64,000 nt of DNA from Devosia psychrophila (GTDB lineage: Bacteria; Pseudomonadota; Alphaproteobacteria; Rhizobiales; Devosiaceae), in NCBI RefSeq assembly GCF_000971275.1, contig NZ_LAPV01000228.1:1-64000 (forward strand). The letters are read 5' to 3'. The notes under the pieces were generated by a model. The model ran no database searches and was not told the origin of the DNA. It saw nothing but the letters and a program-made list of their open reading frames with translations. Shown here in pieces: positions 1 through 64,000 of the stretch; position 1 is the stretch's first letter, and every line of letters starts with the position of its first letter. The position numbers were made by a program, and so were the translations under genes.

Positions 1-1017
1 AACCTGATCGCCATGAAGGTGGTCGAGCGCGATGGCGCCAAGATTACCGCCGAGGCGGCCGGCGGGGGTTTCGGCTTGGTACTGGTAGGCGCGACCGAGA
101 TAGGTGCGCAGGCCCAGCGTCGCCGGGATGCCTTCCATGGCGGCGTTGTCGGTGACCTGCAGCCCATCGGCGCGGCAGGCCAGGATGAAGCTGTCCGGAA
201 TTTCACCGAACTGTTCGAGCGGCAGGGTGAGCCGGACACCGCCGGCCGCCTCGGCGGTAATCTTGGCGCCATCGCGCTCGACCACCTTCATGGCGATCAG
301 GTTTTCGAAGCCGACGAAGCGGGCGACGAAGGCATTGGCTGGGCGCTGGTAGAGGCGCTCGGGTGTATCGAGCTGCATGATGCGGCCCTGATGCATGATG
401 GCGACGCGATCGGAGATCGAGAAGGCCTCCTCCTGGTCATGTGTCACATATACCGAGGTAGTGCCATTAGCGCGCTGGAGCTGGCGGATTTCGACGCGCA
501 TGTCGATGCGGAGCTTGGCGTCGAGGTTGCTGAGGGGTTCGTCGAACATCAGCAGCGGTGGCTCGATGACCAGCGCACGGCCGAGGGCGACGCGCTGCTT
601 TTGGCCACCGGACAGGGCAGCGGGCAGGCGGTCGGCGAGGTGGGCAAGGCCGACGCGGTCGAGCATGGCACCGACGCGTTTGGTCTTGGCATTGCCGGAT
701 ATGCCGCGCTGCTTGAGGCCGAAGCCGACATTGTCGGCAACCGACAGATGCGGGAACAGCGCATAGTTCTGGAACACGAGACCGATGTCGCGCTGGTGCG
801 GCGGCAGGCGGGTCAGGTCGCGACCGCCCAGCGTGATGGTGCCCGAGGTCGGCTGCAGGAAGCCGGCGACAAGGCGCAAAGTGGTGGTCTTGCCGCAGCC
901 GCTGGCGCCGAGTAGCGAGACAAGCTCGCCTTCGGCAACGGCCAGGGAGAAGTTTTCCAGCACTTGGGTGGAGCCGTAATGAGCAGAGATGGAGTCGAGC
1001 GTAAGGGACTGGGTCAT
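1..1017 (-). CDS. ABC transporter ATP-binding protein, polyamine/Fe3+ type (3' end outside window)
   Basis: ATPase subunit of an importer, energising uptake at the cytoplasmic face of the inner membrane. 339 codons are visible and the frame runs off the window start, so the C-terminal end is missing. Seen: Walker A GASGCGKT near residues 37-44, Q-loop in VFQNYALFPHLS, signature LSGGQKQRVALGRAL, Walker B LLMFDEPLSNLDAKLR and H-loop VYVTHDQEEA. The SNLDAKLR form and the start of a C-terminal regulatory region (FVGFENLIAMKVV) fit the PotA/FbpC/UgpC-like group. ATG at 1017 lies 3 bp after the permease stop, so this is the last visible gene of a four-gene operon with two permeases and a binding protein. 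The substrate cannot be read from the sequence. Confidence 0.93.
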   Translation of the reverse strand, partial: MTQSLTLDSISAHYGSTQVLENFSLAVAEGELVSLLGASGCGKTTTLRLVAGFLQPTSGTITLGGRDLTRLPPHQRDIGLVFQNYALFPHLSVADNVGFGLKQRGISGNAKTKRVGAMLDRVGLAHLADRLPAALSGGQKQRVALGRALVIEPPLLMFDEPLSNLDAKLRIDMRVEIRQLQRANGTTSVYVTHDQEEAFSISDRVAIMHQGRIMQLDTPERLYQRPANAFVARFVGFENLIAMKVVERDGAKITAEAAGGVRLTLPLEQFGEIPDSFILACRADGLQVTDNAAMEGIPATLGLRTYLGRAYQYQAETPAGRLGGNLGAIALDHLHGDQV

Positions 1018-1020
1018 GGG

Positions 1021-1809
1021 TTACTTGGCCAGGAAGGTCAGGCCGAGCGTACGCTCGACGACGGCCATCACGGCCACGGTGAGAAGCATCAGCAGCACCG
1101 AAACCGAGGCTACCGTGGGATCGAAGAACTGCTCCATATGCGCGAGCAGCTGGATCGGCAGGGTGGAAAGACCCGGCCCGGTCAGGAAGATCGAGATGGA
1201 AACGTCGTTGATCGAGGTGATGAAGGCGAGAATGAAGGCCGCGATGACGCCGGAGCGGACATTGGGCAAGAGGATGGTGAAGAAGGTTTTCAGCGGTGGT
1301 GAGCCGAGGCTGATGGCGGCTTCCTCGATGGAAAAATCGAACGAGGCCAGCGAGGCTGAGATGACGCGGACCACATAAGGCAGGACGATCAGCGAATGGC
1401 CGAACAGAAGGGAAATGTAGATCGGCGAATTGAACTGTACGGCCAGATTTTTCAGCAGCGAGAAGCCGAGCACCAGCTCGGGGACCAGCACCGGCAGGAT
1501 GAACAGCGTCGAGAGCCAGCCGGGAAGCTGGATGCGGTGGCGATTGAGCGCGTAGGCGGCAGGAATGCCGATGATCAGCGCGATGGTGGTCGACAGCAAC
1601 GCGATCTGCAGGCTGGTGAAGATGGTGCGGCGGAAGGCGTCGATCTGGAAGATATTCTCGAACCAGCGCAGCGACAGGCCCTGTGGCGGGAAAGTCAGAT
1701 AGGTGGTGTCGCTAAGGGCGGCGCCGAGCACGATGATCAGCGGCCCGACGAGGAACATGAAGACCAGCACTGTGCCGGCGATGAGCAGTGGGTGAATGTT
1801 CCGGGTCAT
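1021..1809 (-). CDS. ABC transporter permease, PotC-like
   Basis: Inner-membrane permease of the polyamine-type importer, 262 residues. The open frame reaches further upstream, but the start is placed at the ATG that overlaps the previous stop as ATGA (1807-1811), giving MTRNIHPLLIAGTVLVFMFL. Several hydrophobic segments are visible. The cytoplasmic EAA loop is recognisable as EEAAISLGSPPLKTFFTILL, which contacts the ATPase. It resembles the second (PotC) permease of spermidine/putrescine systems. Translational coupling to the upstream permease and the 3-bp gap to the ATPase argue for one transcript. The transported compound is unknown. Confidence 0.92.
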   Translation of the reverse strand: MTRNIHPLLIAGTVLVFMFLVGPLIIVLGAALSDTTYLTFPPQGLSLRWFENIFQIDAFRRTIFTSLQIALLSTTIALIIGIPAAYALNRHRIQLPGWLSTLFILPVLVPELVLGFSLLKNLAVQFNSPIYISLLFGHSLIVLPYVVRVISASLASFDFSIEEAAISLGSPPLKTFFTILLPNVRSGVIAAFILAFITSINDVSISIFLTGPGLSTLPIQLLAHMEQFFDPTVASVSVLLMLLTVAVMAVVERTLGLTFLAK

Positions 1810-2633
1810 CAGGTGGCCATCGGGTTGAGGCGGCGGGCAACGGCGTTCATCGCGGCCACGATGGCAATGGTGATAACGACCATGACGGCGGCAATGGTCG
1901 AAGCGGCGACCCAATCGAAGGTGACCATGGCCTGCTGGTACATCAGCGTGCCCATCATCATCACTTGTTCGCCGCCGAGCAATTGCGGCGTGGCGTAGGA
2001 GGTGAAGCTGCCGGTGAACACCAGCACGGCACCGACGATCAGACCGGGAACGGCCAGTGGCAAGGTGACCTGCATGAAGGTGGCGGACGGCTTGGCGCCC
2101 AGCGATGCCGAGGCCTGGATCAGGTCATCGGGGATGGATTCGAGCACGCCGACCAGCGTCAGGATCATCAGCGGCACGAAGAGGTAGACCATGGCGACGA
2201 TCACAGCGCCCTGCGTGTAGAGCATGGTGATCGGTTCGCTGATCAGGCCCAGGTTGAGCAGCGTGGAGTTGAGAATGCCGTTCTTGCCGAGGATGATCAG
2301 CCAAGCAAAGGAACGGACCACGACGCCGGTCAGCAGCGGGAATACGGCAGCGATGATCAGGATGGATTTGAGCCAGCCCGGTGCGCGCGACACCACATAG
2401 GCGGTGAGGAAGCCAACGACCAGCGCGATGGCGGTGACGGCGAGTGACACCTGGATGGTGCGGAACAGCACAGTGCGGCGGAAGCTGCTGCCGAAGAAGG
2501 ACAGATAGGTGGCAAAGGGACCGGCGGGGGTGGTGAAGGTTGTCCAAATCGTTGCCAGAACCGGCAGCACGAGAAAGACCACGATCAGCAGGGTCGCGGG
2601 AAAGGCCAGGCTCCAGCCGGCAAAACGTTTCAT
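1809..2633 (-). CDS. ABC transporter permease, PotB-like
   Basis: First permease of the importer, 274 residues, starting MKRFAGWSLAFPATLLIVVF. Multiple transmembrane segments are evident. The EAA-type loop appears as ASASLGAKPSATFMQVTLPL, weaker at the first positions than in its partner, as is common in the PotB subunit. It follows the binding-protein gene by about 55 bp, a gap that contains a strong hairpin, and it overlaps the second permease by 4 bp. Together the two permeases form the heterodimeric membrane channel. Confidence 0.92.
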   Translation of the reverse strand: MKRFAGWSLAFPATLLIVVFLVLPVLATIWTTFTTPAGPFATYLSFFGSSFRRTVLFRTIQVSLAVTAIALVVGFLTAYVVSRAPGWLKSILIIAAVFPLLTGVVVRSFAWLIILGKNGILNSTLLNLGLISEPITMLYTQGAVIVAMVYLFVPLMILTLVGVLESIPDDLIQASASLGAKPSATFMQVTLPLAVPGLIVGAVLVFTGSFTSYATPQLLGGEQVMMMGTLMYQQAMVTFDWVAASTIAAVMVVITIAIVAAMNAVARRLNPMAT

Positions 2634-2658
2634 TCTTTTGGCCTTGCAGAAGGAGGGC

Positions 2659-2678
2659 GGGGCGGCCGGAGCCGCCCC
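2659..2678. terminator. GC-rich hairpin between binding-protein and permease genes
   Basis: A perfect 8-bp stem, GGGGCGGC / GCCGCCCC with a CGGA loop, lies in the gap after the solute-binding-protein stop. There is no T-tract, so it is unlikely to be a full terminator. Hairpins at this position in binding-protein operons commonly protect the upstream mRNA or give partial termination, so that binding protein exceeds permease. That role is inferred from position. Confidence 0.6.
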
Positions 2679-2688
2679 GTCAAGGCGA

Positions 2689-3723
2689 TTACATGCCGAA
2701 AATTTCGTTCCAGCGATCGACCCAGCCGCCCTTGGCGGCGTTCATCTTGGCGTAGTCGATGCGCTGCAGGCCGGCAATCAGGTCTGCACCATATGTCCAC
2801 AGCGAAGCCTGCTCGGGCGTCAGTTCGACCGAGGTCACCACCGGGGCATCTACGCCCTGTTCGGCCAGCTGCTGCTGGATTTCGGGCGACAGGATGAAGT
2901 TGATAAACTCATAGGCCAGTTCGGGTTCGGCGGCGCCGGTCGGGATATTGACCGTGTTTAGCGTGACGATGGCGCCTTCGGACAGGTCGGCCCATTCGAC
3001 GGTCGGCACCGCAGCCTGGATCTGGCCAAGGGTGAAATCCTGCGCGATGGCGGCGCTGATTTCGCCGGTCGAGAACAGGTTGATCATTTCCGAGCCAGTA
3101 TTGTAGTTCTTGACTACATTGGGCTTGAGCTCAGCGACAGCGGCAAAGGCTGCGTCTTCATCGGCGAATGCATCGACACTAGCGTGATCGCCAGCCTTCA
3201 TCACGACCATCGGGCCAGCCGTGGTGGTGATGCCGGGCAGCGACAGCGAGCCGGCGAGGTCTTCGCGCCACAAATCGTTCCACGAGGTGATCGGCGTGGT
3301 GACCTTTGTGGTGTCATAGACAATGCCGACGCGGCCGATGGTGTAGGCCGGGCCGTAGCCGCCCTGTGGGTCCTTGGCAAGGTCGTAGATGCCGGCGAGG
3401 TTCGGAATCTTTGTCGGATCGATCTTCTGGAACAGGCCAGCTTCGATGCCCTGCTGGCTGAAGCTGTCGGAGAAATAGGCCACGTCGACGCCAGCGCCGT
3501 TGCGGATCTGGATCTTGTTGAGACGTTCGCCATTATTGCCAGTCTCGAACACAATCTCGCATCCGCACTGGGCGCGGAAGGGCGCAAGGACGATGGATTC
3601 CAGCTTTTCGCCGTTGAAGCCCCACCACGAAATGGTCAGGGTCTTGCCCTGCGCCAGGGCGGGTGTAGCGGACAGCATGGCCGTGGCGGAAATCGCCAGA
3701 GCGGTGACGAGAATTTTGTTCAT
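2689..3723 (-). CDS. Extracellular solute-binding protein, polyamine-type ABC importer
   Basis: Periplasmic binding protein, 344 residues from the ATG at 3723, chosen because it gives a clean signal peptide (MNKILVTALAISATAML then SATPALAQ). The mature part shows the PotD/Fe3+-binding-like fold: an early TLTISWWGFNGE strand, GVDVAYFSDSF, and a C-terminal FINFILSPEIQQQLAEQG helix typical of the family. It is the first gene of the importer operon and lies divergently from an adenine deaminase across about 145 bp. That pairing hints at a nitrogenous or purine-related ligand, but the sequence does not prove it. Confidence 0.9.
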   Translation of the reverse strand: MNKILVTALAISATAMLSATPALAQGKTLTISWWGFNGEKLESIVLAPFRAQCGCEIVFETGNNGERLNKIQIRNGAGVDVAYFSDSFSQQGIEAGLFQKIDPTKIPNLAGIYDLAKDPQGGYGPAYTIGRVGIVYDTTKVTTPITSWNDLWREDLAGSLSLPGITTTAGPMVVMKAGDHASVDAFADEDAAFAAVAELKPNVVKNYNTGSEMINLFSTGEISAAIAQDFTLGQIQAAVPTVEWADLSEGAIVTLNTVNIPTGAAEPELAYEFINFILSPEIQQQLAEQGVDAPVVTSVELTPEQASLWTYGADLIAGLQRIDYAKMNAAKGGWVDRWNEIFGM

Positions 3724-3868
3724 TGACGGCTTCCTGTTTGCATCGCGGCCACGCAAAGCGACGATCGGTTTAGAATGGCATGCTCCCGCTCGAAGCCTAA
3801 TTTTGCGGCGATGTCACTGCAAGCCCAATGTTTGGGCTGGAGATTGCTTTTGAGGTTTATCAACTGGA

Positions 3869-5800
3869 TTGCCGGGCCTAAAGACTAAGGGCGCCACCGC
3901 GGTCATCAAGGCGCTGGATGAGGGCCGACTGAAGTTGACTGATTTGCCGGACGACCTTCTGATCAATGCTGCCGACGAGGTGCGTATCCGCCAACATCTG
4001 GCGCTGGTGGCGCTGGGCAAGCGCGGGGCGACACGGGCCATCCGTGTCAGCCGTCTGCTCGACGTCAATGGCCGCCGCTGGCACGACGATCAGGAGATCG
4101 TGGTATCCGGGCGCCGCATCGCCTGGGTTGGCCCGACAGGGAAATATACGGGTACGGTGGACGAGCGGGTCGATCGCAGCCATCTCAGCGCGGTGCCGGG
4201 CTTTGGCGAGGTGCACAAACATATCGAATCGAGCCACCTGACGCCGGAATATGAAGCGGCGCTGGTGCTGCCGCGTGGCTGCACCTGGACCTGCGAGGCC
4301 AGCCACGAATTTTCCAACGTCGATGGGCCGCATAATCTGGAGTTCTGGCTCAAGGCGCGCCTTGCGGGATCGCCGATGAAGATTTTCCCGCTGCCCGGTT
4401 CGGCCGTGCCGCCGACGGCCTATGAGTGGGGTGGCGGCCATTTCGGCTATGACGAGCAGCGCGATTTTCTGAGCAGCCAGTTGATGGTGGCGGGGCTCGA
4501 CGAGGTGATGGACTGGCCGGCGGTGTGGAACCCCGAGAACCCGTCATATGAGCGGTTGTGGGGCATGATCCGCGCTACGTTCGAGCAGCGCGGAGTGGTG
4601 GAAGGTCACGCGGCGGGCATGCGGGCGATCGACGATATCAACGCCTTCGCGGCGGCCGGCATGGCTTCAGATCATGAGGCCTGGACGGTGGAAGAGGTCG
4701 CGGACAAGCTGCGGCGCGGGTTGTTCATGGAAATCCGTCCGCATTCGCTGAAGGAAATCTTCAGCGGGCTTTTGGCCGACGGGCAGCAGGATTGGTCGCA
4801 GTTCGCGCTGTGTACCGACGACCGATCCTGTTCGGACACGATGAAGCTGGGCGCGACGGACCATAATGTGCGGCTGGCCATAGAGGCGGGCTTGGCGCCC
4901 GAGATTGCCATTCAGTTGGTGACCATCAATCCGGCACGGCATATGCGGCTGACGCCTTGGGTTGGCTCGATTGCGCCGGGGCGCTTTGCCGACCTGGTGC
5001 TACTGGATGATCTAACAACTTTGTCTATCGCCGAGGTGTGGGCTGATGGCGAACAGGTGTCGCAGGGTCCTGCCTATGTGGGCGCTTTGCCCCGGATCGA
5101 GTGGCCGCATTGGGCGACGCAAACTGTAAAGATCGAACGTGAGATCACGGCGGCGAATTTTGCTGTAGCGGCGCCGGAGGGTCGGGAGACGGTGATGGCG
5201 GCGCTGCTGCGGCCGTTTCACTGGGCGGATGATTTCATCACCACGGAACTGGCGGTGGTGGATGGGTTGGTGCAACGCGATGCCGAGCGCAATATCACCA
5301 AGTTTGCCATTGTCGATCGGTTTTCGAGCGAGGGCAAGACGTCGGCCATGTTCTGGTTGGGGACTGGCCCCAAGACCGAGGACACGGCGCTGGCCTGTTC
5401 GATGGGGCATGACAAGCACAATATCTGGGTTGTCGGGTCGTCGGATGGGGCGATGGCCAGGGCGGTGAATGCGCTGCGGGAGACGCAGGGCGGCTGGGCA
5501 TTGGTGGTTCGGGGCGAACTGGTCTCGACGGTGCGCTATGAGGTTGGCGGGTTGATGACCTGTCGTCCGGCGCATGAGCTCGATGCCGAAATGCAGGGGC
5601 TGTATCGTGCCGGTGAGAGCGTCGAGTGGATGTATGAGCCGACGTTTTCGCCACGCTGGTGGCCCGGTTTTCCAGAACGGCTGGCTTTTGCCACATTGAC
5701 CTGCGCACCGTGGCGCTGGGTGTTGGTGGCGCCGTCGCCGCTGGCGCCGAATGGCTTCGTCAACGTGGCGACGGGGCAAACCCACGCCGTGGTCTGGTAA
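3869..5800 (+). CDS. ade: Adenine deaminase family protein (amidohydrolase)
   Basis: Metal-dependent amidohydrolase of 643 residues, the family that converts adenine to hypoxanthine plus ammonia. The metal-binding motif reads GFGEVHKHIESSHL (His116, His118), close to the family's DxHxHIESS but with Glu in place of Asp. Later come GHAAGM, SDHEAWT and CTDDRS, matching the remaining His/Asp positions. The C-terminal half (from about 420) fits the adenine-deaminase C-terminal domain. No ATG is available: an in-frame stop at 3851 forces a non-ATG start, most likely TTG at 3869 with a weak GAGG upstream. It diverges from the ABC importer and is followed 14 bp later by a Gre-like gene. True substrate could be a related purine. 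Confidence 0.85.
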   Translation: MPGLKTKGATAVIKALDEGRLKLTDLPDDLLINAADEVRIRQHLALVALGKRGATRAIRVSRLLDVNGRRWHDDQEIVVSGRRIAWVGPTGKYTGTVDERVDRSHLSAVPGFGEVHKHIESSHLTPEYEAALVLPRGCTWTCEASHEFSNVDGPHNLEFWLKARLAGSPMKIFPLPGSAVPPTAYEWGGGHFGYDEQRDFLSSQLMVAGLDEVMDWPAVWNPENPSYERLWGMIRATFEQRGVVEGHAAGMRAIDDINAFAAAGMASDHEAWTVEEVADKLRRGLFMEIRPHSLKEIFSGLLADGQQDWSQFALCTDDRSCSDTMKLGATDHNVRLAIEAGLAPEIAIQLVTINPARHMRLTPWVGSIAPGRFADLVLLDDLTTLSIAEVWADGEQVSQGPAYVGALPRIEWPHWATQTVKIEREITAANFAVAAPEGRETVMAALLRPFHWADDFITTELAVVDGLVQRDAERNITKFAIVDRFSSEGKTSAMFWLGTGPKTEDTALACSMGHDKHNIWVVGSSDGAMARAVNALRETQGGWALVVRGELVSTVRYEVGGLMTCRPAHELDAEMQGLYRAGESVEWMYEPTFSPRWWPGFPERLAFATLTCAPWRWVLVAPSPLAPNGFVNVATGQTHAVVW

Positions 5801-5814
5801 ACGAGGATTTTCGC

Positions 5815-6297
5815 GTGAGCGTTGCTTTCACCAAGGAAGACAGTGCCGAAACGGCGGCGGAGACCATGCTGCCGGATCGGCCGATTTCGGACGCGCCAAA
5901 CCTGGTGACGGCGGCGGGCCGCAAGGCGCTGGAGCGGCAGCTTGCCGAAGCGCGGGCCGAGTATGATGCCGCCATGACAATCGAGGACGTCAACGAGCGG
6001 CGGCGACAGGCAGCCAATCCGTTTCGCGACCTGCGCTATTTCACCGAACGGCTGCGCACCGCGCAGCTGATCCCGGCCCCCGAGAGCAATGCCGTGGTGG
6101 CCTTCGGCAGCACGGTGACCTTCAGCCGCGACGACGGCCGGGTGCAGACCTATCGCATCGTCGGCGAGGACGAGGCCGACCCGAAAGCCGGGTCGATCTC
6201 GTATGTTTCGCCGATCGCCCAGGCGCTGATGGGCAAGGCCGTGGATGACGCAGTGAGCGTCGGCGAGCATGAGCTGGAAGTGGTCACGATTGCCTAG
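5815..6297 (+). CDS. GreA/GreB-family transcript cleavage factor-like protein
   Basis: 160 residues from a GTG at 5815 preceded by GAGG at good spacing. Upstream in-frame ATGs would overlap the deaminase heavily. The C-terminal half is a clear Gre FKBP-like domain (VVAFGSTVTF, then IVGEDEAD, ISYVSPIAQALMGKAVDD). The N-terminal half is helical and could form a coiled coil, but the usual GDLSENAEY tip motif is absent; an acidic stretch TIEDVNERR sits where the tip would be. It may act at the RNA polymerase secondary channel like other Gre-fold proteins, either cleaving or inhibiting. The family assignment is firm; the activity is not. Confidence 0.82.
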   Translation: MSVAFTKEDSAETAAETMLPDRPISDAPNLVTAAGRKALERQLAEARAEYDAAMTIEDVNERRRQAANPFRDLRYFTERLRTAQLIPAPESNAVVAFGSTVTFSRDDGRVQTYRIVGEDEADPKAGSISYVSPIAQALMGKAVDDAVSVGEHELEVVTIA

Positions 6298-6397
6298 GCC
6301 GCCGGTCTCCCCAACCCTTGCGCAAAAGCGGGGGCGGGAATGGGGAGATGATGCCACAGGCTGTCGAGGCGGGGATAAATTTGCTGAACCGGCCGGG

Positions 6398-6520
6398 TCA
6401 GGAAAGCAGCGCGAGCCAGCCGGCACAGATGGCGACGGGAACGCAGACCAGCGCGATGATGAGCAGGACGCCCTTGTCGGAATTGGTGGCGCCGGTGGTT
6501 TTGGGAAGATGCGGGCTCAT
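6398..6520 (-). CDS. Small single-span membrane protein, 40 aa
   Basis: Starts MSPHLPKTTG with ATG overlapping the stop of the upstream GNAT gene as ATGA (6517-6520), a strong sign of coupled translation. Residues about 18-38 (GVLLIIALVCVPVAICAGWL) form one transmembrane helix. There is no recognised domain. It is the third gene of a compact trio: small membrane protein, acetyltransferase, small membrane protein. The function is unknown. Confidence 0.6.
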   Translation of the reverse strand: MSPHLPKTTGATNSDKGVLLIIALVCVPVAICAGWLALLS

Positions 6521-6972
6521 CGCATGCTGCGCCCGATGGGCAGGCGCAATTGGCCATTGTCGCGTGCAATGAAGCCGGCGTCGACCAGCAGGCCGTGCAA
6601 CGAGGTCGCTTCGGCTGGCAGATGGGCGGTGATGACCGCAGCGCCTTCGATGCCGACCCGCGCAATCGCCGTTTCCACCAGCAATTGTCCGACGCCGAAG
6701 CCTTGAGCTGCCGACGAGACTCCCAGCCAGGCCAGCCGCGCCGCAGCCGAATCCTTGTGATGCCAGATTACGGCGGCGCCAATTATCAGCTGGCACTCGG
6801 TCGCCACCAGCACATGGCAGTCTTCGGCCTGGATCAGCGCCGGCCATACCGGGCGCTCGCCGCCAAGACCGCCCGGCAGGCCGTCGGACAGCGCCCAGAG
6901 GGCGGCGGCATCGTCGTGGCTGCCATCATGCAGGCGAGCGAAGGTCTGGAAATGCTTCAACGGTTTTTGCAT
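6517..6972 (-). CDS. GNAT-family acetyltransferase
   Basis: 151-residue protein with the acetyl-CoA-binding motif A visible as LGVSSAAQGFGVGQLLVETA (Q/R-x-x-G-x-G/A form), preceded by beta strands (LIIGAAVIW). The start MQKPLKHF follows the upstream small gene by 10 bp with GGAG in front. The acyl acceptor cannot be told from the sequence. It is sandwiched between two genes for tiny membrane proteins on the same strand, so it may act at or near the membrane. Confidence 0.8.
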   Translation of the reverse strand: MQKPLKHFQTFARLHDGSHDDAAALWALSDGLPGGLGGERPVWPALIQAEDCHVLVATECQLIIGAAVIWHHKDSAAARLAWLGVSSAAQGFGVGQLLVETAIARVGIEGAAVITAHLPAEATSLHGLLVDAGFIARDNGQLRLPIGRSMR

Positions 6973-6982
6973 GACGCGGCTC

Positions 6983-7138
6983 CTACAGCGTAACCAGCAG
7001 CGCTATGGCGAGGATGACACCCCAGAAGGCGGCGCAGATCCAGGCCAGCGTCCAGTTCGATATCTGGTCGGTCTGCTGGCCGGCCTCCTGCGGGTCCTTG
7101 TGCTGCTGCAGATAGAGGGGGTAGGGAAAACGCATCAT
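6983..7138 (-). CDS. Small membrane protein, 51 aa
   Basis: Begins MMRFPYPLYLQQHKDPQE with GGAG about 8 bp upstream; ATG at 7135 is an equal alternative. A hydrophilic N-terminal half is followed by one transmembrane helix (LAWICAAFWGVILAIALLV) at the C-terminus. It is first in the trio with the GNAT gene 10 bp downstream. Nothing in it matches a named family that I recognise. Confidence 0.6.
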   Translation of the reverse strand: MMRFPYPLYLQQHKDPQEAGQQTDQISNWTLAWICAAFWGVILAIALLVTL

Positions 7139-7296
7139 GATGCACTCCGATTGGTTGCGGGCGGAGTGTGCGGCGGCGGGCCGTAAAACTGCCATATCGA
7201 ATGCGGCATGCCGGCATAAGGCGGACGTAAAGCCTGACTTGCATGGCGGCAACGCAAGGGGTTGGATGTCCGTTGTGCTGGCTGGAGGAGACCTAC

Positions 7297-7692
7297 ATGG
7301 AGCAAGTATTTGCCGGCGGATGCCTTTGTGGCGATGTTCGCATCGTGGCGCGCGGCGAGCCTTATCGGGTGGCGATTTGCCATTGCCTCGACTGCCGCAA
7401 GCATCATGGTGCGCTGTTTTATGCGGCGGCGATTTTTCCGCAGGACGCGGTGACAGTCACTGGCGAGACCCGCCATTACAACCACCGGCATTTCTGTCCG
7501 CGCTGCGGTTCATCGGTGTTTGCGCGGTGGGAGGACGAGGTGGAGGTTCATCTCGGGACGCTGGATGCGCCGGATCAGTTCAGGCCGACTTATGAAAGCT
7601 GGGTAGTGCGGCGCGAGGCGTGGCTGCCGGAGTTTGAGGGGATGACGCAGTTTGCGCATGGGCGGGAAGGTACCGGGCGCGAGCAGGACTGA
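7297..7692 (+). CDS. GFA-family zinc protein (glutathione-dependent formaldehyde-activating fold)
   Basis: 131 residues from an ATG with GGAGGA ideally placed. The three Cys clusters of the family are present: GGCLCGDV, CHCLDCRKHHG, then FCPRCGSSVFAR, expected to hold two zinc ions. GFA-fold proteins are annotated for the glutathione-formaldehyde adduct step, but most members are uncharacterised, so the reaction is not certain. It stands alone on the plus strand. Confidence 0.88.
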   Translation: MEQVFAGGCLCGDVRIVARGEPYRVAICHCLDCRKHHGALFYAAAIFPQDAVTVTGETRHYNHRHFCPRCGSSVFARWEDEVEVHLGTLDAPDQFRPTYESWVVRREAWLPEFEGMTQFAHGREGTGREQD

Positions 7693-7766
7693 TAGCCCGT
7701 CTTGGCGGCGACCGGGCACGGTGCTGCGCCGGTCGGCCAGTTTGGCTGCCGGTGAGATACGAGTGG

Positions 7767-7828
7767 GCCCCGAGGCGACTTTCGCCTCTGAGTAGTTAGA
7801 TAATATGAGACGCAAGACGCCTCGGGGC
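7767..7828. repeat. Nested inverted repeat in the gap between GFA and SRAP genes
   Basis: An 11-bp perfect inverted repeat, GCCCCGAGGCG (7767-7777) and CGCCTCGGGGC (7818-7828), encloses about 40 bp. Inside, GAGGCG (7772-7777) can instead pair with CGCCTC (7783-7788), and GAGACG with CGCCTC near 7808-7823 gives a second small hairpin with one mismatch. So the stretch can fold as one long arm or two short hairpins. No ORF, T-tract or known riboswitch is evident. The rest of the 394-bp gap (7693-8086) holds GC-rich sequence in which I see nothing else definable. Confidence 0.55.
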
Positions 7829-8086
7829 GCCGGGACTTTGTCGGAAGGCGGATCGTGACCCCAGCGTTTGCCGTAGCGCCCGCCCGATTGTCACCTCCAC
7901 GCAGCCCAGGGGAGGCGCGACCCTCACCCTCCCGGCGGTCTCTCCGGCTACTGGTCGCTGCAGTACCACCCGCGTCCCGGAGAGATGCGAGCAGAATAAG
8001 CGCTTGGGGAGGGCGCGGGGATAAGATTTTTGCGCGCGGGGTTTCAGCCAATTGCCGACAGTGCTGCCGCGTGTTTTGCTGGGGCC

Positions 8087-8668
8087 ATGTGCAATGACTA
8101 TGAACAGCATGTGAGCCCGGCCGATTACCGCAAGGCGATTGCGGCGCTGGAACTGGCGGCGGGCGATGACGCGGCGCTGGTCGCGGCTGACGATGTGCGG
8201 ATCGGCGATATGGGGCCGGTGCTGCGCGCGTCGGGCAATGGCGTCGAGCTGGTTTCGATGCGCTTCGGCTTTCCGCCGCCGCGACCCAAGGCCGGGCCGA
8301 TCTTCAACTTCAAGTCGGACGGCCGCCACTTTGCGGATTCTCGTCGATGTGTCGTGGTGCTGTCGGGATTCTTTGAATTCACCGGCACCAAATATCCCAA
8401 GACCAAGCACCGCTTCGCCCTCAAGGGGGCCGCCGTGATGGGCATTGCCGGGCTGTGGAGCGAAGACGCCGACGGCGCGCTGAGCTTCACCATGTTGACG
8501 ACGGAGCCGGGGCCTGACATCGCGCCGGTGCATGACCGGCAGGTGTGCGTGCTGCAGCCCGAAGACTGGGCGGCGTGGCTGTTTCTCACCAAGCCGGAGG
8601 AGGAACTGCTGCGGTCGCTGCCGGCGGGGTCGCTGGTGGTGGAGGTGGTTAGGGAGGGAAAGGAGTGA
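8087..8668 (+). CDS. SRAP-domain protein (HMCES/YedK family), divergent
   Basis: 193 residues starting MCNDY. SRAP proteins use Cys2, exposed after Met removal, to form a covalent link with abasic sites in single-stranded DNA. Start chosen to leave Cys at position 2. Other catalytic positions are recognisable: Asn in PIFNFKSD (NARxE equivalent, altered), Glu in LSGFFEF, His in VHDRQVCVL. The NARxE loop is divergent (NFKSD), so it is a remote member. Upstream is a gap with an inverted repeat; downstream begins the hairpin/GIY-YIG region. It likely protects or processes damaged DNA. Confidence 0.85.
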   Translation: MCNDYEQHVSPADYRKAIAALELAAGDDAALVAADDVRIGDMGPVLRASGNGVELVSMRFGFPPPRPKAGPIFNFKSDGRHFADSRRCVVVLSGFFEFTGTKYPKTKHRFALKGAAVMGIAGLWSEDADGALSFTMLTTEPGPDIAPVHDRQVCVLQPEDWAAWLFLTKPEEELLRSLPAGSLVVEVVREGKE

Positions 8669-8721
8669 GGGGGTGATTGAGGGGTGATCGCACTTAACTC
8701 CCATGTTCCCCCAACTTCGAT

Positions 8722-8818
8722 GTCATCCCGGCGAAGGCCGGGACCCATCCTGAGGTCTTTCCACTCTCACGGCACGCTCGATCATCTCAGGATGGGTTCC
8801 GGCCTTCGCCGGAATGAC
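8722..8818. repeat. Hairpin element, family A copy 1
   Basis: 97-bp imperfect palindrome. The outer arms GTCATCCCGGCGAAGGCCGG and CCGGCCTTCGCCGGAATGAC pair with one or two mismatches, and inner arms CCATCCTGAG / CTCAGGATGG pair as well. The loop is about 30 bp. It lies 72 bp before the GIY-YIG start. Same orientation as copies 2 and 3. Confidence 0.9.
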
Positions 8819-8890
8819 CTTGTGGGGGTGTTGGCCCTGGTGAACATTAACGGCATTGTAACTGGTGGGTTACCATGTTTGATATCGCTC

Positions 8891-9187
8891 ATGGGCAAGA
8901 CTTACATGGTTTACATCATGGCAAATCGCAAACATGGCGCGGTCTATACTGGCGTGACTGGCAATCCGGCTGGTCGTGTCTGGCAGCATAAGAACCATGT
9001 GTTCAAGGGTAGCTTCACCGACCAGTGGGGTTGCGACAAGCTGGTGTGGTACGAAGTTCATGACGACCCGGAATCCGCCATCATCCGCGAAAAGCGCATC
9101 AAGGACTGGAAGCGGGCCTGGAAGGATCGGATCATCGAGGAGATGAACCCAGATTGGCGGGATTTGTCGGCTGATGTGTTTGGCTGA
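8891..9187 (+). CDS. GIY-YIG nuclease family protein, single domain
   Basis: 98 residues from ATG at 8891 (an upstream frame runs through the hairpin and is rejected). The GIY-YIG core is complete: YMVYIM (Tyr8), AVYTG (Tyr19 and Gly21), Arg29 with QHK, and catalytic Glu67 in IIREKRIK; a helical WKRAWKDRIIEEMNPDW tail follows. This is the small stand-alone type (UPF0213/YhbQ-like), a DNA nuclease fold. It is placed almost symmetrically between two same-orientation 97-bp hairpins (72 bp before, 74 bp after). Such an arrangement suggests a link between nuclease and palindromes; this is inference. Confidence 0.88.
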   Translation: MGKTYMVYIMANRKHGAVYTGVTGNPAGRVWQHKNHVFKGSFTDQWGCDKLVWYEVHDDPESAIIREKRIKDWKRAWKDRIIEEMNPDWRDLSADVFG

Positions 9188-9261
9188 CCGGGCCCGGTGT
9201 CCGTTGCGATGCCATCGCACGCTTGGGTTTAGACACTGTCGCGATGCTATCCCGTCCCCGG

Positions 9262-9360
9262 TGTCATCCCGGCGAAGGCCGGGATCCATCCTGAGGTCTT
9301 TCCACGCTCACGGCGCGCCCGATCATCTCAGGATGGGTTCCGGCTTTCGCCGGAATGACA
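9262..9360. repeat. Hairpin element, family A copy 2
   Basis: Same element as the copy at 8722, in direct orientation, extended by one pair to TGTCAT...ATGACA. Differences are scattered and partly compensated across the stem (for example GGCTTTCGCC against GGCGAAGGCC keeps a G-T pair). It lies 74 bp after the GIY-YIG stop. The rest of the 9188-9660 gap holds copy 3 and about 160 bp in which I see no gene. Confidence 0.9.
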
Positions 9361-9517
9361 TCGTTGGGGGTGGATAGGCTGATGCCCGACCAAGTCGGGT
9401 GAGTTGACCACACTTTTGTTTTGACGGGTGGTTCGACAGGAACCTCGTGGCGACCTCGGTCCGTGAGCCTTAGGTGTGGCGCTTCACGAGCCCACCGTGC
9501 GCCACTCTAGCTCCGAT

Positions 9518-9613
9518 TTCATCCCAGCGAAGGCCGGGACCCAGCCTGAGGTTTTCCGCGCTCACGGGGCGCTCGATCATCTCAGGATGGGTTCCGGCCT
9601 TCGCCGGAATGAC
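9518..9613. repeat. Hairpin element, family A copy 3
   Basis: Third copy, same orientation, with more changes (TTCATCCCAGCG start, CCAGCCTGAG inner arm) but the same loop core CTCACGG-GCGCTCGATCAT. It ends 47 bp from the stop of the unknown gene on the minus strand, so it marks the border of the ImmA/IrrE unit. Confidence 0.88.
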
Positions 9614-9660
9614 ACCGCGGGGGTGGTGTTGGCACTGCCGCCGAAAACCTGCACTTACTA

Positions 9661-10383
9661 TTACGCTGTAAGCCTAGAGGCACTTGTAGATTTTGGCGTG
9701 AAACTAGGCCAGCGATCAGCTATTTCTTGACAGTTCGCTTCGATGGCTCGGCGAATTTGCTTGTGCTTGAGGGGAGCAAAGTGAAGCTTGCGAGCGAATA
9801 CATCCGACACAACGCACAGGCTAGGTTCGGCAATGCCAACATGCCCCAGTTCGATCTCTGCAAACCAATGGAGAATGGCTGCAAACGAACGCCCCTCGTC
9901 TTCGGGAAGAACTCGGCTCGCCATCAGGCGGGGCTTGAGCACACCTACATCGAAAGCCGTGCGTCCCAGTCGGGGCGCGGTTAAGACGTTGGTTGGATTA
10001 ACTCGGACGGTGACGTTCGATATGGCGAAATTGCGAACGTTATGATCGAAGGGAAAAGCATGGGCGGCGAGTAGGATTTCGGAATGATCTAGATGCCTTA
10101 TGTGCTCGAGGGCATCGAGTTGCTTCAGAGCCTTTTTATCATCCTCGTCGCTTTTTGCTTCTCGCTTGACTAGCTGTTCCTCTAGGCCTTTCAGCCGTCC
10201 GTCATCACGGCATTGGCTAGCTACATACTGCCGATAGGCACCGGGAACTTCCCCGTACCACAGCTTAAACGGTTCAAAAGTGTCGTCGTGCATAAGCTCC
10301 AAGATTGCCCTGCGGCGTGCCGCCGAAGCAAAACAATACTCTGCCAGTAAGCTGGCTGAAATCACGGGTGGATTTGTGCTCAC
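9661..10383 (-). CDS. Uncharacterised protein paired with ImmA/IrrE peptidase
   Basis: 240 residues from GTG at 10383, chosen over the upstream TTG because AGGAGG sits 8 bp before it. I do not recognise a family. The protein is soluble, with no signal peptide or membrane helix. An N-terminal helical part (ASLLAEYCFASAARRRAILE) is followed by a charged stretch rich in Lys, Asp and Glu (about 75-90), a beta-rich middle (NFAISNVTVRVNPTNV) and a helical C-terminus (HKQIRRAIEANCQEIADRWP). It follows the metallopeptidase by 39 bp on the same strand. The local base composition looks more AT-rich than the core genes on either side, which suggests acquisition. Confidence 0.7.
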   Translation of the reverse strand: MSTNPPVISASLLAEYCFASAARRRAILELMHDDTFEPFKLWYGEVPGAYRQYVASQCRDDGRLKGLEEQLVKREAKSDEDDKKALKQLDALEHIRHLDHSEILLAAHAFPFDHNVRNFAISNVTVRVNPTNVLTAPRLGRTAFDVGVLKPRLMASRVLPEDEGRSFAAILHWFAEIELGHVGIAEPSLCVVSDVFARKLHFAPLKHKQIRRAIEANCQEIADRWPSFTPKSTSASRLTA

Positions 10384-10422
10384 CGTTTCGACCTCCTGTT
10401 TTGACCGCAAGATTATGAACGT

Positions 10423-10986
10423 TTACAGCTCTAGAGTGCCAATTATTCCGCATGACTTGCATTTTGTTCTAGAGCCAATGCGTGCTGTATCACTGCAGAA
10501 GCAATTGGTGCAGTAGTCGAGCCCATAGGGCCGCCCATATAATCGCCAGTATTGCTCAATTTGAGACAGTCTTTCTTTGGCCATCTGCTCTGGAACTCCA
10601 GCACGAATACCAAGCTGATGCGCACTGGAATACCGCTCTGCGACAATTGTAGGCATCAGTAGAAAATCGGCGAATCTATCTGCTTGCCATTCCGCCGATC
10701 GGAATTTCTCCACCGAAGAAACTCTACTCGCCGGATCACTGGAAAATCCCTTCGCTCGTCCATCATGCAAGAGTATATGGCCGCATTCATGGCCTAAAAT
10801 ATAACGTTCGAGCGGCGAATTCTGGAACTCTGCGATGCGCCATGTACTGGCGCGTACATGGAGGGTGAGTGGGTCGAAAGTGACCTTGGCTGGTGGTCCG
10901 GCCGTTCCGTTTGGTTGGACGTTTATGAGCAGTTTTTCGCTCTTTCCTACCTCTGGCTGAATTACACTGCGGATAAAGTGCACCAT
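10423..10986 (-). CDS. ImmA/IrrE-family metallo-endopeptidase with C-terminal zinc ribbon
   Basis: 187 residues from the only in-frame ATG. The zinc protease motif HECGH is at 66-70, followed by the family's E-W-QADRFADFLLMP segment (99-112). The C-terminus has CxxC pairs (Cys159/162 and Cys176/179) forming a probable zinc ribbon. Members cleave repressors or antitoxin-like partners in mobile elements and stress switches. The frame stays open and protein-like for about 37 codons upstream of this ATG, to a CTG at about 11097, so the true N-terminus may be longer. The unknown gene 39 bp downstream is the likely partner. Confidence 0.83.
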   Translation of the reverse strand: MVHFIRSVIQPEVGKSEKLLINVQPNGTAGPPAKVTFDPLTLHVRASTWRIAEFQNSPLERYILGHECGHILLHDGRAKGFSSDPASRVSSVEKFRSAEWQADRFADFLLMPTIVAERYSSAHQLGIRAGVPEQMAKERLSQIEQYWRLYGRPYGLDYCTNCFCSDTARIGSRTKCKSCGIIGTLEL

Positions 10987-11110
10987 ATTGAAATAGTCAG
11001 TGCCAAATATAAATTTTGATAGTTGAAGCCACTGATTTGCAGTGGCTTCAATTTGTGCTTCGTCTAAAGGGTCGACTATAAAGTCGGTGTACTTCAGAGC
11101 ATTGTTATAT

Positions 11111-14100
11111 TTAGGAGCACCCGGTCGTTGCGCCGCAAGTCTGGCATTTCAGGCAGGTGCCGTTTCTAACCATGGTGAAGTTATTGCATTCGCTGCATTC
11201 GTCACCCGTATAGCCTTGGGCCTTAGATTCTTCGCGGCGGGCTGCGGCCAAGTCGTAGAACTTCTCGGGGAGGGAGAAACCCATTTCCACTGGGTCGACT
11301 GAAACTTCAGCACCCGGAGTTGCCATCGGCCGTAGCAATGTCTCGTCTTGGGCCCGAGCAAATGCGTCAGCCTTTAGTGGTGAGGACGTTCTCATCGAGA
11401 CAACAGTGCCGTACGAGGAGACCTCGGCTGTCGGGACGATCATCAAAGACTTGTTGTTCACCTTGCCGCGGGTCATGCCGCGGGAGACGAAGCGTTCGGC
11501 GGGCATTGGGGCAGGGGCGGCTGCGGGCTGCGAAGGGGCCTGGTCTTCGCCGACGCCCTTGCCGAGCGAGGTCGGGCTATCGGGATTGACGTGGGCCAAA
11601 TCGTCGCGGTCGAGATAGCTGACGGCCAGTTCGCGGAACACGTAGTCGAGGATCGACGTGGCGTTCTTGATGCGGTCATTGCCCATGACCATGCCGGCGG
11701 GCTCGAAGCGGGTGAAGGTGAAGGCCTCCACGAACTCGTCCAGCGGCACGCCATATTGCAGGCCGATCGAGATGGAGATGGCGAAATTGTTCATCATGGC
11801 GCGGAAGGCGGCGCCTTCCTTGTGCATGTCGATGAAGATTTCGCCGAGGCGGCCATCGGTATATTCGCCGCTGTGCAGATAGACCTTATGTCCGCCGACG
11901 ACGGCCTTTTGAGTGTAGCCCTTGCGGCGATCCGGCATCTTTTCGCGGCTGCGGATTTCGACTTCACGCTCGACGATGCGTTCGACGATGCGCTCGGCAA
12001 TCACTGGGATGCGGGCGTCGGCGTTCATCGAAGCGAAGTTTTCCGCGACGTCTTCATCGTCTTCCTCGTCGGCCGCAGCCAGTACCGATGAATTCAGCGG
12101 CTGGGAGAGTTTTGAGCCATCGCGATACAGCGCGTTGGCCTTGAGGGCCAGGCGCCAGGACAGCATGTAGGCTTCCTTGGCGTCTTCGACGGTGGCGTCG
12201 TTGGGCATGTTGATGGTCTTGCTGATGGCGCCCGAGATGAAGGGCTGCGCGGCGGCCATCATCAGGATGTGGCTCTCGACCGAGAGGTAGCGCTTGCCGA
12301 TCTTGCCGCATGGCGTGGCGCAATCGAACACCGGCAGGTGCTCGGACTTGAGGTGGGGCGCGCCTTCCAGCGTCATCGCACCGCAAACGTGAATGTTGGC
12401 GGCCTCGATGTCCTTCTTGGAAAAGCCGAGGAAGGGCAGCAGCTCGAAGGTGAAGTCGCTGAGCTGCTCGTCGGTAACGCCGAGGCTCTTGAGGAAATCG
12501 GCACCGAGGGTCCACTGGTTGAAAATGAACTTGATGTCGAAGGCCGAAGCGGTCGCGGCATTGAGGGCGGCGATCTTTTCGTCGGTGAAGCCCCTGGCGC
12601 GTAGCGTCGATGGATTGACGCCGGGTGCCTGGTTCAGATTGCCGTGGCCGACCGCATAGGCCTCCATTTCGGCAATCTCATGTTCCGCATAGCCCAGCGT
12701 ACGCAGGGCCGGGGGAGCGGCACGGTTGATGATCTTGAAGTAACCGCCACCGGCGAGCTTTTTGAACTTGACCAGCGCGAAATCGGGCTCGATGCCGGTG
12801 GTGTCGCAATCCATCACCAGACCGATGGTGCCGGTCGGGGCGATAACGGAGACCTGGGCGTTGCGGTAGCCGTGCTTTTCGCCGAGCGCCAGAGCGTTGT
12901 CCCAAGCTTGTCTTGCGCGTTCGCTCAGGTTCGCATCGATCAGCGAAGCGTGGTCGAGCGGGACGGGGGTGATGCTGAGGCCTTCGTAGCCAGCCGCATT
13001 GCCGTGGGCGGCGTTGCGATGGTTGCGGATGACGCGCAGCATGTGCTTGGCGTTACGCTTGTAGTCCTTGAACGGGCCGAGCTCCTTGGCCATTTCAGCC
13101 GAGGTGGCATAGGACACGCCGGTCAGAATCGCGGTGACGGCACCAGCAATGGCGCGGCCAGCCTCGGAGTCATAGGGAATGCCCGAGGTCATCAGGAAGC
13201 CGCCGATGTTGGCGTAGCCGATGCCGAGGGTACGGTATTCGAACGAGCGTTCGGCAATCGCGCGGCTGGGGAACTGCGCCATCATCACCGAGATTTCGAG
13301 CACGATCGTCCACAGGCGGACAGTGTGCTCATAGGCGGCGGTGTTGAACGAGCCGTCGGCGTTGCGATAGGGCAGCAGGTTAACCGAGGCCAGGTTGCAG
13401 GCGGTGTCGTCGAGGAACATGTATTCCGAGCAGGGGTTCGATGCATTGATCGGACCGGCTTCGGGCGAGGTGTGCCATTCGTTGATGGTGGTGTGATACT
13501 GGATCCCGGGATCAGCCGATGCCCAGGCGGCATAACCGACCTGTTCCCACAGATCGCGGGCCTTGAGCGTCTTGACGGTCTTGCCATCCTTGCGCGAGGT
13601 CAGGTTCCAGTCGCTGTCGCCTTCGACGGCGCGCAGGAAGTCATCGGTGACGCGGACAGAGTTATTGGAATTCTGGCCGGACACTGTGAGGTAGGCTTCG
13701 CTGTCCCAATCGGTATCGTAAACCGGGAAGTCGATGTTGGTGTAGCCCTGGCGGGCAAACTGGATGACGCGGTAGATGTAGTTTTCCGGCACCAGCGCCT
13801 TCTTGGCGGCGCGCACTTCGCGCTTGAGGGCAGGGTTCTTGGCCACGTCGAAGCAATCGTCACCGCTGCCTTCGCAGTTGACGGCGGCCTTCATGATCGC
13901 CTTGAGGTGCTTGGAGACAACCTTGGAGCCGGTCACGAGGGCCGCGACCTTCTGCTCCTCCTTGACCTTCCAGTTGATGTATTCTTCCACATCGGGGTGA
14001 TCGATATCGAGCACCACCATCTTGGCGGCGCGACGCGTCGTGCCGCCCGACTTGATGGCGCCAGCAGCGCGATCGCCGATCTTGAGGAAGCTCATCAAGC

Positions 14101-14857
14101 CCGACGACTTGCCGCCACCGGAGAGACGCTCGCCCGAGCCGCGCAGGGCCGAGAAATTGGTGCCGGTGCCCGAACCGTACTTGAACAGGCGCGCCTCGCG
14201 GACCCAGAGGTCCATGATGCCGTTTTCATTGACCAGGTCATCGCTGACCGACTGGATAAAGCAGGCATGCGGCTGCGGGTGCTCGTAGGAGCTTTTCGAG
14301 GAGACGAGCTTGTTGGTGAAGGGGTCGATATAGAAGTGGCCCTGGCCGGGGCCGTCGATGCCATAGGCCCAATGCAGGCCCGTGTTGAACCACTGCGGTG
14401 AGTTCGGCGCTACGCGCTGGGTGGCCAGCATATAGGCGAGTTCATCGCGGAAGGTGAGGGCGTCGGCTTCGCTATCGAAGTAGCCGCCCTTCCAGCCCCA
14501 ATAGGTCCAGGTGCCGGCAAGGCGATCGAAGACCTGGCGAGAATCGAGTTCGGAGCCATAGCGCTTGTCTTCGGGCAGCTTGGCGAGCGCAGCCTCGTCG
14601 GGGACGGAGCGCCATAGCCAGGACGGCACGGAGTTTTCTTCGACCTTCTTGAGCGCCTGTGCGACGCCGGCCTTGCGGAAATATTTCTGCGCGATGATGT
14701 CGGCCGCGACCTGGCTCCAGGTCGTGGGGATGGCGATATCTTCGAGCTTGAAGACCACCGACCCATCGGGATTGCGAATCTCGCTCGTGGCCGAGCGGAA
14801 GTCGATGGACGCGTAGCGATCCTGGTCAGCGGTTGTGAACCGGCGTTCAATGCGCAT
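11111..14857 (-). CDS. nrdJ: Adenosylcobalamin-dependent ribonucleoside-diphosphate reductase (class II)
   Basis: 1248 residues from ATG at 14857 ([12 protein letters not shown]). It reduces ribonucleotides to deoxyribonucleotides with a B12-derived thiyl radical, working with or without oxygen. Seen: [18 protein letters not shown] active-site region, [19 protein letters not shown], a long C-terminal extension, and a C-terminal Cys cluster (CSECNNF and [13 protein letters not shown]) that would relay electrons and hold zinc. This length and tail fit the large NrdJ form common in alphaproteobacteria. The stop lies 14 bp from the possible upstream end of the peptidase frame. A 620-bp non-coding stretch precedes it. 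Confidence 0.97.
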
Positions 14858-15478
14858 TCGTATTCCCCAATGTAACGAGCACACAGGTGCCCGCGAGCCG
14901 ACTGACGGCTTCTCATCCAAATCTGTGTTGACGCTTCACCAACCGGACCCGCAAGCGGGCCCAAAATTTTGCCTGTGCCCAGGCCCGGCGCCGGTCTGAT
15001 TGCCAGCGCTCCTACCCAGGGCTTGCCTGCAACACGAGTGCTGCTGGCCTTGTCAAAACATTCTGCCGATTCAGAGCACGCGTCAACGACACAAATCACA
15101 AGGGCTAGTGGTCTGGCAGCCATGCAACACGAGTACTAGTAGGGGTAATATGTGAATTACGGGGACAAAGTGCAAGGAAAATAGGGGAGTTGGCTGGTGG
15201 AATTGAGCCATTTGGAGAGCCGGGGTCGAAGCAGAAAACGAGGCGTAGGAGTCCGGGCTAAGGCCACGGGATTCCTCAGAGATCGCCAACTTTCTTTGCG
15301 TGTTAATCTGGCATTCACCACGTCTGAACATGACAGAATCGCGACACGCAAATGGTGTCAAGCGCAGAAATATGGGCGCGATTGTGTCACTTGGGGATTT
15401 GACCACCATTGGTAGTGGTCGTGCATTCGCTGGCATAGGCTCGTACCGATCGGACACCAGCAATAGGTGACAAGCGGT
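14858..15478. other. 620-bp non-coding region upstream of nrdJ
   Basis: No convincing gene: the open frames here lack ribosome sites and protein-like composition. A 12-bp direct repeat, TGCAACACGAGT, occurs at 15028-15039 and 15123-15134, 95 bp apart, and could be a regulator site for nrdJ. A GC hairpin (GGACCCGCAAGCGGGCCC region near 14946) is also present. I looked for a cobalamin riboswitch, expected for a B12-dependent enzyme, and did not find its conserved boxes. Confidence 0.5.
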
Positions 15479-16258
15479 TCAGAACAGTTCGTCGAGGGTG
15501 CAGTAGTAGCGATAGCGCGTTTCGTCCCATTCGGCGCCATAGGCCGCGAGGAACGGGGCGACATGTTCCCGGCCGCAGTTGTAAATCAGGCTGCGGCAGG
15601 CGAGCGCCAGATCCTGCCAGCGATCGGACACGCCCAGCCGCCCACAATCGATCACTCCGGCAAAAGCGCCGTCCCGCGACATCATGTTGGGCAGGCTGGC
15701 ATCGCCATGCGTCACGACAAGGTCTTCGCTCGTTGGGCGGTGCTCCAACAGCCAGTCCAGCACCTGCCGCCCCGTCCAGCCGTCGCGAGACTCATCGAAG
15801 TCGGTTTCATCCACCCGGCCGGCGGCAAGATTGGCCGCACCATCCGCCAGATGGACGTTCAATCGGTGATCGAATGGGCAATCAAGCGTATCGAGCTCGT
15901 GCAGCGCGCGCAGACCGCTCGCCAGGGCGATACGCAATTGATTGGGAGACGCGGTCAACTGGGAGAGGTCTGTGCCGGGCATGGCGGTCATGAGCAACCA
16001 GTTAAAATCGTCCTCGGCAAAGCTATCCCTTACCTCGGGGACCGGCACTGGCGTGCCGCCAAGCCACTGCAGGCGGTGGGCCTCACCAGGCAGTTCGCTG
16101 AGCGGATGGGTGGCTTCGGCCTTGAGGAACAGCGTTTCAGCACCATGCTCGATCCGCCAGACCTTGGCGCCTGAGCGGCCCAGCGTGACCTGCGCACACT
16201 CGCCGAGGACTGCGAGGCGCGAGGGCAGGGCCGGATGTTCGGAGATGGAAGCGGGCAT
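15479..16258 (-). CDS. Aminoglycoside 3'-phosphotransferase-like kinase (APH(3') family)
   Basis: 259 residues from the ATG at 16258; a TTG one codon upstream is less likely. The layout follows APH(3')-II closely: LFLKAEA (ATP lysine), LPGEAHRLQWL, CPFDHRLNVH, GRVDETDFDE, then the catalytic VTHGDASLPNMM and IDCGRLGVSDRWQDLALA, ending in YRYYCTLDELF. Such enzymes phosphorylate the 3'-hydroxyl of kanamycin and neomycin-type drugs. It sits alone in core chromosome with no mobile-element genes nearby, so it looks resident rather than newly gained. Substrate range is unknown. Confidence 0.88.
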   Translation of the reverse strand: MPASISEHPALPSRLAVLGECAQVTLGRSGAKVWRIEHGAETLFLKAEATHPLSELPGEAHRLQWLGGTPVPVPEVRDSFAEDDFNWLLMTAMPGTDLSQLTASPNQLRIALASGLRALHELDTLDCPFDHRLNVHLADGAANLAAGRVDETDFDESRDGWTGRQVLDWLLEHRPTSEDLVVTHGDASLPNMMSRDGAFAGVIDCGRLGVSDRWQDLALACRSLIYNCGREHVAPFLAAYGAEWDETRYRYYCTLDELF

Positions 16259-16450
16259 CAATTGAATCCGGTGTGTATTCTCGAAGCTATGACCGCGACG
16301 CAGAATTGGAGAGTGTTGCGGCGTTGCGCCTTCTACTCAACTGGCACAAGAATGGTGAGCTTGCACTGTTGATGGCAATTCTGGCTAGGCTCTGCCGGTG
16401 ACCCATGATAAGCCCTGCGCAACTCGAATTTTCGACGGCGGAATCGACAC

Positions 16451-16849
16451 GTGGCTAAATCCGGTATCAAGAAATTCCTGAGTGAAATCTTCGTCTGGTG
16501 GAACGGCCAGACCTGGGGAACCCGGCTGTGGATCTGGCGCTTCGGCGACTATGTCGGCAGCGACGAATTCGGCAACAAGTATTATCAGGACAAGAAGGCC
16601 GATCGCCGTTACGTGACCTATAACGGCTATGCCGATGCCTCGACCATCGGTCAGGGCTGGCACGGCTGGATGCATCACCGGACCGACGTGCCGCCGACCA
16701 AGGATGGCTATGTCGCCAAGTCTTGGGAAAAGCCGCATGAGCAGAACCTGACTGGCACCGCCGCAGCCTATCGTCCCGACGGCAGCCTGCTCAACAAGGG
16801 CGAACGCCCGCGCGTAACTGGCGACTACGACGCCTGGTCGCCTGAATAA
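16451..16849 (+). CDS. NDUFA12 homologue, complex I accessory subunit
   Basis: 132 residues from GTG at 16451. The sequence matches the NDUFA12/B17.2 family found in mitochondria and alphaproteobacteria: WWNGQTWGTRLWIWRFGDYV, GNKYYQDKKADRRYVTYNG, and GWHGWMHHRTDVPPTKD. It attaches to NADH:ubiquinone oxidoreductase and aids assembly or stability. A DUF2155 gene follows after 13 bp, a pairing conserved in Hyphomicrobiales beside aat and accBC. Confidence 0.95.
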   Translation: MAKSGIKKFLSEIFVWWNGQTWGTRLWIWRFGDYVGSDEFGNKYYQDKKADRRYVTYNGYADASTIGQGWHGWMHHRTDVPPTKDGYVAKSWEKPHEQNLTGTAAAYRPDGSLLNKGERPRVTGDYDAWSPE

Positions 16850-16862
16850 GGGCGCCGGCGCC

Positions 16863-17294
16863 TTGCGCCTCGCCCGCTCCTCCGTCCTGAGATTTGCCAA
16901 GACGCTGGTTCCCATCGGGGGACTGGCGCTGCTTGGCCTCGCCACGCCGGCCGTGGCGCAGCCAATCGCCAACCCGGTGGCCAGCTTTGCCGGCCTCGAC
17001 AAGATCACCGGCCGCATCACCCGCTTCGACGTCTATATTGACGAGACGGTGCTGTTCGGCGCTTTGGAAATCACCCCGCACGCCTGCTACAGCCGACCTA
17101 GCACCGAGGCCCAGCGCACCTCGGCTTTTCTCGAAGTCGACCAGCGCAGCCTCACCGGCGTCTCCAAGCGTATCTTCTCGGGCTGGATGTTCGCCGACAG
17201 CCCGGCCCTCAATGCCATCGACCACGCGATTTACGACGTTTGGCTGGTCGAGTGCAAAGTCAGCACAGATGTACCCTCGCCGGATCAGCGCTAG
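16863..17294 (+). CDS. DUF2155 domain protein, exported
   Basis: 143 residues from TTG at 16863, 13 bp after the NDUFA12 homologue. Residues 1-32 form a signal peptide (cationic start, hydrophobic IGGLALLGLATPAVA then Q). The mature part carries the DUF2155 signature: LDKITGRITRFDVYIDE, FGALEITPHACYSRP, SGWMFADSPALNAIDH and YDVWLVEC, with two Cys that may form a disulfide. Function is undetermined; it is conserved in alphaproteobacteria as a periplasmic protein. Confidence 0.9.
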   Translation: MRLARSSVLRFAKTLVPIGGLALLGLATPAVAQPIANPVASFAGLDKITGRITRFDVYIDETVLFGALEITPHACYSRPSTEAQRTSAFLEVDQRSLTGVSKRIFSGWMFADSPALNAIDHAIYDVWLVECKVSTDVPSPDQR

Positions 17295-17389
17295 GTTTTT
17301 TCAGCGAGCTGTCGAATCTGCCCGCCCTTCATCGTCGTGTCGATGCTAGCCTCCGGTGGAGGCGTTGGTTGACACGAGAGGAGCGTGAC

Positions 17390-17884
17390 ATGCTGACCGA
17401 ACCGAAAATAGTCGAAAAACCCGCCCAGGCTTTTGCCGCCATGGCCATGACGCTGAGTCAGCTCGAAATTAGCAGTGTGGCGCCGCCGCTGATCGGCGAG
17501 GTCATCGCCTGGATCGAAGCGCAGGGCGGCAAGACCGACGGCGCGCCGTTCTTCAACTACGTGAATTTCTTTCCGGGCGGAAAAATGGAAATGCAGGTCG
17601 GCATGCCGACCAAAACCTTGCTGGTTGGCGACGCAACGGTCACCACCGGCACGCTACCGGGCGGCCGGTATGCGTCCATCACCGCCACTGCGCCCTATCA
17701 CGAGCTGCACGACGCCAACATGAAACTCGACAGCTGGGCCAAGGCCAACGGCCACAAACTGGATGGCACTGTCGTCGGGAATCGCTTCCTTGGCGCCACT
17801 CGAATGGAAATCTACCTCAGGGACGCAAGCGAAGACCCGCCCGGCTTTCCCGTGACCGAAGTGGCTTTCAGGCTGGCGCAGTAG
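17390..17884 (+). CDS. GyrI-like / AraC effector-binding-domain protein
   Basis: 164 residues from ATG at 17390 with GAGAGGAGCG just upstream. It has the small-molecule-binding (SOUL/GyrI) layout: IVEKPAQAFAAMAM, FFNYVNFFPGGKMEMQVGMP, GTLPGGRYASITATAPYHEL, then MEIYLRD near the end. There is no DNA-binding domain. Such proteins bind or hydrolyse small hydrophobic compounds or inhibit gyrase; which applies here is unknown. Its 3' end overlaps the convergent aat gene by 17 bp. Confidence 0.82.
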   Translation: MLTEPKIVEKPAQAFAAMAMTLSQLEISSVAPPLIGEVIAWIEAQGGKTDGAPFFNYVNFFPGGKMEMQVGMPTKTLLVGDATVTTGTLPGGRYASITATAPYHELHDANMKLDSWAKANGHKLDGTVVGNRFLGATRMEIYLRDASEDPPGFPVTEVAFRLAQ

Positions 17885-18506
17885 CGTCCCAGGCGTTCCA
17901 GTCACCAGACAGCAGGAGCGCGTCGGCGAGGCGCTCCTCATACTGGGCGCGGGAGATTTCGATGCCGCCGAGCGATTCCAGATGGTCGGTCACGAACTGG
18001 GTATCGAGCAGAACGAAGCCACCGGCATGGAGGCGTTCGACCAGATGCGCCATGGCCATTTTGCTGGCATTGGTGCGCCGGTGGAACATTGATTCCCCGA
18101 AGAAGGCCCCGCCGATGGCAAGGCCATAGAGCCCGCCCACCAGGTCGGCGCCGTCCCAGACTTCGACGGTATGGGCGACGCCGCGACGGAACAGCTCGCC
18201 GTAGACGGAGCGGATAGTGCGGTTGATCCATGTGCTGTCGCGATCGGCGCCCACCGTGGCGCAGCCCTCGATGATCGCCTCAAAATCGGTATCGACGCGG
18301 ACTTCAAAGCCCGAGTTGCGGATCGCCTTGCGCAGGCTGGTGGATAGATGGAAGCCGTCGAGCGGAAGGATGCCGCGCATCTCAGGACTGACCCAGAAGA
18401 TATCGTCGTCCGCCGCATCTTCCGACATCGGGAAAATCCCGGCGCGATAGGCGCGGATGATCAGTTCTGGGGTGATTTCGATGTCGAAAGGGCTGGGCTT
18501 AGACAT
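17868..18506 (-). CDS. aat: Leucyl/phenylalanyl-tRNA-protein transferase
   Basis: 212 residues from ATG at 18506; a GTG three codons upstream is possible. The enzyme attaches Leu or Phe to N-terminal Arg/Lys of proteins, marking them for ClpS/ClpAP. Family features: LIIRAYRAGIFPMSE, FWVSPEMRGILPLDGFH, GGLYGLAIGGAFFGESMF, and LLDTQFVTDHLESLGG. It is the last gene of the aroQ-accB-accC-aat group, a conserved alphaproteobacterial order, though a 166-bp gap with a palindrome separates it from accC. Confidence 0.96.
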   Translation of the reverse strand: MSKPSPFDIEITPELIIRAYRAGIFPMSEDAADDDIFWVSPEMRGILPLDGFHLSTSLRKAIRNSGFEVRVDTDFEAIIEGCATVGADRDSTWINRTIRSVYGELFRRGVAHTVEVWDGADLVGGLYGLAIGGAFFGESMFHRRTNASKMAMAHLVERLHAGGFVLLDTQFVTDHLESLGGIEISRAQYEERLADALLLSGDWNAWDATAPA

Positions 18507-18535
18507 GGTGCGCACCGATCCGCGTCAGTCGATAC

Positions 18536-18630
18536 CCTCCCCCTTGCGGGGAAGGATCAAGGGAGGGGGCGGATTGGCCCAAATATCGGGGCTCTCGCAC
18601 CCCTCCCAACCTCCCCCGTCAAGGGGGAGG
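18536..18630. repeat. Palindromic intergenic element, family B (between accC and aat)
   Basis: An 11-bp perfect inverted repeat CCTCCCCCTTG (18536-18546) and CAAGGGGGAGG (18620-18630) encloses about 75 bp that carries further C-run/G-run complementarity. It belongs to the CCTCCCC...GGGGAGG type also seen at 44198 and 46366. It fills most of the gap between accC and aat and might weaken co-transcription. Confidence 0.75.
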
Positions 18631-18672
18631 TGCAGCCCGGCGGCCGCGACACGATCGCCGGCTAAATAAAAA

Positions 18673-20019
18673 TCAGACCTTGTTCTCGGCCAGGTAGTTT
18701 TCCAGCCAGTGGATGTCGTAATTGCCGGCCAGGATTTCCGGCTCGCGGATCAGGCGCTGGAACAGGGGGAGCGTGGTCTTGATGCCGTCGATGACGAATT
18801 CGTCGATGGCGCGGCGCAGGCGCTGCAGGCATTCCTCGCGGGTGCGACCGTAGACGATCAGCTTGCCGATCAGCGAGTCGTAATAGGGCGGGATCTTATA
18901 GCCCTGGTAGACCGCCGAATCGACGCGGACGCCGACGCCACCGGCAGGGTGGTAGAAGGTGATGGTGCCGGGGGACGGCGCGAAGGTCTGCGGGTCTTCG
19001 GCGTTGATGCGCACTTCGATGGCGTGGCCATAAAAGCTGACATCGGACTGGCGCATCGAAAGGGCTTCGCCCGAGGCGACGCGGATCTGCTCATAGACGA
19101 TGTCGATGCCGGTGATGCGTTCGGTAACCGGATGTTCCACCTGCAGGCGGGTGTTCATCTCGATGAAGAAGAACTCGCCGTTTTCGTACAGGAACTCGAT
19201 GGTGCCGGCGCCGGAGTATTTCAGCTTGCGCATGGCGGCGGCGCAGATCTCGCCGATCTTGTCGCGTTCATCTGGCGCAATGGTTGGGCCACCGGCCTCT
19301 TCCCAAACCTTCTGGTGGCGGCGCTGCAGCGAGCAGTCGCGGACGCCGAGATGGACGGCATTGCCCAGGCCATCGCCGAGAACCTGCACTTCGATATGGC
19401 GTGGCTTGCCGAGGTACTTTTCCATGTAGACGGAATCGTTGCCGAAGGCGGCCTTGGCTTCGGTGCGCGCGGTCGACCAGGCTTCCAGCACGTCCTTCTC
19501 GGACTTGGCGACCTTCATGCCGCGGCCACCGCCACCGGCAGTTGCCTTGATCAGCACCGGATAACCGATTTCGGCAGCGGTCGTGAGTGCCTCTTCGTCG
19601 CTCTCGACGGCGCCAGCGGAGCCGGGAACCACGGGAATTCCCAGCTCGACGGCAGTCTTCTTGGCCGTGATCTTGTCGCCCATGATCTCGATATGGTGAG
19701 CGGAAGGGCCGATGAAGGTCACCTTGTGCTCGCCGAGGATCTTGGCGAAACGGGCGTTTTCCGAGAGGAAACCGTAACCGGGATGTACCGCATCGGCGCC
19801 GGTTATCTCGCAGGCCGCGAGGATCGAGGGGATGTTGAGATAGCTGTCCTTGGCGGCGGGCGGACCGATGCAGACACTTTCATCGGCAAGGCGCACATGC
19901 ATGGCATTGGCGTCGGCCGTGGAATGCACAGCCACGGTCTGGATGCCGAGCTCCTTGCAGGCGCGCAGGATGCGCAGGGCGATTTCGCCGCGATTGGCGA
20001 TGAGGACCTTCTGGAACAT
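18673..20019 (-). CDS. accC: Acetyl-CoA carboxylase, biotin carboxylase subunit
   Basis: 448 residues, the normal length. It carboxylates biotin on AccB with ATP and bicarbonate, the first step of fatty-acid synthesis. Seen: FQKVLIANRGEIALRILRAC start, DAVHPGYGFLSENARFA, glycine-rich ATP loop ATAGGGGRGMKVAKSE, catalytic FIEMNTRLQVEHPVTE, and a C-terminal TRLQVEH/EVRINAEDP region. accB lies 10 bp upstream on the same strand, so the two are translated together. Confidence 0.98.
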   Translation of the reverse strand: MFQKVLIANRGEIALRILRACKELGIQTVAVHSTADANAMHVRLADESVCIGPPAAKDSYLNIPSILAACEITGADAVHPGYGFLSENARFAKILGEHKVTFIGPSAHHIEIMGDKITAKKTAVELGIPVVPGSAGAVESDEEALTTAAEIGYPVLIKATAGGGGRGMKVAKSEKDVLEAWSTARTEAKAAFGNDSVYMEKYLGKPRHIEVQVLGDGLGNAVHLGVRDCSLQRRHQKVWEEAGGPTIAPDERDKIGEICAAAMRKLKYSGAGTIEFLYENGEFFFIEMNTRLQVEHPVTERITGIDIVYEQIRVASGEALSMRQSDVSFYGHAIEVRINAEDPQTFAPSPGTITFYHPAGGVGVRVDSAVYQGYKIPPYYDSLIGKLIVYGRTREECLQRLRRAIDEFVIDGIKTTLPLFQRLIREPEILAGNYDIHWLENYLAENKV

Positions 20020-20029
20020 GGAGCTCCCC

Positions 20030-20518
20030 TTACTCGATGACGACGAGCGGCTCGCCGTATTCCACCGGCTGGGAATCTTCGACGAGAATCCGCGTCACGG
20101 TGCCGGAGCGGTGCGCCGGGATCTGGTTCATGGTCTTCATGGCTTCGATGATCAGCAGGGTCTGGCCCTCGGTCACCTTGGTGCCGACTTCGGCGAAAGT
20201 AGGCTTGCCCGGCTCTGGCGAGCGGTACGCAGTCCCGACCATCGGAGAAGTCAGGGTGCCTGGATTGGACGCAAGGTCTTCAACGGCCGCAGGCGCGGCA
20301 GCCGGAACCGAACCGGCCGGAGCCAGCGGCGTAGGAGCGCCCTGGGGCGCATAATACTGCGGTGCCTGTGCGTAGACCGGGGCCTCGTTGGCGTATGAGC
20401 GGGTGATGCGGACCCGGAAGTCCTCCTGCTCGATCTCGATCTCGGCGAGATTTTCCTTGTTGAGCAGCTCGGCAATGGTTCGGATCAGGTCCTGATCCAC
20501 TTGCGATGACTTGGTCAT
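20030..20518 (-). CDS. accB: Acetyl-CoA carboxylase, biotin carboxyl carrier protein
   Basis: 162 residues. The C-terminal biotinyl domain carries the lysine acceptor in [11 protein letters not shown] (family EAMKMMN), with [15 protein letters not shown] before it. The N-terminal helical part ([20 protein letters not shown]) docks to the carboxylase. A Pro/Ala-rich linker (about 50-85) with repeated AP and Tyr-Ala motifs gives mobility. It stands between aroQ (33 bp upstream) and accC (10 bp downstream). Confidence 0.97.
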
Positions 20519-20551
20519 TCTTGTCGTCTCCCGCGCTGGACGCGTTGATCT

Positions 20552-20989
20552 CTATTTGAGTTTTTCGGCAAGCGCTGTGAGCGCCATTCTATACCCGTTG
20601 ACGCCAAAGCCGCAAATGACGCCAAAGGCGACAGCCGACACATAGGAATGATGCCGGAAGCTCTCACGCTGATGGATATTGGAAATATGGACTTCGACAA
20701 CCGGCAGGCCCACGCCCTTGAGCGCATCGTGGATGGCGACTGATGTATGGGAATAACCCGCCGGATTGATGACGATGGCATCCGCAGTCTGGCGGGCCTC
20801 GTGGATCCAGGTGATTAGTTCACCCTCGTGGTTGGACTGGCGGAAAACGACCGTCAGGCCGAATTCTTCGCCGGTCCGCTGGCACAAAGCCTCGACGTCC
20901 TGCAGCGTTTCCGCGCCATAGATATCGGGCTCGCGGGTACCGAGCAGGTTGAGGTTCGGGCCGTTGAGGACGAGAACGCGCTTAGCCAT
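20552..20989 (-). CDS. aroQ: 3-dehydroquinate dehydratase, type II
   Basis: 145 residues from ATG at 20989 ([17 protein letters not shown]), chosen because the family begins here. It makes 3-dehydroshikimate in the shikimate pathway. Catalytic positions are visible: Tyr in PDIYGAETL after the flexible loop [34 protein letters not shown], and [20 protein letters not shown]. The aroQ-accB-accC order is widespread in alphaproteobacteria. Confidence 0.97.
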
Positions 20990-21081
20990 GATTCTTGCCT
21001 TTTGCACCGGCACCTGGAACCGGCGCAAGCCCGGTTATACGAAATACACCTAAAAGGCAAAAGCCGAGAGCAAAGTTGGAC

Positions 21082-21957
21082 TTAACCCTCGCATAGTGTC
21101 TCGCCGCATTCGCGCATGTTGGCGATGCGGGTCTTGAGCTCGTCGATGCCGATGGCGCCCGGGATGACCTCGTTGCCGATGATGTAGGTCGGCGTGCCGG
21201 TGATGTTGAGCGCCTTGGCGATCTCGTAGGAGGTCTGGATTTTATTCGCCACGGCCTCGCTGTTCATGTCGAGCTCGAGCGATACGGACGACAGGCCCAG
21301 ATCGGCGGCCGCCAGCAGCGCGACGCTCTTGTCTACCTGGCCACGGCTGGTGAACAGCGCCTCATGGAAGGTCCAGTAATCGACTTCAGATTCGCCGACC
21401 AACACGGCTACGCGCGCCGCGTCGATGGATTCATTGGAGAGGATGGGGAATTCCTTGAGCACGACGCGCAAATTGGGGTCTTCGGCGAGCAAGGTGGCGA
21501 GGTCGGGCAGGGCGTTGCGACAATAGCCGCAGTTGTAGTCAAAGAACTCGACCAGCGTGACGTCGCCATCTGGGTTGCCCAGCACGACCTGACCCGGATC
21601 GTTGAAAATCTTGTCGCGCATCGAGGCGATGGCGCCACCGGCCTGGGCACGTTCTTCCGCCCGCACCGTGGTATCGAGCGCCACCGACATGCGCTGCAGG
21701 ATTTTCGGATCGCTCATCAAAAATGATTCGATCATCGGGTTGAGCGTCGCTGGGTCGATCTGCGCCACATCCTGAGAGGGGATGACAACCGGCGCGTCGG
21801 TAACACGCTTGGCGTCATACTGGGTGAGCGCCTCGTTGATCAATGCCTGTACCGCAACCGTATCGGTCTGCGGCGCAGGCTTGTTGAGCACGGAATAGCC
21901 CAGGGCCCCGGCCATAATGCCCACCAGGGCGACGAGGGCAAAAGTGACGCGCGACAT
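21082..21957 (-). CDS. DsbA-family thiol-disulfide oxidoreductase
   Basis: 291 residues with an N-terminal membrane anchor or uncleaved signal (FALVALVGIMAGALGYSVL), a roughly 90-residue helical lead, then a DsbA-like thioredoxin fold with active site FFDYNCGYCRNALPDL (CGYC). The cis-proline is in NITGTPTYIIGN. A pair of Cys near the C-terminus (RECGETLCEG) is extra and could form a second disulfide. It acts in the periplasm, probably in disulfide formation or isomerisation of secreted proteins. It lies 92 bp upstream of aroQ in the same direction. Confidence 0.9.
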   Translation of the reverse strand: MSRVTFALVALVGIMAGALGYSVLNKPAPQTDTVAVQALINEALTQYDAKRVTDAPVVIPSQDVAQIDPATLNPMIESFLMSDPKILQRMSVALDTTVRAEERAQAGGAIASMRDKIFNDPGQVVLGNPDGDVTLVEFFDYNCGYCRNALPDLATLLAEDPNLRVVLKEFPILSNESIDAARVAVLVGESEVDYWTFHEALFTSRGQVDKSVALLAAADLGLSSVSLELDMNSEAVANKIQTSYEIAKALNITGTPTYIIGNEVIPGAIGIDELKTRIANMRECGETLCEG

Positions 21958-22104
21958 GCAGTGCTCCCAGACGAGTTGCCCGCTTCTAGCAGAGGCCAGG
22001 CGATATTGGCAGCGGGGAGTGAACGGGTAAGCAAGCCATGCATCAATTGTAGTTGAGAGGGCCGTTGGAACGGGCTAGGCCGGTTGCAGAACTGAGGAAG
22101 CTCC

Positions 22105-23250
22105 ATGACCGCACTGCCTGCCGATGGCCTGATGCCTTTCCATGCACTGGAAATCCTCAAGCGCGCCAAGGCCATCGAAGCGACCGGACGTACGGTCTGC
22201 CACCTCGAAGTGGGCGAACCGGGCGCACCGCCGGCACCCCGCGTCATCGAAGCGGTGGGCCGGGCCCTGCCGTTGGCGCAGGGCTATACCAATGCCAAGG
22301 GGCTCAGCGAACTGCGCGAAGGGCTGGGCGCTTACTATGCGGCGCAGCACGGCGTCAGCGTTGACCCAGATTCGGTGCTTTGCACCATGGGGTCGTCTTC
22401 GGGTTTCATTATTGCGTTTCATACGGCGTTTAGGCCCGGCGCCCGTATTGCAATCACCAGGCCGGGTTATCCGGCCTATGTGAATTCGCTGCTGGGCTTG
22501 GGCTTCGGCATCGCGGAAATTCCGCTCAGCGCCGAAAATGGCTGGCGCTTGACCGGTGCGGACATTGCGGCGGCCCATGCCGATACGCCGTTCGAGGGAC
22601 TGCTGTTCGCCAGCCCGGCCAACCCGACCGGCGCGACCGTCGATCGGGCAGGGCTCGCCGACGTCATCGCGACCTGCCAGCGGCTGGGCGTGCGGCTGAT
22701 CTCGGACGAGATTTATCACGGCCTCGACTATACCGGCCCTTCGGTGAGCGCGCTGGAACTGACGCGCGACGCTATCGTCATCAACAGCTTCTCGAAATAC
22801 TATTGCATGACCGGCTGGCGCATCGGCTGGATGGTGCTCCCCGACGACTTGGTGCGCCGCGCCGAAATCCTGCAGCAGAACCTCTTCATCTCGGCCCCGA
22901 CGCTGAGCCAGATCGCGGCGACCGTGGCGCTGGGCGAGCGCGACTATGCCGAGGAGCAGAAGGCCGGTTACGCCAGGAACCGAACGCTGCTTAATGATGG
23001 GTTGCATGCGCTCGGCTTCGAAATCGGCGCGCCGTCAGAGGGCGCTTTCTATGCCTATGCCGGCATTTCGGGCTTTTCCAACGATGCGATGGGCTTTTGC
23101 GAGACGCTGCTCGACGAAGCTGGCGTGGCCGTCACGCCGGGCATCGACTTCGACCGTGCTGGCGGCAACCGCTACGTCCGTTTCTCCTATGCGGGGAAGC
23201 GCGAGAGCGTGGAACTGGCGCTGGAGCGGATGGGCAAGTTCTTGGGGTAG
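22105..23250 (+). CDS. PLP-dependent class I/II aminotransferase
   Basis: 381 residues, aspartate-aminotransferase fold type I. The cofactor lysine is in INSFSKYYCMTGWRIGWMV, with the preceding ISDEIYHGLDY (Asp and Tyr contacts) and ASPANPTGATVD loop. N-terminal VCHLEVGEPGAPPA and the C-terminal RYVRFSYAG arginine bind the substrate carboxylate. The amino-acid substrate is not determinable; aspartate- and alanine-type members look alike. It stands alone, ending toward a bidirectional terminator shared with rne. Confidence 0.9.
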   Translation: MTALPADGLMPFHALEILKRAKAIEATGRTVCHLEVGEPGAPPAPRVIEAVGRALPLAQGYTNAKGLSELREGLGAYYAAQHGVSVDPDSVLCTMGSSSGFIIAFHTAFRPGARIAITRPGYPAYVNSLLGLGFGIAEIPLSAENGWRLTGADIAAAHADTPFEGLLFASPANPTGATVDRAGLADVIATCQRLGVRLISDEIYHGLDYTGPSVSALELTRDAIVINSFSKYYCMTGWRIGWMVLPDDLVRRAEILQQNLFISAPTLSQIAATVALGERDYAEEQKAGYARNRTLLNDGLHALGFEIGAPSEGAFYAYAGISGFSNDAMGFCETLLDEAGVAVTPGIDFDRAGGNRYVRFSYAGKRESVELALERMGKFLG

Positions 23251-23314
23251 TCGCGCTGGACCAGTAGACTTTCCCCAGGCGTCTAGACGCCATTAGATCT
23301 CAGGGGCACAAACC

Positions 23315-23345
23315 AAAAGGGCGACCCGGAGGCCGCCCTTTTGTT
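23315..23345. terminator. Bidirectional terminator between aminotransferase and rne
   Basis: AAAAGGGCG (23315) pairs with the CGCCCTTTT arm ending near 23342, with T-runs on both strands. It lies between two converging genes and can serve both. Confidence 0.85.
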
Positions 23346-23346
23346 T

Positions 23347-26040
23347 CTAGCCTAGGCCCAGGCGGCGCTGCCACCAACCGCCCTTTTTCTTGGGCTCCTC
23401 GGCAGGTTCGCCTTCGACTTCCGGCTCTGCCTTGGGTGCGCTGGAGGAAACGACCAGGCCATCGGCCGGCAGTTCCTTCTTCACACGGCGCGACTTGGGC
23501 GCTTCGGCTGGAGCCTGTGTTACGGAAGGCGGTGCTACCACTGGCTCTGCGACGGGCGCATCTGCGACCTCGGCGACTGCCGCCTGAGCGACTTCCGCCG
23601 CTTCCACGGCCTCAGTCTTGGGCTTGCGGGACCGTGGCTTGCGCTTTGGCTTGTCGTCTTCAGCGGGGGCCGCTTCAACCACAGCTTCCACAGGAGCCGA
23701 TTCGGCCGGTGCGGACTCAGCAGTCTCATCCACCTTCTTGCGGCGCGTGCGCCTTGGTTTTTCAGTCGGGGCTGCCTCGGCGGGAGTTGCATCGGCAAGC
23801 CCCGGTTCGGCAGCGACGATGGCATCCTGGGCGAGCAGATTAGACGCAACCGCGTCGGTCTGTGCCTCGGTCAGCTCATCTTCGCCGGCTGGCGAGGGGA
23901 CGCGAACGCCGTCTTCGCCATCACGACGGTTACGGCGGCCACCACGGCGACCGCGACGGCGACGCTTGCGGGGCTCGTCGTCACCAACGGCTTCGCCGGA
24001 CGGACGGGCAGAGTTCTCTTCATCACCCTCTTCGTCGGCCTCGTCAGCTTCAGCAACATTGCCTTCGACGCTCGGCGCCTGGGCCGCACGCTGCTGCTGC
24101 GGCGGACGCTCGCCACCTTCTTCGCGGCCTTCACCACCACGGCGGCGACGACGACGACGCCGACGGCCTTCGCCCTCACCAGCTTCGGCAGAAGCGGCTG
24201 CTGCTTCAGCGGCGGGTGCCTCTTCGACTTCTTCCTCGTCTTCGAAGATTTCGTCGTCGATCTCGTCTTCGATGATGGTGTTATCGACGCGGACATGCTC
24301 GGTGACGCGCGTCTCGGCATAAGCCATAACGCGGGCTTCGCCCTTTTCGATGGCGAACTGGTGGCCCGTCAACTTGCCGTCAGCCGTGATGGTGATCGAC
24401 AGCTGGTTGCGAAGTTCCAGCGCGATCAGGGTCTCGCGCTTGAAGTTGAGGATGTAGAGCGCGACGTCGATCGGTACGCGGACGTTGATGGACTGGCCCT
24501 GGCGGCGCAGCACATGGTCCTCGATCTGGCGCATGATCATCAGCGCCAGCGATTCGACCGAACGGACCAGACCGGTGCCGTCGCAGATCGGGCACTTGTG
24601 GGTCGAGCTTTCGACGACGCCAAAGCGGATACGCTGGCGGCTCATCTCCATCAGGCCGAAGTGCGAGATACGGCCGACCTGAATGCGGGCGCGATCGTCC
24701 TTGAGGCAATCCTTGAGCTTGCGCTCGACGGCCCGGTTGCTCCGGTTCTCCATCATGTCGATGAAATCGATGACGATCAGGCCAGCCAGATCGCGCAGGC
24801 GGAGCTGACGCGAGACTTCCTCGGCCGCTTCCAGATTGGTCTGGAGTGCCGTATCCTCGATATTGTGCTCCTTGGTGGAGCGGCCCGAGTTCACGTCGAT
24901 GGAGACGAGTGCTTCGGTCGGGTTGATCACGATATAGCCGCCGGAGGGCAGGGTGACCGTCGGCGAGAACATCGAGTCGAGCTGGGCTTCGATGCCATAC
25001 TTGGAGAACAGCGGCTGATCATCCTTGTAGAGCTGCACGTTTTTGGCGTGGCTCGGCATGATCATGCGCATGAAGTCCTTGGCCTCGGCGAATGCAGCGT
25101 CGCCGGCCACGAAGACCTCGTCGATTTCCTTGTTGTATAGGTCGCGAATGGTCCGCTTGATTAGCGAGCCTTCCTCATAGACGAGGCATGGTGCCTGCGA
25201 CTTGAGGGTGAGTTCGCGCACGCTTTCCCACAGGCGCATCAGATATTCGAAGTCGCGCTTCACTTCGGCCTTGGTGCGCGAAGCGCCGGCCGTGCGCAGG
25301 ATGACGCCCATGCCCTGCGGTACTTCGAGATCCGAGGTGATCTCCTTAAGGCGCTTGCGATCGGCAGCGTTGGTGATCTTGCGCGAAATGCCGCCGCCAC
25401 GGGCGGTATTTGGCATCAGCACGGAATAGCGGCCGGCGAGCGACAGATAGGTGGTGAGAGCCGCGCCCTTGTTGCCGCGCTCTTCCTTGACCACCTGCAC
25501 CAGCATGACCTGCCGGCGCTTGATGACTTCCTGGATCTTGTAGTGCCGGCGGTTCTGGCTCTGGCGGCGACGCTCTGGAACTTCTTCCAGTGCATCGGCA
25601 CCACCGATCGATTCGACGGGCTCGCTGTTGGCGGGCGCCTGCTCGATATGGCTGTCTTCCTCGCTATCCTGAGGATCGGCCTCGGCGTCGGGCTCGGTTA
25701 CGCCTTCCGGCAACGAGATAGCCTCTTCGGCCTCATCGTGATGCTCGTCCTCTGCCTCTTCGTCGCGCAGCAGGGCTTCGCGGTCAGCAACCGGGATCTG
25801 ATAATAGTCCGGGTGGATTTCACTAAAGGCGAGGAAACCATGGCGGTTACCGCCATATTCCACGAAGGCAGCCTGCAGCGAAGGCTCAACGCGCGTTACC
25901 TTGGCGAGGTAGATATTGCCACGCAACTGGCGGCGCTGGGCCGATTCAAAGTCGAATTCGTCGAGCCTGTTACCGGTGGTGACGACAATCCGGGTTTCTT
26001 CGGGGTGGATGGCATCCACCAGCATTCTCTTGATAGCCAT
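23347..26040 (-). CDS. rne: Ribonuclease E/G family protein (RNase E)
   Basis: 897 residues from ATG at 26040 (MAIKRMLVDAIHPEE). Main endonuclease for mRNA decay and rRNA/tRNA processing, and scaffold of the degradosome. The S1 domain (IYLAKVTRVEPSLQAAFVEY) is split by an acidic insertion of roughly 100 residues, a typical alphaproteobacterial trait. Catalytic Asp residues lie in SIDVNSGRST and LIVIDFIDMM; the zinc link is CPICDGTG. The C-terminal third is low-complexity: Arg blocks (RRRRRRRR), Glu/Ala stretches and Lys/Arg patches, expected to bind RNA and partner proteins. The long leader upstream may serve autoregulation. Confidence 0.97.
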   Translation of the reverse strand: MAIKRMLVDAIHPEETRIVVTTGNRLDEFDFESAQRRQLRGNIYLAKVTRVEPSLQAAFVEYGGNRHGFLAFSEIHPDYYQIPVADREALLRDEEAEDEHHDEAEEAISLPEGVTEPDAEADPQDSEEDSHIEQAPANSEPVESIGGADALEEVPERRRQSQNRRHYKIQEVIKRRQVMLVQVVKEERGNKGAALTTYLSLAGRYSVLMPNTARGGGISRKITNAADRKRLKEITSDLEVPQGMGVILRTAGASRTKAEVKRDFEYLMRLWESVRELTLKSQAPCLVYEEGSLIKRTIRDLYNKEIDEVFVAGDAAFAEAKDFMRMIMPSHAKNVQLYKDDQPLFSKYGIEAQLDSMFSPTVTLPSGGYIVINPTEALVSIDVNSGRSTKEHNIEDTALQTNLEAAEEVSRQLRLRDLAGLIVIDFIDMMENRSNRAVERKLKDCLKDDRARIQVGRISHFGLMEMSRQRIRFGVVESSTHKCPICDGTGLVRSVESLALMIMRQIEDHVLRRQGQSINVRVPIDVALYILNFKRETLIALELRNQLSITITADGKLTGHQFAIEKGEARVMAYAETRVTEHVRVDNTIIEDEIDDEIFEDEEEVEEAPAAEAAAASAEAGEGEGRRRRRRRRRGGEGREEGGERPPQQQRAAQAPSVEGNVAEADEADEEGDEENSARPSGEAVGDDEPRKRRRRGRRGGRRNRRDGEDGVRVPSPAGEDELTEAQTDAVASNLLAQDAIVAAEPGLADATPAEAAPTEKPRRTRRKKVDETAESAPAESAPVEAVVEAAPAEDDKPKRKPRSRKPKTEAVEAAEVAQAAVAEVADAPVAEPVVAPPSVTQAPAEAPKSRRVKKELPADGLVVSSSAPKAEPEVEGEPAEEPKKKGGWWQRRLGLG

Positions 26041-26632
26041 ATTGAACTCCGCGCGCTCGCGCGCCGACAAGAGGCCGCCGGGAAACCGGCATCCTTGCTG
26101 TGGCGCTGTGCGAGGCGAATGGTTTGGGGGGTGTGGCGCGCAGAAGCTCTGCCTTCATCGCGCCGGTCGATGTGGTCATGGCCGGAAGATGCTGCGTGAC
26201 GAAGCGGCAATCGGTATTTTCGATCGCGTCGCGTTCTGTCCGCTTGCGGGCCATCTGACCTCTTCCTATTGGATTGCCTTACGGCAACCGTCCGGTCCAT
26301 GGAGGACCGAAATTCAAAGCGAAGCGCTGGATTTGCCGCTTCTGAACCAGATTTCGGGGCTCTTCGTTCCCCTGATCCGGCCACTTCCTGCACCGCGGCA
26401 AGAGGCCCTTCGGCCATCTAAACTGGTACTGCAGAAAGCAAGCGCTTCCCCTCAAGCGTGTAGGGATGTTGCGTCACAATGGCAACAGGAAAGTCGAAAC
26501 CGCCGCCGGCAGGGCATTTCGCACGAGGTTATTGGCCGCCTGCCCAAATCATCGCATAAGAGCAGTCGTGCCGCAGAATCGCCCGACCATCATGGCAGAT
26601 GCGGCAGACACGATATTGGGGCCGGTCCGCGC
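26041..26632. other. 592-bp divergent intergenic region between rne and amiC
   Basis: The region holds the leaders and promoters of rne (minus) and the amidase (plus). No open frame shows a ribosome site with protein-like composition. RNase E genes usually carry a long 5' untranslated region through which the enzyme controls its own mRNA; the length here fits that idea, but I found no specific structure to point to. Confidence 0.4.
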
Positions 26633-27895
26633 TTGCTGAAATCCGTTCGACAGTTTGTCCAAGCGCTGCTGCTGGCAATTCTCACGGGCATTCTGCTCAT
26701 GGGTGTTTCCCAGGCGCAGGACGCGCCCGCGGCTGCCGCCGTCGCGCCGGTTGCTTTGCCCAACGTGATGGACGTGCGTGTGTCGGCAACGCCGGAACGC
26801 GCCCGTCTCATCATCGACCTCGCAGCCAAGACCGAATTTGCGCTGGTCTCGCTCAGCGATCCCGATCGCATTGCCATCGATGTTCGCGCCGCGACCTTTT
26901 CGGTGCCCGTGCCTGCTGGTACGCCGGCCGGGGAGGCCAGCATGATCAGCGAATACATGGTCGAACAGGCGGCGCCGGACCGGGTGCGCACTCTCCTGAC
27001 GCTATCCGCGCCGGCCCAGGTGCAGCAAGCCTATGTTCTCGATCCCTTCGAAGGCCAGCCGGCGCGGCTGGTGGTCGATGTGATTCCCGCTACCGCCGAG
27101 GAGTTTGCGGCCAACGTTGCACGCGATGCGACGGCTTCCAGCACGGCAGTGCCGCCGGCTGAAGATAGCTCGACGCCGGCTGGCGGCTCTGAATTGCCGA
27201 TTGCCACGCGGCCACTGGTGGTTATCGACCCCGGCCACGGCGGCATCGACAGCGGTGCCGAGACCGTTGGCGGGATCAAGGAGAAGGACATCGTCTTGGC
27301 CTTTGCGCTGCGCCTCCAGGAACTGCTGGTGTCGTCCGGCCGCTTCGACGTGGCGCTGACCCGCGAGGATGATACTTTCCTCCGGCTTGAGGAGCGCGTG
27401 GCTCTGGCCCGCACCAACAAGGCCGATCTGTTCATTTCCATCCACGCAGACAGCTTCCAGCAACCCGAGATTCGCGGCGCCAGCGTCTATACGCGCGACG
27501 AGAATGCCACCGATGTGCTCGACAAGGTGCTGGCCGACAACGAGAACAAGACCGACATCATTGCCGGTTTTGCCATGCCGCAGATGGCGCCAGAAGTGGT
27601 GGACATCCTGCTCGACCTGATGCGGCGCGAAATGCGACACCAGTCCTTCGTTGCTGCACGGTCCATCGTCCACCAGCTCGAACCCAGCGTCGAGCTGCGG
27701 CGCTTCCCGGTGCGTCAGGCCGATTTCCTGGTGCTGCAGGCGCCAGACGTGCCGTCCGTACTGGTGGAACTCGGGTTCCTCTCCAATGCCGACGACATGG
27801 CCAATCTGCTGCGCGGCGAGTGGCAGGATCGGACTTCAGAGGCCTTGGCCCGCGGTATTTCGACTTATTTCGACAGTCTGGTGCCTGAAGAGTGA
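26633..27895 (+). CDS. amiC: N-acetylmuramoyl-L-alanine amidase with AMIN domain
   Basis: 420 residues from TTG at 26633, a start inferred from the signal peptide that follows (FVQALLLAILTGILLMGVSQAQ); no in-frame ATG sits there. The N-terminal AMIN domain (about 40-150) directs it to the septum. The Amidase_3 domain (from about 195) shows the zinc ligands: VVIDPGHGGIDSG (His), GIKEKDIVLAF (Glu), FISIHADSF (His) and the catalytic VLVELGFLSN (Glu). It cleaves peptidoglycan stem peptides during cell separation. mrcA follows on the same strand, an order conserved in Hyphomicrobiales. Confidence 0.93.
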   Translation: MLKSVRQFVQALLLAILTGILLMGVSQAQDAPAAAAVAPVALPNVMDVRVSATPERARLIIDLAAKTEFALVSLSDPDRIAIDVRAATFSVPVPAGTPAGEASMISEYMVEQAAPDRVRTLLTLSAPAQVQQAYVLDPFEGQPARLVVDVIPATAEEFAANVARDATASSTAVPPAEDSSTPAGGSELPIATRPLVVIDPGHGGIDSGAETVGGIKEKDIVLAFALRLQELLVSSGRFDVALTREDDTFLRLEERVALARTNKADLFISIHADSFQQPEIRGASVYTRDENATDVLDKVLADNENKTDIIAGFAMPQMAPEVVDILLDLMRREMRHQSFVAARSIVHQLEPSVELRRFPVRQADFLVLQAPDVPSVLVELGFLSNADDMANLLRGEWQDRTSEALARGISTYFDSLVPEE

Positions 27896-28066
27896 TGTGA
27901 CAATTCAGTCATAGCCAGCGCGTATCGTCAAATTGCTACGCCGGCTTGTGATGCACTTTGGTGCCACGATCTGTTATGATTCTGCGGTGAATCCGGCGCG
28001 TTGGGGCAAGCGCTAAGAGATTGGTTTACGGAGGTTCGAACGAGCCGCCGAGAGAGAAAAAACTAT

Positions 28067-30583
28067 ATGCTGCGCTTGCTTGGCTGGATTTTCGGTTTTG
28101 GAATGTTTGCCGTGCTGGCGGGCATTGGTGCTGCCGCTATCTATCTCACCACGGTTTCGGCCGAACTGCCCGACTATACCGTGCTCAAGGATTACCAGCC
28201 GCCAGTGACGACGCGCGTGCACGCGGCCGACGGCACGCTGCTGGCCGAATTCGCCCGCGAGCGCCGCCTGTTCCAGCCGATCGAGACCGTGCCGCCGCTG
28301 CTGGTGAATGCGTTTCTCTCGGCCGAGGACAAGGATTTCTACAGCCACGGCGGCATTGCCCTCGACGGTCTGGTGCGCGCGGCGCGCGACAACTTGCTGG
28401 CCCGCATGGACGGCAATAATTCGATCCAAGGCGGCGGCTCGTCGATCACCCAGCAGGTCGCCAAGAACTTCCTCCTGAGCTCCGAGCAGACCTGGGACCG
28501 CAAGATACAGGAAGCGCTGCTGGCTATCCGTATCGAGTCTACCTTTTCCAAGGATCGCATCCTCGAGCTGTATCTAAACGAAATTTTCCTTGGCCTGAAT
28601 TCCTACGGCGTTGCTGCCGCAGCGCTCAACTATTTCGACAAGGCGCTTTACGAGCTTACCTTGAGCGAAGCAGCCTATATCGCCGCGCTGCCCAAGGGTC
28701 CGAACAATTACCACCCGTTCCGCCGCCCGCAGGCCGCCATCGAGCGCCGTAACTGGGTCATCGATCGCATGGTCGAGAATGGCTATGCGACGGCTGAAGA
28801 AGCTACCGTGGCTAAGGACGAAGCACTGAACGTCATCCCGCGCGCCGGTGGCAGCCAGCTCTATCTGGCCGAGTATTTCACCGAGGAAGTTCGCCGCGAA
28901 TTGGCCAAGCTGTATGGCGAGGATCAGCTCTATGGCGGCGGCCTGTCCGTGCGCACTACGCTTGAGCCACGGCTGCAGGAATATGCCCGTCGTGCCTTGA
29001 TGGACGGGTTGATTTCCTACGATCACACCAAGGGCTTCCGTACTCCGGTCGCCAGTATCGAGATCGGCGCTGATTGGGGCGCCGACGTCGCCAAGATCGT
29101 CCCGCTGGGCGACGTGCCGGAATGGCAGCTCGCCGTCGTGTTGGCAATGAATGGCAACGAGGCCAGCATCGGGCTGCGCCCAGACAGTCTGGCCGACAAT
29201 ACCGTGGGCGACGAGCGTACCGTGGGTACGCTCTCAGGACCGGAAATCAAGTGGGTCTCCAAGCCTTTGCAGTCGATCCTTAAGGTCGGCGATGTGGTTT
29301 ATGTCTCGCCGGTATCCGGTAAGACTGGGATCTATACGCTCGAACAGGTGCCCGAGATCGAGGGTGCACTTGTCGCCATGGATCCGCGCACCGGCCGCGT
29401 GCTGGCCATGGTCGGCGGCTTTTCCTATGCCATGAGCGAGTTCAACCGCGCCACGCAGGCGCTGCGCCAGCCTGGTTCGTCTTTCAAGCCGATCGTCTAT
29501 GCGGCTGCTCTTGACAATGGCTATACGCCGGCCTCGGTCGTGCTCGACGCGCCGGTGGAAATCCGCAACGGCGATGGCTCGATCTGGCGCCCCGAGAACT
29601 ATGCGCAGGAGTTCTATGGACCGCAAACTTTACGCCGCGGCATCGAGCGTAGCCGTAACGTCATGACTGTTCGGTTGGCCAAGGACATCGGCATGCCGCT
29701 GGTCTCGGAATATGCCCGGCTGTTCGGCATCTACGACACCATGCAACCGGTGCTGGCCATGGCGTTGGGTGCAGGTGAAACCACCGACATGCGCATGACC
29801 GCAGCCTATGCCACGATTGCCAATGGCGGCCGCAAGATTGTGCCGACGTTGATCGACCGTGTGCAGGATCGCTACGGCGTGACCGTCTACAAGCACGACC
29901 AGCGCCTGTGCCAAGGTTGCTCGGCCGAAGAATGGACCGGGCAGGGCGAGCCGACTATTGTTGATAACCGCGAGCAGGTGCTCGACCCGATGACCGCCTA
30001 CCAGATCACCTCGATGCTGGAGGGCGTGGTGCAGCGCGGCACCGGCACCGCCGCCAAGTCGCTCAACCGTCCGGTCGCCGGCAAGACTGGCACCACCAAT
30101 GACTACAAGGATGCCTGGTTCGTCGGCTTCACGCCCGAACTCGCCGTCGGCGTCTATGTCGGCTACGACCAGCCACGTTCGATGGGCAGCTCGGTTACCG
30201 GGGGCACCTTTGCCGTGCCGATCTTCACCCAGTTCATGGCAAAAGCGCTCGAAGGCAAGCCGGCGACACCCTTTGTCGAACCTTCCGGCATGACCAATGC
30301 CTGGATCAATCCCAATTCAGGCGTCAAGGCGTTCGAGGGCGAAGCCGGCATCGAGGAAGCCTTCAAGCCGGGTACCGGACCAAACCTGATGACCTCCGTG
30401 ATCGGCATCGACGTCAATACGGTTGATGCCATCCAGCGCCAGCAGCAGATGCAGCAGCAGTATGACTCAGGGTTTGTGGATCAGACCGGTGGCGTGCCGG
30501 CCCAGGTCGGGGGCCAGCCGGTCTACGACCCCACAACGGGCCAGTGGTACACCCCCAATGCGGGACGTGGCGGGCTATTCTAG
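28067..30583 (+). CDS. mrcA: Penicillin-binding protein 1A, bifunctional
   Basis: 838 residues from ATG at 28067 (MLRLLGWIFGFGMF), preferred over an upstream TTG. An N-terminal membrane helix is followed by a GT51 glycosyltransferase: FLSAEDKDFYSHGG (catalytic Glu), GGSSITQQVAKNFLL, and RKIQEALLAIRIE. The transpeptidase carries SSFK in RQPGSSFKPIVYAA, SRN in IERSRNVMT, and KTGTT in VAGKTGTTNDYKDAW. It polymerises and cross-links peptidoglycan in the periplasm. The C-terminus has a Gln-rich run. It overlaps the next gene by one base (TAGTG). Confidence 0.96.
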   Translation: MLRLLGWIFGFGMFAVLAGIGAAAIYLTTVSAELPDYTVLKDYQPPVTTRVHAADGTLLAEFARERRLFQPIETVPPLLVNAFLSAEDKDFYSHGGIALDGLVRAARDNLLARMDGNNSIQGGGSSITQQVAKNFLLSSEQTWDRKIQEALLAIRIESTFSKDRILELYLNEIFLGLNSYGVAAAALNYFDKALYELTLSEAAYIAALPKGPNNYHPFRRPQAAIERRNWVIDRMVENGYATAEEATVAKDEALNVIPRAGGSQLYLAEYFTEEVRRELAKLYGEDQLYGGGLSVRTTLEPRLQEYARRALMDGLISYDHTKGFRTPVASIEIGADWGADVAKIVPLGDVPEWQLAVVLAMNGNEASIGLRPDSLADNTVGDERTVGTLSGPEIKWVSKPLQSILKVGDVVYVSPVSGKTGIYTLEQVPEIEGALVAMDPRTGRVLAMVGGFSYAMSEFNRATQALRQPGSSFKPIVYAAALDNGYTPASVVLDAPVEIRNGDGSIWRPENYAQEFYGPQTLRRGIERSRNVMTVRLAKDIGMPLVSEYARLFGIYDTMQPVLAMALGAGETTDMRMTAAYATIANGGRKIVPTLIDRVQDRYGVTVYKHDQRLCQGCSAEEWTGQGEPTIVDNREQVLDPMTAYQITSMLEGVVQRGTGTAAKSLNRPVAGKTGTTNDYKDAWFVGFTPELAVGVYVGYDQPRSMGSSVTGGTFAVPIFTQFMAKALEGKPATPFVEPSGMTNAWINPNSGVKAFEGEAGIEEAFKPGTGPNLMTSVIGIDVNTVDAIQRQQQMQQQYDSGFVDQTGGVPAQVGGQPVYDPTTGQWYTPNAGRGGLF

Positions 30584-31089
30584 TGCCGCCTTTCGTCATT
30601 TATCCGCACGCTGCACTGTGCATCAAAGCGGCGCCTCGCCCCGTCGATGCAGCAATGCTGGCTGCCGGTGCAGCGCTGCTGGCGGCAGCCCAGGAGGTGC
30701 AAGCCTATGGCCTTGCTGCCGCGCATCTGGGTTTCGATCAACCGTTGGTCGTCATCAGCGTTTCCGCCGATACGACCCGGCGCGATTATCGCCTGTTATA
30801 CAACCCGGAAATCCTGCGGCAGTCGGATGAGACTGACATAGCGCCGGAAGGCTCGGTGTCCATGCCGGGCATCGAAGCGCCGGTAAAGCGCTCGCGCCGG
30901 GTCGATCTCACCTATGACGATGCCAACGGGCAGCAGCATTCTGATACCGTTGAACACTTCGTCGCCCGCGTGGCGCAGCATGAAATCGATCAGATGAACG
31001 GCATGTTTTTTCTGCGCCGCATTTCGCTGGTGAAGCGCGACATAGCCGTTCGCAAATATTACAAAGGGCTAAACGGAACAAATCCGTGA
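30583..31089 (+). CDS. Peptide deformylase-like protein lacking metal ligands
   Basis: 168 residues from GTG at 30583, sharing one base with the mrcA stop. The fold motifs of peptide deformylase are all recognisable but altered: GxGLAAxQ is AYGLAAAHLG, EGCLS is EGSVSMPG (Cys ligand changed to Ser) and HEhDH is QHEIDQMNG (second His changed to Gln). Two of three metal ligands are therefore gone, so deformylase activity is not expected. It may be a regulatory or binding paralogue, or a decaying copy; the clean reading frame and tight coupling to mrcA favour a retained function. Confidence 0.8.
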   Translation: MPPFVIYPHAALCIKAAPRPVDAAMLAAGAALLAAAQEVQAYGLAAAHLGFDQPLVVISVSADTTRRDYRLLYNPEILRQSDETDIAPEGSVSMPGIEAPVKRSRRVDLTYDDANGQQHSDTVEHFVARVAQHEIDQMNGMFFLRRISLVKRDIAVRKYYKGLNGTNP

Positions 31090-32037
31090 TCTGGATTTAA
31101 GTCGGATATTTACGGCCGTTCCGCTTATAATGCCACGCTGGCCAAGTTCGCCTCGATCGTCGATCGCATTCGCGAAACCTCAGGCACTTTAAAGGTAGCC
31201 ACTACCGAATTGCTTGCCGGTGCCAATGATCTATCCGAGCGCACCAGCCGCCAGGCTGCAGCCATCGAGGAAACTTCGGCGGCCATGGACCAGCTCGCCT
31301 CTACGGTGAGCGACAATGCCAAGCGCGCAGACAGCGCCAGCAGCAAGTCTCGCAGCGTGTCCAACACGGCCGAGCAGACCGGCAGCGTGATGTCCCAGGC
31401 TAACACCGCCATGGAACGCATCACCCAGTCGTCGGCCAAGATCTCCAACATAATCGGCTTGATCGACGATATCGCCTTCCAGACTAACCTTCTGGCGCTA
31501 AACGCCTCGGTCGAAGCGGCGCGGGCAGGCGATGCCGGCAAGGGCTTTGCGGTGGTGGCCGTGGAAGTGCGTCGCCTGGCTCAATCTGCCGCCAGCGCAT
31601 CATCCGACGTCAAAAAGCTGATCGAGCAATCGGCCACGGAAGTGTCCAGCGGAAGCAAGCTCGTGGCCGAAGCCACCAGCAAACTCACCGCCATGCTGGA
31701 TGGCATCAAGGAAAATGACGTGCTGATCCAGGGCATCGCCCAGGCGAGCCAGGAACAGTCTACTGCAATCGATCAAGTCACCACAGCAATCCGCCAGATG
31801 GACGAGATGACCCAGCATAATGCGGCGCTGGTGGAAGAAACGAATGCAGCGGTTGAACAAACCCAGGCACAGGCAAATGAACTCGACACAATTGTCGAAA
31901 TTTTCGTGACCAACACGCCGCAACCGACCCGTCGGGTCGCGGCCATCAGGCGCCCGGCCAGACAGGCATCAGCTGCATCGCGGGTCTATCTCACTGAAGG
32001 CTCGTCCGCTCTGAAGTCCGATTGGAACGAGTTCTAG
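31090..32037 (+). pseudogene. 5'-truncated methyl-accepting chemotaxis protein
   Basis: Only the cytoplasmic signalling part of a chemoreceptor remains. The frame is continuous from just after the deformylase-like stop, reading [18 protein letters not shown] and on through the hairpin tip [20 protein letters not shown] (31470-31530), then methylation helices and a C-terminal tail. There are no membrane helices, sensor or HAMP domain, and no ATG with a ribosome site; a TTG at 31210 could start a soluble fragment of 275 residues. It probably arose by deletion. A soluble receptor still expressed cannot be excluded. Confidence 0.7.
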
Positions 32038-32129
32038 GCAGTTTCGCGCAATGCTTCACAGGCCGCTGGCGGGTTGATCCTGCCGGTGGCCTCGTCTACA
32101 TGCTCCATCGAACAATGATGGGTAGAACA

Positions 32130-33252
32130 ATGCGTACGGAAATCGAAAAGACCGTCGCCGAAATCGAGCAGGTTTTGACCTTGCTGAGGAGGCATCTTTG
32201 ACTGGGATACTGCAGAACTCCGCCGCGACGCGCTGACCGCCGAAACTGAATCCCCCGACTTCTGGAACGATCCTGAAAAGGCCCGCGCAAAAATGCGCGA
32301 GCGCGACGAACTCGACGTGGCCGTCAAGGCGGTGCGCGAGCTGGAAGCCGGCATTCGCGATAATGTCGAACTGATCGAGATGGGCGAGGCCGAAGGCGAC
32401 GCCGATATCGTCAAGGACGCAGAGAGTGCGTTGATCGCACTCAGGCAGGACGCCCGTCGCCGCCAGATAGAGACGCTGCTGTCAGGGGAAGTCGATGCCA
32501 ATGACGCATATGTCGAAATCCATTCGGGCGCCGGTGGTACCGAGAGCCAGGACTGGGCCAACATGCTGTTGCGCATGTACACCCGCTGGGCCGAACGCCG
32601 GAAGATGAAGGTCGAAGTGCTGGAAATGCACGACGGCGAAGAGGCTGGCATCAAGTCGGCTACCATCAAGGTTTCGGGTCACAACGCCTATGGCTGGCTC
32701 AAGACCGAAAGCGGCGTGCATCGGCTGGTCCGCATCAGCCCCTACGATTCGGCGGCGCGCCGCCACACCAGCTTTTCGAGTTGCTGGGTTTACCCCGTGG
32801 TCGACGATTCCATCGATATCGAGATCCGCGAAGCCGACCTCAAGGTCGATACCTATCGCGCGTCCGGCGCCGGCGGACAGCACGTCAACACCACCGACTC
32901 GGCCATCCGCATCACCCACGTGCCCTCGGGCATCATCGTGGCTTGCCAGCAGGAGCGCAGCCAGCACAAGAACCGTGCAACGGCGATGGCCATGCTGAAA
33001 TCGCGGCTTTACGAGGCCGAATTGCAGAAGCGGGAAGAGGCCACCAACGCCCAGGCCGCCAGCAAGACCGATATCGGCTGGGGCCACCAAATCCGAAGCT
33101 ACGTGCTACAGCCGTACCAGATGGTCAAGGACCTGCGCACCGGTGTCGAAAGCGGCCAGCCTTCGGTCGTGCTCGACGGCGATGTCGATGACTTCATGGA
33201 AGCGGCGCTCGCCCAGCGGGTTGGTGTCGCTACGGACGTTGTCGCCGAATGA
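32130..33252 (+). CDS. prfB: Peptide chain release factor 2, with programmed +1 frameshift
   Basis: Reads UAA/UGA stop codons. The first 23 codons (from ATG at 32130) end CTT TGA; a +1 shift there continues as [10 protein letters not shown] to 33252, giving 373 residues. The frameshift site is intact, so this is not a broken gene. Seen: GGQ in [18 protein letters not shown] for peptide release and the stop-codon loop as [16 protein letters not shown] (SPF becomes SPY, as in other alphaproteobacteria). A GNAT gene overlaps its stop as ATGA. Confidence 0.97.
32187..32201 (+). promoter_or_regulatory. prfB autoregulatory frameshift site
   Basis: AGGAGG (32187-32192), a 3-base spacer CAT, the slippery CTT (32196-32198) and the TGA C stop context (32199-32202). 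This is the classic RF2 arrangement: low RF2 makes the ribosome pause at UGA, and the internal Shine-Dalgarno pushes it +1. Confidence 0.96.
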
Positions 33253-33746
33253 GCGAACCGGGCACGGGAGCGATCCGACTTGTGGCCGCGACCGATGTCC
33301 ATTTCGCGGCTTTGGCGACCAATGAGGCTCCGGTCGGGTTTCACTTGCCCGACGGTGGCATCGATGCTCGTGAGGTCATCGAAATGTTGGGGGCCCTTGC
33401 CAGGACCGTCAGAACTCAGATCGATCCAGCGGCTTGGCTGATTGTTAGCGATGAGGAGGTGGTTGGGCTCTGCTCAATCACGAAATGCTTTGTCAGTCCT
33501 GGCGTAGTCGAGATCGGTTACGGCATCGCTCCCGAGCGTCGTGGACGCGGATTTGCAACGAGAGCCGTAGGCATACTTCTGGTGCTGGCCAGAGCCGACA
33601 AACGAATCGCAATTGTCGTGGCAGAAACTGCGGTCGATAATCTGCGGTCGCAGGCAGCCTTAGAGAAGAACGGTTTTGTGCGCACCGGGGGACGGGTCGA
33701 TCCGGACGATGGTGCCGTGTACTGCTGGCAGGTAGCCGTCAGCTAA
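33249..33746 (+). CDS. GNAT-family acetyltransferase (RimJ/RimL-like)
   Basis: 165 residues, ATG overlapping the prfB stop by 4 bp. Motif A is [21 protein letters not shown] (R-x-x-G-x-A form), followed by [20 protein letters not shown], the typical N-x-x-S-xx-x-LEKxGF of the RimJ/RimL branch. The acceptor is unknown. Its stop shares CTAA with the convergent peptidase gene. Confidence 0.86.
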
Positions 33747-34885
33747 CCCAGCATGGCCAGCAGTCGCTTGCCGGCGTCGATGAAGGCCTTGGGGTTGATA
33801 GCGACGTCTGACTTGCGAATTTCGAAATGCAGGTGAGGGCCGGTGGAGCGGCCGGTGGAGCCGACCTTGGCGATCGGCGTGCCGGTGTTGACCGCCTGGC
33901 CTTCCACGCTGAGAAAACCCGATAGATGCCCATAGCGCGTCAGCAGACCATTCGGGTGGGTTACTTCAACTACATTGCCATAGCCGGCTTTGCTGCCGAC
34001 GAAGCTGACGACGCCCTTGCCGGCGCTGAACACCGTGGTGCCTTTGGGGGCTGCGAAGTCCAGGCCGGCATGAAAGGCCCGCCCACGGGTAAATGGATCG
34101 GTGCGATTGCCGAAGCCCGAACTTTGGCGGAAATTGCCGCTGATCGGCATGTGGATCGGTGCGCTGTCGATGCTTTCGCGCGCTACTTTGTAGCGCAGTA
34201 GTGCGGCCATGACGGCATTGGCATCGTCGATCATCGGCGTTGCTTCTTCGCCGTCTTCGGCGGCGAGGAGCGGTCCTCCGACGCCATCAAGTGAATCCGG
34301 CAGATCGACCTGGATGCCGAGGCCATCCAGTTCGGAGACGATATCGTCGGTCCGTTGCGTGGCGGTCTCGGCAATGGAAGTCATGGCAAACTGGGTTTCT
34401 CCCATCATTTGCGCGACGGCGGCGGCAGTGGCATCGACATCCGGATTACCGGTAGCGGTGAGTGGCGTCAGGTCGGCCATGTCGCCGGTGGCAGGGGCCG
34501 CCGCTTCGATGCCAAGCTCGCCGGCCTTGTCGACCAGTACGCGGACCAATTGATGCTGTTCCTGCAGCACTTCCTGCTGCTGCGCCAATTCCTGCAGTTG
34601 CAGGTTCATGTCGCCGGCCTGGGCATAGCTGCGCGAGTGCAGGCGATCAACCTCGACGCGCAACTGGGCGATTCTATCTTCGTAGGCCGCGATGACCTGC
34701 TCATTCTGGCCGCTGAGCAGCTTGCTGATATCGGGCGCGAGCAGGAATGCGGTGCCGACCAGCGCATTGCCAGCGAGCAGCAGCGCAAACATGCCATAGA
34801 ACAGGGCGGGGTGAATGCCCTGATGCCGAATCCGGGCCGGATCATGCTCACCGTCGGAACGCCTGAAGTTGGCCTGGTTACGCAC
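33743..34885 (-). CDS. M23-family metallopeptidase with membrane anchor and coiled coil
   Basis: 380 residues from GTG at 34885. A transmembrane segment (ALFYGMFALLLAGNALVGTA) is followed by a coiled coil (AAYEDRIAQLRVEVDRLHSR and on, about 70-120) and a long linker. The C-terminal M23 domain has the zinc ligands HAGLDFAAPKGT (H-x3-D) and GPHLHFEIRK (HxH). Such proteins cut peptidoglycan cross-bridges or act as divisome/elongation activators. It lies convergent to the GNAT gene and 65 bp downstream of bcp. Confidence 0.9.
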   Translation of the reverse strand: MRNQANFRRSDGEHDPARIRHQGIHPALFYGMFALLLAGNALVGTAFLLAPDISKLLSGQNEQVIAAYEDRIAQLRVEVDRLHSRSYAQAGDMNLQLQELAQQQEVLQEQHQLVRVLVDKAGELGIEAAAPATGDMADLTPLTATGNPDVDATAAAVAQMMGETQFAMTSIAETATQRTDDIVSELDGLGIQVDLPDSLDGVGGPLLAAEDGEEATPMIDDANAVMAALLRYKVARESIDSAPIHMPISGNFRQSSGFGNRTDPFTRGRAFHAGLDFAAPKGTTVFSAGKGVVSFVGSKAGYGNVVEVTHPNGLLTRYGHLSGFLSVEGQAVNTGTPIAKVGSTGRSTGPHLHFEIRKSDVAINPKAFIDAGKRLLAMLG

Positions 34886-34950
34886 GCTACGAACTCCGCG
34901 ACGGCAAGAATTATGCTGAGCGAAGTATGACCGGGCGTGGTTAATAAAAG

Positions 34951-35439
34951 CTATTTTGGCGGCGTTCTGCCGACCTCGGCCCGCAGCGCTTCCAGCATTT
35001 TCTGGGCATGGCCAAGGATGCGCGTAGCCTTGATGATCCGGACTACCCTGCCATCGGCCCCGATGATGAACGAGGTGCGGATCAGGCCCATGAACTCGCG
35101 GCCATAGAGCTTCTTCAGCTTCCACAGGCCGAACGCCTCGATGGCAAGGCGATCCGGGTCTGCAGCAAGCGGTACCTGCAGGCCATATTTCTTGCGGAAT
35201 TTGCCGTGGCTTTCGAGGCTATCCGGCGAAACGCCGACTAGCCGCGCACCGAGTGCGGCGAACGCCCCGGCGCGTTCCGAAAACTCGATATTCTCGTCCC
35301 TGCAGCCACCCGAATCGTCTTGCGGGTAGAAGTACAGCACCACCGGCCAGCCCAGCTCGGCAGAAAGCTGGAACGTGCTACCGTCATCGAGCGGCAAGGT
35401 GAAGTTGGGGGCGGCAACGCCTTCGGTTAAATCCGGCAT
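34951..35439 (-). CDS. bcp: Peroxiredoxin of the BCP type
   Basis: 162 residues. It reduces hydroperoxides using a peroxidatic Cys in YFYPQDDSGGCRDENIEF. The usual motif is TPGC with a resolving Cys five residues later; here the motif is SGGC and the second Cys is replaced by Ile/Glu, so this is a 1-Cys member needing an outside thiol. RKKYGLQVPLAADPDR and the C-terminal LRAEVGR fit the family. Confidence 0.87.
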   Translation of the reverse strand: MPDLTEGVAAPNFTLPLDDGSTFQLSAELGWPVVLYFYPQDDSGGCRDENIEFSERAGAFAALGARLVGVSPDSLESHGKFRKKYGLQVPLAADPDRLAIEAFGLWKLKKLYGREFMGLIRTSFIIGADGRVVRIIKATRILGHAQKMLEALRAEVGRTPPK

Positions 35440-35589
35440 CAGGATGTTTACTCCTTGCCTGCTAGTCTCAGGCTCTCATGTAGATATCGGTGCCATATTG
35501 CAGCCGGTATCATTGGGCAAGTGACCGCCTTCTGCGGTTGATTCTTGAGGGGGCCAGCAGTCCACGGCCAAGCCTCGACCTGGAAGCAA

Positions 35590-38500
35590 TTGAGCGAGAC
35601 AACCCCTCCAGCAGATAGTCCGGTTGCAGCGCCTGCCCAGCGCAAGCGGCACCCTATGCGCCACGCGGCCAAGCTTGCCGTATGGGCGCTTGGCATTCCG
35701 TCCGTGCTGTTGCTGCTGCTCTACATCGTATTGCTGTTTACGCCGGTTCGGCTGCCCTTTGGCGGCGAGGCGGTACGGTCGCTGATCCAGGCGGCCTTAC
35801 CGGGCAGCAGCCGGTTATCGCTGGGCGAGATGAACCTGGCGCTTGAAAATCGGGTCTGGCCCGTCATCCAGTTTACGCCGGTCACGCTAACAGACAGCAA
35901 GGCCGGCTCCACGGTCAGCATGGAGGCGCTGGAGATCGGCTTTTCGCCGGTGCGGGCGCTGGTCGGCCAGCCGGGCGCCACCATCACCATCGTGCGTCCG
36001 CGCGTTCAGATGGTGCAGGATCTTTCCGGCCCGCGCATTTCCAGTTTCGCGCTGGAGGAAGACCCGCAGGGCGGTGTGCCGACGGTGCGCGTGCAGGAGG
36101 GCGACGACGCCTTTCCCGCCATCGCCATCTCGTCGAATGGCGTAGACACCAGCAGCAGCCAACAACCGGTGGTACTCCGCTCCGACAATGACTGGTTGAT
36201 CTACAATCTCGAGGCCAGCGAGCAGGGCATAGCGGACATCGTCGAGCAGGCTGCGCAGGGGCGGTTCTCCAAGCTGGTGATCCGCGACGGCACCGTGGAC
36301 ATGATCGACGCCGTTTATGGGCTGTTTCGTCGCTTCGAAGCAATCAACCTAGAGATTGGCCCGACGCCTGATCGCCTTCACACGAACGGTCGTTTTTCGG
36401 CCAGCCTGGGCGGGCGCACCATGACGGGCGGGTTGTCGCGAACTGTGGACGATGCAGGAAATTCGCGTCTGGAGGCCGACGTTTCCAATATCGATTTTGC
36501 GGCCCTACTGCCGTTCATCGACAGTTCCACCAGCATGGCCGCAATGCGGGGTGCAGGTGCGCTGTCGATCGACGTGAACTTCCAGCCAGCCGGGGGAAAG
36601 CTGGTGGACGGGCATTTCAAGGTCGACCTGACCGGCACCGAACTGCGTATCGGCACCGACTACTTTCCAATCGCGACGTCGATCATGGATATCAACTGGG
36701 AGCCACAACAGGGCCAGTTTATTCTCAAGGAATCGGCGCTGCAGATTGGCAAAAGCAAAGCCTATCTGTCCGGCGTTTTCGCCATGGGTCTCGATCCGAA
36801 CTTCGGGCCGACCATTGGCCTGTCGCTCAAGGCACGCGATGTGGCGCTGCAGCCGGGCGATATGGAAGCGCCAGTCGAGCCGCTGGACAGTGTCGAATTT
36901 TCGGGCTGGTCGGCTCCCCTTTATGGAGCGCTGGGCATCGACCGGCTGATCGCTCGCAAGGGGGAAGGTACGGTCGAGGCTACCGGCCGCGTCGACATGC
37001 TGCAGGCGGGCCTTGGGATCGACATGGCTATGATGGGGCAGGGTGTTAGTGCCGACGATCTCAAGCGGCTGTGGCCCTACGTGCTGGGACGCGACAGTCG
37101 TAACTGGTTCGTGCGCAATGTCACCGAGGGCACGGTAACCAAGGCTCGTCTCGATTTCCATTTCCCGGTCGGCTCGATGGGTGTCGCAGGGGAGGACAAA
37201 CCAATCCCCGACGGCAGCATGCAGATCGATATGACCGGCGTAGGCGTCGCCATTACGCCAACCGCGGAAATGGCGGCCATTGCCATCGACGGCGAGACAC
37301 GGCTGCAAGTCGATGACGCAGACCTCACGATTTCAGCAGGTGGCGGCAGGCTGATGACGGCGGGCGGCGAAATACAGGTCAAGAATCCGGCGCTGGTCAT
37401 GGACAACTCCGACCCGGCCGTCGGTATCATCGAAGTGTCCGGCGATATCGCCTCCCCGATCCCGGCCTTGCTGGCGTTGGCTAGGGATCAGCAACTGGAC
37501 CTGCTCGACGATAGCAAGCTGCCAATCGATCTCGCTGCCGTCACAGGATCGGTCGATATCGGTCTCGTTGCCACCATCACCCCTGCTGACGAGGCCATGG
37601 GCCGTCCGATCGATATCGACTATGTCGTCAACGGGACGGTATCCGACTTCGCTAGCTCCCAGCCGATAGAGGAACGCCAGATCAGCAATGGCCAACTGGC
37701 CTTCAGCGCCAACCAGGACGGATATCAGCTGGGCGGAAGTGCCGAAATCGACGGCATGCATGCTGATATCGAGATTGCCGGCACGCCGAGTACCAGTCCG
37801 AGCTTCCGGCTGTCGTCCGACATGGAAGTCGCAGACCTCGCCAAGATGGGGTTCGACGTTTCAGAATTTCTGTCGGGCCGAGTGCGCTTCGTGGCGCAGC
37901 CCCTGGCCGATGGCGCTTTGCAAATGGCGGTCGATCTCAAGGATGCCGCGCTCACCATCAAGGATATCGGCATCAGCAAGGCCGTGGGCACCCCCGGCAC
38001 GCTGAGCGTAACCGTCACGCCGGGCGAAGACATCACCCAGCTCAATGACATCGACCTGTCGTTCGGCACGGTGCGCGCCAAGGGCGACATAACCTATGAC
38101 AAAACCAAAGGGCTGCAGGCGGCCAGCTTCAGCCAGTTTGGGCTCAGCAGCGACGACAGTGCGCAGCTCGAGGTGGCCCCGATCGACGGTGGTTATGCCC
38201 TGGAGATACGCGGCAGCCAGCTCGACCTGAAACCCATGCTGCGGCAGTTCTTCGGGCTGGGCGAGGGCGCCGGCGGCGTGCAGTCGACGCAGTTTAACCA
38301 GGCCATCTCGCTGAAGGTGAAGCTCGACAGGGCGCTGGGCTATTACGCAACTACCGCGTTCAACGTAGATCTCGACCTGTTGATGCGCGGCGGCGACATG
38401 CGCCGGGCTAACCTGACGGCGCAATTCAGCGACGGCAATGGCATCTCGGTCACCACCAACCCGGCCCCGCGTGGTCGGACGCTGTCGGTCGCCTTCAATG

Positions 38501-39075
38501 ACGCTGGCACCATCCTGCGGCTGCTCGGAGTTTACTCCCAACTGGCCGGAGGCTCCGGCAACCTGGTGCTGACCACGGATAGCGACCTCGATGCGGAAGG
38601 CGGACAATTGGTGATGCGCAATTTTGCCATCGTCGACGAAGCCAATGTAGCTGAGGTGCTGGGCAATCATTCGGACTCACGCACCGCCATCGCCCGCCGG
38701 AACCGGCTGGACTTCGATGTCGCACAGGTCGAGTTCCAGCGCCGCTCCGACCGCGTCGAAGTCACCAATGCCATGGTCACCGGTGACTCCGTTGGCGGCA
38801 CCATGCGGGGCTACATTTACACCGACCAGCGCCAATACGATCTAACTGGCACCTATGTACCGCTGTTCGGCCTCAACAATGCGTTCCAGCAAATCCCCAT
38901 ACTGGGGCCATTGCTCGGCGGGCGCGAGGGCGAAGGCTTACTCGGCGTAACTTTCGCTGTGCAAGGGCCGCTCGACAAACCGCAATTCCGCATCAATCCG
39001 CTCTCGGCCCTGGTCCCCGGCGCCTTCCGCGAACTGTTCGAGTTCAGGGCGAAGGCTCAGCCGCCGGCGGAATAG
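35590..39075 (+). CDS. AsmA/YhdP-like DUF3971 protein, 1161 residues
   Basis: Very long envelope protein. The start is uncertain: TTG at 35590 (MSETTPPADSP, with GGAAG upstream), TTG at 35545, or ATG at 35656. One N-terminal membrane helix (LGIPSVLLLLLYIVLLF) is followed by about 1100 residues of repeated beta-strand segments. The C-terminal AsmA-like region ends YVPLFGLNNAFQQIPILGPL and GLLGVTFAVQGPLDKPQFRI. YhdP/AsmA proteins are thought to form a hydrophobic groove across the periplasm for phospholipid movement to the outer membrane. It converges on tyrS with a terminator between. Confidence 0.88.
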   Translation: MSETTPPADSPVAAPAQRKRHPMRHAAKLAVWALGIPSVLLLLLYIVLLFTPVRLPFGGEAVRSLIQAALPGSSRLSLGEMNLALENRVWPVIQFTPVTLTDSKAGSTVSMEALEIGFSPVRALVGQPGATITIVRPRVQMVQDLSGPRISSFALEEDPQGGVPTVRVQEGDDAFPAIAISSNGVDTSSSQQPVVLRSDNDWLIYNLEASEQGIADIVEQAAQGRFSKLVIRDGTVDMIDAVYGLFRRFEAINLEIGPTPDRLHTNGRFSASLGGRTMTGGLSRTVDDAGNSRLEADVSNIDFAALLPFIDSSTSMAAMRGAGALSIDVNFQPAGGKLVDGHFKVDLTGTELRIGTDYFPIATSIMDINWEPQQGQFILKESALQIGKSKAYLSGVFAMGLDPNFGPTIGLSLKARDVALQPGDMEAPVEPLDSVEFSGWSAPLYGALGIDRLIARKGEGTVEATGRVDMLQAGLGIDMAMMGQGVSADDLKRLWPYVLGRDSRNWFVRNVTEGTVTKARLDFHFPVGSMGVAGEDKPIPDGSMQIDMTGVGVAITPTAEMAAIAIDGETRLQVDDADLTISAGGGRLMTAGGEIQVKNPALVMDNSDPAVGIIEVSGDIASPIPALLALARDQQLDLLDDSKLPIDLAAVTGSVDIGLVATITPADEAMGRPIDIDYVVNGTVSDFASSQPIEERQISNGQLAFSANQDGYQLGGSAEIDGMHADIEIAGTPSTSPSFRLSSDMEVADLAKMGFDVSEFLSGRVRFVAQPLADGALQMAVDLKDAALTIKDIGISKAVGTPGTLSVTVTPGEDITQLNDIDLSFGTVRAKGDITYDKTKGLQAASFSQFGLSSDDSAQLEVAPIDGGYALEIRGSQLDLKPMLRQFFGLGEGAGGVQSTQFNQAISLKVKLDRALGYYATTAFNVDLDLLMRGGDMRRANLTAQFSDGNGISVTTNPAPRGRTLSVAFNDAGTILRLLGVYSQLAGGSGNLVLTTDSDLDAEGGQLVMRNFAIVDEANVAEVLGNHSDSRTAIARRNRLDFDVAQVEFQRRSDRVEVTNAMVTGDSVGGTMRGYIYTDQRQYDLTGTYVPLFGLNNAFQQIPILGPLLGGREGEGLLGVTFAVQGPLDKPQFRINPLSALVPGAFRELFEFRAKAQPPAE

Positions 39076-39077
39076 AA

Positions 39078-39103
39078 AAGGCGCAATCCGAAGATTGCGC
39101 CTT
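39078..39103. terminator. Terminator hairpin between the YhdP-like gene and tyrS
   Basis: AAGGCGCAATC (39078-39088) and GATTGCGCCTT (39093-39103) form a perfect 11-bp stem with a CGAA loop, flanked by A and T residues. It serves both converging genes. Confidence 0.85.
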
Positions 39104-39125
39104 CAGAGTTCGAGAGTGACTCCGA

Positions 39126-40370
39126 CTAAACCGGCTTGATCAACGCGTGCCGCTTCCTGCCGACCGAGAGCTTTATGACGCCTTCGGGCAGCAGGGCGTT
39201 GTCGCCGATGCTGAGCTTGTCGTCTTCGATCACGGCATCATTGACGCGCACGGCGCCGGACTGGATGTGGCGGCGGGCTTCGCCATTTGAGCCGGCAAGG
39301 CCGGCCGTCACTAGAGCGGCGAGAATGCCTAGGCCGTTGGCTAGTTCGGCATGGGTTACGGTCGCAGTTGGCAGCGACAGGTCGATTGCGCCAGTCTCGA
39401 ACGTGGCTCGTGCCGTCTCGGCTGCCTCTTCGGCCGCAGTGCGACCGCGGATCATCGCTGTTACTTCCGTAGCCAGCCGCTTCTTGGCTTCGTTGATGTC
39501 GCCTGAGGTCAGGCGCGAGATTTCGTCCAGCGGCAGGGTCGTGTAGAGCTTGAGGAAGCGCTCTACGTCAGCGTCTTCCGTGTTGCGCCAGTACTGCCAG
39601 AAGTCATAGGCCGACAGCAGGTCAGCGTTGAGCCAGATCGCGCCATTGAGCGACTTGCCCATCTTCACGCCCGACGAGGTGGTCAGGAGCGGCGAGGTCA
39701 GCGCATAAAGCTGGGGCGTCCCGAGGCGATGGCCCAGGTCGATGCCGTTGACGATATTGCCCCACTGGTCCGAGCCGCCCATCTGCAGCCGTACGCCATA
39801 GCGCCGGTTCAGCTCGACGAAATCATAGGCCTGCAGGATCATGTAGTTGAATTCGAGGAAGCTCAGCGACTGCTCCCGATCGAGCCGCTGCTTGACCGAG
39901 TCAAAGCTCAGCATGCGATTGATCGAGAAGTGCTGGCCCACATCGCGCAGGAATTCGAGGTAGTTGAGCGGCATCAGCCACTCGGCATTGTTCAGCATCA
40001 GGGATTGCTTGGGCCCGTCGCCGAAGGACAGGTAGTTGGAAAACACCTGCTTGATGCCGTCGATGTTCGCCTCGATGGTCTCGGGCGTCATCAGCTTGCG
40101 CGCTTCGTCCTTGAAGGACGGATCGCCCACCATGCCGGTGCCGCCGCCCATCAGGGCCACGGCGCGATGGCCGGTCTTTTCCAGCCAGTGCAGCATCATG
40201 ATCTGGATCAGGCTGCCGACATGCAGCGACGATGCCGTGGGGTCAAAGCCGATATAGGCGGTGACGGTCTCGGTGGCGAACAGTTCATCCAGCCCGTTGT
40301 CGTCGGAGGTCTGGTGGATGAAGCCGCGCTCATGCAGGACGCGTAGGAATTCGGATTTGAACTTGGTCAT
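39126..40370 (-). CDS. tyrS: Tyrosyl-tRNA synthetase
   Basis: 414 residues. It charges tRNA-Tyr. Class I motifs: HIGH equivalent in [18 protein letters not shown], the tyrosine pocket [19 protein letters not shown] and [10 protein letters not shown] with [15 protein letters not shown], and KMSKS as [15 protein letters not shown]-terminal S4-type RNA-binding domain ([19 protein letters not shown]) is present. Length and motifs are normal. Confidence 0.98.
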
Positions 40371-40394
40371 GTCTCAACCATGAAAGCTTTGTGA

Positions 40395-40486
40395 GACCTC
40401 ATGGTGATCCTTCGACATGCTCAGGATGTCGAACCACGGGGTCGGGTGCACGGGACCCCGTCCTTCAACAGGCTCAGGATGAGGTC
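40395..40486. repeat. Palindromic intergenic element, family C (upstream of tyrS)
   Basis: GACCTCAT at 40395 pairs with ATGAGGTC ending at 40486. Inside are CTTCGACATGCTCAGGATGTC and CACGGGGTC / GACCCCGTC type complementary runs. It belongs to the common CTTCGAC-TGCTCAGGAT kind of palindrome. It fills the 148-bp gap between tyrS and the hydrolase gene. Confidence 0.75.
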
Positions 40487-40518
40487 CCTTCCGACAGATC
40501 GCAGTAAGCGCCTATAGC

Positions 40519-41181
40519 TTAGCGCCCGCCGCCGGCGGCGATCTCCTCCCGGCGGCGGTCGAGATAATCGGCCGAGCGGGTGGTGAGTTCGTCGATCTTG
40601 CCTTCAAAGAAGTGGTTGGCGCCTTCGACAATCTGCTGCTCGATGACGATGCCCTTTTGGGTCTTGAGCTTGTCCACCAGCTTCTGGACGGACGATGGCG
40701 GCGCCACGCGGTCCTTGTCGCCATGGATGATCAGGCCCGAAGACGGGCAGGGGGCAAGGAACGAGAAGTCATAGAGGTTTTCCGGCGGCGCCACCGAAAT
40801 GAAGCCCTCCACTTCCGGACGGCGCATCAGCAACTGCATGCCGATCCAGGCGCCGAACGAGAAGCCGGCAATCCAGCAGCCGCGCGACTCGCGGTTGATC
40901 ACCTGCAGCCAGTCCAGCGCCGCTGCGGCATCGCTGAGCTCACCAATGCCATGGTCGAACAGGCCCTGGCTGCGACCGACACCGCGCGAATTGAAGCGCA
41001 GCACGGCAAAGCCACGCTCGGCGAACATGTAGAACAGGTTGTAGACGATCTGGTTGTTCATCGTCCCGCCAAACTGGGGATGGGGATGAAGCACGATCGC
41101 GATCGGAGCATTAGGCTCCTTGCCGGGCTGGTAACGGCCTTCGAGACGCCCCTCGGGGCCATTGAAGATCACTTCTGGCAT
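40519..41181 (-). CDS. Alpha/beta hydrolase
   Basis: 220 residues from ATG at 41181 (MPEVIFNGPEGRLEGRY); a longer upstream frame lacks family sequence. The nucleophile elbow is GCWIAGFSFGAWIGMQ (GxSxG), the acid lies near IIHGDKDRVAPP and the base in VEGANHFFEGK. HPHPQFGGTMNN is typical of this DLH/YqiA-like subgroup. The substrate is unknown. It diverges from the suf operon over 285 bp that contain an iron-type box. Confidence 0.87.
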   Translation of the reverse strand: MPEVIFNGPEGRLEGRYQPGKEPNAPIAIVLHPHPQFGGTMNNQIVYNLFYMFAERGFAVLRFNSRGVGRSQGLFDHGIGELSDAAAALDWLQVINRESRGCWIAGFSFGAWIGMQLLMRRPEVEGFISVAPPENLYDFSFLAPCPSSGLIIHGDKDRVAPPSSVQKLVDKLKTQKGIVIEQQIVEGANHFFEGKIDELTTRSADYLDRRREEIAAGGGR

Positions 41182-41296
41182 GGTCTTGTTCTTCCGGCCG
41201 TTTGGCTCTGTTGGTGAGGTTTGCGACGCCCCGTGTGGCGGTCTGGCGGCTTGACTAAGCCAGTCCAGACTCCTAAACATGGCTCGCAAAATCTAG

Positions 41297-41313
41297 TTTA
41301 GAATTGTTCGAAA
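41297..41313. promoter_or_regulatory. Irr-type ICE box (iron-control element) upstream of suf
   Basis: TTTAGAA-TTG-TTCGAAA, a 7-3-7 inverted repeat with one deviation from the rhizobial Irr element TTTAGAA-N3-TTCTAAA. It lies about 150 bp before the cysteine desulfurase start and is plausible for iron/heme-dependent control of the Suf operon by Irr. Binding is inferred from the match. Confidence 0.6.
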
Positions 41314-41466
41314 CTCGGGTTTTGGCCGCGCTGCGGCCTGCAAGTGCGCCCCTTGTAATGAAGTTGGGCGTCAAAATTCAAGAAGTGTTTGGGTTTGGCG
41401 GCACATTGGCGCCCCTGCCTCGGCATGAGAGCTATGAGCGGCGCACATGCGCCACATGGGTAACCG

Positions 41467-42606
41467 ATGACCAGAGCGGCGATCTACCTCGATCACAATG
41501 CTGCGTCCCCGCTTCTGCCCGAAGCGCGGGCGGCGCTTGTTGCCGCCCTGGATTTGACGGGCAATGCCTCATCAGTGCATGGCCATGGACGCGCACTGCG
41601 CAATCTTGTCGAGACAGCCCGCGCCCAGGTGGCAGCCCTCGCGGGTGCCGAACGCAAGCAGGTTGTATTTACCGGCTCGGCCACCGAGGCCATCACTCAG
41701 GCCGTAGTTGCTGGCGCCAAAGCTTTCTCGGCCAAGGCTGTGGTCATAAGCGCCGGCGAGCATGCTGCGGTGTCGAAGGCCGCCGAAGCGACGGGCTTGC
41801 CTGTCATCACCATCGCGCTTTTGCCCAGCGGCAGTATTGATCTCGATCAACTCGCCAGCGTCGTCGCGGAGGCTCAGGGCAACCTGCTGGTGGCGCTGCA
41901 TTGGGTCAACAACGAGACCGGCGTTGTGCAGGACATTGCCCGCATCAACGCCATCGTTGGCCCGACCGGTCACACACTGTTCATCGACGCCGTACAGGCA
42001 TTTGGCAAGCTGCCCCTCGAATTCGCCGCCTCCGCACCCGATATGATGGCTGTGAGCGGTCACAAGATTGGCGCGCCGGCCGGCATTGGCGCGCTGCTGG
42101 TCAAGGCTCATGCTGATGTCGTCCGCCTCGTTCCGGGCGGCGGGCAGGAGCAGGGCCGGCGCGGCGGCACCGAAGCTGTCGCTCTGATCGCGGCCTTTGG
42201 CGCAGCCGCATCAGCCATCGAAGGCCGGCTTGCATCGGCTGATGTTCAGCGGCTGATTGCTCGCCTTGAGGCAGAGCTAGGCTCGGCGATACCTGGGTTC
42301 ACCGTGTTCGGCGAGACCCGCCTGGGCAATGTGTCCAACTTCGCGGTGCCCGGCATCAACAATGCCACGGCGATGATGGGCCTCGACCTGCTCGGCCTGT
42401 CGGTCTCGTCCGGCTCGGCCTGTTCGTCCGGCAAGGTCGGTCCAAGCCATGTGCTGGCCGCCATGCGCGTTGCGCCCGAGCTAGCTGACTGTGCCCTGCG
42501 AGTCAGCCTGGGCTGGAATTCCATGTCCGACGACGTCGACGCGTTCGTCGTCGGCTACCAATCGATCCTCCAGCGCCATCGGGCGCGGCAGGGTCAGGCA
42601 GCTTAG
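41467..42606 (+). CDS. Cysteine desulfurase, NifS/IscS-like (group I)
   Basis: 379 residues. It takes sulfur from cysteine for Fe-S clusters using PLP. Seen: [11 protein letters not shown] start, VGAxKAFS region, cofactor lysine in [19 protein letters not shown], and the sulfur-carrying Cys in [19 protein letters not shown], the long-loop group I form. It is the first gene of the suf operon, 65 bp before sufB. A second desulfurase of group II (sufS) lies later in the same operon, an arrangement also seen in Agrobacterium. Confidence 0.93.
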
Positions 42607-42671
42607 CGCTGCATTTCGTTATACGGCTCGCGGCGACCTTGAATCGCCGAGGGGCAAAAGGAGAAGCCACA

Positions 42672-44174
42672 ATGGCTAACTACGACGATATCCCGACGCT
42701 CAAGGAAAACATCGACCGCGCCACCGTGGACTCGGTTCGCTCGCTCGACGTGGACAAGTACAAATACGGTTTCGAGACGATAATCGAATCCGACATGGCC
42801 CCCAAGGGCCTGAGCGAAGACACCGTCCGCTTCATCTCCGCCAAGAAGAACGAGCCGCAGTGGATGCTCGACTGGCGCCTCGAAGCCTATGCGCGCTTCC
42901 TGACGCTGAGCGAGCCGACCTGGGCCAAGGTGCACTATCCTGCCATCGACCTGCAGGACATGTATTATTACGCCGCGCCCAAATCGACGCCGGCGCCGAC
43001 CAGCCTTGACGAGGTCGATCCCGCCCTGCTGGCCATGTATGACAAGCTGGGCATTCCGTTGCGCGAGCGCGAAATCCTGGCTGGCGTCGAGCGTCCCAAC
43101 GTCGCCGTCGACGCTGTGATGGACTCGGTATCGGTCGTAACGACGTTCCGCGAGGAACTGTCTAAGGTCGGGATCATCTTCTGCTCAATCTCGGAAGCAA
43201 TCCGAGAATATCCCGAGATGATCCAGAAGTATCTGGCTTCGGTGGTGCCTGTTTCGGACAACTATTATGCGACGCTGAATTCGGCCGTTTTTACCGACGG
43301 CTCCTTTGTTTACATCCCCAAGGGCGTCCGCTGCCCGATGGAGCTGTCGACCTATTTCCGCATCAACGAAAAGAAGACTGGCCAGTTCGAGCGCACGCTG
43401 ATCATCGCCGAAGCCGACAGCTATGTCAGCTACCTCGAAGGCTGCACCGCCCCGATGCGCGACGAATCCCAGCTGCACGCCGCGGTTGTGGAACTGGTTG
43501 CCATGGACAATGCCGAGATCAAGTATTCTACGGTCCAGAACTGGTATCCCGGCGACAAGGACGGCAAGGGCGGCATCTACAATTTCGTCACCAAGCGTGG
43601 TGATTGCCGTGGCGCCAACTCCAAGATTTCCTGGACCCAGGTCGAAACCGGTTCGGCCATCACCTGGAAGTACCCATCCTGCATCCTGCGCGGCGACGGT
43701 TCGCGCGGCGAGTTCTATTCAATCGCCATTTCGAACGGCCGCCAGCAGGTCGATAGCGGCACCAAGATGATCCATCTGGGCAAGAACACCTCGTCCCGGA
43801 TCATCGCCAAGGGCATCGCAGCCGGCTTCTCGGATAATACCTATCGCGGCCAGGTCTCGGCCCATGCCAAGGCGACCAATGCCCGCAACTTCACCCAGTG
43901 CGACTCGCTGCTGATCGGCGACAAGTGCGGCGCCCACACGGTTCCCTATATCGAGAGCCGTAACGGCACGGCGGTGTTCGAGCACGAAGCCACCACGTCC
44001 AAGATTTCCGACGACCAGATGTTCTACTGCCAGCAGCGCGGCCTGTCCGAAGAGGACGCCGTGGCGCTGATCGTGAACGGGTTCGTCCGCGACGTGCTGC
44101 AGCATCTGCCGATGGAATTCATGGTCGAAACCCAGAAGCTGATCGCCATCAGCCTTGAAGGCAGTGTGGGGTAA
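42672..44174 (+). CDS. sufB: Fe-S cluster scaffold SufB
   Basis: 500 residues from ATG at 42672 ([15 protein letters not shown]) with AAAGGAGAAG in front. It forms the SufBC2D complex on which clusters are built. The beta-helix core shows [20 protein letters not shown] and [20 protein letters not shown], and near the C-terminus [20 protein letters not shown] with the Cys that receives sulfur. A 195-bp gap with a palindrome separates it from sufC. Confidence 0.97.
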
Positions 44175-44197
44175 TCAGTCGGGCAGGGCGCCTGGAA

Positions 44198-44323
44198 AAG
44201 GCCCCTCGCCCGGCGCTACGCGCCGACCTCCCCCAAAGGGAGAGGTCAAGAACATAACGACACGGCCAGCACTCACCTCTCCCTTTGGGGGAGAGGTCGC
44301 CCGAAGGGTGGGTGAGGGGCCTT
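44198..44323. repeat. Palindromic element, family B-like, inside suf operon (sufB/sufC)
   Basis: AAGGCCCCTC (44198-44207) pairs with GAGGGGCCTT (44314-44323). Inside, GACCTCCCCCAAAGGGAGAGGTC and ACCTCTCCCTTTGGGGGAGAGGT form two mutually complementary palindromes. The element lies in an operon, so it becomes part of the mRNA. Confidence 0.8.
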
Positions 44324-44369
44324 AAGATACCAACCGGCGCCGAGATGGCAGCCGAACCCGGAGTTAGAC

Positions 44370-45131
44370 ATGACCACACCGATCCTTGAAATCCGCAACC
44401 TTCACGCGCGCATCGAAGACCGTGAAATCCTCAAGGGCGTCAACCTGATCATTCCTGCAGGCGAAGTGCATGCCATCATGGGCCGCAACGGCTCGGGCAA
44501 GTCGACGCTGAGCTATGTGCTGGCCGGCAAGGACGACTACGAGGTCACCGAGGGTGAAATCCTGCTCAACGGCGAGAGCATCCTCGAGATGGAACCCAAC
44601 GAGCGTGCGGCTGCCGGCGTGTTCCTGGCGTTCCAGTACCCGATTGAAATCCCCGGCGTCGCCACCATGACCTTCCTCAAGGCCGCAATGAACGCCCAGC
44701 GCAAGGCGCGCGGCGAGGCTGAACTGCTGACGCCCGAATTCATGCGCCTGGTCAAGGAAGCCGGCACCCAGCTTCAGGTCGACACCGCCATGCTGAAGCG
44801 CCCACTCAATGTGGGCTTCTCCGGCGGCGAGAAGAAGCGTGCGGAAATCATGCAGATGGCTTTGCTGAAGCCCGCGCTCTGCGTGCTCGACGAGACCGAT
44901 TCCGGCCTCGATATCGATGCGCTGCAGGTAGTCTCGAAAGGCGTCAACGCGCTGCGCTCCGACAGCCGCTCGATGCTGGTCATCACCCACTATCAGCGGC
45001 TGCTGAACCACATCGTACCCGACGTGGTGCATGTGTTCAGCGATGGCCGCATCGTTGAAAGCGGCGACAAGGATTTGGCATTGCAGCTCGAAGCCAAGGG
45101 CTATGCCGACTTCGACGGCGCGGCGGCCTGA
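44370..45131 (+). CDS. sufC: Fe-S cluster assembly ATPase SufC
   Basis: 253 residues. ABC-type ATPase driving the SufBCD scaffold. Walker A GRNGSGKSTLS, Q-loop AFQYPIEIPGV (SufC type), signature FSGGEKKRAEIMQM, Walker B CVLDETDSGLDIDAL, and H-loop ITHYQRLLNHIVPD are all present. sufD follows after 3 bp. Confidence 0.98.
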   Translation: MTTPILEIRNLHARIEDREILKGVNLIIPAGEVHAIMGRNGSGKSTLSYVLAGKDDYEVTEGEILLNGESILEMEPNERAAAGVFLAFQYPIEIPGVATMTFLKAAMNAQRKARGEAELLTPEFMRLVKEAGTQLQVDTAMLKRPLNVGFSGGEKKRAEIMQMALLKPALCVLDETDSGLDIDALQVVSKGVNALRSDSRSMLVITHYQRLLNHIVPDVVHVFSDGRIVESGDKDLALQLEAKGYADFDGAAA

Positions 45132-45134
45132 TCC

Positions 45135-46343
45135 ATGGCAATCGCTTTTCCCGTCCGGCTCGGTGCAGCCGAAAATACTTTGATCGAGCAGCTCAAGAGC
45201 GTGGGCGCTGACGCTACCGCCGAGCGGATAACCGTCGCCGGCCTGCCGACCCGCCGCGTCGAGGCCTATCACTATACCGATCTCAAGTTGCTGCTGAAGG
45301 CGATCCCGCCACTGGCGCAGGCCGCTAATGAAGCCAGTGCTCCGGCTCTGCGCATCGCCGGCGCCTATCAGTTGATGATCGCCAATGGCATGATCCAGTC
45401 CCACGCTACCGCGCCCGCCGGCGTCATCGTCGGCAAGGCCGCGGGCACTGCGCTGTCGACCCGCGACGACGTGCTGGTTCATCTCAATGGCGCCTTCGCC
45501 AGGCAGAGCCTGACGCTGACGCTGGAAAACTCCGTCGACACCGTGATCCAGATCGATCGCCGCATCGAGGGTCTGGCCGCTCACGCTGCCGACTCGGTCA
45601 AGATCTTCGTGGCCGATGGCGCTTCTGCCACCATCATCGAGACCTTCTCGGGCTCCGACGCGGCCCATGTCGGCAACCACGCCACCTATGTGGCGCTTGG
45701 CAAGGACGCCAGGCTCACCCACATCACCGTGGACCTGTCGGCCCGCGCCGTCAGCCACTTCGCGACCAATGAGTACCATGTGGGCGAGGGCGCCAACCTC
45801 CGCACGCTGGTTGTCCATGCCGGGGCAGGGCTCGCCCGCACGCACGTCTTCCCGCGCTACGAGGGTACAGGCGCCCATGGTGACATCACCGGCCTCAACC
45901 TGGTTTCCGACGGGCAGCACGCTGACATCACCATGGATGCGCTGCACGCCGTGCCGCACACCACGTCGCAGCCGCTGTTCAAGTCGATTGCCCGCGGGCG
46001 TGGCAAGTCCATCGTGCAGGGCAAGCTGGTGGTGGCGCGCGATGCGCAAAAGACCGACGCCAAGTTCATGCATCAGGGCCTGATGCTATCGGACGAAGCC
46101 GAAATCCTGAGCAAGCCCGAACTCGAGATCTATGCCGACGACGTCGTCTGCGGCCATGGCTCGACCTGCGGCAAGCTGGACGAAGACAGCATGTTCTACC
46201 TGATGAGCCGTGGCATCCCCAAGGAAGAAGCCGAGACCATGATGGTCCGCGGCTTCCTCGATGAACTGGTTGACCCGATCGAAGATGAGGCGCTGGCAGA
46301 GGCGCTGCATGGCGTGATCGACGGCTGGCTGCTGGGGAAGTAG
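45135..46343 (+). CDS. sufD: Fe-S cluster assembly protein SufD
   Basis: 402 residues. Partner of SufB in the scaffold. The N-terminal helices lead to a beta-helix (VKIFVADGASATIIETFSG, THITVDLSARAVSHF), and the C-terminal domain reads EIYADDVVCGHGSTCGKLDE then FYLMSRGIPKEEAETMMVRG, the SufB/D family signature. It starts 3 bp after sufC. Confidence 0.97.
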   Translation: MAIAFPVRLGAAENTLIEQLKSVGADATAERITVAGLPTRRVEAYHYTDLKLLLKAIPPLAQAANEASAPALRIAGAYQLMIANGMIQSHATAPAGVIVGKAAGTALSTRDDVLVHLNGAFARQSLTLTLENSVDTVIQIDRRIEGLAAHAADSVKIFVADGASATIIETFSGSDAAHVGNHATYVALGKDARLTHITVDLSARAVSHFATNEYHVGEGANLRTLVVHAGAGLARTHVFPRYEGTGAHGDITGLNLVSDGQHADITMDALHAVPHTTSQPLFKSIARGRGKSIVQGKLVVARDAQKTDAKFMHQGLMLSDEAEILSKPELEIYADDVVCGHGSTCGKLDEDSMFYLMSRGIPKEEAETMMVRGFLDELVDPIEDEALAEALHGVIDGWLLGK

Positions 46344-46365
46344 GGACGAAAGACTTCGAGCTTGT

Positions 46366-46463
46366 CCTTCCCTCCTCCTTGAGGGGAGGGACCGAGGGAG
46401 GGGGTAGTTGTGTGGGTCACTGATGGACCCCCACCCCCGACCCCTCCCCTCAAGGGGGAGGGG
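46366..46463. repeat. Palindromic element, family B, inside suf operon (sufD/sufS)
   Basis: CCTTCCCTCCTCCTTGAGGG on the left and CCCCTCAAGGGGGAGGGG on the right pair across about 60 bp, with GGGGGTAG and CCCCCACCCCC runs between. Same CCTCCC/GGGAGG style as the accC/aat element. It sits 22 bp after the sufD stop and ends 26 bp before sufS. Confidence 0.78.
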
Positions 46464-46489
46464 AGCAGACTGCCGGAGCCAGTGAACCA

Positions 46490-47710
46490 ATGACCTTCGA
46501 TGTCGAAAATGTTCGTGCCGACTTCCCGATCCTCTCCGAGGTCATACACGGCAATCGGCTGGTCTATCTCGACAGCGGCGCCTCGGCACAGAAGCCGGTG
46601 CAGGTGCTCGAGCGGATGGACTATGCGTTCCGCCATGAATACGCCAACGTCCATCGTGGCTTGCACACGCTGGCCAACCGGGCGACCGAGGCTTACGAAG
46701 GCGGCCGCCATGCGGTGCAGGCGTTCCTCAACGCAGCCCGTCCCGAAGAGATCATCTTCACCCGCTCGGCCACCGAAGCGATCAACCTGGTTGCGCAGTC
46801 CTTTGCTGGTCCGCGCATCAGCGAAGGCGATGAGATCGTCCTGTCGATTATGGAGCACCACTCCAATATCGTGCCGTGGCACTTCCATCGCGAGCGCAAG
46901 GGCGCCGTCATCAAGTGGTTCGATGTCCGCGACGACGGCAGCTTCGATATAGATGCCTTTGAAGCAGCGCTGACCGATCGCACCCGCATGGTCGCGATCA
47001 CCCATATGTCCAACGTGCTGGGCACTGTGACGCCGCTCAAGCAGGTCATCGAGATCGCCCATGCGCGGGGCATTCCGGTGCTGGTCGACGGCAGCCAGGC
47101 CGCTGTACATATGGCGGTCGACGTGCAGGACCTCAATGCCGATTTTTACGTCATGACCGGCCACAAACTCTATGGTCCGACCGGCATCGGCGTGCTGTAT
47201 GGCAAATACGACCTTCTGGCCGAGATGCAGCCCTATCAGGGCGGTGGCGAAATGATCGATGTGGTGACCATGGACACCGTCACCTACAACGAACCGCCGC
47301 ACCGTTTCGAGGCAGGCACGCCGCCGATTGTCCAAGGCATCGGCCTCGGCGCTGCGCTCAAATACATGAGCGAACTCGGTCGCGAGGCCATTGCCTCACA
47401 TGAGCATGCCGTCGCCGAATACGCCCAGGAGCGCCTCAGCCGCATCAATTCGCTGCGCCTGATCGGCACGGCTCCAGGCAAGGGCGGCATTTTCTGCTTC
47501 GAGATCGCCGGAGCACACGCCCATGACGTCTCGACCATTCTCGACCGCTACGGCATTGCCGTCCGCGCCGGCACGCATTGCGCCATGCCGCTGCTCAAAC
47601 GTTTCGGTGTCACCTCTACCTGCCGCGCCTCCTTCGCCCTATATAACGGCAAGGACGACGTCGACGCGCTGGTGGACGGCATTGAACGCGCCCAGAAATT
47701 TTTCGCCTGA
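46490..47710 (+). CDS. sufS: Cysteine desulfurase SufS (group II)
   Basis: 406 residues. PLP enzyme; the lysine is in FYVMTGHKLYGPTGIGVLYG. The catalytic Cys lies in VRAGTHCAMPLLKRFG, the short-loop group II form that usually works with a sulfur acceptor. HEYANVHRGLHTLANRAT and EHHSNIVPWHF are typical. The window shows no SufE or SufU gene, so the acceptor must lie elsewhere or be SufB itself. Confidence 0.97.
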   Translation: MTFDVENVRADFPILSEVIHGNRLVYLDSGASAQKPVQVLERMDYAFRHEYANVHRGLHTLANRATEAYEGGRHAVQAFLNAARPEEIIFTRSATEAINLVAQSFAGPRISEGDEIVLSIMEHHSNIVPWHFHRERKGAVIKWFDVRDDGSFDIDAFEAALTDRTRMVAITHMSNVLGTVTPLKQVIEIAHARGIPVLVDGSQAAVHMAVDVQDLNADFYVMTGHKLYGPTGIGVLYGKYDLLAEMQPYQGGGEMIDVVTMDTVTYNEPPHRFEAGTPPIVQGIGLGAALKYMSELGREAIASHEHAVAEYAQERLSRINSLRLIGTAPGKGGIFCFEIAGAHAHDVSTILDRYGIAVRAGTHCAMPLLKRFGVTSTCRASFALYNGKDDVDALVDGIERAQKFFA

Positions 47711-47722
47711 ATTGGTGACCTT

Positions 47723-48118
47723 ATGACCGACGAACCTGTAATTGCGCCCGCCCCGACCATTCCCGAAAACCGTATCACGCCCACGGTTGGCGGCGGCCTG
47801 CCCGAATCGGAGGTGGAACGCATCACTTCCGACCTGATCGGGGCGCTCAAGACCGTCTATGACCCGGAAATTCCGGTCGATATCTATGAGCTTGGCCTGA
47901 TCTACAAGGTAGATCTGGACGATGACCGCAAGTTGACCATCGACATGACGCTGACGGCCCCGGGCTGCCCCGTGGCTGGTGAAATGCCCGGCTGGGTCGA
48001 GAATGCTGCCCGCGGCGTCGAAGGCGTCCAGGACGTCACTGTCAACATGGTGTTCGATCCCCCGTGGGACGCGACGCGGATGAGCGAAGAAGCCCAGGTC
48101 GCGTTGAACTGGTGGTAA
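47723..48118 (+). CDS. sufT: SufT/MIP18-family (DUF59) Fe-S assembly protein
   Basis: 131 residues. The MIP18 core is TVYDPEIPVDIYELGLIYKV, MTLTAPGCPVAGEMPGW and VNMVFDPPWDATRMSEEA. SufT proteins help maturation of Fe-S enzymes, especially under high demand. An unstructured Pro-rich N-terminus precedes the domain. It sits 12 bp after sufS and 51 bp before sufA. Confidence 0.93.
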   Translation: MTDEPVIAPAPTIPENRITPTVGGGLPESEVERITSDLIGALKTVYDPEIPVDIYELGLIYKVDLDDDRKLTIDMTLTAPGCPVAGEMPGWVENAARGVEGVQDVTVNMVFDPPWDATRMSEEAQVALNWW

Positions 48119-48169
48119 TCTGAGGCGTTTCGTCCTACATATCGTGAAATGCCGATAGAAAGTTTGACC

Positions 48170-48550
48170 ATGGCCTTCAAGATCATGTCGCTGACAGATG
48201 CCGCTGCCGAACGCATCACCGAGATCATCGAAGATTCCGACAAGCCTGTCATTGGCCTGCGCATTGGTATCAAGAATTCCGGCTGCGCTGGCGTTGCCTA
48301 CACGATGGACTACGTCGCCGAACCGGTGAAGGGCGACGACCACGTCACCGACAAGAGCGTCAACGTCTGGATCGACCCCAGGGCCACCATGTACCTGCTG
48401 GGTACCGTGATGGACTTCGAAACCGCCAAGATGAGCGCCGGATTCACGTTCAAGAATCCCAACCAGACCGGCGAATGCGGCTGCGGCGAGAGCGTCACGC
48501 TGAAGGCGGCGGACTTGAAGGCTATCGCCGAGGCGCGCGCTACGGCGTAG
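48170..48550 (+). CDS. sufA: A-type Fe-S carrier (SufA/IscA, HesB family)
   Basis: 126 residues from ATG at 48170 (MAFKIMSLTDAAAERI); ATG seven codons upstream is possible but has no ribosome site. The three conserved Cys are visible: GIKNSGCAGVAYTMDY and TGECGCGESVTL. It carries clusters from the scaffold to target enzymes. It is the last gene of the suf operon, 73 bp before aroA. Confidence 0.93.
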   Translation: MAFKIMSLTDAAAERITEIIEDSDKPVIGLRIGIKNSGCAGVAYTMDYVAEPVKGDDHVTDKSVNVWIDPRATMYLLGTVMDFETAKMSAGFTFKNPNQTGECGCGESVTLKAADLKAIAEARATA

Positions 48551-48623
48551 CTTCTGGTGCGGGTACCCTGTTACCCAACAACAGTTGCACCGCGCCCCAC
48601 CATGATGCATTGATCCGGCCATC

Positions 48624-49892
48624 ATGCTGAACCCGCTCCCGCCTGCGCTCACCATTGTCCCGCCCAATCGTCCGCTTGTCGGGCGCGTTTGCCCGCCGGG
48701 TTCCAAGTCTATTACCAATCGGGCGTTGCTGCTGGCTGCGCTGGCGAATGGCACCAGCCGTCTCACAGGGGCGCTTAAAAGCAAGGACACGACGCTGATG
48801 GCCGCAGCCTTGCGGCAGATGGGCGTCACCGTCGAAGAGCCTGGCGCTACCAGTTTTACCGTCACCAGCACCGGCCGGCTGCGGGCACCGGCCGGTCCGC
48901 TGTTCCTCGGTAATGCTGGCACCGCCACGCGCTTCCTCGCCGCCGCCGTAGCGACGGTGGACGGGGAAGTCATCGTTGATGGTGACGACGAGATGCGCGT
49001 GCGCCCGATCGGACCGCTGGTGACGGCACTGCAGTCCCTCGGCATCGACGCAACGTCGCCAACCGGCTGCCCGCCCGTCACGATTCGCGGCAAAGGCAGT
49101 TTCGGCTCCGGCCGCGTCGAGATCGATGGCGGACTGTCCAGCCAGTATGTTTCGGCACTGCTGATGGCGGCGCCGCTGGGCGATGGCCCAATTACCGTCG
49201 CGCTCACCGGCAGCGACATCGGTGCTCGCGGCTATGTCGACCTCACGCTTGCCGCCATGCGCAGCTTCGGCGCCACAGTCCAGCAGCTGGACGCCGGCAC
49301 CTGGCTGGTCCAGCCCACTGGATACCAGGCCGCCGACCTGCTGGTCGAGCCAGATGCCTCCGCCGCGACCTATCTTTGGGGCGCTCAGGCGCTCACCGGC
49401 GGCAAGATCGACCTTGGCGTTGCTGCAGACGCCTTCACCCAGCCTGACGCTTTGGCGCAGGCCGTTATCGCGCAGTTTCCCAACATGCCTGCCGTGATCG
49501 ACGGCTCGCAGATGCAGGATGCTGTGCCGACGCTGGCCGTGGTCGCCGCCTTTAACAACACGCCGGTCCGCTTTGTCGGCATAGCCAACCTGCGCGTCAA
49601 GGAAACCGACCGGATCCGCGCCGTAGCCAATGAACTCAACCGCATCCTGCCGGGCCTCGCCACGGAGGAGGGCGATGACCTGCTGGTCGCATCGGATACC
49701 AATCTGGCCAGTCGCAGCCAGCCGGCGCGCATCGTGACTTATCACGATCACCGCATCGCCATGAGCTTCGCTCTCGCAGGCCTCAAACTGTCGGGGATCA
49801 CCATTCTGGACCCCGCCTGCACCGGCAAGACCTACCCCGAATACTGGGACATGCTGGCAGGGCTGGGCGTGGAGTTGCAGCCCAAAGCCTAG
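48624..49892 (+). CDS. aroA: 3-phosphoshikimate 1-carboxyvinyltransferase (EPSP synthase)
   Basis: 422 residues. It joins PEP and shikimate-3-phosphate. Motifs: VCPPGSKSITNRALLLAALA, GNAGTATRFLAA, RPIGPLVTAL, DGGLSSQYVSALLMAAP, IANLRVKETDRIRAVANEL and TYHDHRIAMSFALAGL. The glyphosate loop reads GNAGTATRF: the residue at E. coli Pro101 is Phe, as in fungal enzymes (GTASRF). The stop shares CTAG with the converging GGDEF gene. Confidence 0.96.
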   Translation: MLNPLPPALTIVPPNRPLVGRVCPPGSKSITNRALLLAALANGTSRLTGALKSKDTTLMAAALRQMGVTVEEPGATSFTVTSTGRLRAPAGPLFLGNAGTATRFLAAAVATVDGEVIVDGDDEMRVRPIGPLVTALQSLGIDATSPTGCPPVTIRGKGSFGSGRVEIDGGLSSQYVSALLMAAPLGDGPITVALTGSDIGARGYVDLTLAAMRSFGATVQQLDAGTWLVQPTGYQAADLLVEPDASAATYLWGAQALTGGKIDLGVAADAFTQPDALAQAVIAQFPNMPAVIDGSQMQDAVPTLAVVAAFNNTPVRFVGIANLRVKETDRIRAVANELNRILPGLATEEGDDLLVASDTNLASRSQPARIVTYHDHRIAMSFALAGLKLSGITILDPACTGKTYPEYWDMLAGLGVELQPKA

Positions 49893-50953
49893 GCGGCGGA
49901 GACGCCGGGAAGGGCTGACTGCAGTTCGCTCAGCTGGTTCTCGCTGAACACCTTGTTTCGGCCGGCATGCTTTGCGGCGTAAAGGCACCGGTCGGCACGC
50001 TCGATCAACGAGCCTGCGGTATCGCCACGACGATACGCGGCAAGGCCGAAGGACGCAGTGATCCGGCCAAGCTTTTCATTGGTGGACCGCTTGAGCAGTT
50101 CCTTGGCCTGGATCGCCTTGCGGATATTCTCCGCCAGGATGATGGCGCCTTCGAGATCGGTCGAGGGCAGGATGGCCACGAATTCTTCGCCGCCATAGCG
50201 TGCCGCCAGGTCCTTGCCCTTGATGTTAGACTTCAGCGTCATCGCCACCAGCCGCAGCACCTGATCACCGGTCTGGTGTCCGAAGCTGTCGTTGAAGTTC
50301 TTGAAGTGATCGATGTCGATGATCATCAGGCACAGCGGATCGCCGGTTATTTTGGCGTCGGCGATTGCCGTGTCCATACCCTCGTCGAAGCTCTTGCGAT
50401 TGGCGATCTTGGTCAACGGGTCGAGCAGCGATTCGCGTCGCACATCGTCCAGATCACGCTGCAGCGAGGCGATATCGTCGCGCGACGCTTCGAGCTTTTC
50501 CTCTAGCGAGGCGTTGGTTTCCTGCATGTTGCGCGTTTCGGCCAGCAAGCGGTCGGCCAGCGCCTTCATTGCCGTTGGCGAGATATCGCGTGCCAGATCG
50601 CCACTCGCGGTCTGCAGCGAGCCTGAATAGGCATTGGCGGTAATCATGGCGCCATCGATGGCTTCGTGCACCGCGTCGATCCGGGCATGCATGCGCTCGG
50701 ACACCGCCGACATCCGGTCGTTGACGTCGGACTTCAGAAATTCGTTGTACAGCGTCTCGGCCAGATTGGCGGAGGGCGTATTGCCGGCTCGGAAAATGGC
50801 GTTGATACGGTTGTTCAGCGTCGGGTTTACGCCCGTCGCATAGGTGAAAAGCAGCTCGTAGAACTGTGGGTAAGGCGGGATTCCGCTGCGCTTGAGCAGG
50901 TCGAATGCCGAATTGGCATAGCCCAGTGCGCGATTGAATTCCTGATCAGACAC
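49889..50953 (-). CDS. Diguanylate cyclase (GGDEF domain)
   Basis: 354 residues. An N-terminal soluble helical region (YPQFYELLFTYATGVNPTLN) and a coiled-coil stretch (ETNASLEEKLEASRDDIASL, near 145-165) lead to the GGDEF domain: LDPLTKIANRKSFDEGMD, IDHFKNFNDSFGHQTGDQVL, and active-site RYGGEEFVAILPS. The product would be cyclic di-GMP. The inhibitory I-site (RxxD five residues before) reads KGKD, with Arg changed to Lys. No membrane helix is seen. Confidence 0.95.
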   Translation of the reverse strand: MSDQEFNRALGYANSAFDLLKRSGIPPYPQFYELLFTYATGVNPTLNNRINAIFRAGNTPSANLAETLYNEFLKSDVNDRMSAVSERMHARIDAVHEAIDGAMITANAYSGSLQTASGDLARDISPTAMKALADRLLAETRNMQETNASLEEKLEASRDDIASLQRDLDDVRRESLLDPLTKIANRKSFDEGMDTAIADAKITGDPLCLMIIDIDHFKNFNDSFGHQTGDQVLRLVAMTLKSNIKGKDLAARYGGEEFVAILPSTDLEGAIILAENIRKAIQAKELLKRSTNEKLGRITASFGLAAYRRGDTAGSLIERADRCLYAAKHAGRNKVFSENQLSELQSALPGVSAA

Positions 50954-51097
50954 TGCGTCCCTCGCGTGTCGTTACGTTTCAGCCCGATGCGCTAACAGCG
51001 CACCGATTCCCTATTTGTTAGATACCGCGCAGGCACGACAAAACACAACTGTATCAATGCAATAAAGCGGCTTAGCCCACAGTCAATCGAGACAGAT

Positions 51098-52786
<1,689 letters not shown>

Positions 52787-53121
52787 TCAGATATGTGGCC
52801 CGGGGCCAAGTCCAGTCCGAGACATTCGAACGGTGCGCCGGGGTTTTCAGCAGTGGACCGGAAAGTCGGTACGCGAACGCATCCACAACTGGGGGTGGCC
52901 ACCGGACGACTGCAGGAACTGCGAGAGTACTGCGAGAAACCACGGAATGGCCCTGAGGCATATTCGGCGAGAACAGGCTGAATTCGATGAAACAGGCCGT
53001 CCGGCAGGAAATGCTCCAGCGGCGCGGACCATATCGCAAAGGCCTTGTCTGTCAACGCTTTTGGCACGGTTAGGGTTATCGAGCGCCCCCGGCGTATCCC
53101 TTTGAGGCAGTGGCGACAGTC
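52787..53121. other. 335-bp gap between helicase and parE
   Basis: Both flanking genes are on the minus strand. Short open frames exist but have no ribosome site and no protein-like pattern. I see neither a clear terminator for parE nor a repeat element. The helicase promoter must lie here. Confidence 0.4.
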
Positions 53122-55131
53122 TTAAACGTCCAGATCGGTCACGAATGCAGCGTTTTCCTGGATGAAGTCGAAGCGGGCTTCGGGCTTGGTGCCCATCAGT
53201 CGATCGACGCTGATCCTGGTGGCTTCGAGATCGTCACGCACCTTTACTTGCAGCAGCGTGCGGCTCTTTTTGGACATGGTCGTTTCGCGCAGATGCGCGA
53301 AGGGCATTTCGCCAAGGCCTTTAAAACGGGTCATATCGACCTTGCCCTTGCCGGTAAACTCGGTTGCCAGCAATTCGACCTTGTGCGGCTCATCGCGCGC
53401 ATACAGCGTCTTGGCGCCCTGCGTGATGCGGAACAGCGGCGGCAGGGCGAGATAGAGATGCCCGCCATCGATAAGCTTCGGCATTTCCTGGAAAAAGAAT
53501 GTGATCAGCAAGGTCGCGATATGGGCGCCGTCGACGTCAGCATCGGTCATGATGATGATCTTGTCGTAGCGCAGGTCGTCGTCGCTGTAGCGATCGCGCG
53601 TGCCGCAACCCAGTGCCTGGATCAGGTCCGAGATCAACTGGCTGGCCTGCATCTTCTCGCGACTGGCGCCGGCCACGTTGAGGATTTTGCCACGCAACGG
53701 CAGCACGGCCTGGCTCTTGCGGTCGCGTGCCTGCTTGGCGGAGCCACCGGCCGAGTCACCCTCGACGATGAACAGTTCCGCGCCTTCCTTAGCGCCCTGC
53801 GAGCAATCGGCCAGCTTGCCAGGAAGGCGCAGCTTGCGCGTGGCGCTGGCGCGGTCGATCTCTTTTTCCTTGCGACGGCGCAGGCGTTCCTCGGCGCGCT
53901 CTACCGCCCAGTCCATCAGCTTGCCGGCCTGGTTGGGCGACGAGCCCAGCCAGTGGTCGAATGCATCGCGCAGTGCATTGTCGACGATACGCGTGGCTTC
54001 GCCCGAGGCAAGCTTGTCCTTGGTCTGGCCGACGAATTCCGGCTCGCGCATGAAGACGCTCAGCATGGCGCTGCAATGGGCCAGCACGTCTTCCGCGGTC
54101 AGCAGGGCGCCATTCTTGTTCTTGGTCAGCTCGGCATAGTTCTTGAGTCCGCGCAGGATAGCCGCGCGCAAGCCGGCCTCATGGGTGCCGCCATCGGGCG
54201 TTGGCACCGTGTTGCAATAGGAAGAGACACCACCGTCGCCCAGCGTCCAGGCGATGGCCCATTCGACGGCGCCATGGGTGCCGGGCTTGCCGTGGCTGCC
54301 GGAGAACAGCTCGTCGACGATGCGCGTTTCGCTCTCGATACGGGCCGTCATGAAGTCCTTGAGACCATTGGGATAATGGAACGCCGCCTTGGCCGGCGCG
54401 TCCTCGGTTACCAGCGTGGCGTCGCAGCTCCAGCGCAGTTCGACGCCGGCAAAAAGGTATGCCTTGGCGCGCGTCATCCGGTACAGGCGGGCTGCCGAGA
54501 AATGGGCGTGATCGCCGAAAATCTGTGGATCGGGATGGAAACGCGTGGTGGTGCCGCGGCGGTTTTGTACGCGGCCGAGGGCTTCGATTTCGCCCAGCGG
54601 CTTGCCGCGGGAGAAGGCCAAGCGGTGCAACTGCTGCTCGCGCGCGACCTCGACGATCAGGCTGTCTGACAGCGCATTGACCACTGAAACGCCGACGCCA
54701 TGCAGGCCGCCTGAGGTTTCATAGGCTTTTGAATCGAATTTGCCGCCGGCGTGCAGCACGGTATGGACGATCTCGAGTGTCGAGCGGCCGGGAAACTTCG
54801 GGTGGTTTTCGACTGGAATACCGCGGCCGTTGTCGGAGACGGTGAGGAAGCCGTCTTCGCCCAGATGCACTTCGATCCGCGTGGCGTGGCCGGCGATTGC
54901 CTCGTCCATGGAGTTGTCGATGACTTCGGCAAACAGGTGATGCAAAGCATTGGCGTCGGTGCCCCCGATATACATGCCGGGACGCCGCCGGACCGGCTCA
55001 AGTCCTTCCAGCACCTCAATATCTGCAGCCGTATACGAACCTGGTACGCTCGCGGCCTTGGGCGCAGGCTTGGATGCCTCAGGCTTGATACGTTCGGGTT
55101 CGGCGCCGAAAAGGTCTTCTGCGTTGGACAT
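53122..55131 (-). CDS. parE: DNA topoisomerase IV subunit B
   Basis: 669 residues from ATG at 55131 (MSNAEDLFGAEPER). ATPase part of topoisomerase IV, which unlinks daughter chromosomes. GHKL motifs: EVIDNSMDEAIAG, SDNGRGIPVENH, TSGGLHGVGVSVVNALS; TOPRIM motifs: VEGDSAGGSAKQARDRKSQA, LPLRGKILNVAGAS, MTDADVDGAHIATLL. The lead region before GLEPVRRRPGMYIGGTD is variable. parE rather than gyrB is favoured by RGKILNVAGASREKM and the absence of replication genes. Confidence 0.95.
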   Translation of the reverse strand: MSNAEDLFGAEPERIKPEASKPAPKAASVPGSYTAADIEVLEGLEPVRRRPGMYIGGTDANALHHLFAEVIDNSMDEAIAGHATRIEVHLGEDGFLTVSDNGRGIPVENHPKFPGRSTLEIVHTVLHAGGKFDSKAYETSGGLHGVGVSVVNALSDSLIVEVAREQQLHRLAFSRGKPLGEIEALGRVQNRRGTTTRFHPDPQIFGDHAHFSAARLYRMTRAKAYLFAGVELRWSCDATLVTEDAPAKAAFHYPNGLKDFMTARIESETRIVDELFSGSHGKPGTHGAVEWAIAWTLGDGGVSSYCNTVPTPDGGTHEAGLRAAILRGLKNYAELTKNKNGALLTAEDVLAHCSAMLSVFMREPEFVGQTKDKLASGEATRIVDNALRDAFDHWLGSSPNQAGKLMDWAVERAEERLRRRKEKEIDRASATRKLRLPGKLADCSQGAKEGAELFIVEGDSAGGSAKQARDRKSQAVLPLRGKILNVAGASREKMQASQLISDLIQALGCGTRDRYSDDDLRYDKIIIMTDADVDGAHIATLLITFFFQEMPKLIDGGHLYLALPPLFRITQGAKTLYARDEPHKVELLATEFTGKGKVDMTRFKGLGEMPFAHLRETTMSKKSRTLLQVKVRDDLEATRISVDRLMGTKPEARFDFIQENAAFVTDLDV

Positions 55132-55325
55132 GCACATTCCGTCTTGCGCCCGAATCAGGCGTTTTCGCCTTCTAGCATATCGCAGAGGGTTGCCGAGCCG
55201 GGCAGGGAACCTGCCCACAGATGCGGAGTTCTCCACAAAACTGAACGGAAGATGAACGACAAATTCCGCATGCGTTAAGCCGCAATGGGGAAGATGAACG
55301 ATCGGTCCGCTTCAAGGAGGCTACA

Positions 55326-55652
55326 ATGTCCAGACTTGCGATGATTGCCATGACGGTACTGCTGCTCGGCACCGGTCTATCGATGCCGGCCCAGGCCCAG
55401 TCGCCCGGCTTCGGGGTGTTCTTTGGTGACCAGGAAAGCGACTTCTATGCTCCTGAACGCTTCAGTTGCATGAATGACCGGCAAATCCGCGATGCCGTAG
55501 CTGACCTCGGCTACACCAATATCTCGCTCAATGTCGTGATGAAGCGGAACATCCAGGTGCGTGCCACCCGTGATGGCGTGGTCTATCTGCTGGATTTCAA
55601 CATCTGCACCGGTCGCGTCGAGGGACGCCAGCAATTGCGCCGCGCCCCATAA
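55326..55652 (+). CDS. Small secreted protein, PepSY-like
   Basis: 108 residues with AAGGAGG before the ATG. Signal peptide MSRLAMIAMTVLLLGTGLSM ending near PAQAQ. The mature part (MNDRQIRDAVADLGYTNISL and IQVRATRDGVVYLLDFNICT) looks like the PepSY-type periplasmic proteins common in Hyphomicrobiales. Two Cys could form a disulfide. No function is known. It diverges from parE. Confidence 0.8.
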   Translation: MSRLAMIAMTVLLLGTGLSMPAQAQSPGFGVFFGDQESDFYAPERFSCMNDRQIRDAVADLGYTNISLNVVMKRNIQVRATRDGVVYLLDFNICTGRVEGRQQLRRAP

Positions 55653-55781
55653 TTTCTGGAATAGATACAAACCCGTCCCAAGATCGGGCGCTCGGTTTAC
55701 GTTCTGTTTGTCTCTTGAAAGCACTTTCTTAAACGCAGACTGCTAGAAACGTCACATACGGTTTTTGTCTGGAGTTTCCGT

Positions 55782-55949
55782 ATGCGAGCCGATCGGGATC
55801 CTAGTTCTGCGTATCCGATCTCTGCCGGCTCAATCGTCTTCGGTGTTTGGCCGCATGCCGGATCAGGTATTGCGTACCGGTTGGCCAAGTTCACCGCCCC
55901 GCGTTATGGGGTTATCGCGCTGGTCGCGACCATGTTCTATTTTCTCTGA
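55782..55949 (+). CDS. Possible small membrane-associated protein, 55 aa
   Basis: ATG at 55782 has GGAG 7 bp before it. The translation starts MRADRDPSSAYPISAGS, has a short aromatic middle (IVFGVWPHAG) and ends in a hydrophobic stretch (GVIALVATMFYFL). The frame is short, so chance is possible, but the ribosome site and hydrophobic end favour a gene. It lies in the 550-bp gap between the secreted protein and the ABC-F gene. Confidence 0.45.
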   Translation: MRADRDPSSAYPISAGSIVFGVWPHAGSGIAYRLAKFTAPRYGVIALVATMFYFL

Positions 55950-56026
55950 TCTGCGCTGATTGATTTCCGTCCCTACGGCGGTTATGGATCGCTGACGCCA
56001 GCACACAAACTCAGGGAGGGCGCGGA

Positions 56027-56095
56027 ATGACTTTGCTTTTTACGCGCCGTTCAAGTGGCCCTGTCTGCGCCCTGTGGCTTTCGCTGCAGGGCTGA
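56027..56095 (+). CDS. Putative 22-aa leader peptide of the ABC-F gene
   Basis: MTLLFTRRSSGP then VCALWLSLQG, with GGGAGGG about 7 bp upstream of its ATG. It ends 107 bp before the ABC-F start. Its final part overlaps competing stems: GCCCTG occurs at 56058 and 56069, and both can pair with CAGGGC at 56087. ABC-F resistance genes are often controlled by ribosome stalling on such short ORFs. This is inference from position and structure. Confidence 0.45.
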   Translation: MTLLFTRRSSGPVCALWLSLQG

Positions 56096-56141
56096 CCGGT
56101 ACTGGTACGACTGTATTTCTGTCTCACCATCGGTTTGCCCT

Positions 56142-56170
56142 CCGTGGCGGTTTTGACCGCCTCCCCACGG
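56142..56170 (+). promoter_or_regulatory. Hairpin in ABC-F leader
   Basis: CCGTGGCGG (56142-56150) pairs with CCGC (56157-56160) and CCACGG (56165-56170) around a TTTTGA loop with a small bulge. It lies between the leader ORF and the ABC-F start. It has no T-tract, so it could act on translation or as part of an antiterminator rather than as a plain terminator. Confidence 0.5.
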
Positions 56171-56202
56171 CATTTGGCGCCTTCGCGCTGCACTAGTGAG
56201 AT

Positions 56203-57732
56203 ATGATTATGGGCTCTATCAGCCTCCGCAACGCCGGCCTCGTGGCCACCGACACGCTGTTTGCAAATTTGAACTTCGTCATCGCCGATGGCGACCGTGT
56301 CGGCCTCGTTGCCGGCAATGGCCGCGGGAAGACAACGCTGTTGCGCGCCATGGCCGGGCAGGGCGAACTGACCTCCGGCGACATCACCCGCTCGCGCGGC
56401 CTGACCGTTGGCTATGTCGAGCAGGACATGCCGCCTGCCAGCATGGGCCTGACGCTTTACGACGCCGTGCTGGAAGCGCTGCCGCCGGCCGACCGCGATA
56501 CCGATAGCTGGCGCGTCGACGTGGTGCTCGACGAGTTCGAAACGCCGCCTGCCATGCGTAACCGCAAGCTGACTGAATTGTCCGGTGGGTGGCAACGCAT
56601 CGCCCTGATAGCCCGCTGCTGGGTGCTGCAGCCGGATGCGCTGCTGCTCGACGAGCCGACCAACCATCTCGACCTCGGCAAGCTGTTCCAGCTTGAAAAC
56701 TGGATCAATCAGGCGGCGCGCAACATCCCGGTCATCATCGCCAGCCATGACCGGCAATTCCTCGACGCCACCACCAACCGCACGCTGTTCCTGCGACCCG
56801 ATGCCAGCCACTATTTTCCGCTGTCCTACAGCAAGGCCCGCATCGCCCTGGCCGAACTGGACGAAGCGGCAGAGGCCAAGCGCGAAAAGGACCTAAAGGA
56901 GGTCGGACGCCTGCGCAAGCAGGCCGCCAAGTTGACCAATATCGGCATCAACTCGGGCAGCGACCTGCTAGTGGTGAAGTCGAAATACCTGCGCGAACGG
57001 GCCGCCAAGATTGAAACCGCCGTGCTGTCGCTGCACAAGGAGCGCAGCGGCGAAATCAAGCTGGGCAATAGCGGCGCCCAGGCCAGGGTCATGCTGGCGC
57101 TGGAAAATGTCGAAGTCACCAGCCCGGTCGGCGACAAGCTGTTCCGCATCGACAAGCTGCATGTGTTCCAGGGCGACCGCCTTGTCATCCTGGGCAGCAA
57201 TGGCACCGGCAAGTCGCAGTTCATCGGTCTTGTGCACCGCGCCATGCAGGGCGCCGAAACGCCGGGCATTCGCGTCAGCCCGCAAGTGGTCCCGGGCTAT
57301 GTCGATCAGGCCATGAGCTTCCTGCCCGCCAAGGCGTCGCCCCTTGGCTACATCACCAGCAGCTTCAATGAGGGCGATCAGCGCAGCAAGAGCCTGCTAG
57401 CAGCCGCCGGCTTTGCGCTGGAAAAGCAGGACCGTCCGATGACGGAGCTATCATTTGGCCAGCGCGCCCGGCTAGGTCTGTTGGCCATTCGCCTGAAGCA
57501 GCCCAATTTCTACCTGCTGGATGAGCCCACCAATCATGTCGACATCCCGGGGCAGGAGGCTCTGGAAGATGAAATCCTCGCGCACGGCGCGACCTGTATC
57601 CTCGTTTCGCACGATCGCAGTTTTGTTCGTGGTCTCGGAAGCCGGTTCTTCCTGATCGAGAAAAAGCGCTTCAAGGAAGTCGAAAGCCCCGAGCCGCATT
57701 TTGCGGAGATGGCGCTGGAGGCTGAGCAGTGA
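56203..57732 (+). CDS. ABC-F family ATPase (ribosome-associated type)
   Basis: 509 residues, two ABC domains in one chain with no membrane segment. Domain 1: GNGRGKTTLL, LTELSGGWQRIALIARCW, LLLDEPTNHLD. The linker is rich in Lys/Arg/Glu (KREKDLKEVGRLRKQAAKL). Domain 2: GSNGTGKSQFIG, MTELSFGQRARLGLLAIRL, YLLDEPTNHVDI. ABC-F proteins bind the ribosomal E site and relieve stalls or expel antibiotics. Whether this is a resistance or a housekeeping member is open. ATG at 56203 or 56209. Confidence 0.92.
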   Translation: MIMGSISLRNAGLVATDTLFANLNFVIADGDRVGLVAGNGRGKTTLLRAMAGQGELTSGDITRSRGLTVGYVEQDMPPASMGLTLYDAVLEALPPADRDTDSWRVDVVLDEFETPPAMRNRKLTELSGGWQRIALIARCWVLQPDALLLDEPTNHLDLGKLFQLENWINQAARNIPVIIASHDRQFLDATTNRTLFLRPDASHYFPLSYSKARIALAELDEAAEAKREKDLKEVGRLRKQAAKLTNIGINSGSDLLVVKSKYLRERAAKIETAVLSLHKERSGEIKLGNSGAQARVMLALENVEVTSPVGDKLFRIDKLHVFQGDRLVILGSNGTGKSQFIGLVHRAMQGAETPGIRVSPQVVPGYVDQAMSFLPAKASPLGYITSSFNEGDQRSKSLLAAAGFALEKQDRPMTELSFGQRARLGLLAIRLKQPNFYLLDEPTNHVDIPGQEALEDEILAHGATCILVSHDRSFVRGLGSRFFLIEKKRFKEVESPEPHFAEMALEAEQ

Positions 57733-57786
57733 GGGCTGAGGAGAAATTGCCTGCATGGCGATAGTCGTCACTCCACTCTTCTTTTT

Positions 57787-57858
57787 CCTCGGGCTTGACC
57801 CGAGGATCACTCATAGATTGCGCCGGGTTGACAGTAACCCTCGGGTCAAGCCCGAGGG
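57787..57858. repeat. Palindromic intergenic element, family D
   Basis: CCTCGGGCTTGACCCGAGG (57787-57805) and the reverse-oriented CCTCGGGTCAAGCCCGAGG (within 57838-57858) are each self-complementary and also complementary to each other. The element lies between ABC-F and the glnA terminator. It is a third style of palindrome, distinct from the families above. Confidence 0.8.
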
Positions 57859-57923
57859 AGAAAGGGAGTGTTGTGGGGTGCGATGAAGCCAGGCATGGGT
57901 TTGTCGCAGCCATGCCCCCAAAC

Positions 57924-57950
57924 AAAAAGGGCCCCTTGCGGAGCCCTTTT
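57924..57950 (-). terminator. glnA terminator
   Basis: On the minus strand AAAAGGGC and GCCCTTTT form an 8-bp stem followed by T residues, 20 bp after the glnA stop. On the plus strand it could also stop read-through from ABC-F. Confidence 0.85.
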
Positions 57951-57970
57951 CACGTTCAAACTACCGAGCC

Positions 57971-59380
57971 TTAGGCCGAGTAGTACATTTCGTATTCGAC
58001 CGGGTGAGGCGTCTGCTCGAACTTTACGACTTCGGTCATCTTGAGCTCGATGTAGCTCTCGATCTGATCCTTGTCGAACACGCCGCCTGCGAGCAGGAAC
58101 TCGTGATCTGCTTCCAGAGCGCCGAGGGCTTCGCGCAGCGAGCCGCAGACGTGCGGGATCTGCATCAGTTCCTGGCGTGGCAGCTCGTACAGATCCTTGT
58201 CCATCGGCTCGCCGGGGTGGATCTTGTTCTTGATGCCGTCGAGGCCGGCCATCAGCATGGCCGAGAAAGCCAGGTACGGGTTTGCCAGCGGATCGGGGAA
58301 ACGGATCTCGACGCGCTTGGCCTTCGGCGACTGGCCGAAGGGGATACGGCAGGAAGCCGAACGGTTACGGGCCGAATAGGCCAGCAGCACGGGGGCTTCG
58401 AAGCCGGGCACCAGGCGCTTGTAGCTGTTGGTGGTCGGGTTGGTGAAGGCGTTGATCGCCTTGGCATGCTTGATGATGCCGCCGATGTAATACAGCGCTT
58501 CCATCGACAGGCCAGCATACTGGTCGCCGGCGAAGGTGTTCTTGCCGTCCTTCCAGATCGACTGGTGGCAGTGCATGCCCGAACCATTGTCGCCGAAGAT
58601 CGGCTTCGGCATGAAGGTCACGGTCTTGCCATAGGCATTGGCGACTTGATGGATGACATACTTGTAGATCTGTACGTCGTCAGCAGCCTTGATCATCGGC
58701 GCGAACTTGATGCCGAGTTCGTGCTGGGCCGAAGCCACTTCGTGGTGATGCTTCTCGACCACAACGCCCATTTCGGCCATTGCTGCGAGCATTTCGCCAC
58801 GGATGTCCTGCGCGCTATCCAGCGGCGGAACCGGGAAGTAGCCCTTCTTGAGACCGATATGGTGGCCGTTGTTGCCGGCTTCATAGGCGGTGTCGTTGTT
58901 GGACGGCAGTTCAGGGTGGTCGACTTCAAAGCTGACCTTGAACGGCGTGTTGGAGTACTTCACGTCGTCGAACATGAAGAATTCCGGCTCGGCGCCGAAC
59001 ACGACCGTGTCGCCGATGCCCGAGGACTTGAGGAAGGCTTCGGCCTTCTTGGCCGTGGTGCGCGGATCGCGGCTGTACGGCTGGTAGGTCAGGGGCTCGA
59101 GAATGTCGCAGTTCACTACCAGAGTGGACGCGCCGAAGAAGGGGTCCATGTAGTGTGAATTGGGATCGGGCATCAGAACCATGTCGGACTCGTTGATGGC
59201 CTTCCAGCCACCGATCGAGGAACCGTCGAACATTGTGCCCTCTTCGAACAGGTCTTCATCAACGATCGAAACGTCGAGCGTGACGTGCTGCAGCTTGCCG
59301 CGCGGGTCGGTGAAACGCAGGTCGAGATACTTGATGTTCTCGTCTTTGATGCGCTTGAGGAGATCGGCTCCGGTGGTCAT
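57971..59380 (-). CDS. glnA: Glutamine synthetase type I
   Basis: 469 residues. It makes glutamine from glutamate, ammonia and ATP. Seen: [60 protein letters not shown] (active-site His), [10 protein letters not shown] and the adenylylation Tyr in [12 protein letters not shown]. The Tyr implies control by GlnE, with GlnB upstream. It follows glnB by 65 bp on the same strand, the classic nitrogen operon. Confidence 0.98.
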
Positions 59381-59445
59381 AGGTATACCCCTGTTAGAAC
59401 GAAATGCTGGTTGTCTGGTACGGCGAGTTGCGTCGGGGCACGGCC

Positions 59446-59895
<450 letters not shown>

Positions 59896-60147
59896 TTATA
59901 TCGCAAGCCTGCCAAGTTGGGCCCTCCAGGTGGTCAAAAAATAGCCAGTTTGCACATTTTGTGAGCATTTTTTGGCCTGTTGGCGCGCGAGTATCGACAA
60001 GAAATGGCGCATAAGACGGCAAATGCTGCGTGATCATGGCAAGGGGCTGGTTGCGATCCGCAATCACGGAAAATTCGCCAAGCTAGGCTTTGACGGGCTT
60101 TCCATCTTCATATAGATGCAACGCCAACCCGGCCACCGGGTCCTTTT

Positions 60148-60232
60148 GCGGGTGTGGCGGAACTGGTAGACGCACTGGATTTAGGTTCCAGCGCCGCAAG
60201 GCGTGGAGGTTCGAGTCCTCTCACCCGCACCA
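60148..60232 (+). tRNA. tRNA-Leu (anticodon UAG)
   Basis: 85-nt class II tRNA. Acceptor GCGGGTG pairs with CACCCGC; the 3' ACCA is encoded. The anticodon stem CTGGA / TCCAG holds the loop TTTAGGT with TAG at 34-36. The long variable arm has a small GCC / GGC stem, and GGTTCGAGTCC is the T-arm. It lies 43 bp before tig, an arrangement seen in other Hyphomicrobiales. Confidence 0.98.
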
Positions 60233-60275
60233 ATAGGACTAAGGCCCAGGATCAATGTTTACGGGACAAAACCCA

Positions 60276-61655
60276 ATGCAGGTTACCGAGACCCTCAATG
60301 AAGGCCTGAAGCGCAAGCTGAGCGTCACTATTCCGGCCACCGACCTCAACACGCGCCTTAACGCCAAGCTCGAAGAGCTCAAGGGTCAGGCCAACATCAA
60401 GGGCTTCCGTCCCGGCAAGGTACCGCTGGCGCACATCAAGAAGATGTATGGCCGTTCGGCAATGTCCGAAGTGATGACCGACGCGATCAACGCGACCGTC
60501 TCCGAGACACTCGACGAGCGCAAGGAACGCGCTGCAGCCCAGCCCAAGGTTGATCTGCCCGACGATCAGGCCGTGATCAACGAAGTGCTCGATGGCAATG
60601 CCGACCTGGCATTCGAAGTCGAATACGAAGTGCTGCCGCCCGTCTCGCTGATGAATCTTGACGGCATCAAGCTGGTCAAGCCGGTGATCGACATCACCGA
60701 CGAGGAAGTCACTGCCGAAGTGAACCGCGTGTTTGCCCAAAACCGTGGCTACACGGACAAGGGCGATGAAGGCGTCGTCGAAACCGGCGATCGTCTCGGG
60801 CTGTCGTTTGTCGGCAAGATCGACGGCGAGGCATTCGATGGCGGCACTTCCGACCATGCTCACCTGACCGTCGGCACCGGCGAATTCATCCCCGGCTTCG
60901 AAGAGCAGCTGGTTGGCATGAAGAAGGGCGAGACCCGCGAAATCGAAGTGACCTTCCCGGCCGACTACCAGAGCGCAGAGCTCGCCGGCAAGAAGGCCCA
61001 GTTCGAAGTCAACGTGCTGCACATCGACGGTCCGAACACCGGCGAGCTGAATGACGAATTCGCCCAGCGCCTCGGCGTCGAAAACGTCGAAGCCATGCGC
61101 GCTGCCGTCAAGACACAGATGGAAGCCGCGCTCGGCACGATGAGCCGCCAGCACATGAAGCGCCAGATTCTCGACGCACTCGATGAAGGTCACAAGTTCG
61201 ATGTTCCGGCCCAGCTGGTCGATGCCGAATTTGCCACCATCTGGCAGCGCGTCGAGCATGAAGTGCAGAGCCACGGCAAGTCCTTTGAAGACGAAGGCAC
61301 CACCGAGGAAGCTGCGCGCGCGCAGTACAAGGCCATTGCCGAACGCCGCGTGCGCCTCGGCCTGGTCGTTGCCGAAATCGGCAACCAGAACGAAGTGAAC
61401 GTGACCGAGGAAGAGCACCAGCAGGCGTTGATCGCCGAAGTGCGTCGCTTCCCCGGCCAGGAACAGCAGGTCTACGACTACTACCGCAAGAACACCCAGG
61501 CTCTTGCCGGTCTGCGCGCCCCCGTGTTCGAGAACAAGGTCGTCGACTTTGTCGCCGACAAGGGCGACATCACCGAGACCAAGATGTCCCGTGAAGAACT
61601 CGCCAAGCTGATCCAGGCTGACGAGGACGACGTTCCGGAAGAGCATCATCACTAA
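60276..61655 (+). CDS. tig: Trigger factor
   Basis: 459 residues from ATG at 60276 (MQVTETLNEGLKRKLSV). A ribosome-bound chaperone. The N-terminal ribosome-binding loop is IKGFRPGKVPLAHIKKMYG; the FKBP-like domain is DRLGLSFVGKIDGEAFDGGT to FIPGFEEQLVGMKKGETREI; the C-terminal helical arms follow, ending in an acidic stretch and EEHHH. The His-rich end is native sequence. Confidence 0.98.
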   Translation: MQVTETLNEGLKRKLSVTIPATDLNTRLNAKLEELKGQANIKGFRPGKVPLAHIKKMYGRSAMSEVMTDAINATVSETLDERKERAAAQPKVDLPDDQAVINEVLDGNADLAFEVEYEVLPPVSLMNLDGIKLVKPVIDITDEEVTAEVNRVFAQNRGYTDKGDEGVVETGDRLGLSFVGKIDGEAFDGGTSDHAHLTVGTGEFIPGFEEQLVGMKKGETREIEVTFPADYQSAELAGKKAQFEVNVLHIDGPNTGELNDEFAQRLGVENVEAMRAAVKTQMEAALGTMSRQHMKRQILDALDEGHKFDVPAQLVDAEFATIWQRVEHEVQSHGKSFEDEGTTEEAARAQYKAIAERRVRLGLVVAEIGNQNEVNVTEEEHQQALIAEVRRFPGQEQQVYDYYRKNTQALAGLRAPVFENKVVDFVADKGDITETKMSREELAKLIQADEDDVPEEHHH

Positions 61656-61677
61656 GGTGTCTTGCCGCTAAATTCGA

Positions 61678-61704
61678 AGCCGCCCAGAAATGGGCGGCTT
61701 TTTT
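61678..61704 (+). terminator. tig terminator
   Basis: AGCCGCCCA (61678-61686), GAAA loop, TGGGCGGCT (61691-61699) and a run of six T. A textbook intrinsic terminator 23 bp after the tig stop. Confidence 0.93.
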
Positions 61705-61736
61705 GTTATCTATGCTAAGGAGCGCACACCACCCTC

Positions 61737-61860
61737 GGTGTCACCCCGGCGCAGGCCGGAGCCCATCCCGAGATCGTGCCGTCGCCGCGAGGTCGTCCAA
61801 ACCGGCTGCGCGAATTGATGGACCTCAGGATGGATTTCGGCTCAAGGCCGGGATGACACC
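61737..61860. repeat. Hairpin element related to family A, longer loop
   Basis: GGTGTCACCCCGGC at the left end pairs with GCCGGGATGACACC at the right end. Inside are GGAGCCCATCCCGAGATCG and CCTCAGGATGGATTTCGG, echoing the CCATCCTGAG / CTCAGGATGG inner arms of the 97-bp family at 8722, but the loop is about 30 bp longer and the arms have diverged. Confidence 0.75.
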
Positions 61861-61910
61861 GCGTTTCTGGATGTCTCAGTGAACGAGATTGAATATCAAT
61901 TAGGATCACC

Positions 61911-63383
61911 ATGACCCACGCCCCAGCCGACATCCTGCTCACGCCGCGCCAGATGGGCGAGGCTGACCGGCTGGCCATGGCTGCCGGCGTGACGTCGCTG
62001 ACGCTGATGGAGGCTGCTGGCAAGGCCGTCGCCGAAGCCGTCATGGAGCGCTACTATCAGCGCTCGGTGCTGGTGCTGTGCGGCCCCGGCAATAACGGCG
62101 GCGACGGCTTCGTGGTGGCACGGCTGCTCAAGCAGAAGGGCTGGCCCGTCCAGCTCCGCCTGATCGGCACCCGCGATGCGCTCAAGGGCGATGCTGCGGC
62201 CATGGCTGCGCAATGGACCGGCCGCATCGAGGCGCCGACCCCCAGGGATATCGAAAGCGCCGACCTGATCGTCGATGCTTTGCTCGGAGCAGGCCTCGAC
62301 CGAGACGTCGAAGGCGCCTTTGCCGAGATCATCGAGGCGGTCAACGCAAGCACCAAGCCGGTAGTGAGTATCGACATTCCCAGCGGCCTCGACGGGGCCA
62401 CCGGCACCATTCGCGGCACCGCCATGGTCGCCGACATGTCCGTTACCTTCTTTCGCCTCAAGCCGGGCCACCTGCTGCAGCCCGGTCGCGATCGCTGCGG
62501 CGAAGTGGTGCTCGCCGATATCGGCATCCCCGACATGACGCTCGACAGCATCGGCGCCAAAACCTGGCAGAATACGCCCAGCCTGTGGTCAATTCCCGAT
62601 GCTGACAATTCTGCCAACAAATTCCATCGCGGCCATGTCGTGGTGGTCTCCGGCGGCCCGCTACAGACCGGCGCCGCCCGCCTCGCCGCGATGGGCGCCT
62701 TCCGCGTCGGCGCGGGCCTGGTCTCGCTGACCGGCTCCGAGGCGGCGCTGCTGGTCCATGCCAGCCACGTCACCGCCGTCATGCTCAAGCCTGCGGAGGA
62801 CACGGCAGCGCTGGCCGAACTGCTCTCCGACAGGCGCATCAACGCCGTCGTCATCGGTCCAGCCGCAGGGCAGGGTGAAACCACTGCCGCCAATGTCCTC
62901 GCCGTGGTGAAATCCGGCGCTGCCGTGGTGCTCGACGCCGATGCATTGACCAGCTTTGCCGGTAATGCCGAAACCCTGTTTGCGGCCATCAAGGCCAGCG
63001 ACCGACCGGTCATCCTCACCCCGCACGAGGGCGAATTCCAGCGCCTGTTCGGCGACGTGCCCGGCGGCAAGCTCGAAAAAGCTCTCGCCGCTGCCGAGGA
63101 TTCCGGCGCCATCCTGATCCTCAAGGGCAGCGACACCGTCGTCGCCAGCCCGGACGGACGCGCCGCAATCAATGCCAATGCCCCGGCCTGGCTCGGCACG
63201 GCCGGCTCGGGCGATGTGCTTGCCGGCATGGCCGCCGGCCTGATGGGTCAGGGCATGCAAGGCTGGGAAGCCGCCTGCGCCGCCGTCTGGCTCCATGCCG
63301 AAGCCGCCAACAGATTCGGCGGGCCAGGCCTGATCAGCGAAGACCTGCCGCTGCTGGTTCCCGGCGTCTTGGCGAGCCTTTAG
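61911..63383 (+). CDS. nnrD: Bifunctional NAD(P)HX epimerase/dehydratase
   Basis: 490 residues. It repairs hydrated NAD(P)H. The N-terminal YjeF epimerase domain shows [50 protein letters not shown] and [10 protein letters not shown]. The C-terminal kinase-like dehydratase has [43 protein letters not shown] and [20 protein letters not shown]. Its stop overlaps the converging P450 gene by 4 bp. Confidence 0.97.
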
Positions 63384-64000
63384 CGCCAACTCACCGTCAG
63401 CCGCTGCAGTCCGTGGAAATGGTACACATCATTGTACCGCGGCTCTTCGGCCAGCCGCAGCTTCGGCAGCCGCTTGAACAGCTCGCTGAACGCCACCTGT
63501 AGCTCGATGCGGGCTAGCGGCGCCCCGATGCAAAAGTGGATACCGGCGCCAAAGCTGATATTGGCGCCATCGGTGCGGAACGGATCGAAGCTATTGGCAT
63601 TGGCAAAGCGCGCCGGATCGCGATTGGCCGCGCCGAGCATCAGCCCGACCACGTCGCCCTTGCGCAGGTTGATGCCACCATATTCGAGGTCGCTCAGCGC
63701 ATAGCGGGTGAACATATGCAGTGGCGCATCGAAGCGCAGGCATTCCTCCACCGTGGCCTCGGTCTGCTCAGGCGTTGCAAAAAGCGTAACCGGATCGATA
63801 CCGCTTTCGAGGATGGATTTGACGCCGTTGCCGGTGGTGTGGACCGTCGCTTCGTGCCCGGCATTGAGCAGCAGGATGGCCGTGGACATCACCTCTTCGT
63901 CGCTCAGCACATCGCCGCCGCGGTCCGAGGTCAGCATATGGCTCAGCAGGTCCTCGCGCGGCTGCTTGCGGCGTTCCTTGATCGCCTCGCCGACGAAGTC
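63380..64000 (-). CDS. Cytochrome P450 (5' end outside window)
   Basis: The C-terminal 206 codons are visible, with the frame open through the window end. The I-helix is [17 protein letters not shown], the K-helix Glu/Arg in [15 protein letters not shown], and the heme loop [17 protein letters not shown] with the thiolate Cys. A bacterial soluble class I P450; reductase partners and substrate are not shown here. Confidence 0.94.

Follow-up and report, generated by a model that had tools for sequence, protein, structure and literature searches.

What is a gene for a small GIY-YIG nuclease doing between two copies of one hairpin? The arrangement occurs in Devosia psychrophila, in a stretch of 64,000 nucleotides (the window) from a genome of 4.52 Mb in 239 contigs. 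The original prediction described two 97-bp palindromes in the same orientation around a 98-residue GIY-YIG gene, and this description is borne out (palindromes at 8722-8818 and 9263-9359; match of the protein to PF01541 at E=3.3e-14). The features of the locus, with both monomers read from the window sequence against the CGTC REP definition in section 6 of PMC3733652, are:

8722..8818, + strand: REP dimer 1, 97 bp, with arms at 8722-8754 and 8786-8818
8721..8747, + strand: CGTC-type REP monomer (as read from its sequence) at the edge of dimer 1, with tag TGTC (8721-8724), an 8-nt stem with one mismatch, loop GAAG and tail CCA
8891..9187 (stop included), + strand: gene for the 98-aa GIY-YIG nuclease (PF01541), proposed to be REP-associated
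9263..9359, + strand: REP dimer 2, 97 bp, in the orientation of dimer 1 and 95% identical to it
9262..9288, + strand: CGTC-type REP monomer (likewise) at the edge of dimer 2, with tag TGTC (9262-9265), a perfect 8-bp stem ATCCCGGC/GCCGGGAT beginning AT, loop GAAG and tail CCA
9519..9613, + strand: third copy of the REP dimer, 95 bp, 93% identical, outside the unit

Dimer 1 is separated from the gene by 72 bp, as predicted, and the gene from dimer 2 by 75 bp (the prediction gave 74 bp). The third copy that had been described is present and begins 159 bp, rather than 157 bp, past dimer 2. The palindrome arms are 33 nt long and 94% complementary, with 31 nt between them. Folded as single-stranded DNA, the first element reaches -36.4 kcal/mol (z=-9.4), a value equalled by 0/200 shuffles. 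A known structured RNA is rejected, given that Rfam has no match at E<=0.1 within 8600-9760, and intrinsic terminators or sigma-70 promoters are rejected as well, none having been found in the same interval. Directly 5' of the unit is a SRAP-family gene (PF02586; 8030-8668, + strand). Just past the third hairpin, on the - strand, a gene without a Pfam match (9661-10410) adjoins a gene for an M78/IrrE-like peptidase (weak PF06114; 10423-10986).

The element is dispersed in its own genome. A blastn search with the 97-bp sequence returned 47 rows, the palindrome being counted on both strands; full-length elements occupy 11 places (the third copy from base 2), and the remaining rows are half elements or the opposite strand. 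The core motif introduced below has 28 hits in this genome. The 97-bp element had no blastn match in the plasmid collection.

To judge by its sequence, the monomer at 9262-9288 fits the published description of CGTC-1 REPs. As set out in parts of Di Nocera et al. (2013; PMC3733652), CGTC REPs have an unpaired terminal tag CGTC (or TGTC, CCTC), a stem of 8-9 bp beginning AT, a loop of 4-5 and a tail CCA, and they are mainly HH dimers. The same parts include Neisseria dRS3 in the CGTC-tagged superfamily and equate it with CGTC-1. The window repeat has the tag, the 8-bp stem beginning AT, the 4-nt loop, the CCA tail and many dispersed copies, often as dimers. Each window palindrome is an inverted pair of REP monomers. 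The difference lies in the dedicated nuclease that we propose here: the main text of the 2013 paper does not contain the word GIY-YIG, describes CGTC REPs as apparently without a dedicated transposase, and asks for future work.

We scanned 136 genomes of the family for PF01541 (best-scoring matches listed) and for the core motif CCSGCGAARGCSGG, which has 0 to 378 hits per genome. The gene sample comprised 88 rows of small GIY-YIG genes of the genus Devosia among the matches listed; for 76 rows, flanks of up to 8 kb per side were included. On its own, the core motif is found no more than 400 bp away from 24/88 genes, and it occurs 1.4-1.9 times per kb at a distance of 100-200 bp from the gene and 0.00-0.03 times per kb past 2 kb. 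Unbiased hairpin detection (stem score of at least 12) found hairpins in 41% of the 88 upstream flanks and 44% of the 88 downstream ones, compared with 3.5% of 720 control stretches, and many genes without the core motif proved to be flanked by other hairpin families.

From these data we derived five repeat families: A (CCSGC-GNAR-GCSGG), B (CTCGGG-CTTGA), C (CCGG-CTYGT), D (CTCACCATGAGG and related sequences) and E (CCGGC-CTTGA). A REP motif occurs within 300 bp of 80 of the 87 listed small GIY-YIG genes (leaving out G032_L111_7553, which has a broken frame), compared with 40/703 control windows scanned with the same data-derived motifs. Repeats are present on both sides of 62/87 genes and 4/703 controls, and the two sides share a family in 62/62 cases. 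Seven of the 87 genes have no listed motif nearby, and three of these seven are a distant clade. Because the five motifs derive from the data, a motif-free test of the flanks was also run: an identical stretch of at least 16 nt joins the two flanks at 60/87 sites (L053, with a short flank, left out and G032_L111_7553 included), compared with 4/860 control windows.

Tagged hairpins give the same contrast. They lie within 200 bp, on at least one side, of 40/56 GIY-YIG genes from a gene caller versus 86/736 other genes, and on both sides of 25/56 versus 4/736. For small genes (143) the counts are 15 and 2. The original prediction had proposed counting repeats near GIY-YIG genes and other genes, and this enrichment, the opposite of what it named as a refutation, strongly supports the pairing of small GIY-YIG nucleases with hairpin repeats. 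Its suggestion that this nuclease family could nick, copy or domesticate the hairpins is supported in part, namely for the link; the acts themselves are predicted. Chance association, in which REPs and small genes both gather in intergenic gaps, would accord with the position of most REPs downstream of coding regions (stated in part of PMC3733652), but only 2/40 small isolated genes have a tagged hairpin on at least one side and 0 on both, compared with 40 and 25 of the 56, and the repeats are family-specific. The flank-sharing, hairpin and motif enrichment tests reject such intergenic clustering, and we give it practically no weight.

The repeat family follows the nuclease clade. On a maximum-likelihood tree of 87 proteins (80 labelled, the seven genes without a listed motif being left out of the label counts), 5 changes of repeat family among five families are required, whereas 300 shuffles gave a minimum of 34 and a mean of 42. 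Same-label pairs of loci share both neighbours in 10/300 (B), 2/28 (C), 2/78 (D), 22/435 (A) and 10/15 (E) cases, using earlier labels. Part of the A and E signal reflects a shared locus, because units lie near the polA 3' end in 20 genomes. With the loci near polA left out, 60 labelled genes require 3 changes among four families (shuffles, minimum 20 and mean 32); linked descent is therefore rejected as the whole explanation. The polA side is itself a hotspot: in the 20 genomes of the genus, at most 2.4 kb separates a GIY-YIG unit from the polA 3' end, and these units belong to types A, E and B, chiefly A and E (loci including L056, L061, L065, L069, L079, L083 and L108).

A scan for tagged hairpins in which stem and loop sequence were left free found 400 of them in 139/188 loci, compared with 70/713 control windows; without the 17 loci preselected for similar flanks, a tagged hairpin is present in 126/171. 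The stem starts AT or AC in 371 of the 400 and the tail is CCA in 265, neither of which was imposed by the scan. Loops are of few types (CTTGA, GAAA, GAAG, GCAG, CTTGT) and stems are variable. On a tree of 131 rows, in which some genes are duplicated and 18 mixed-loop loci were given their commonest class, loop class requires 11 changes (200 shuffles, minimum 39). The presence of a clade also goes with more copies of its own repeat per genome (p=2.8e-4 for A, 4.8e-5 for B, 8.3e-5 for C, 4.3e-4 for D; the smallest off-diagonal values are 0.0035 for C clade with B repeat and 0.0088 for A clade with D repeat), although the 'without' groups contain false negatives because the genes come from the matches listed and from earlier labels.

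The pairing extends beyond Devosia. One contig-collection scan with closer alignment yielded 80 loci from Alpha-, Beta- and Deltaproteobacteria, gammaproteobacterial genera, Chloroflexi (Dehalococcoidia) and Nitrospirae, according to the record titles. The flanks share at least 16 nt in 48/77 of these loci (the 80 minus L269 and L273, which are cut, and L226, which has an N-run; they partly repeat Devosia genomes already sampled) versus 1/279 controls, and in 36/58 among those with titles other than Devosia. Of the 32 records found in the plasmid collection, 5 were chosen for taxon spread and examined, and the flanks share 25-32 nt in 5/5. In Neisseria gonorrhoeae (L277), a GIY-YIG gene lies among repeats that we call dRS3-like by resemblance; this gene has no feature in the incomplete gene table of the collection. 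CGTC repeats are present on Azospirillum lipoferum plasmid AZO_p3 (L278), where the GIY-YIG unit lies between sufB and sufC. Other repeats flank GIY-YIG genes in Novosphingobium, Planktothrix and Sinorhizobium meliloti (plasmid collection). The unit of the Planktothrix plasmid (L280) is situated between an MmeI-type restriction-modification gene and DISARM drmA. Among further small GIY-YIG loci, 46/48 were located and 18/46 share at least 16 nt between flanks.

Other small GIY-YIG subfamilies served for comparison. As a negative control, 14 genes from other Pseudomonadota, which we take to be YhbQ-like (the subfamily was assigned from a motif), share at most 11 nt between flanks. The same limit of 11 nt applies to eight genes from a further subfamily, which have a leader hairpin upstream. 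A small GIY-YIG subfamily of this kind (such as MWYVYILRS...EYVGATxDLKRR) has a conserved upstream hairpin with CTTCGCCCTTCGGGCT or variants (upstream flanks of L171, L172, L175, L178, L187, L195, L025 and L027). Ten genomes contain 0-3 matches each to the exact CTTCGCCCTTCGGGCT pattern, so this hairpin looks like a gene-specific leader and not a dispersed REP. The analysis goes beyond the original prediction in two respects: it finds that the repeat matches a known class, the CGTC REPs, and that the pairing is general and family-specific.

The original prediction noted that REPs in other bacteria are mobilised by a RAYT transposase and that the only nuclease in this unit is a GIY-YIG protein. 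PF01797 (Y1_Tnp, RAYT-type) has no match in the window genome. It is present in 5/136 genomes of the family, in which the core A motif is rare (G010, 7 hits; G057, 4; G063, 4; G106, 5; G135, 0); G063 has 33 C-type hits. With PF01797 in only 5/136 genomes, RAYTs cannot account for the repeats of most members of the family and are rejected as the mover there. The unit resembles REPtrons (RAYT/TnpA-REP with GTAG REPs) in that a nuclease gene adjoins copies of its own palindromic repeat. It differs in that the nuclease is GIY-YIG where RAYT is HUH/Y1, and the tag is TGTC (CGTC type) where that of RAYT is GTAG; we found neither an HUH/Y1 transposase gene (PF01797) in the window genome nor a GTAG tag on its repeat.

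Some genomes carry repeats without such a nuclease. In G047 there are 201 A-type and 132 D-type hits (335 in all) and one PF01541 match; its repeats appear to be orphans because this sole match is presumably UvrC. One PF01541 match each is also found in G055 (187 hits in all), G020 (107) and G053 (47). The window genome has three PF01541 matches, which are the gene at 8891-9187, another small gene (C29) and a 670-aa frame, taken as UvrC because of its length; there is no B-type gene among them, and 45 B-type hits are present. Conversely, an A-type gene is present in G012 and G057, where the core A motif has 4 hits. Repeat-rich genomes of this sort would be expected if the gene were a passenger, cargo between REPs moved by an unseen enzyme or by recombination alone, and the search for rival movers covered PF01797 alone. 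However, cargo would not be expected to track a repeat family this closely (the 5 changes on the tree, 3 without the hotspot), or a loop class across phyla, and the usual REP transposase is missing from most genomes. We therefore consider a passenger gene improbable.

Comparison of insertion sites shows that the units are insertions. On the polA 3' side, 30 loci were taken from 70 genomes with a match, of which one was short and 29 were readable. In the first 600 bp, 26/29 relatives have neither a GIY match nor any of the five listed repeat types. The gene is not syntenic without repeats in relatives, contrary to the other part of the refutation named in the original prediction. In the same interval G059 and G025 have a B unit and G032 has a lone B repeat. 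Aligned with G032, the former two have two repeats, the gene and a repeat in place of one repeat, between flanks that are 85-89% identical. One shared downstream region is preceded by different units (A in G083, B in G030 and G052, D in G013), so that a change of gene goes with a change of repeats. At the site of the window unit itself, G065 has a SRAP gene (93% identical) and no gene or A hairpin in the next ~900 bp, and in G058 the SRAP gene is followed by a B unit. Loci of the same type often have different neighbours. Insertion sequences have terminal inverted repeats with a target-site duplication; in B units inverted REPs adjoin the gene, and no target-site duplication was defined.

The main rival to a nuclease that disperses its hairpin is homing into duplex repeats: the nuclease would make a double-strand cut in an allele that bears a REP, homologous recombination would bring in a copy of the unit, and the REPs would be targets and scars. 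Free-standing GIY-YIG homing endonucleases (phage T4 Seg type) are genes that spread into intergenic sites, as these units do, and they typically have a separate DNA-binding domain. The dimers of the window are long direct repeats around the gene, the solo B repeat of G032 stands where G059 and G025 have repeats plus gene, and one site can be occupied by different units, all of which would suit homing. However, a resident REP is not evidently needed, because the 26/29 relatives have no listed repeat at the polA site. Unlike Seg-type enzymes, the protein of the window is tied to a dispersed repeat family and is modelled as one domain, with no DNA-binding extension, and homing on its own does not explain many REP copies per gene. 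Homing thus seems unlikely to us, and we return to the hairpin-dispersing nuclease as the preferred reading.

By its domain and conserved catalytic residues, the protein belongs to the GIY-YIG nuclease superfamily, as sequence and model both indicate. A set of 32 close relatives shows no variation at Y8, Y19, R29, H33, E67 and N86, residues whose catalytic role we take from the superfamily; in D-type proteins the N86 region is missing. An AlphaFold2 model (pLDDT 95.8) predicts a single domain without a separate DNA-binding part. The nearest solved folds according to Foldseek, none at E<=0.001, are UPF0213 proteins and the structure-specific nuclease Slx1, and a sequence search of the PDB gave two weak Slx1 matches. 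UPF0213/YhbQ proteins (1zg2, 1ywl) are the nearest solved one-domain folds, but YhbQ-like genes differ in having no shared flanking repeat (0/14). Purifying selection follows from dN/dS values of 0.02-0.28 in 11/12 pairs with a defined value, several of which have dS above 1.

Such selection, the small number of genes per genome and the likeness to Slx1 would also suit a maintenance role, in which the host would use the nuclease to resolve cruciforms or hairpins at its cognate repeats, and the flanking copies would be regulatory. We regard this role as very improbable, since presence is patchy, insertions are polymorphic, and total repeat count rises, not falls, with the count of PF01541 matches (Spearman 0.64, n=75).

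Our proposal is that the gene product is probably a GIY-YIG nuclease associated with REPs, which would recognise the cognate hairpin and drive the spread of that hairpin. Each clade of small one-domain nucleases goes with a palindromic repeat family of its own, in most cases CGTC-tagged REPs. The nuclease would recognise the folded repeat (hairpin or cruciform) via the unpaired tag and short loop, and would nick it; repair or replication would then copy the repeat into new intergenic sites. Now and then the whole repeat-gene-repeat unit would be copied likewise, and where the flanking copies recombined with each other, the gene would be lost and a solo repeat would stay behind. We infer the reading and nicking of the hairpin from the analogy with RAYTs and the likeness to a structure-specific nuclease, and binding, cutting and copying by the nuclease are predicted on the same grounds. 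For RAYTs, part of PMC8266576 reports that the tag matters and that two of three models tolerate no mutation at certain loop positions. More broadly, we lean slightly towards a new class of mobile system, in which loop- and tag-matched GIY-YIG nucleases would disperse CGTC-type REPs in Proteobacteria (including Neisseria dRS3), Cyanobacteria, Chloroflexi and Nitrospirae without a transposase.

The repeats and the nuclease superfamily are known, and their partnership appears to be new. Titles and abstract starts of the open-access literature, among the matches listed (most subscription papers and all bioRxiv preprints lie outside), include no link between GIY-YIG and REPs. Like PMC3733652, the RepRanger paper (PMC12306157) does not use the word GIY-YIG, and part of PMC9465073 names GIY-YIG and RAYT as separate genes.

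The finding points to a partner enzyme that a widespread class of bacterial repeats had seemed to lack. CGTC REPs include Neisseria dRS3 and intergenic repeats of many Alphaproteobacteria. If the nuclease is the match, REP-type repeats would have arisen with at least two unrelated enzymes. A matched nuclease also allows direct tests of the question, using short oligonucleotides and purified proteins of ~100 residues, and the paired clades, with few loop types but variable stems, may provide a ready set for specificity swaps.
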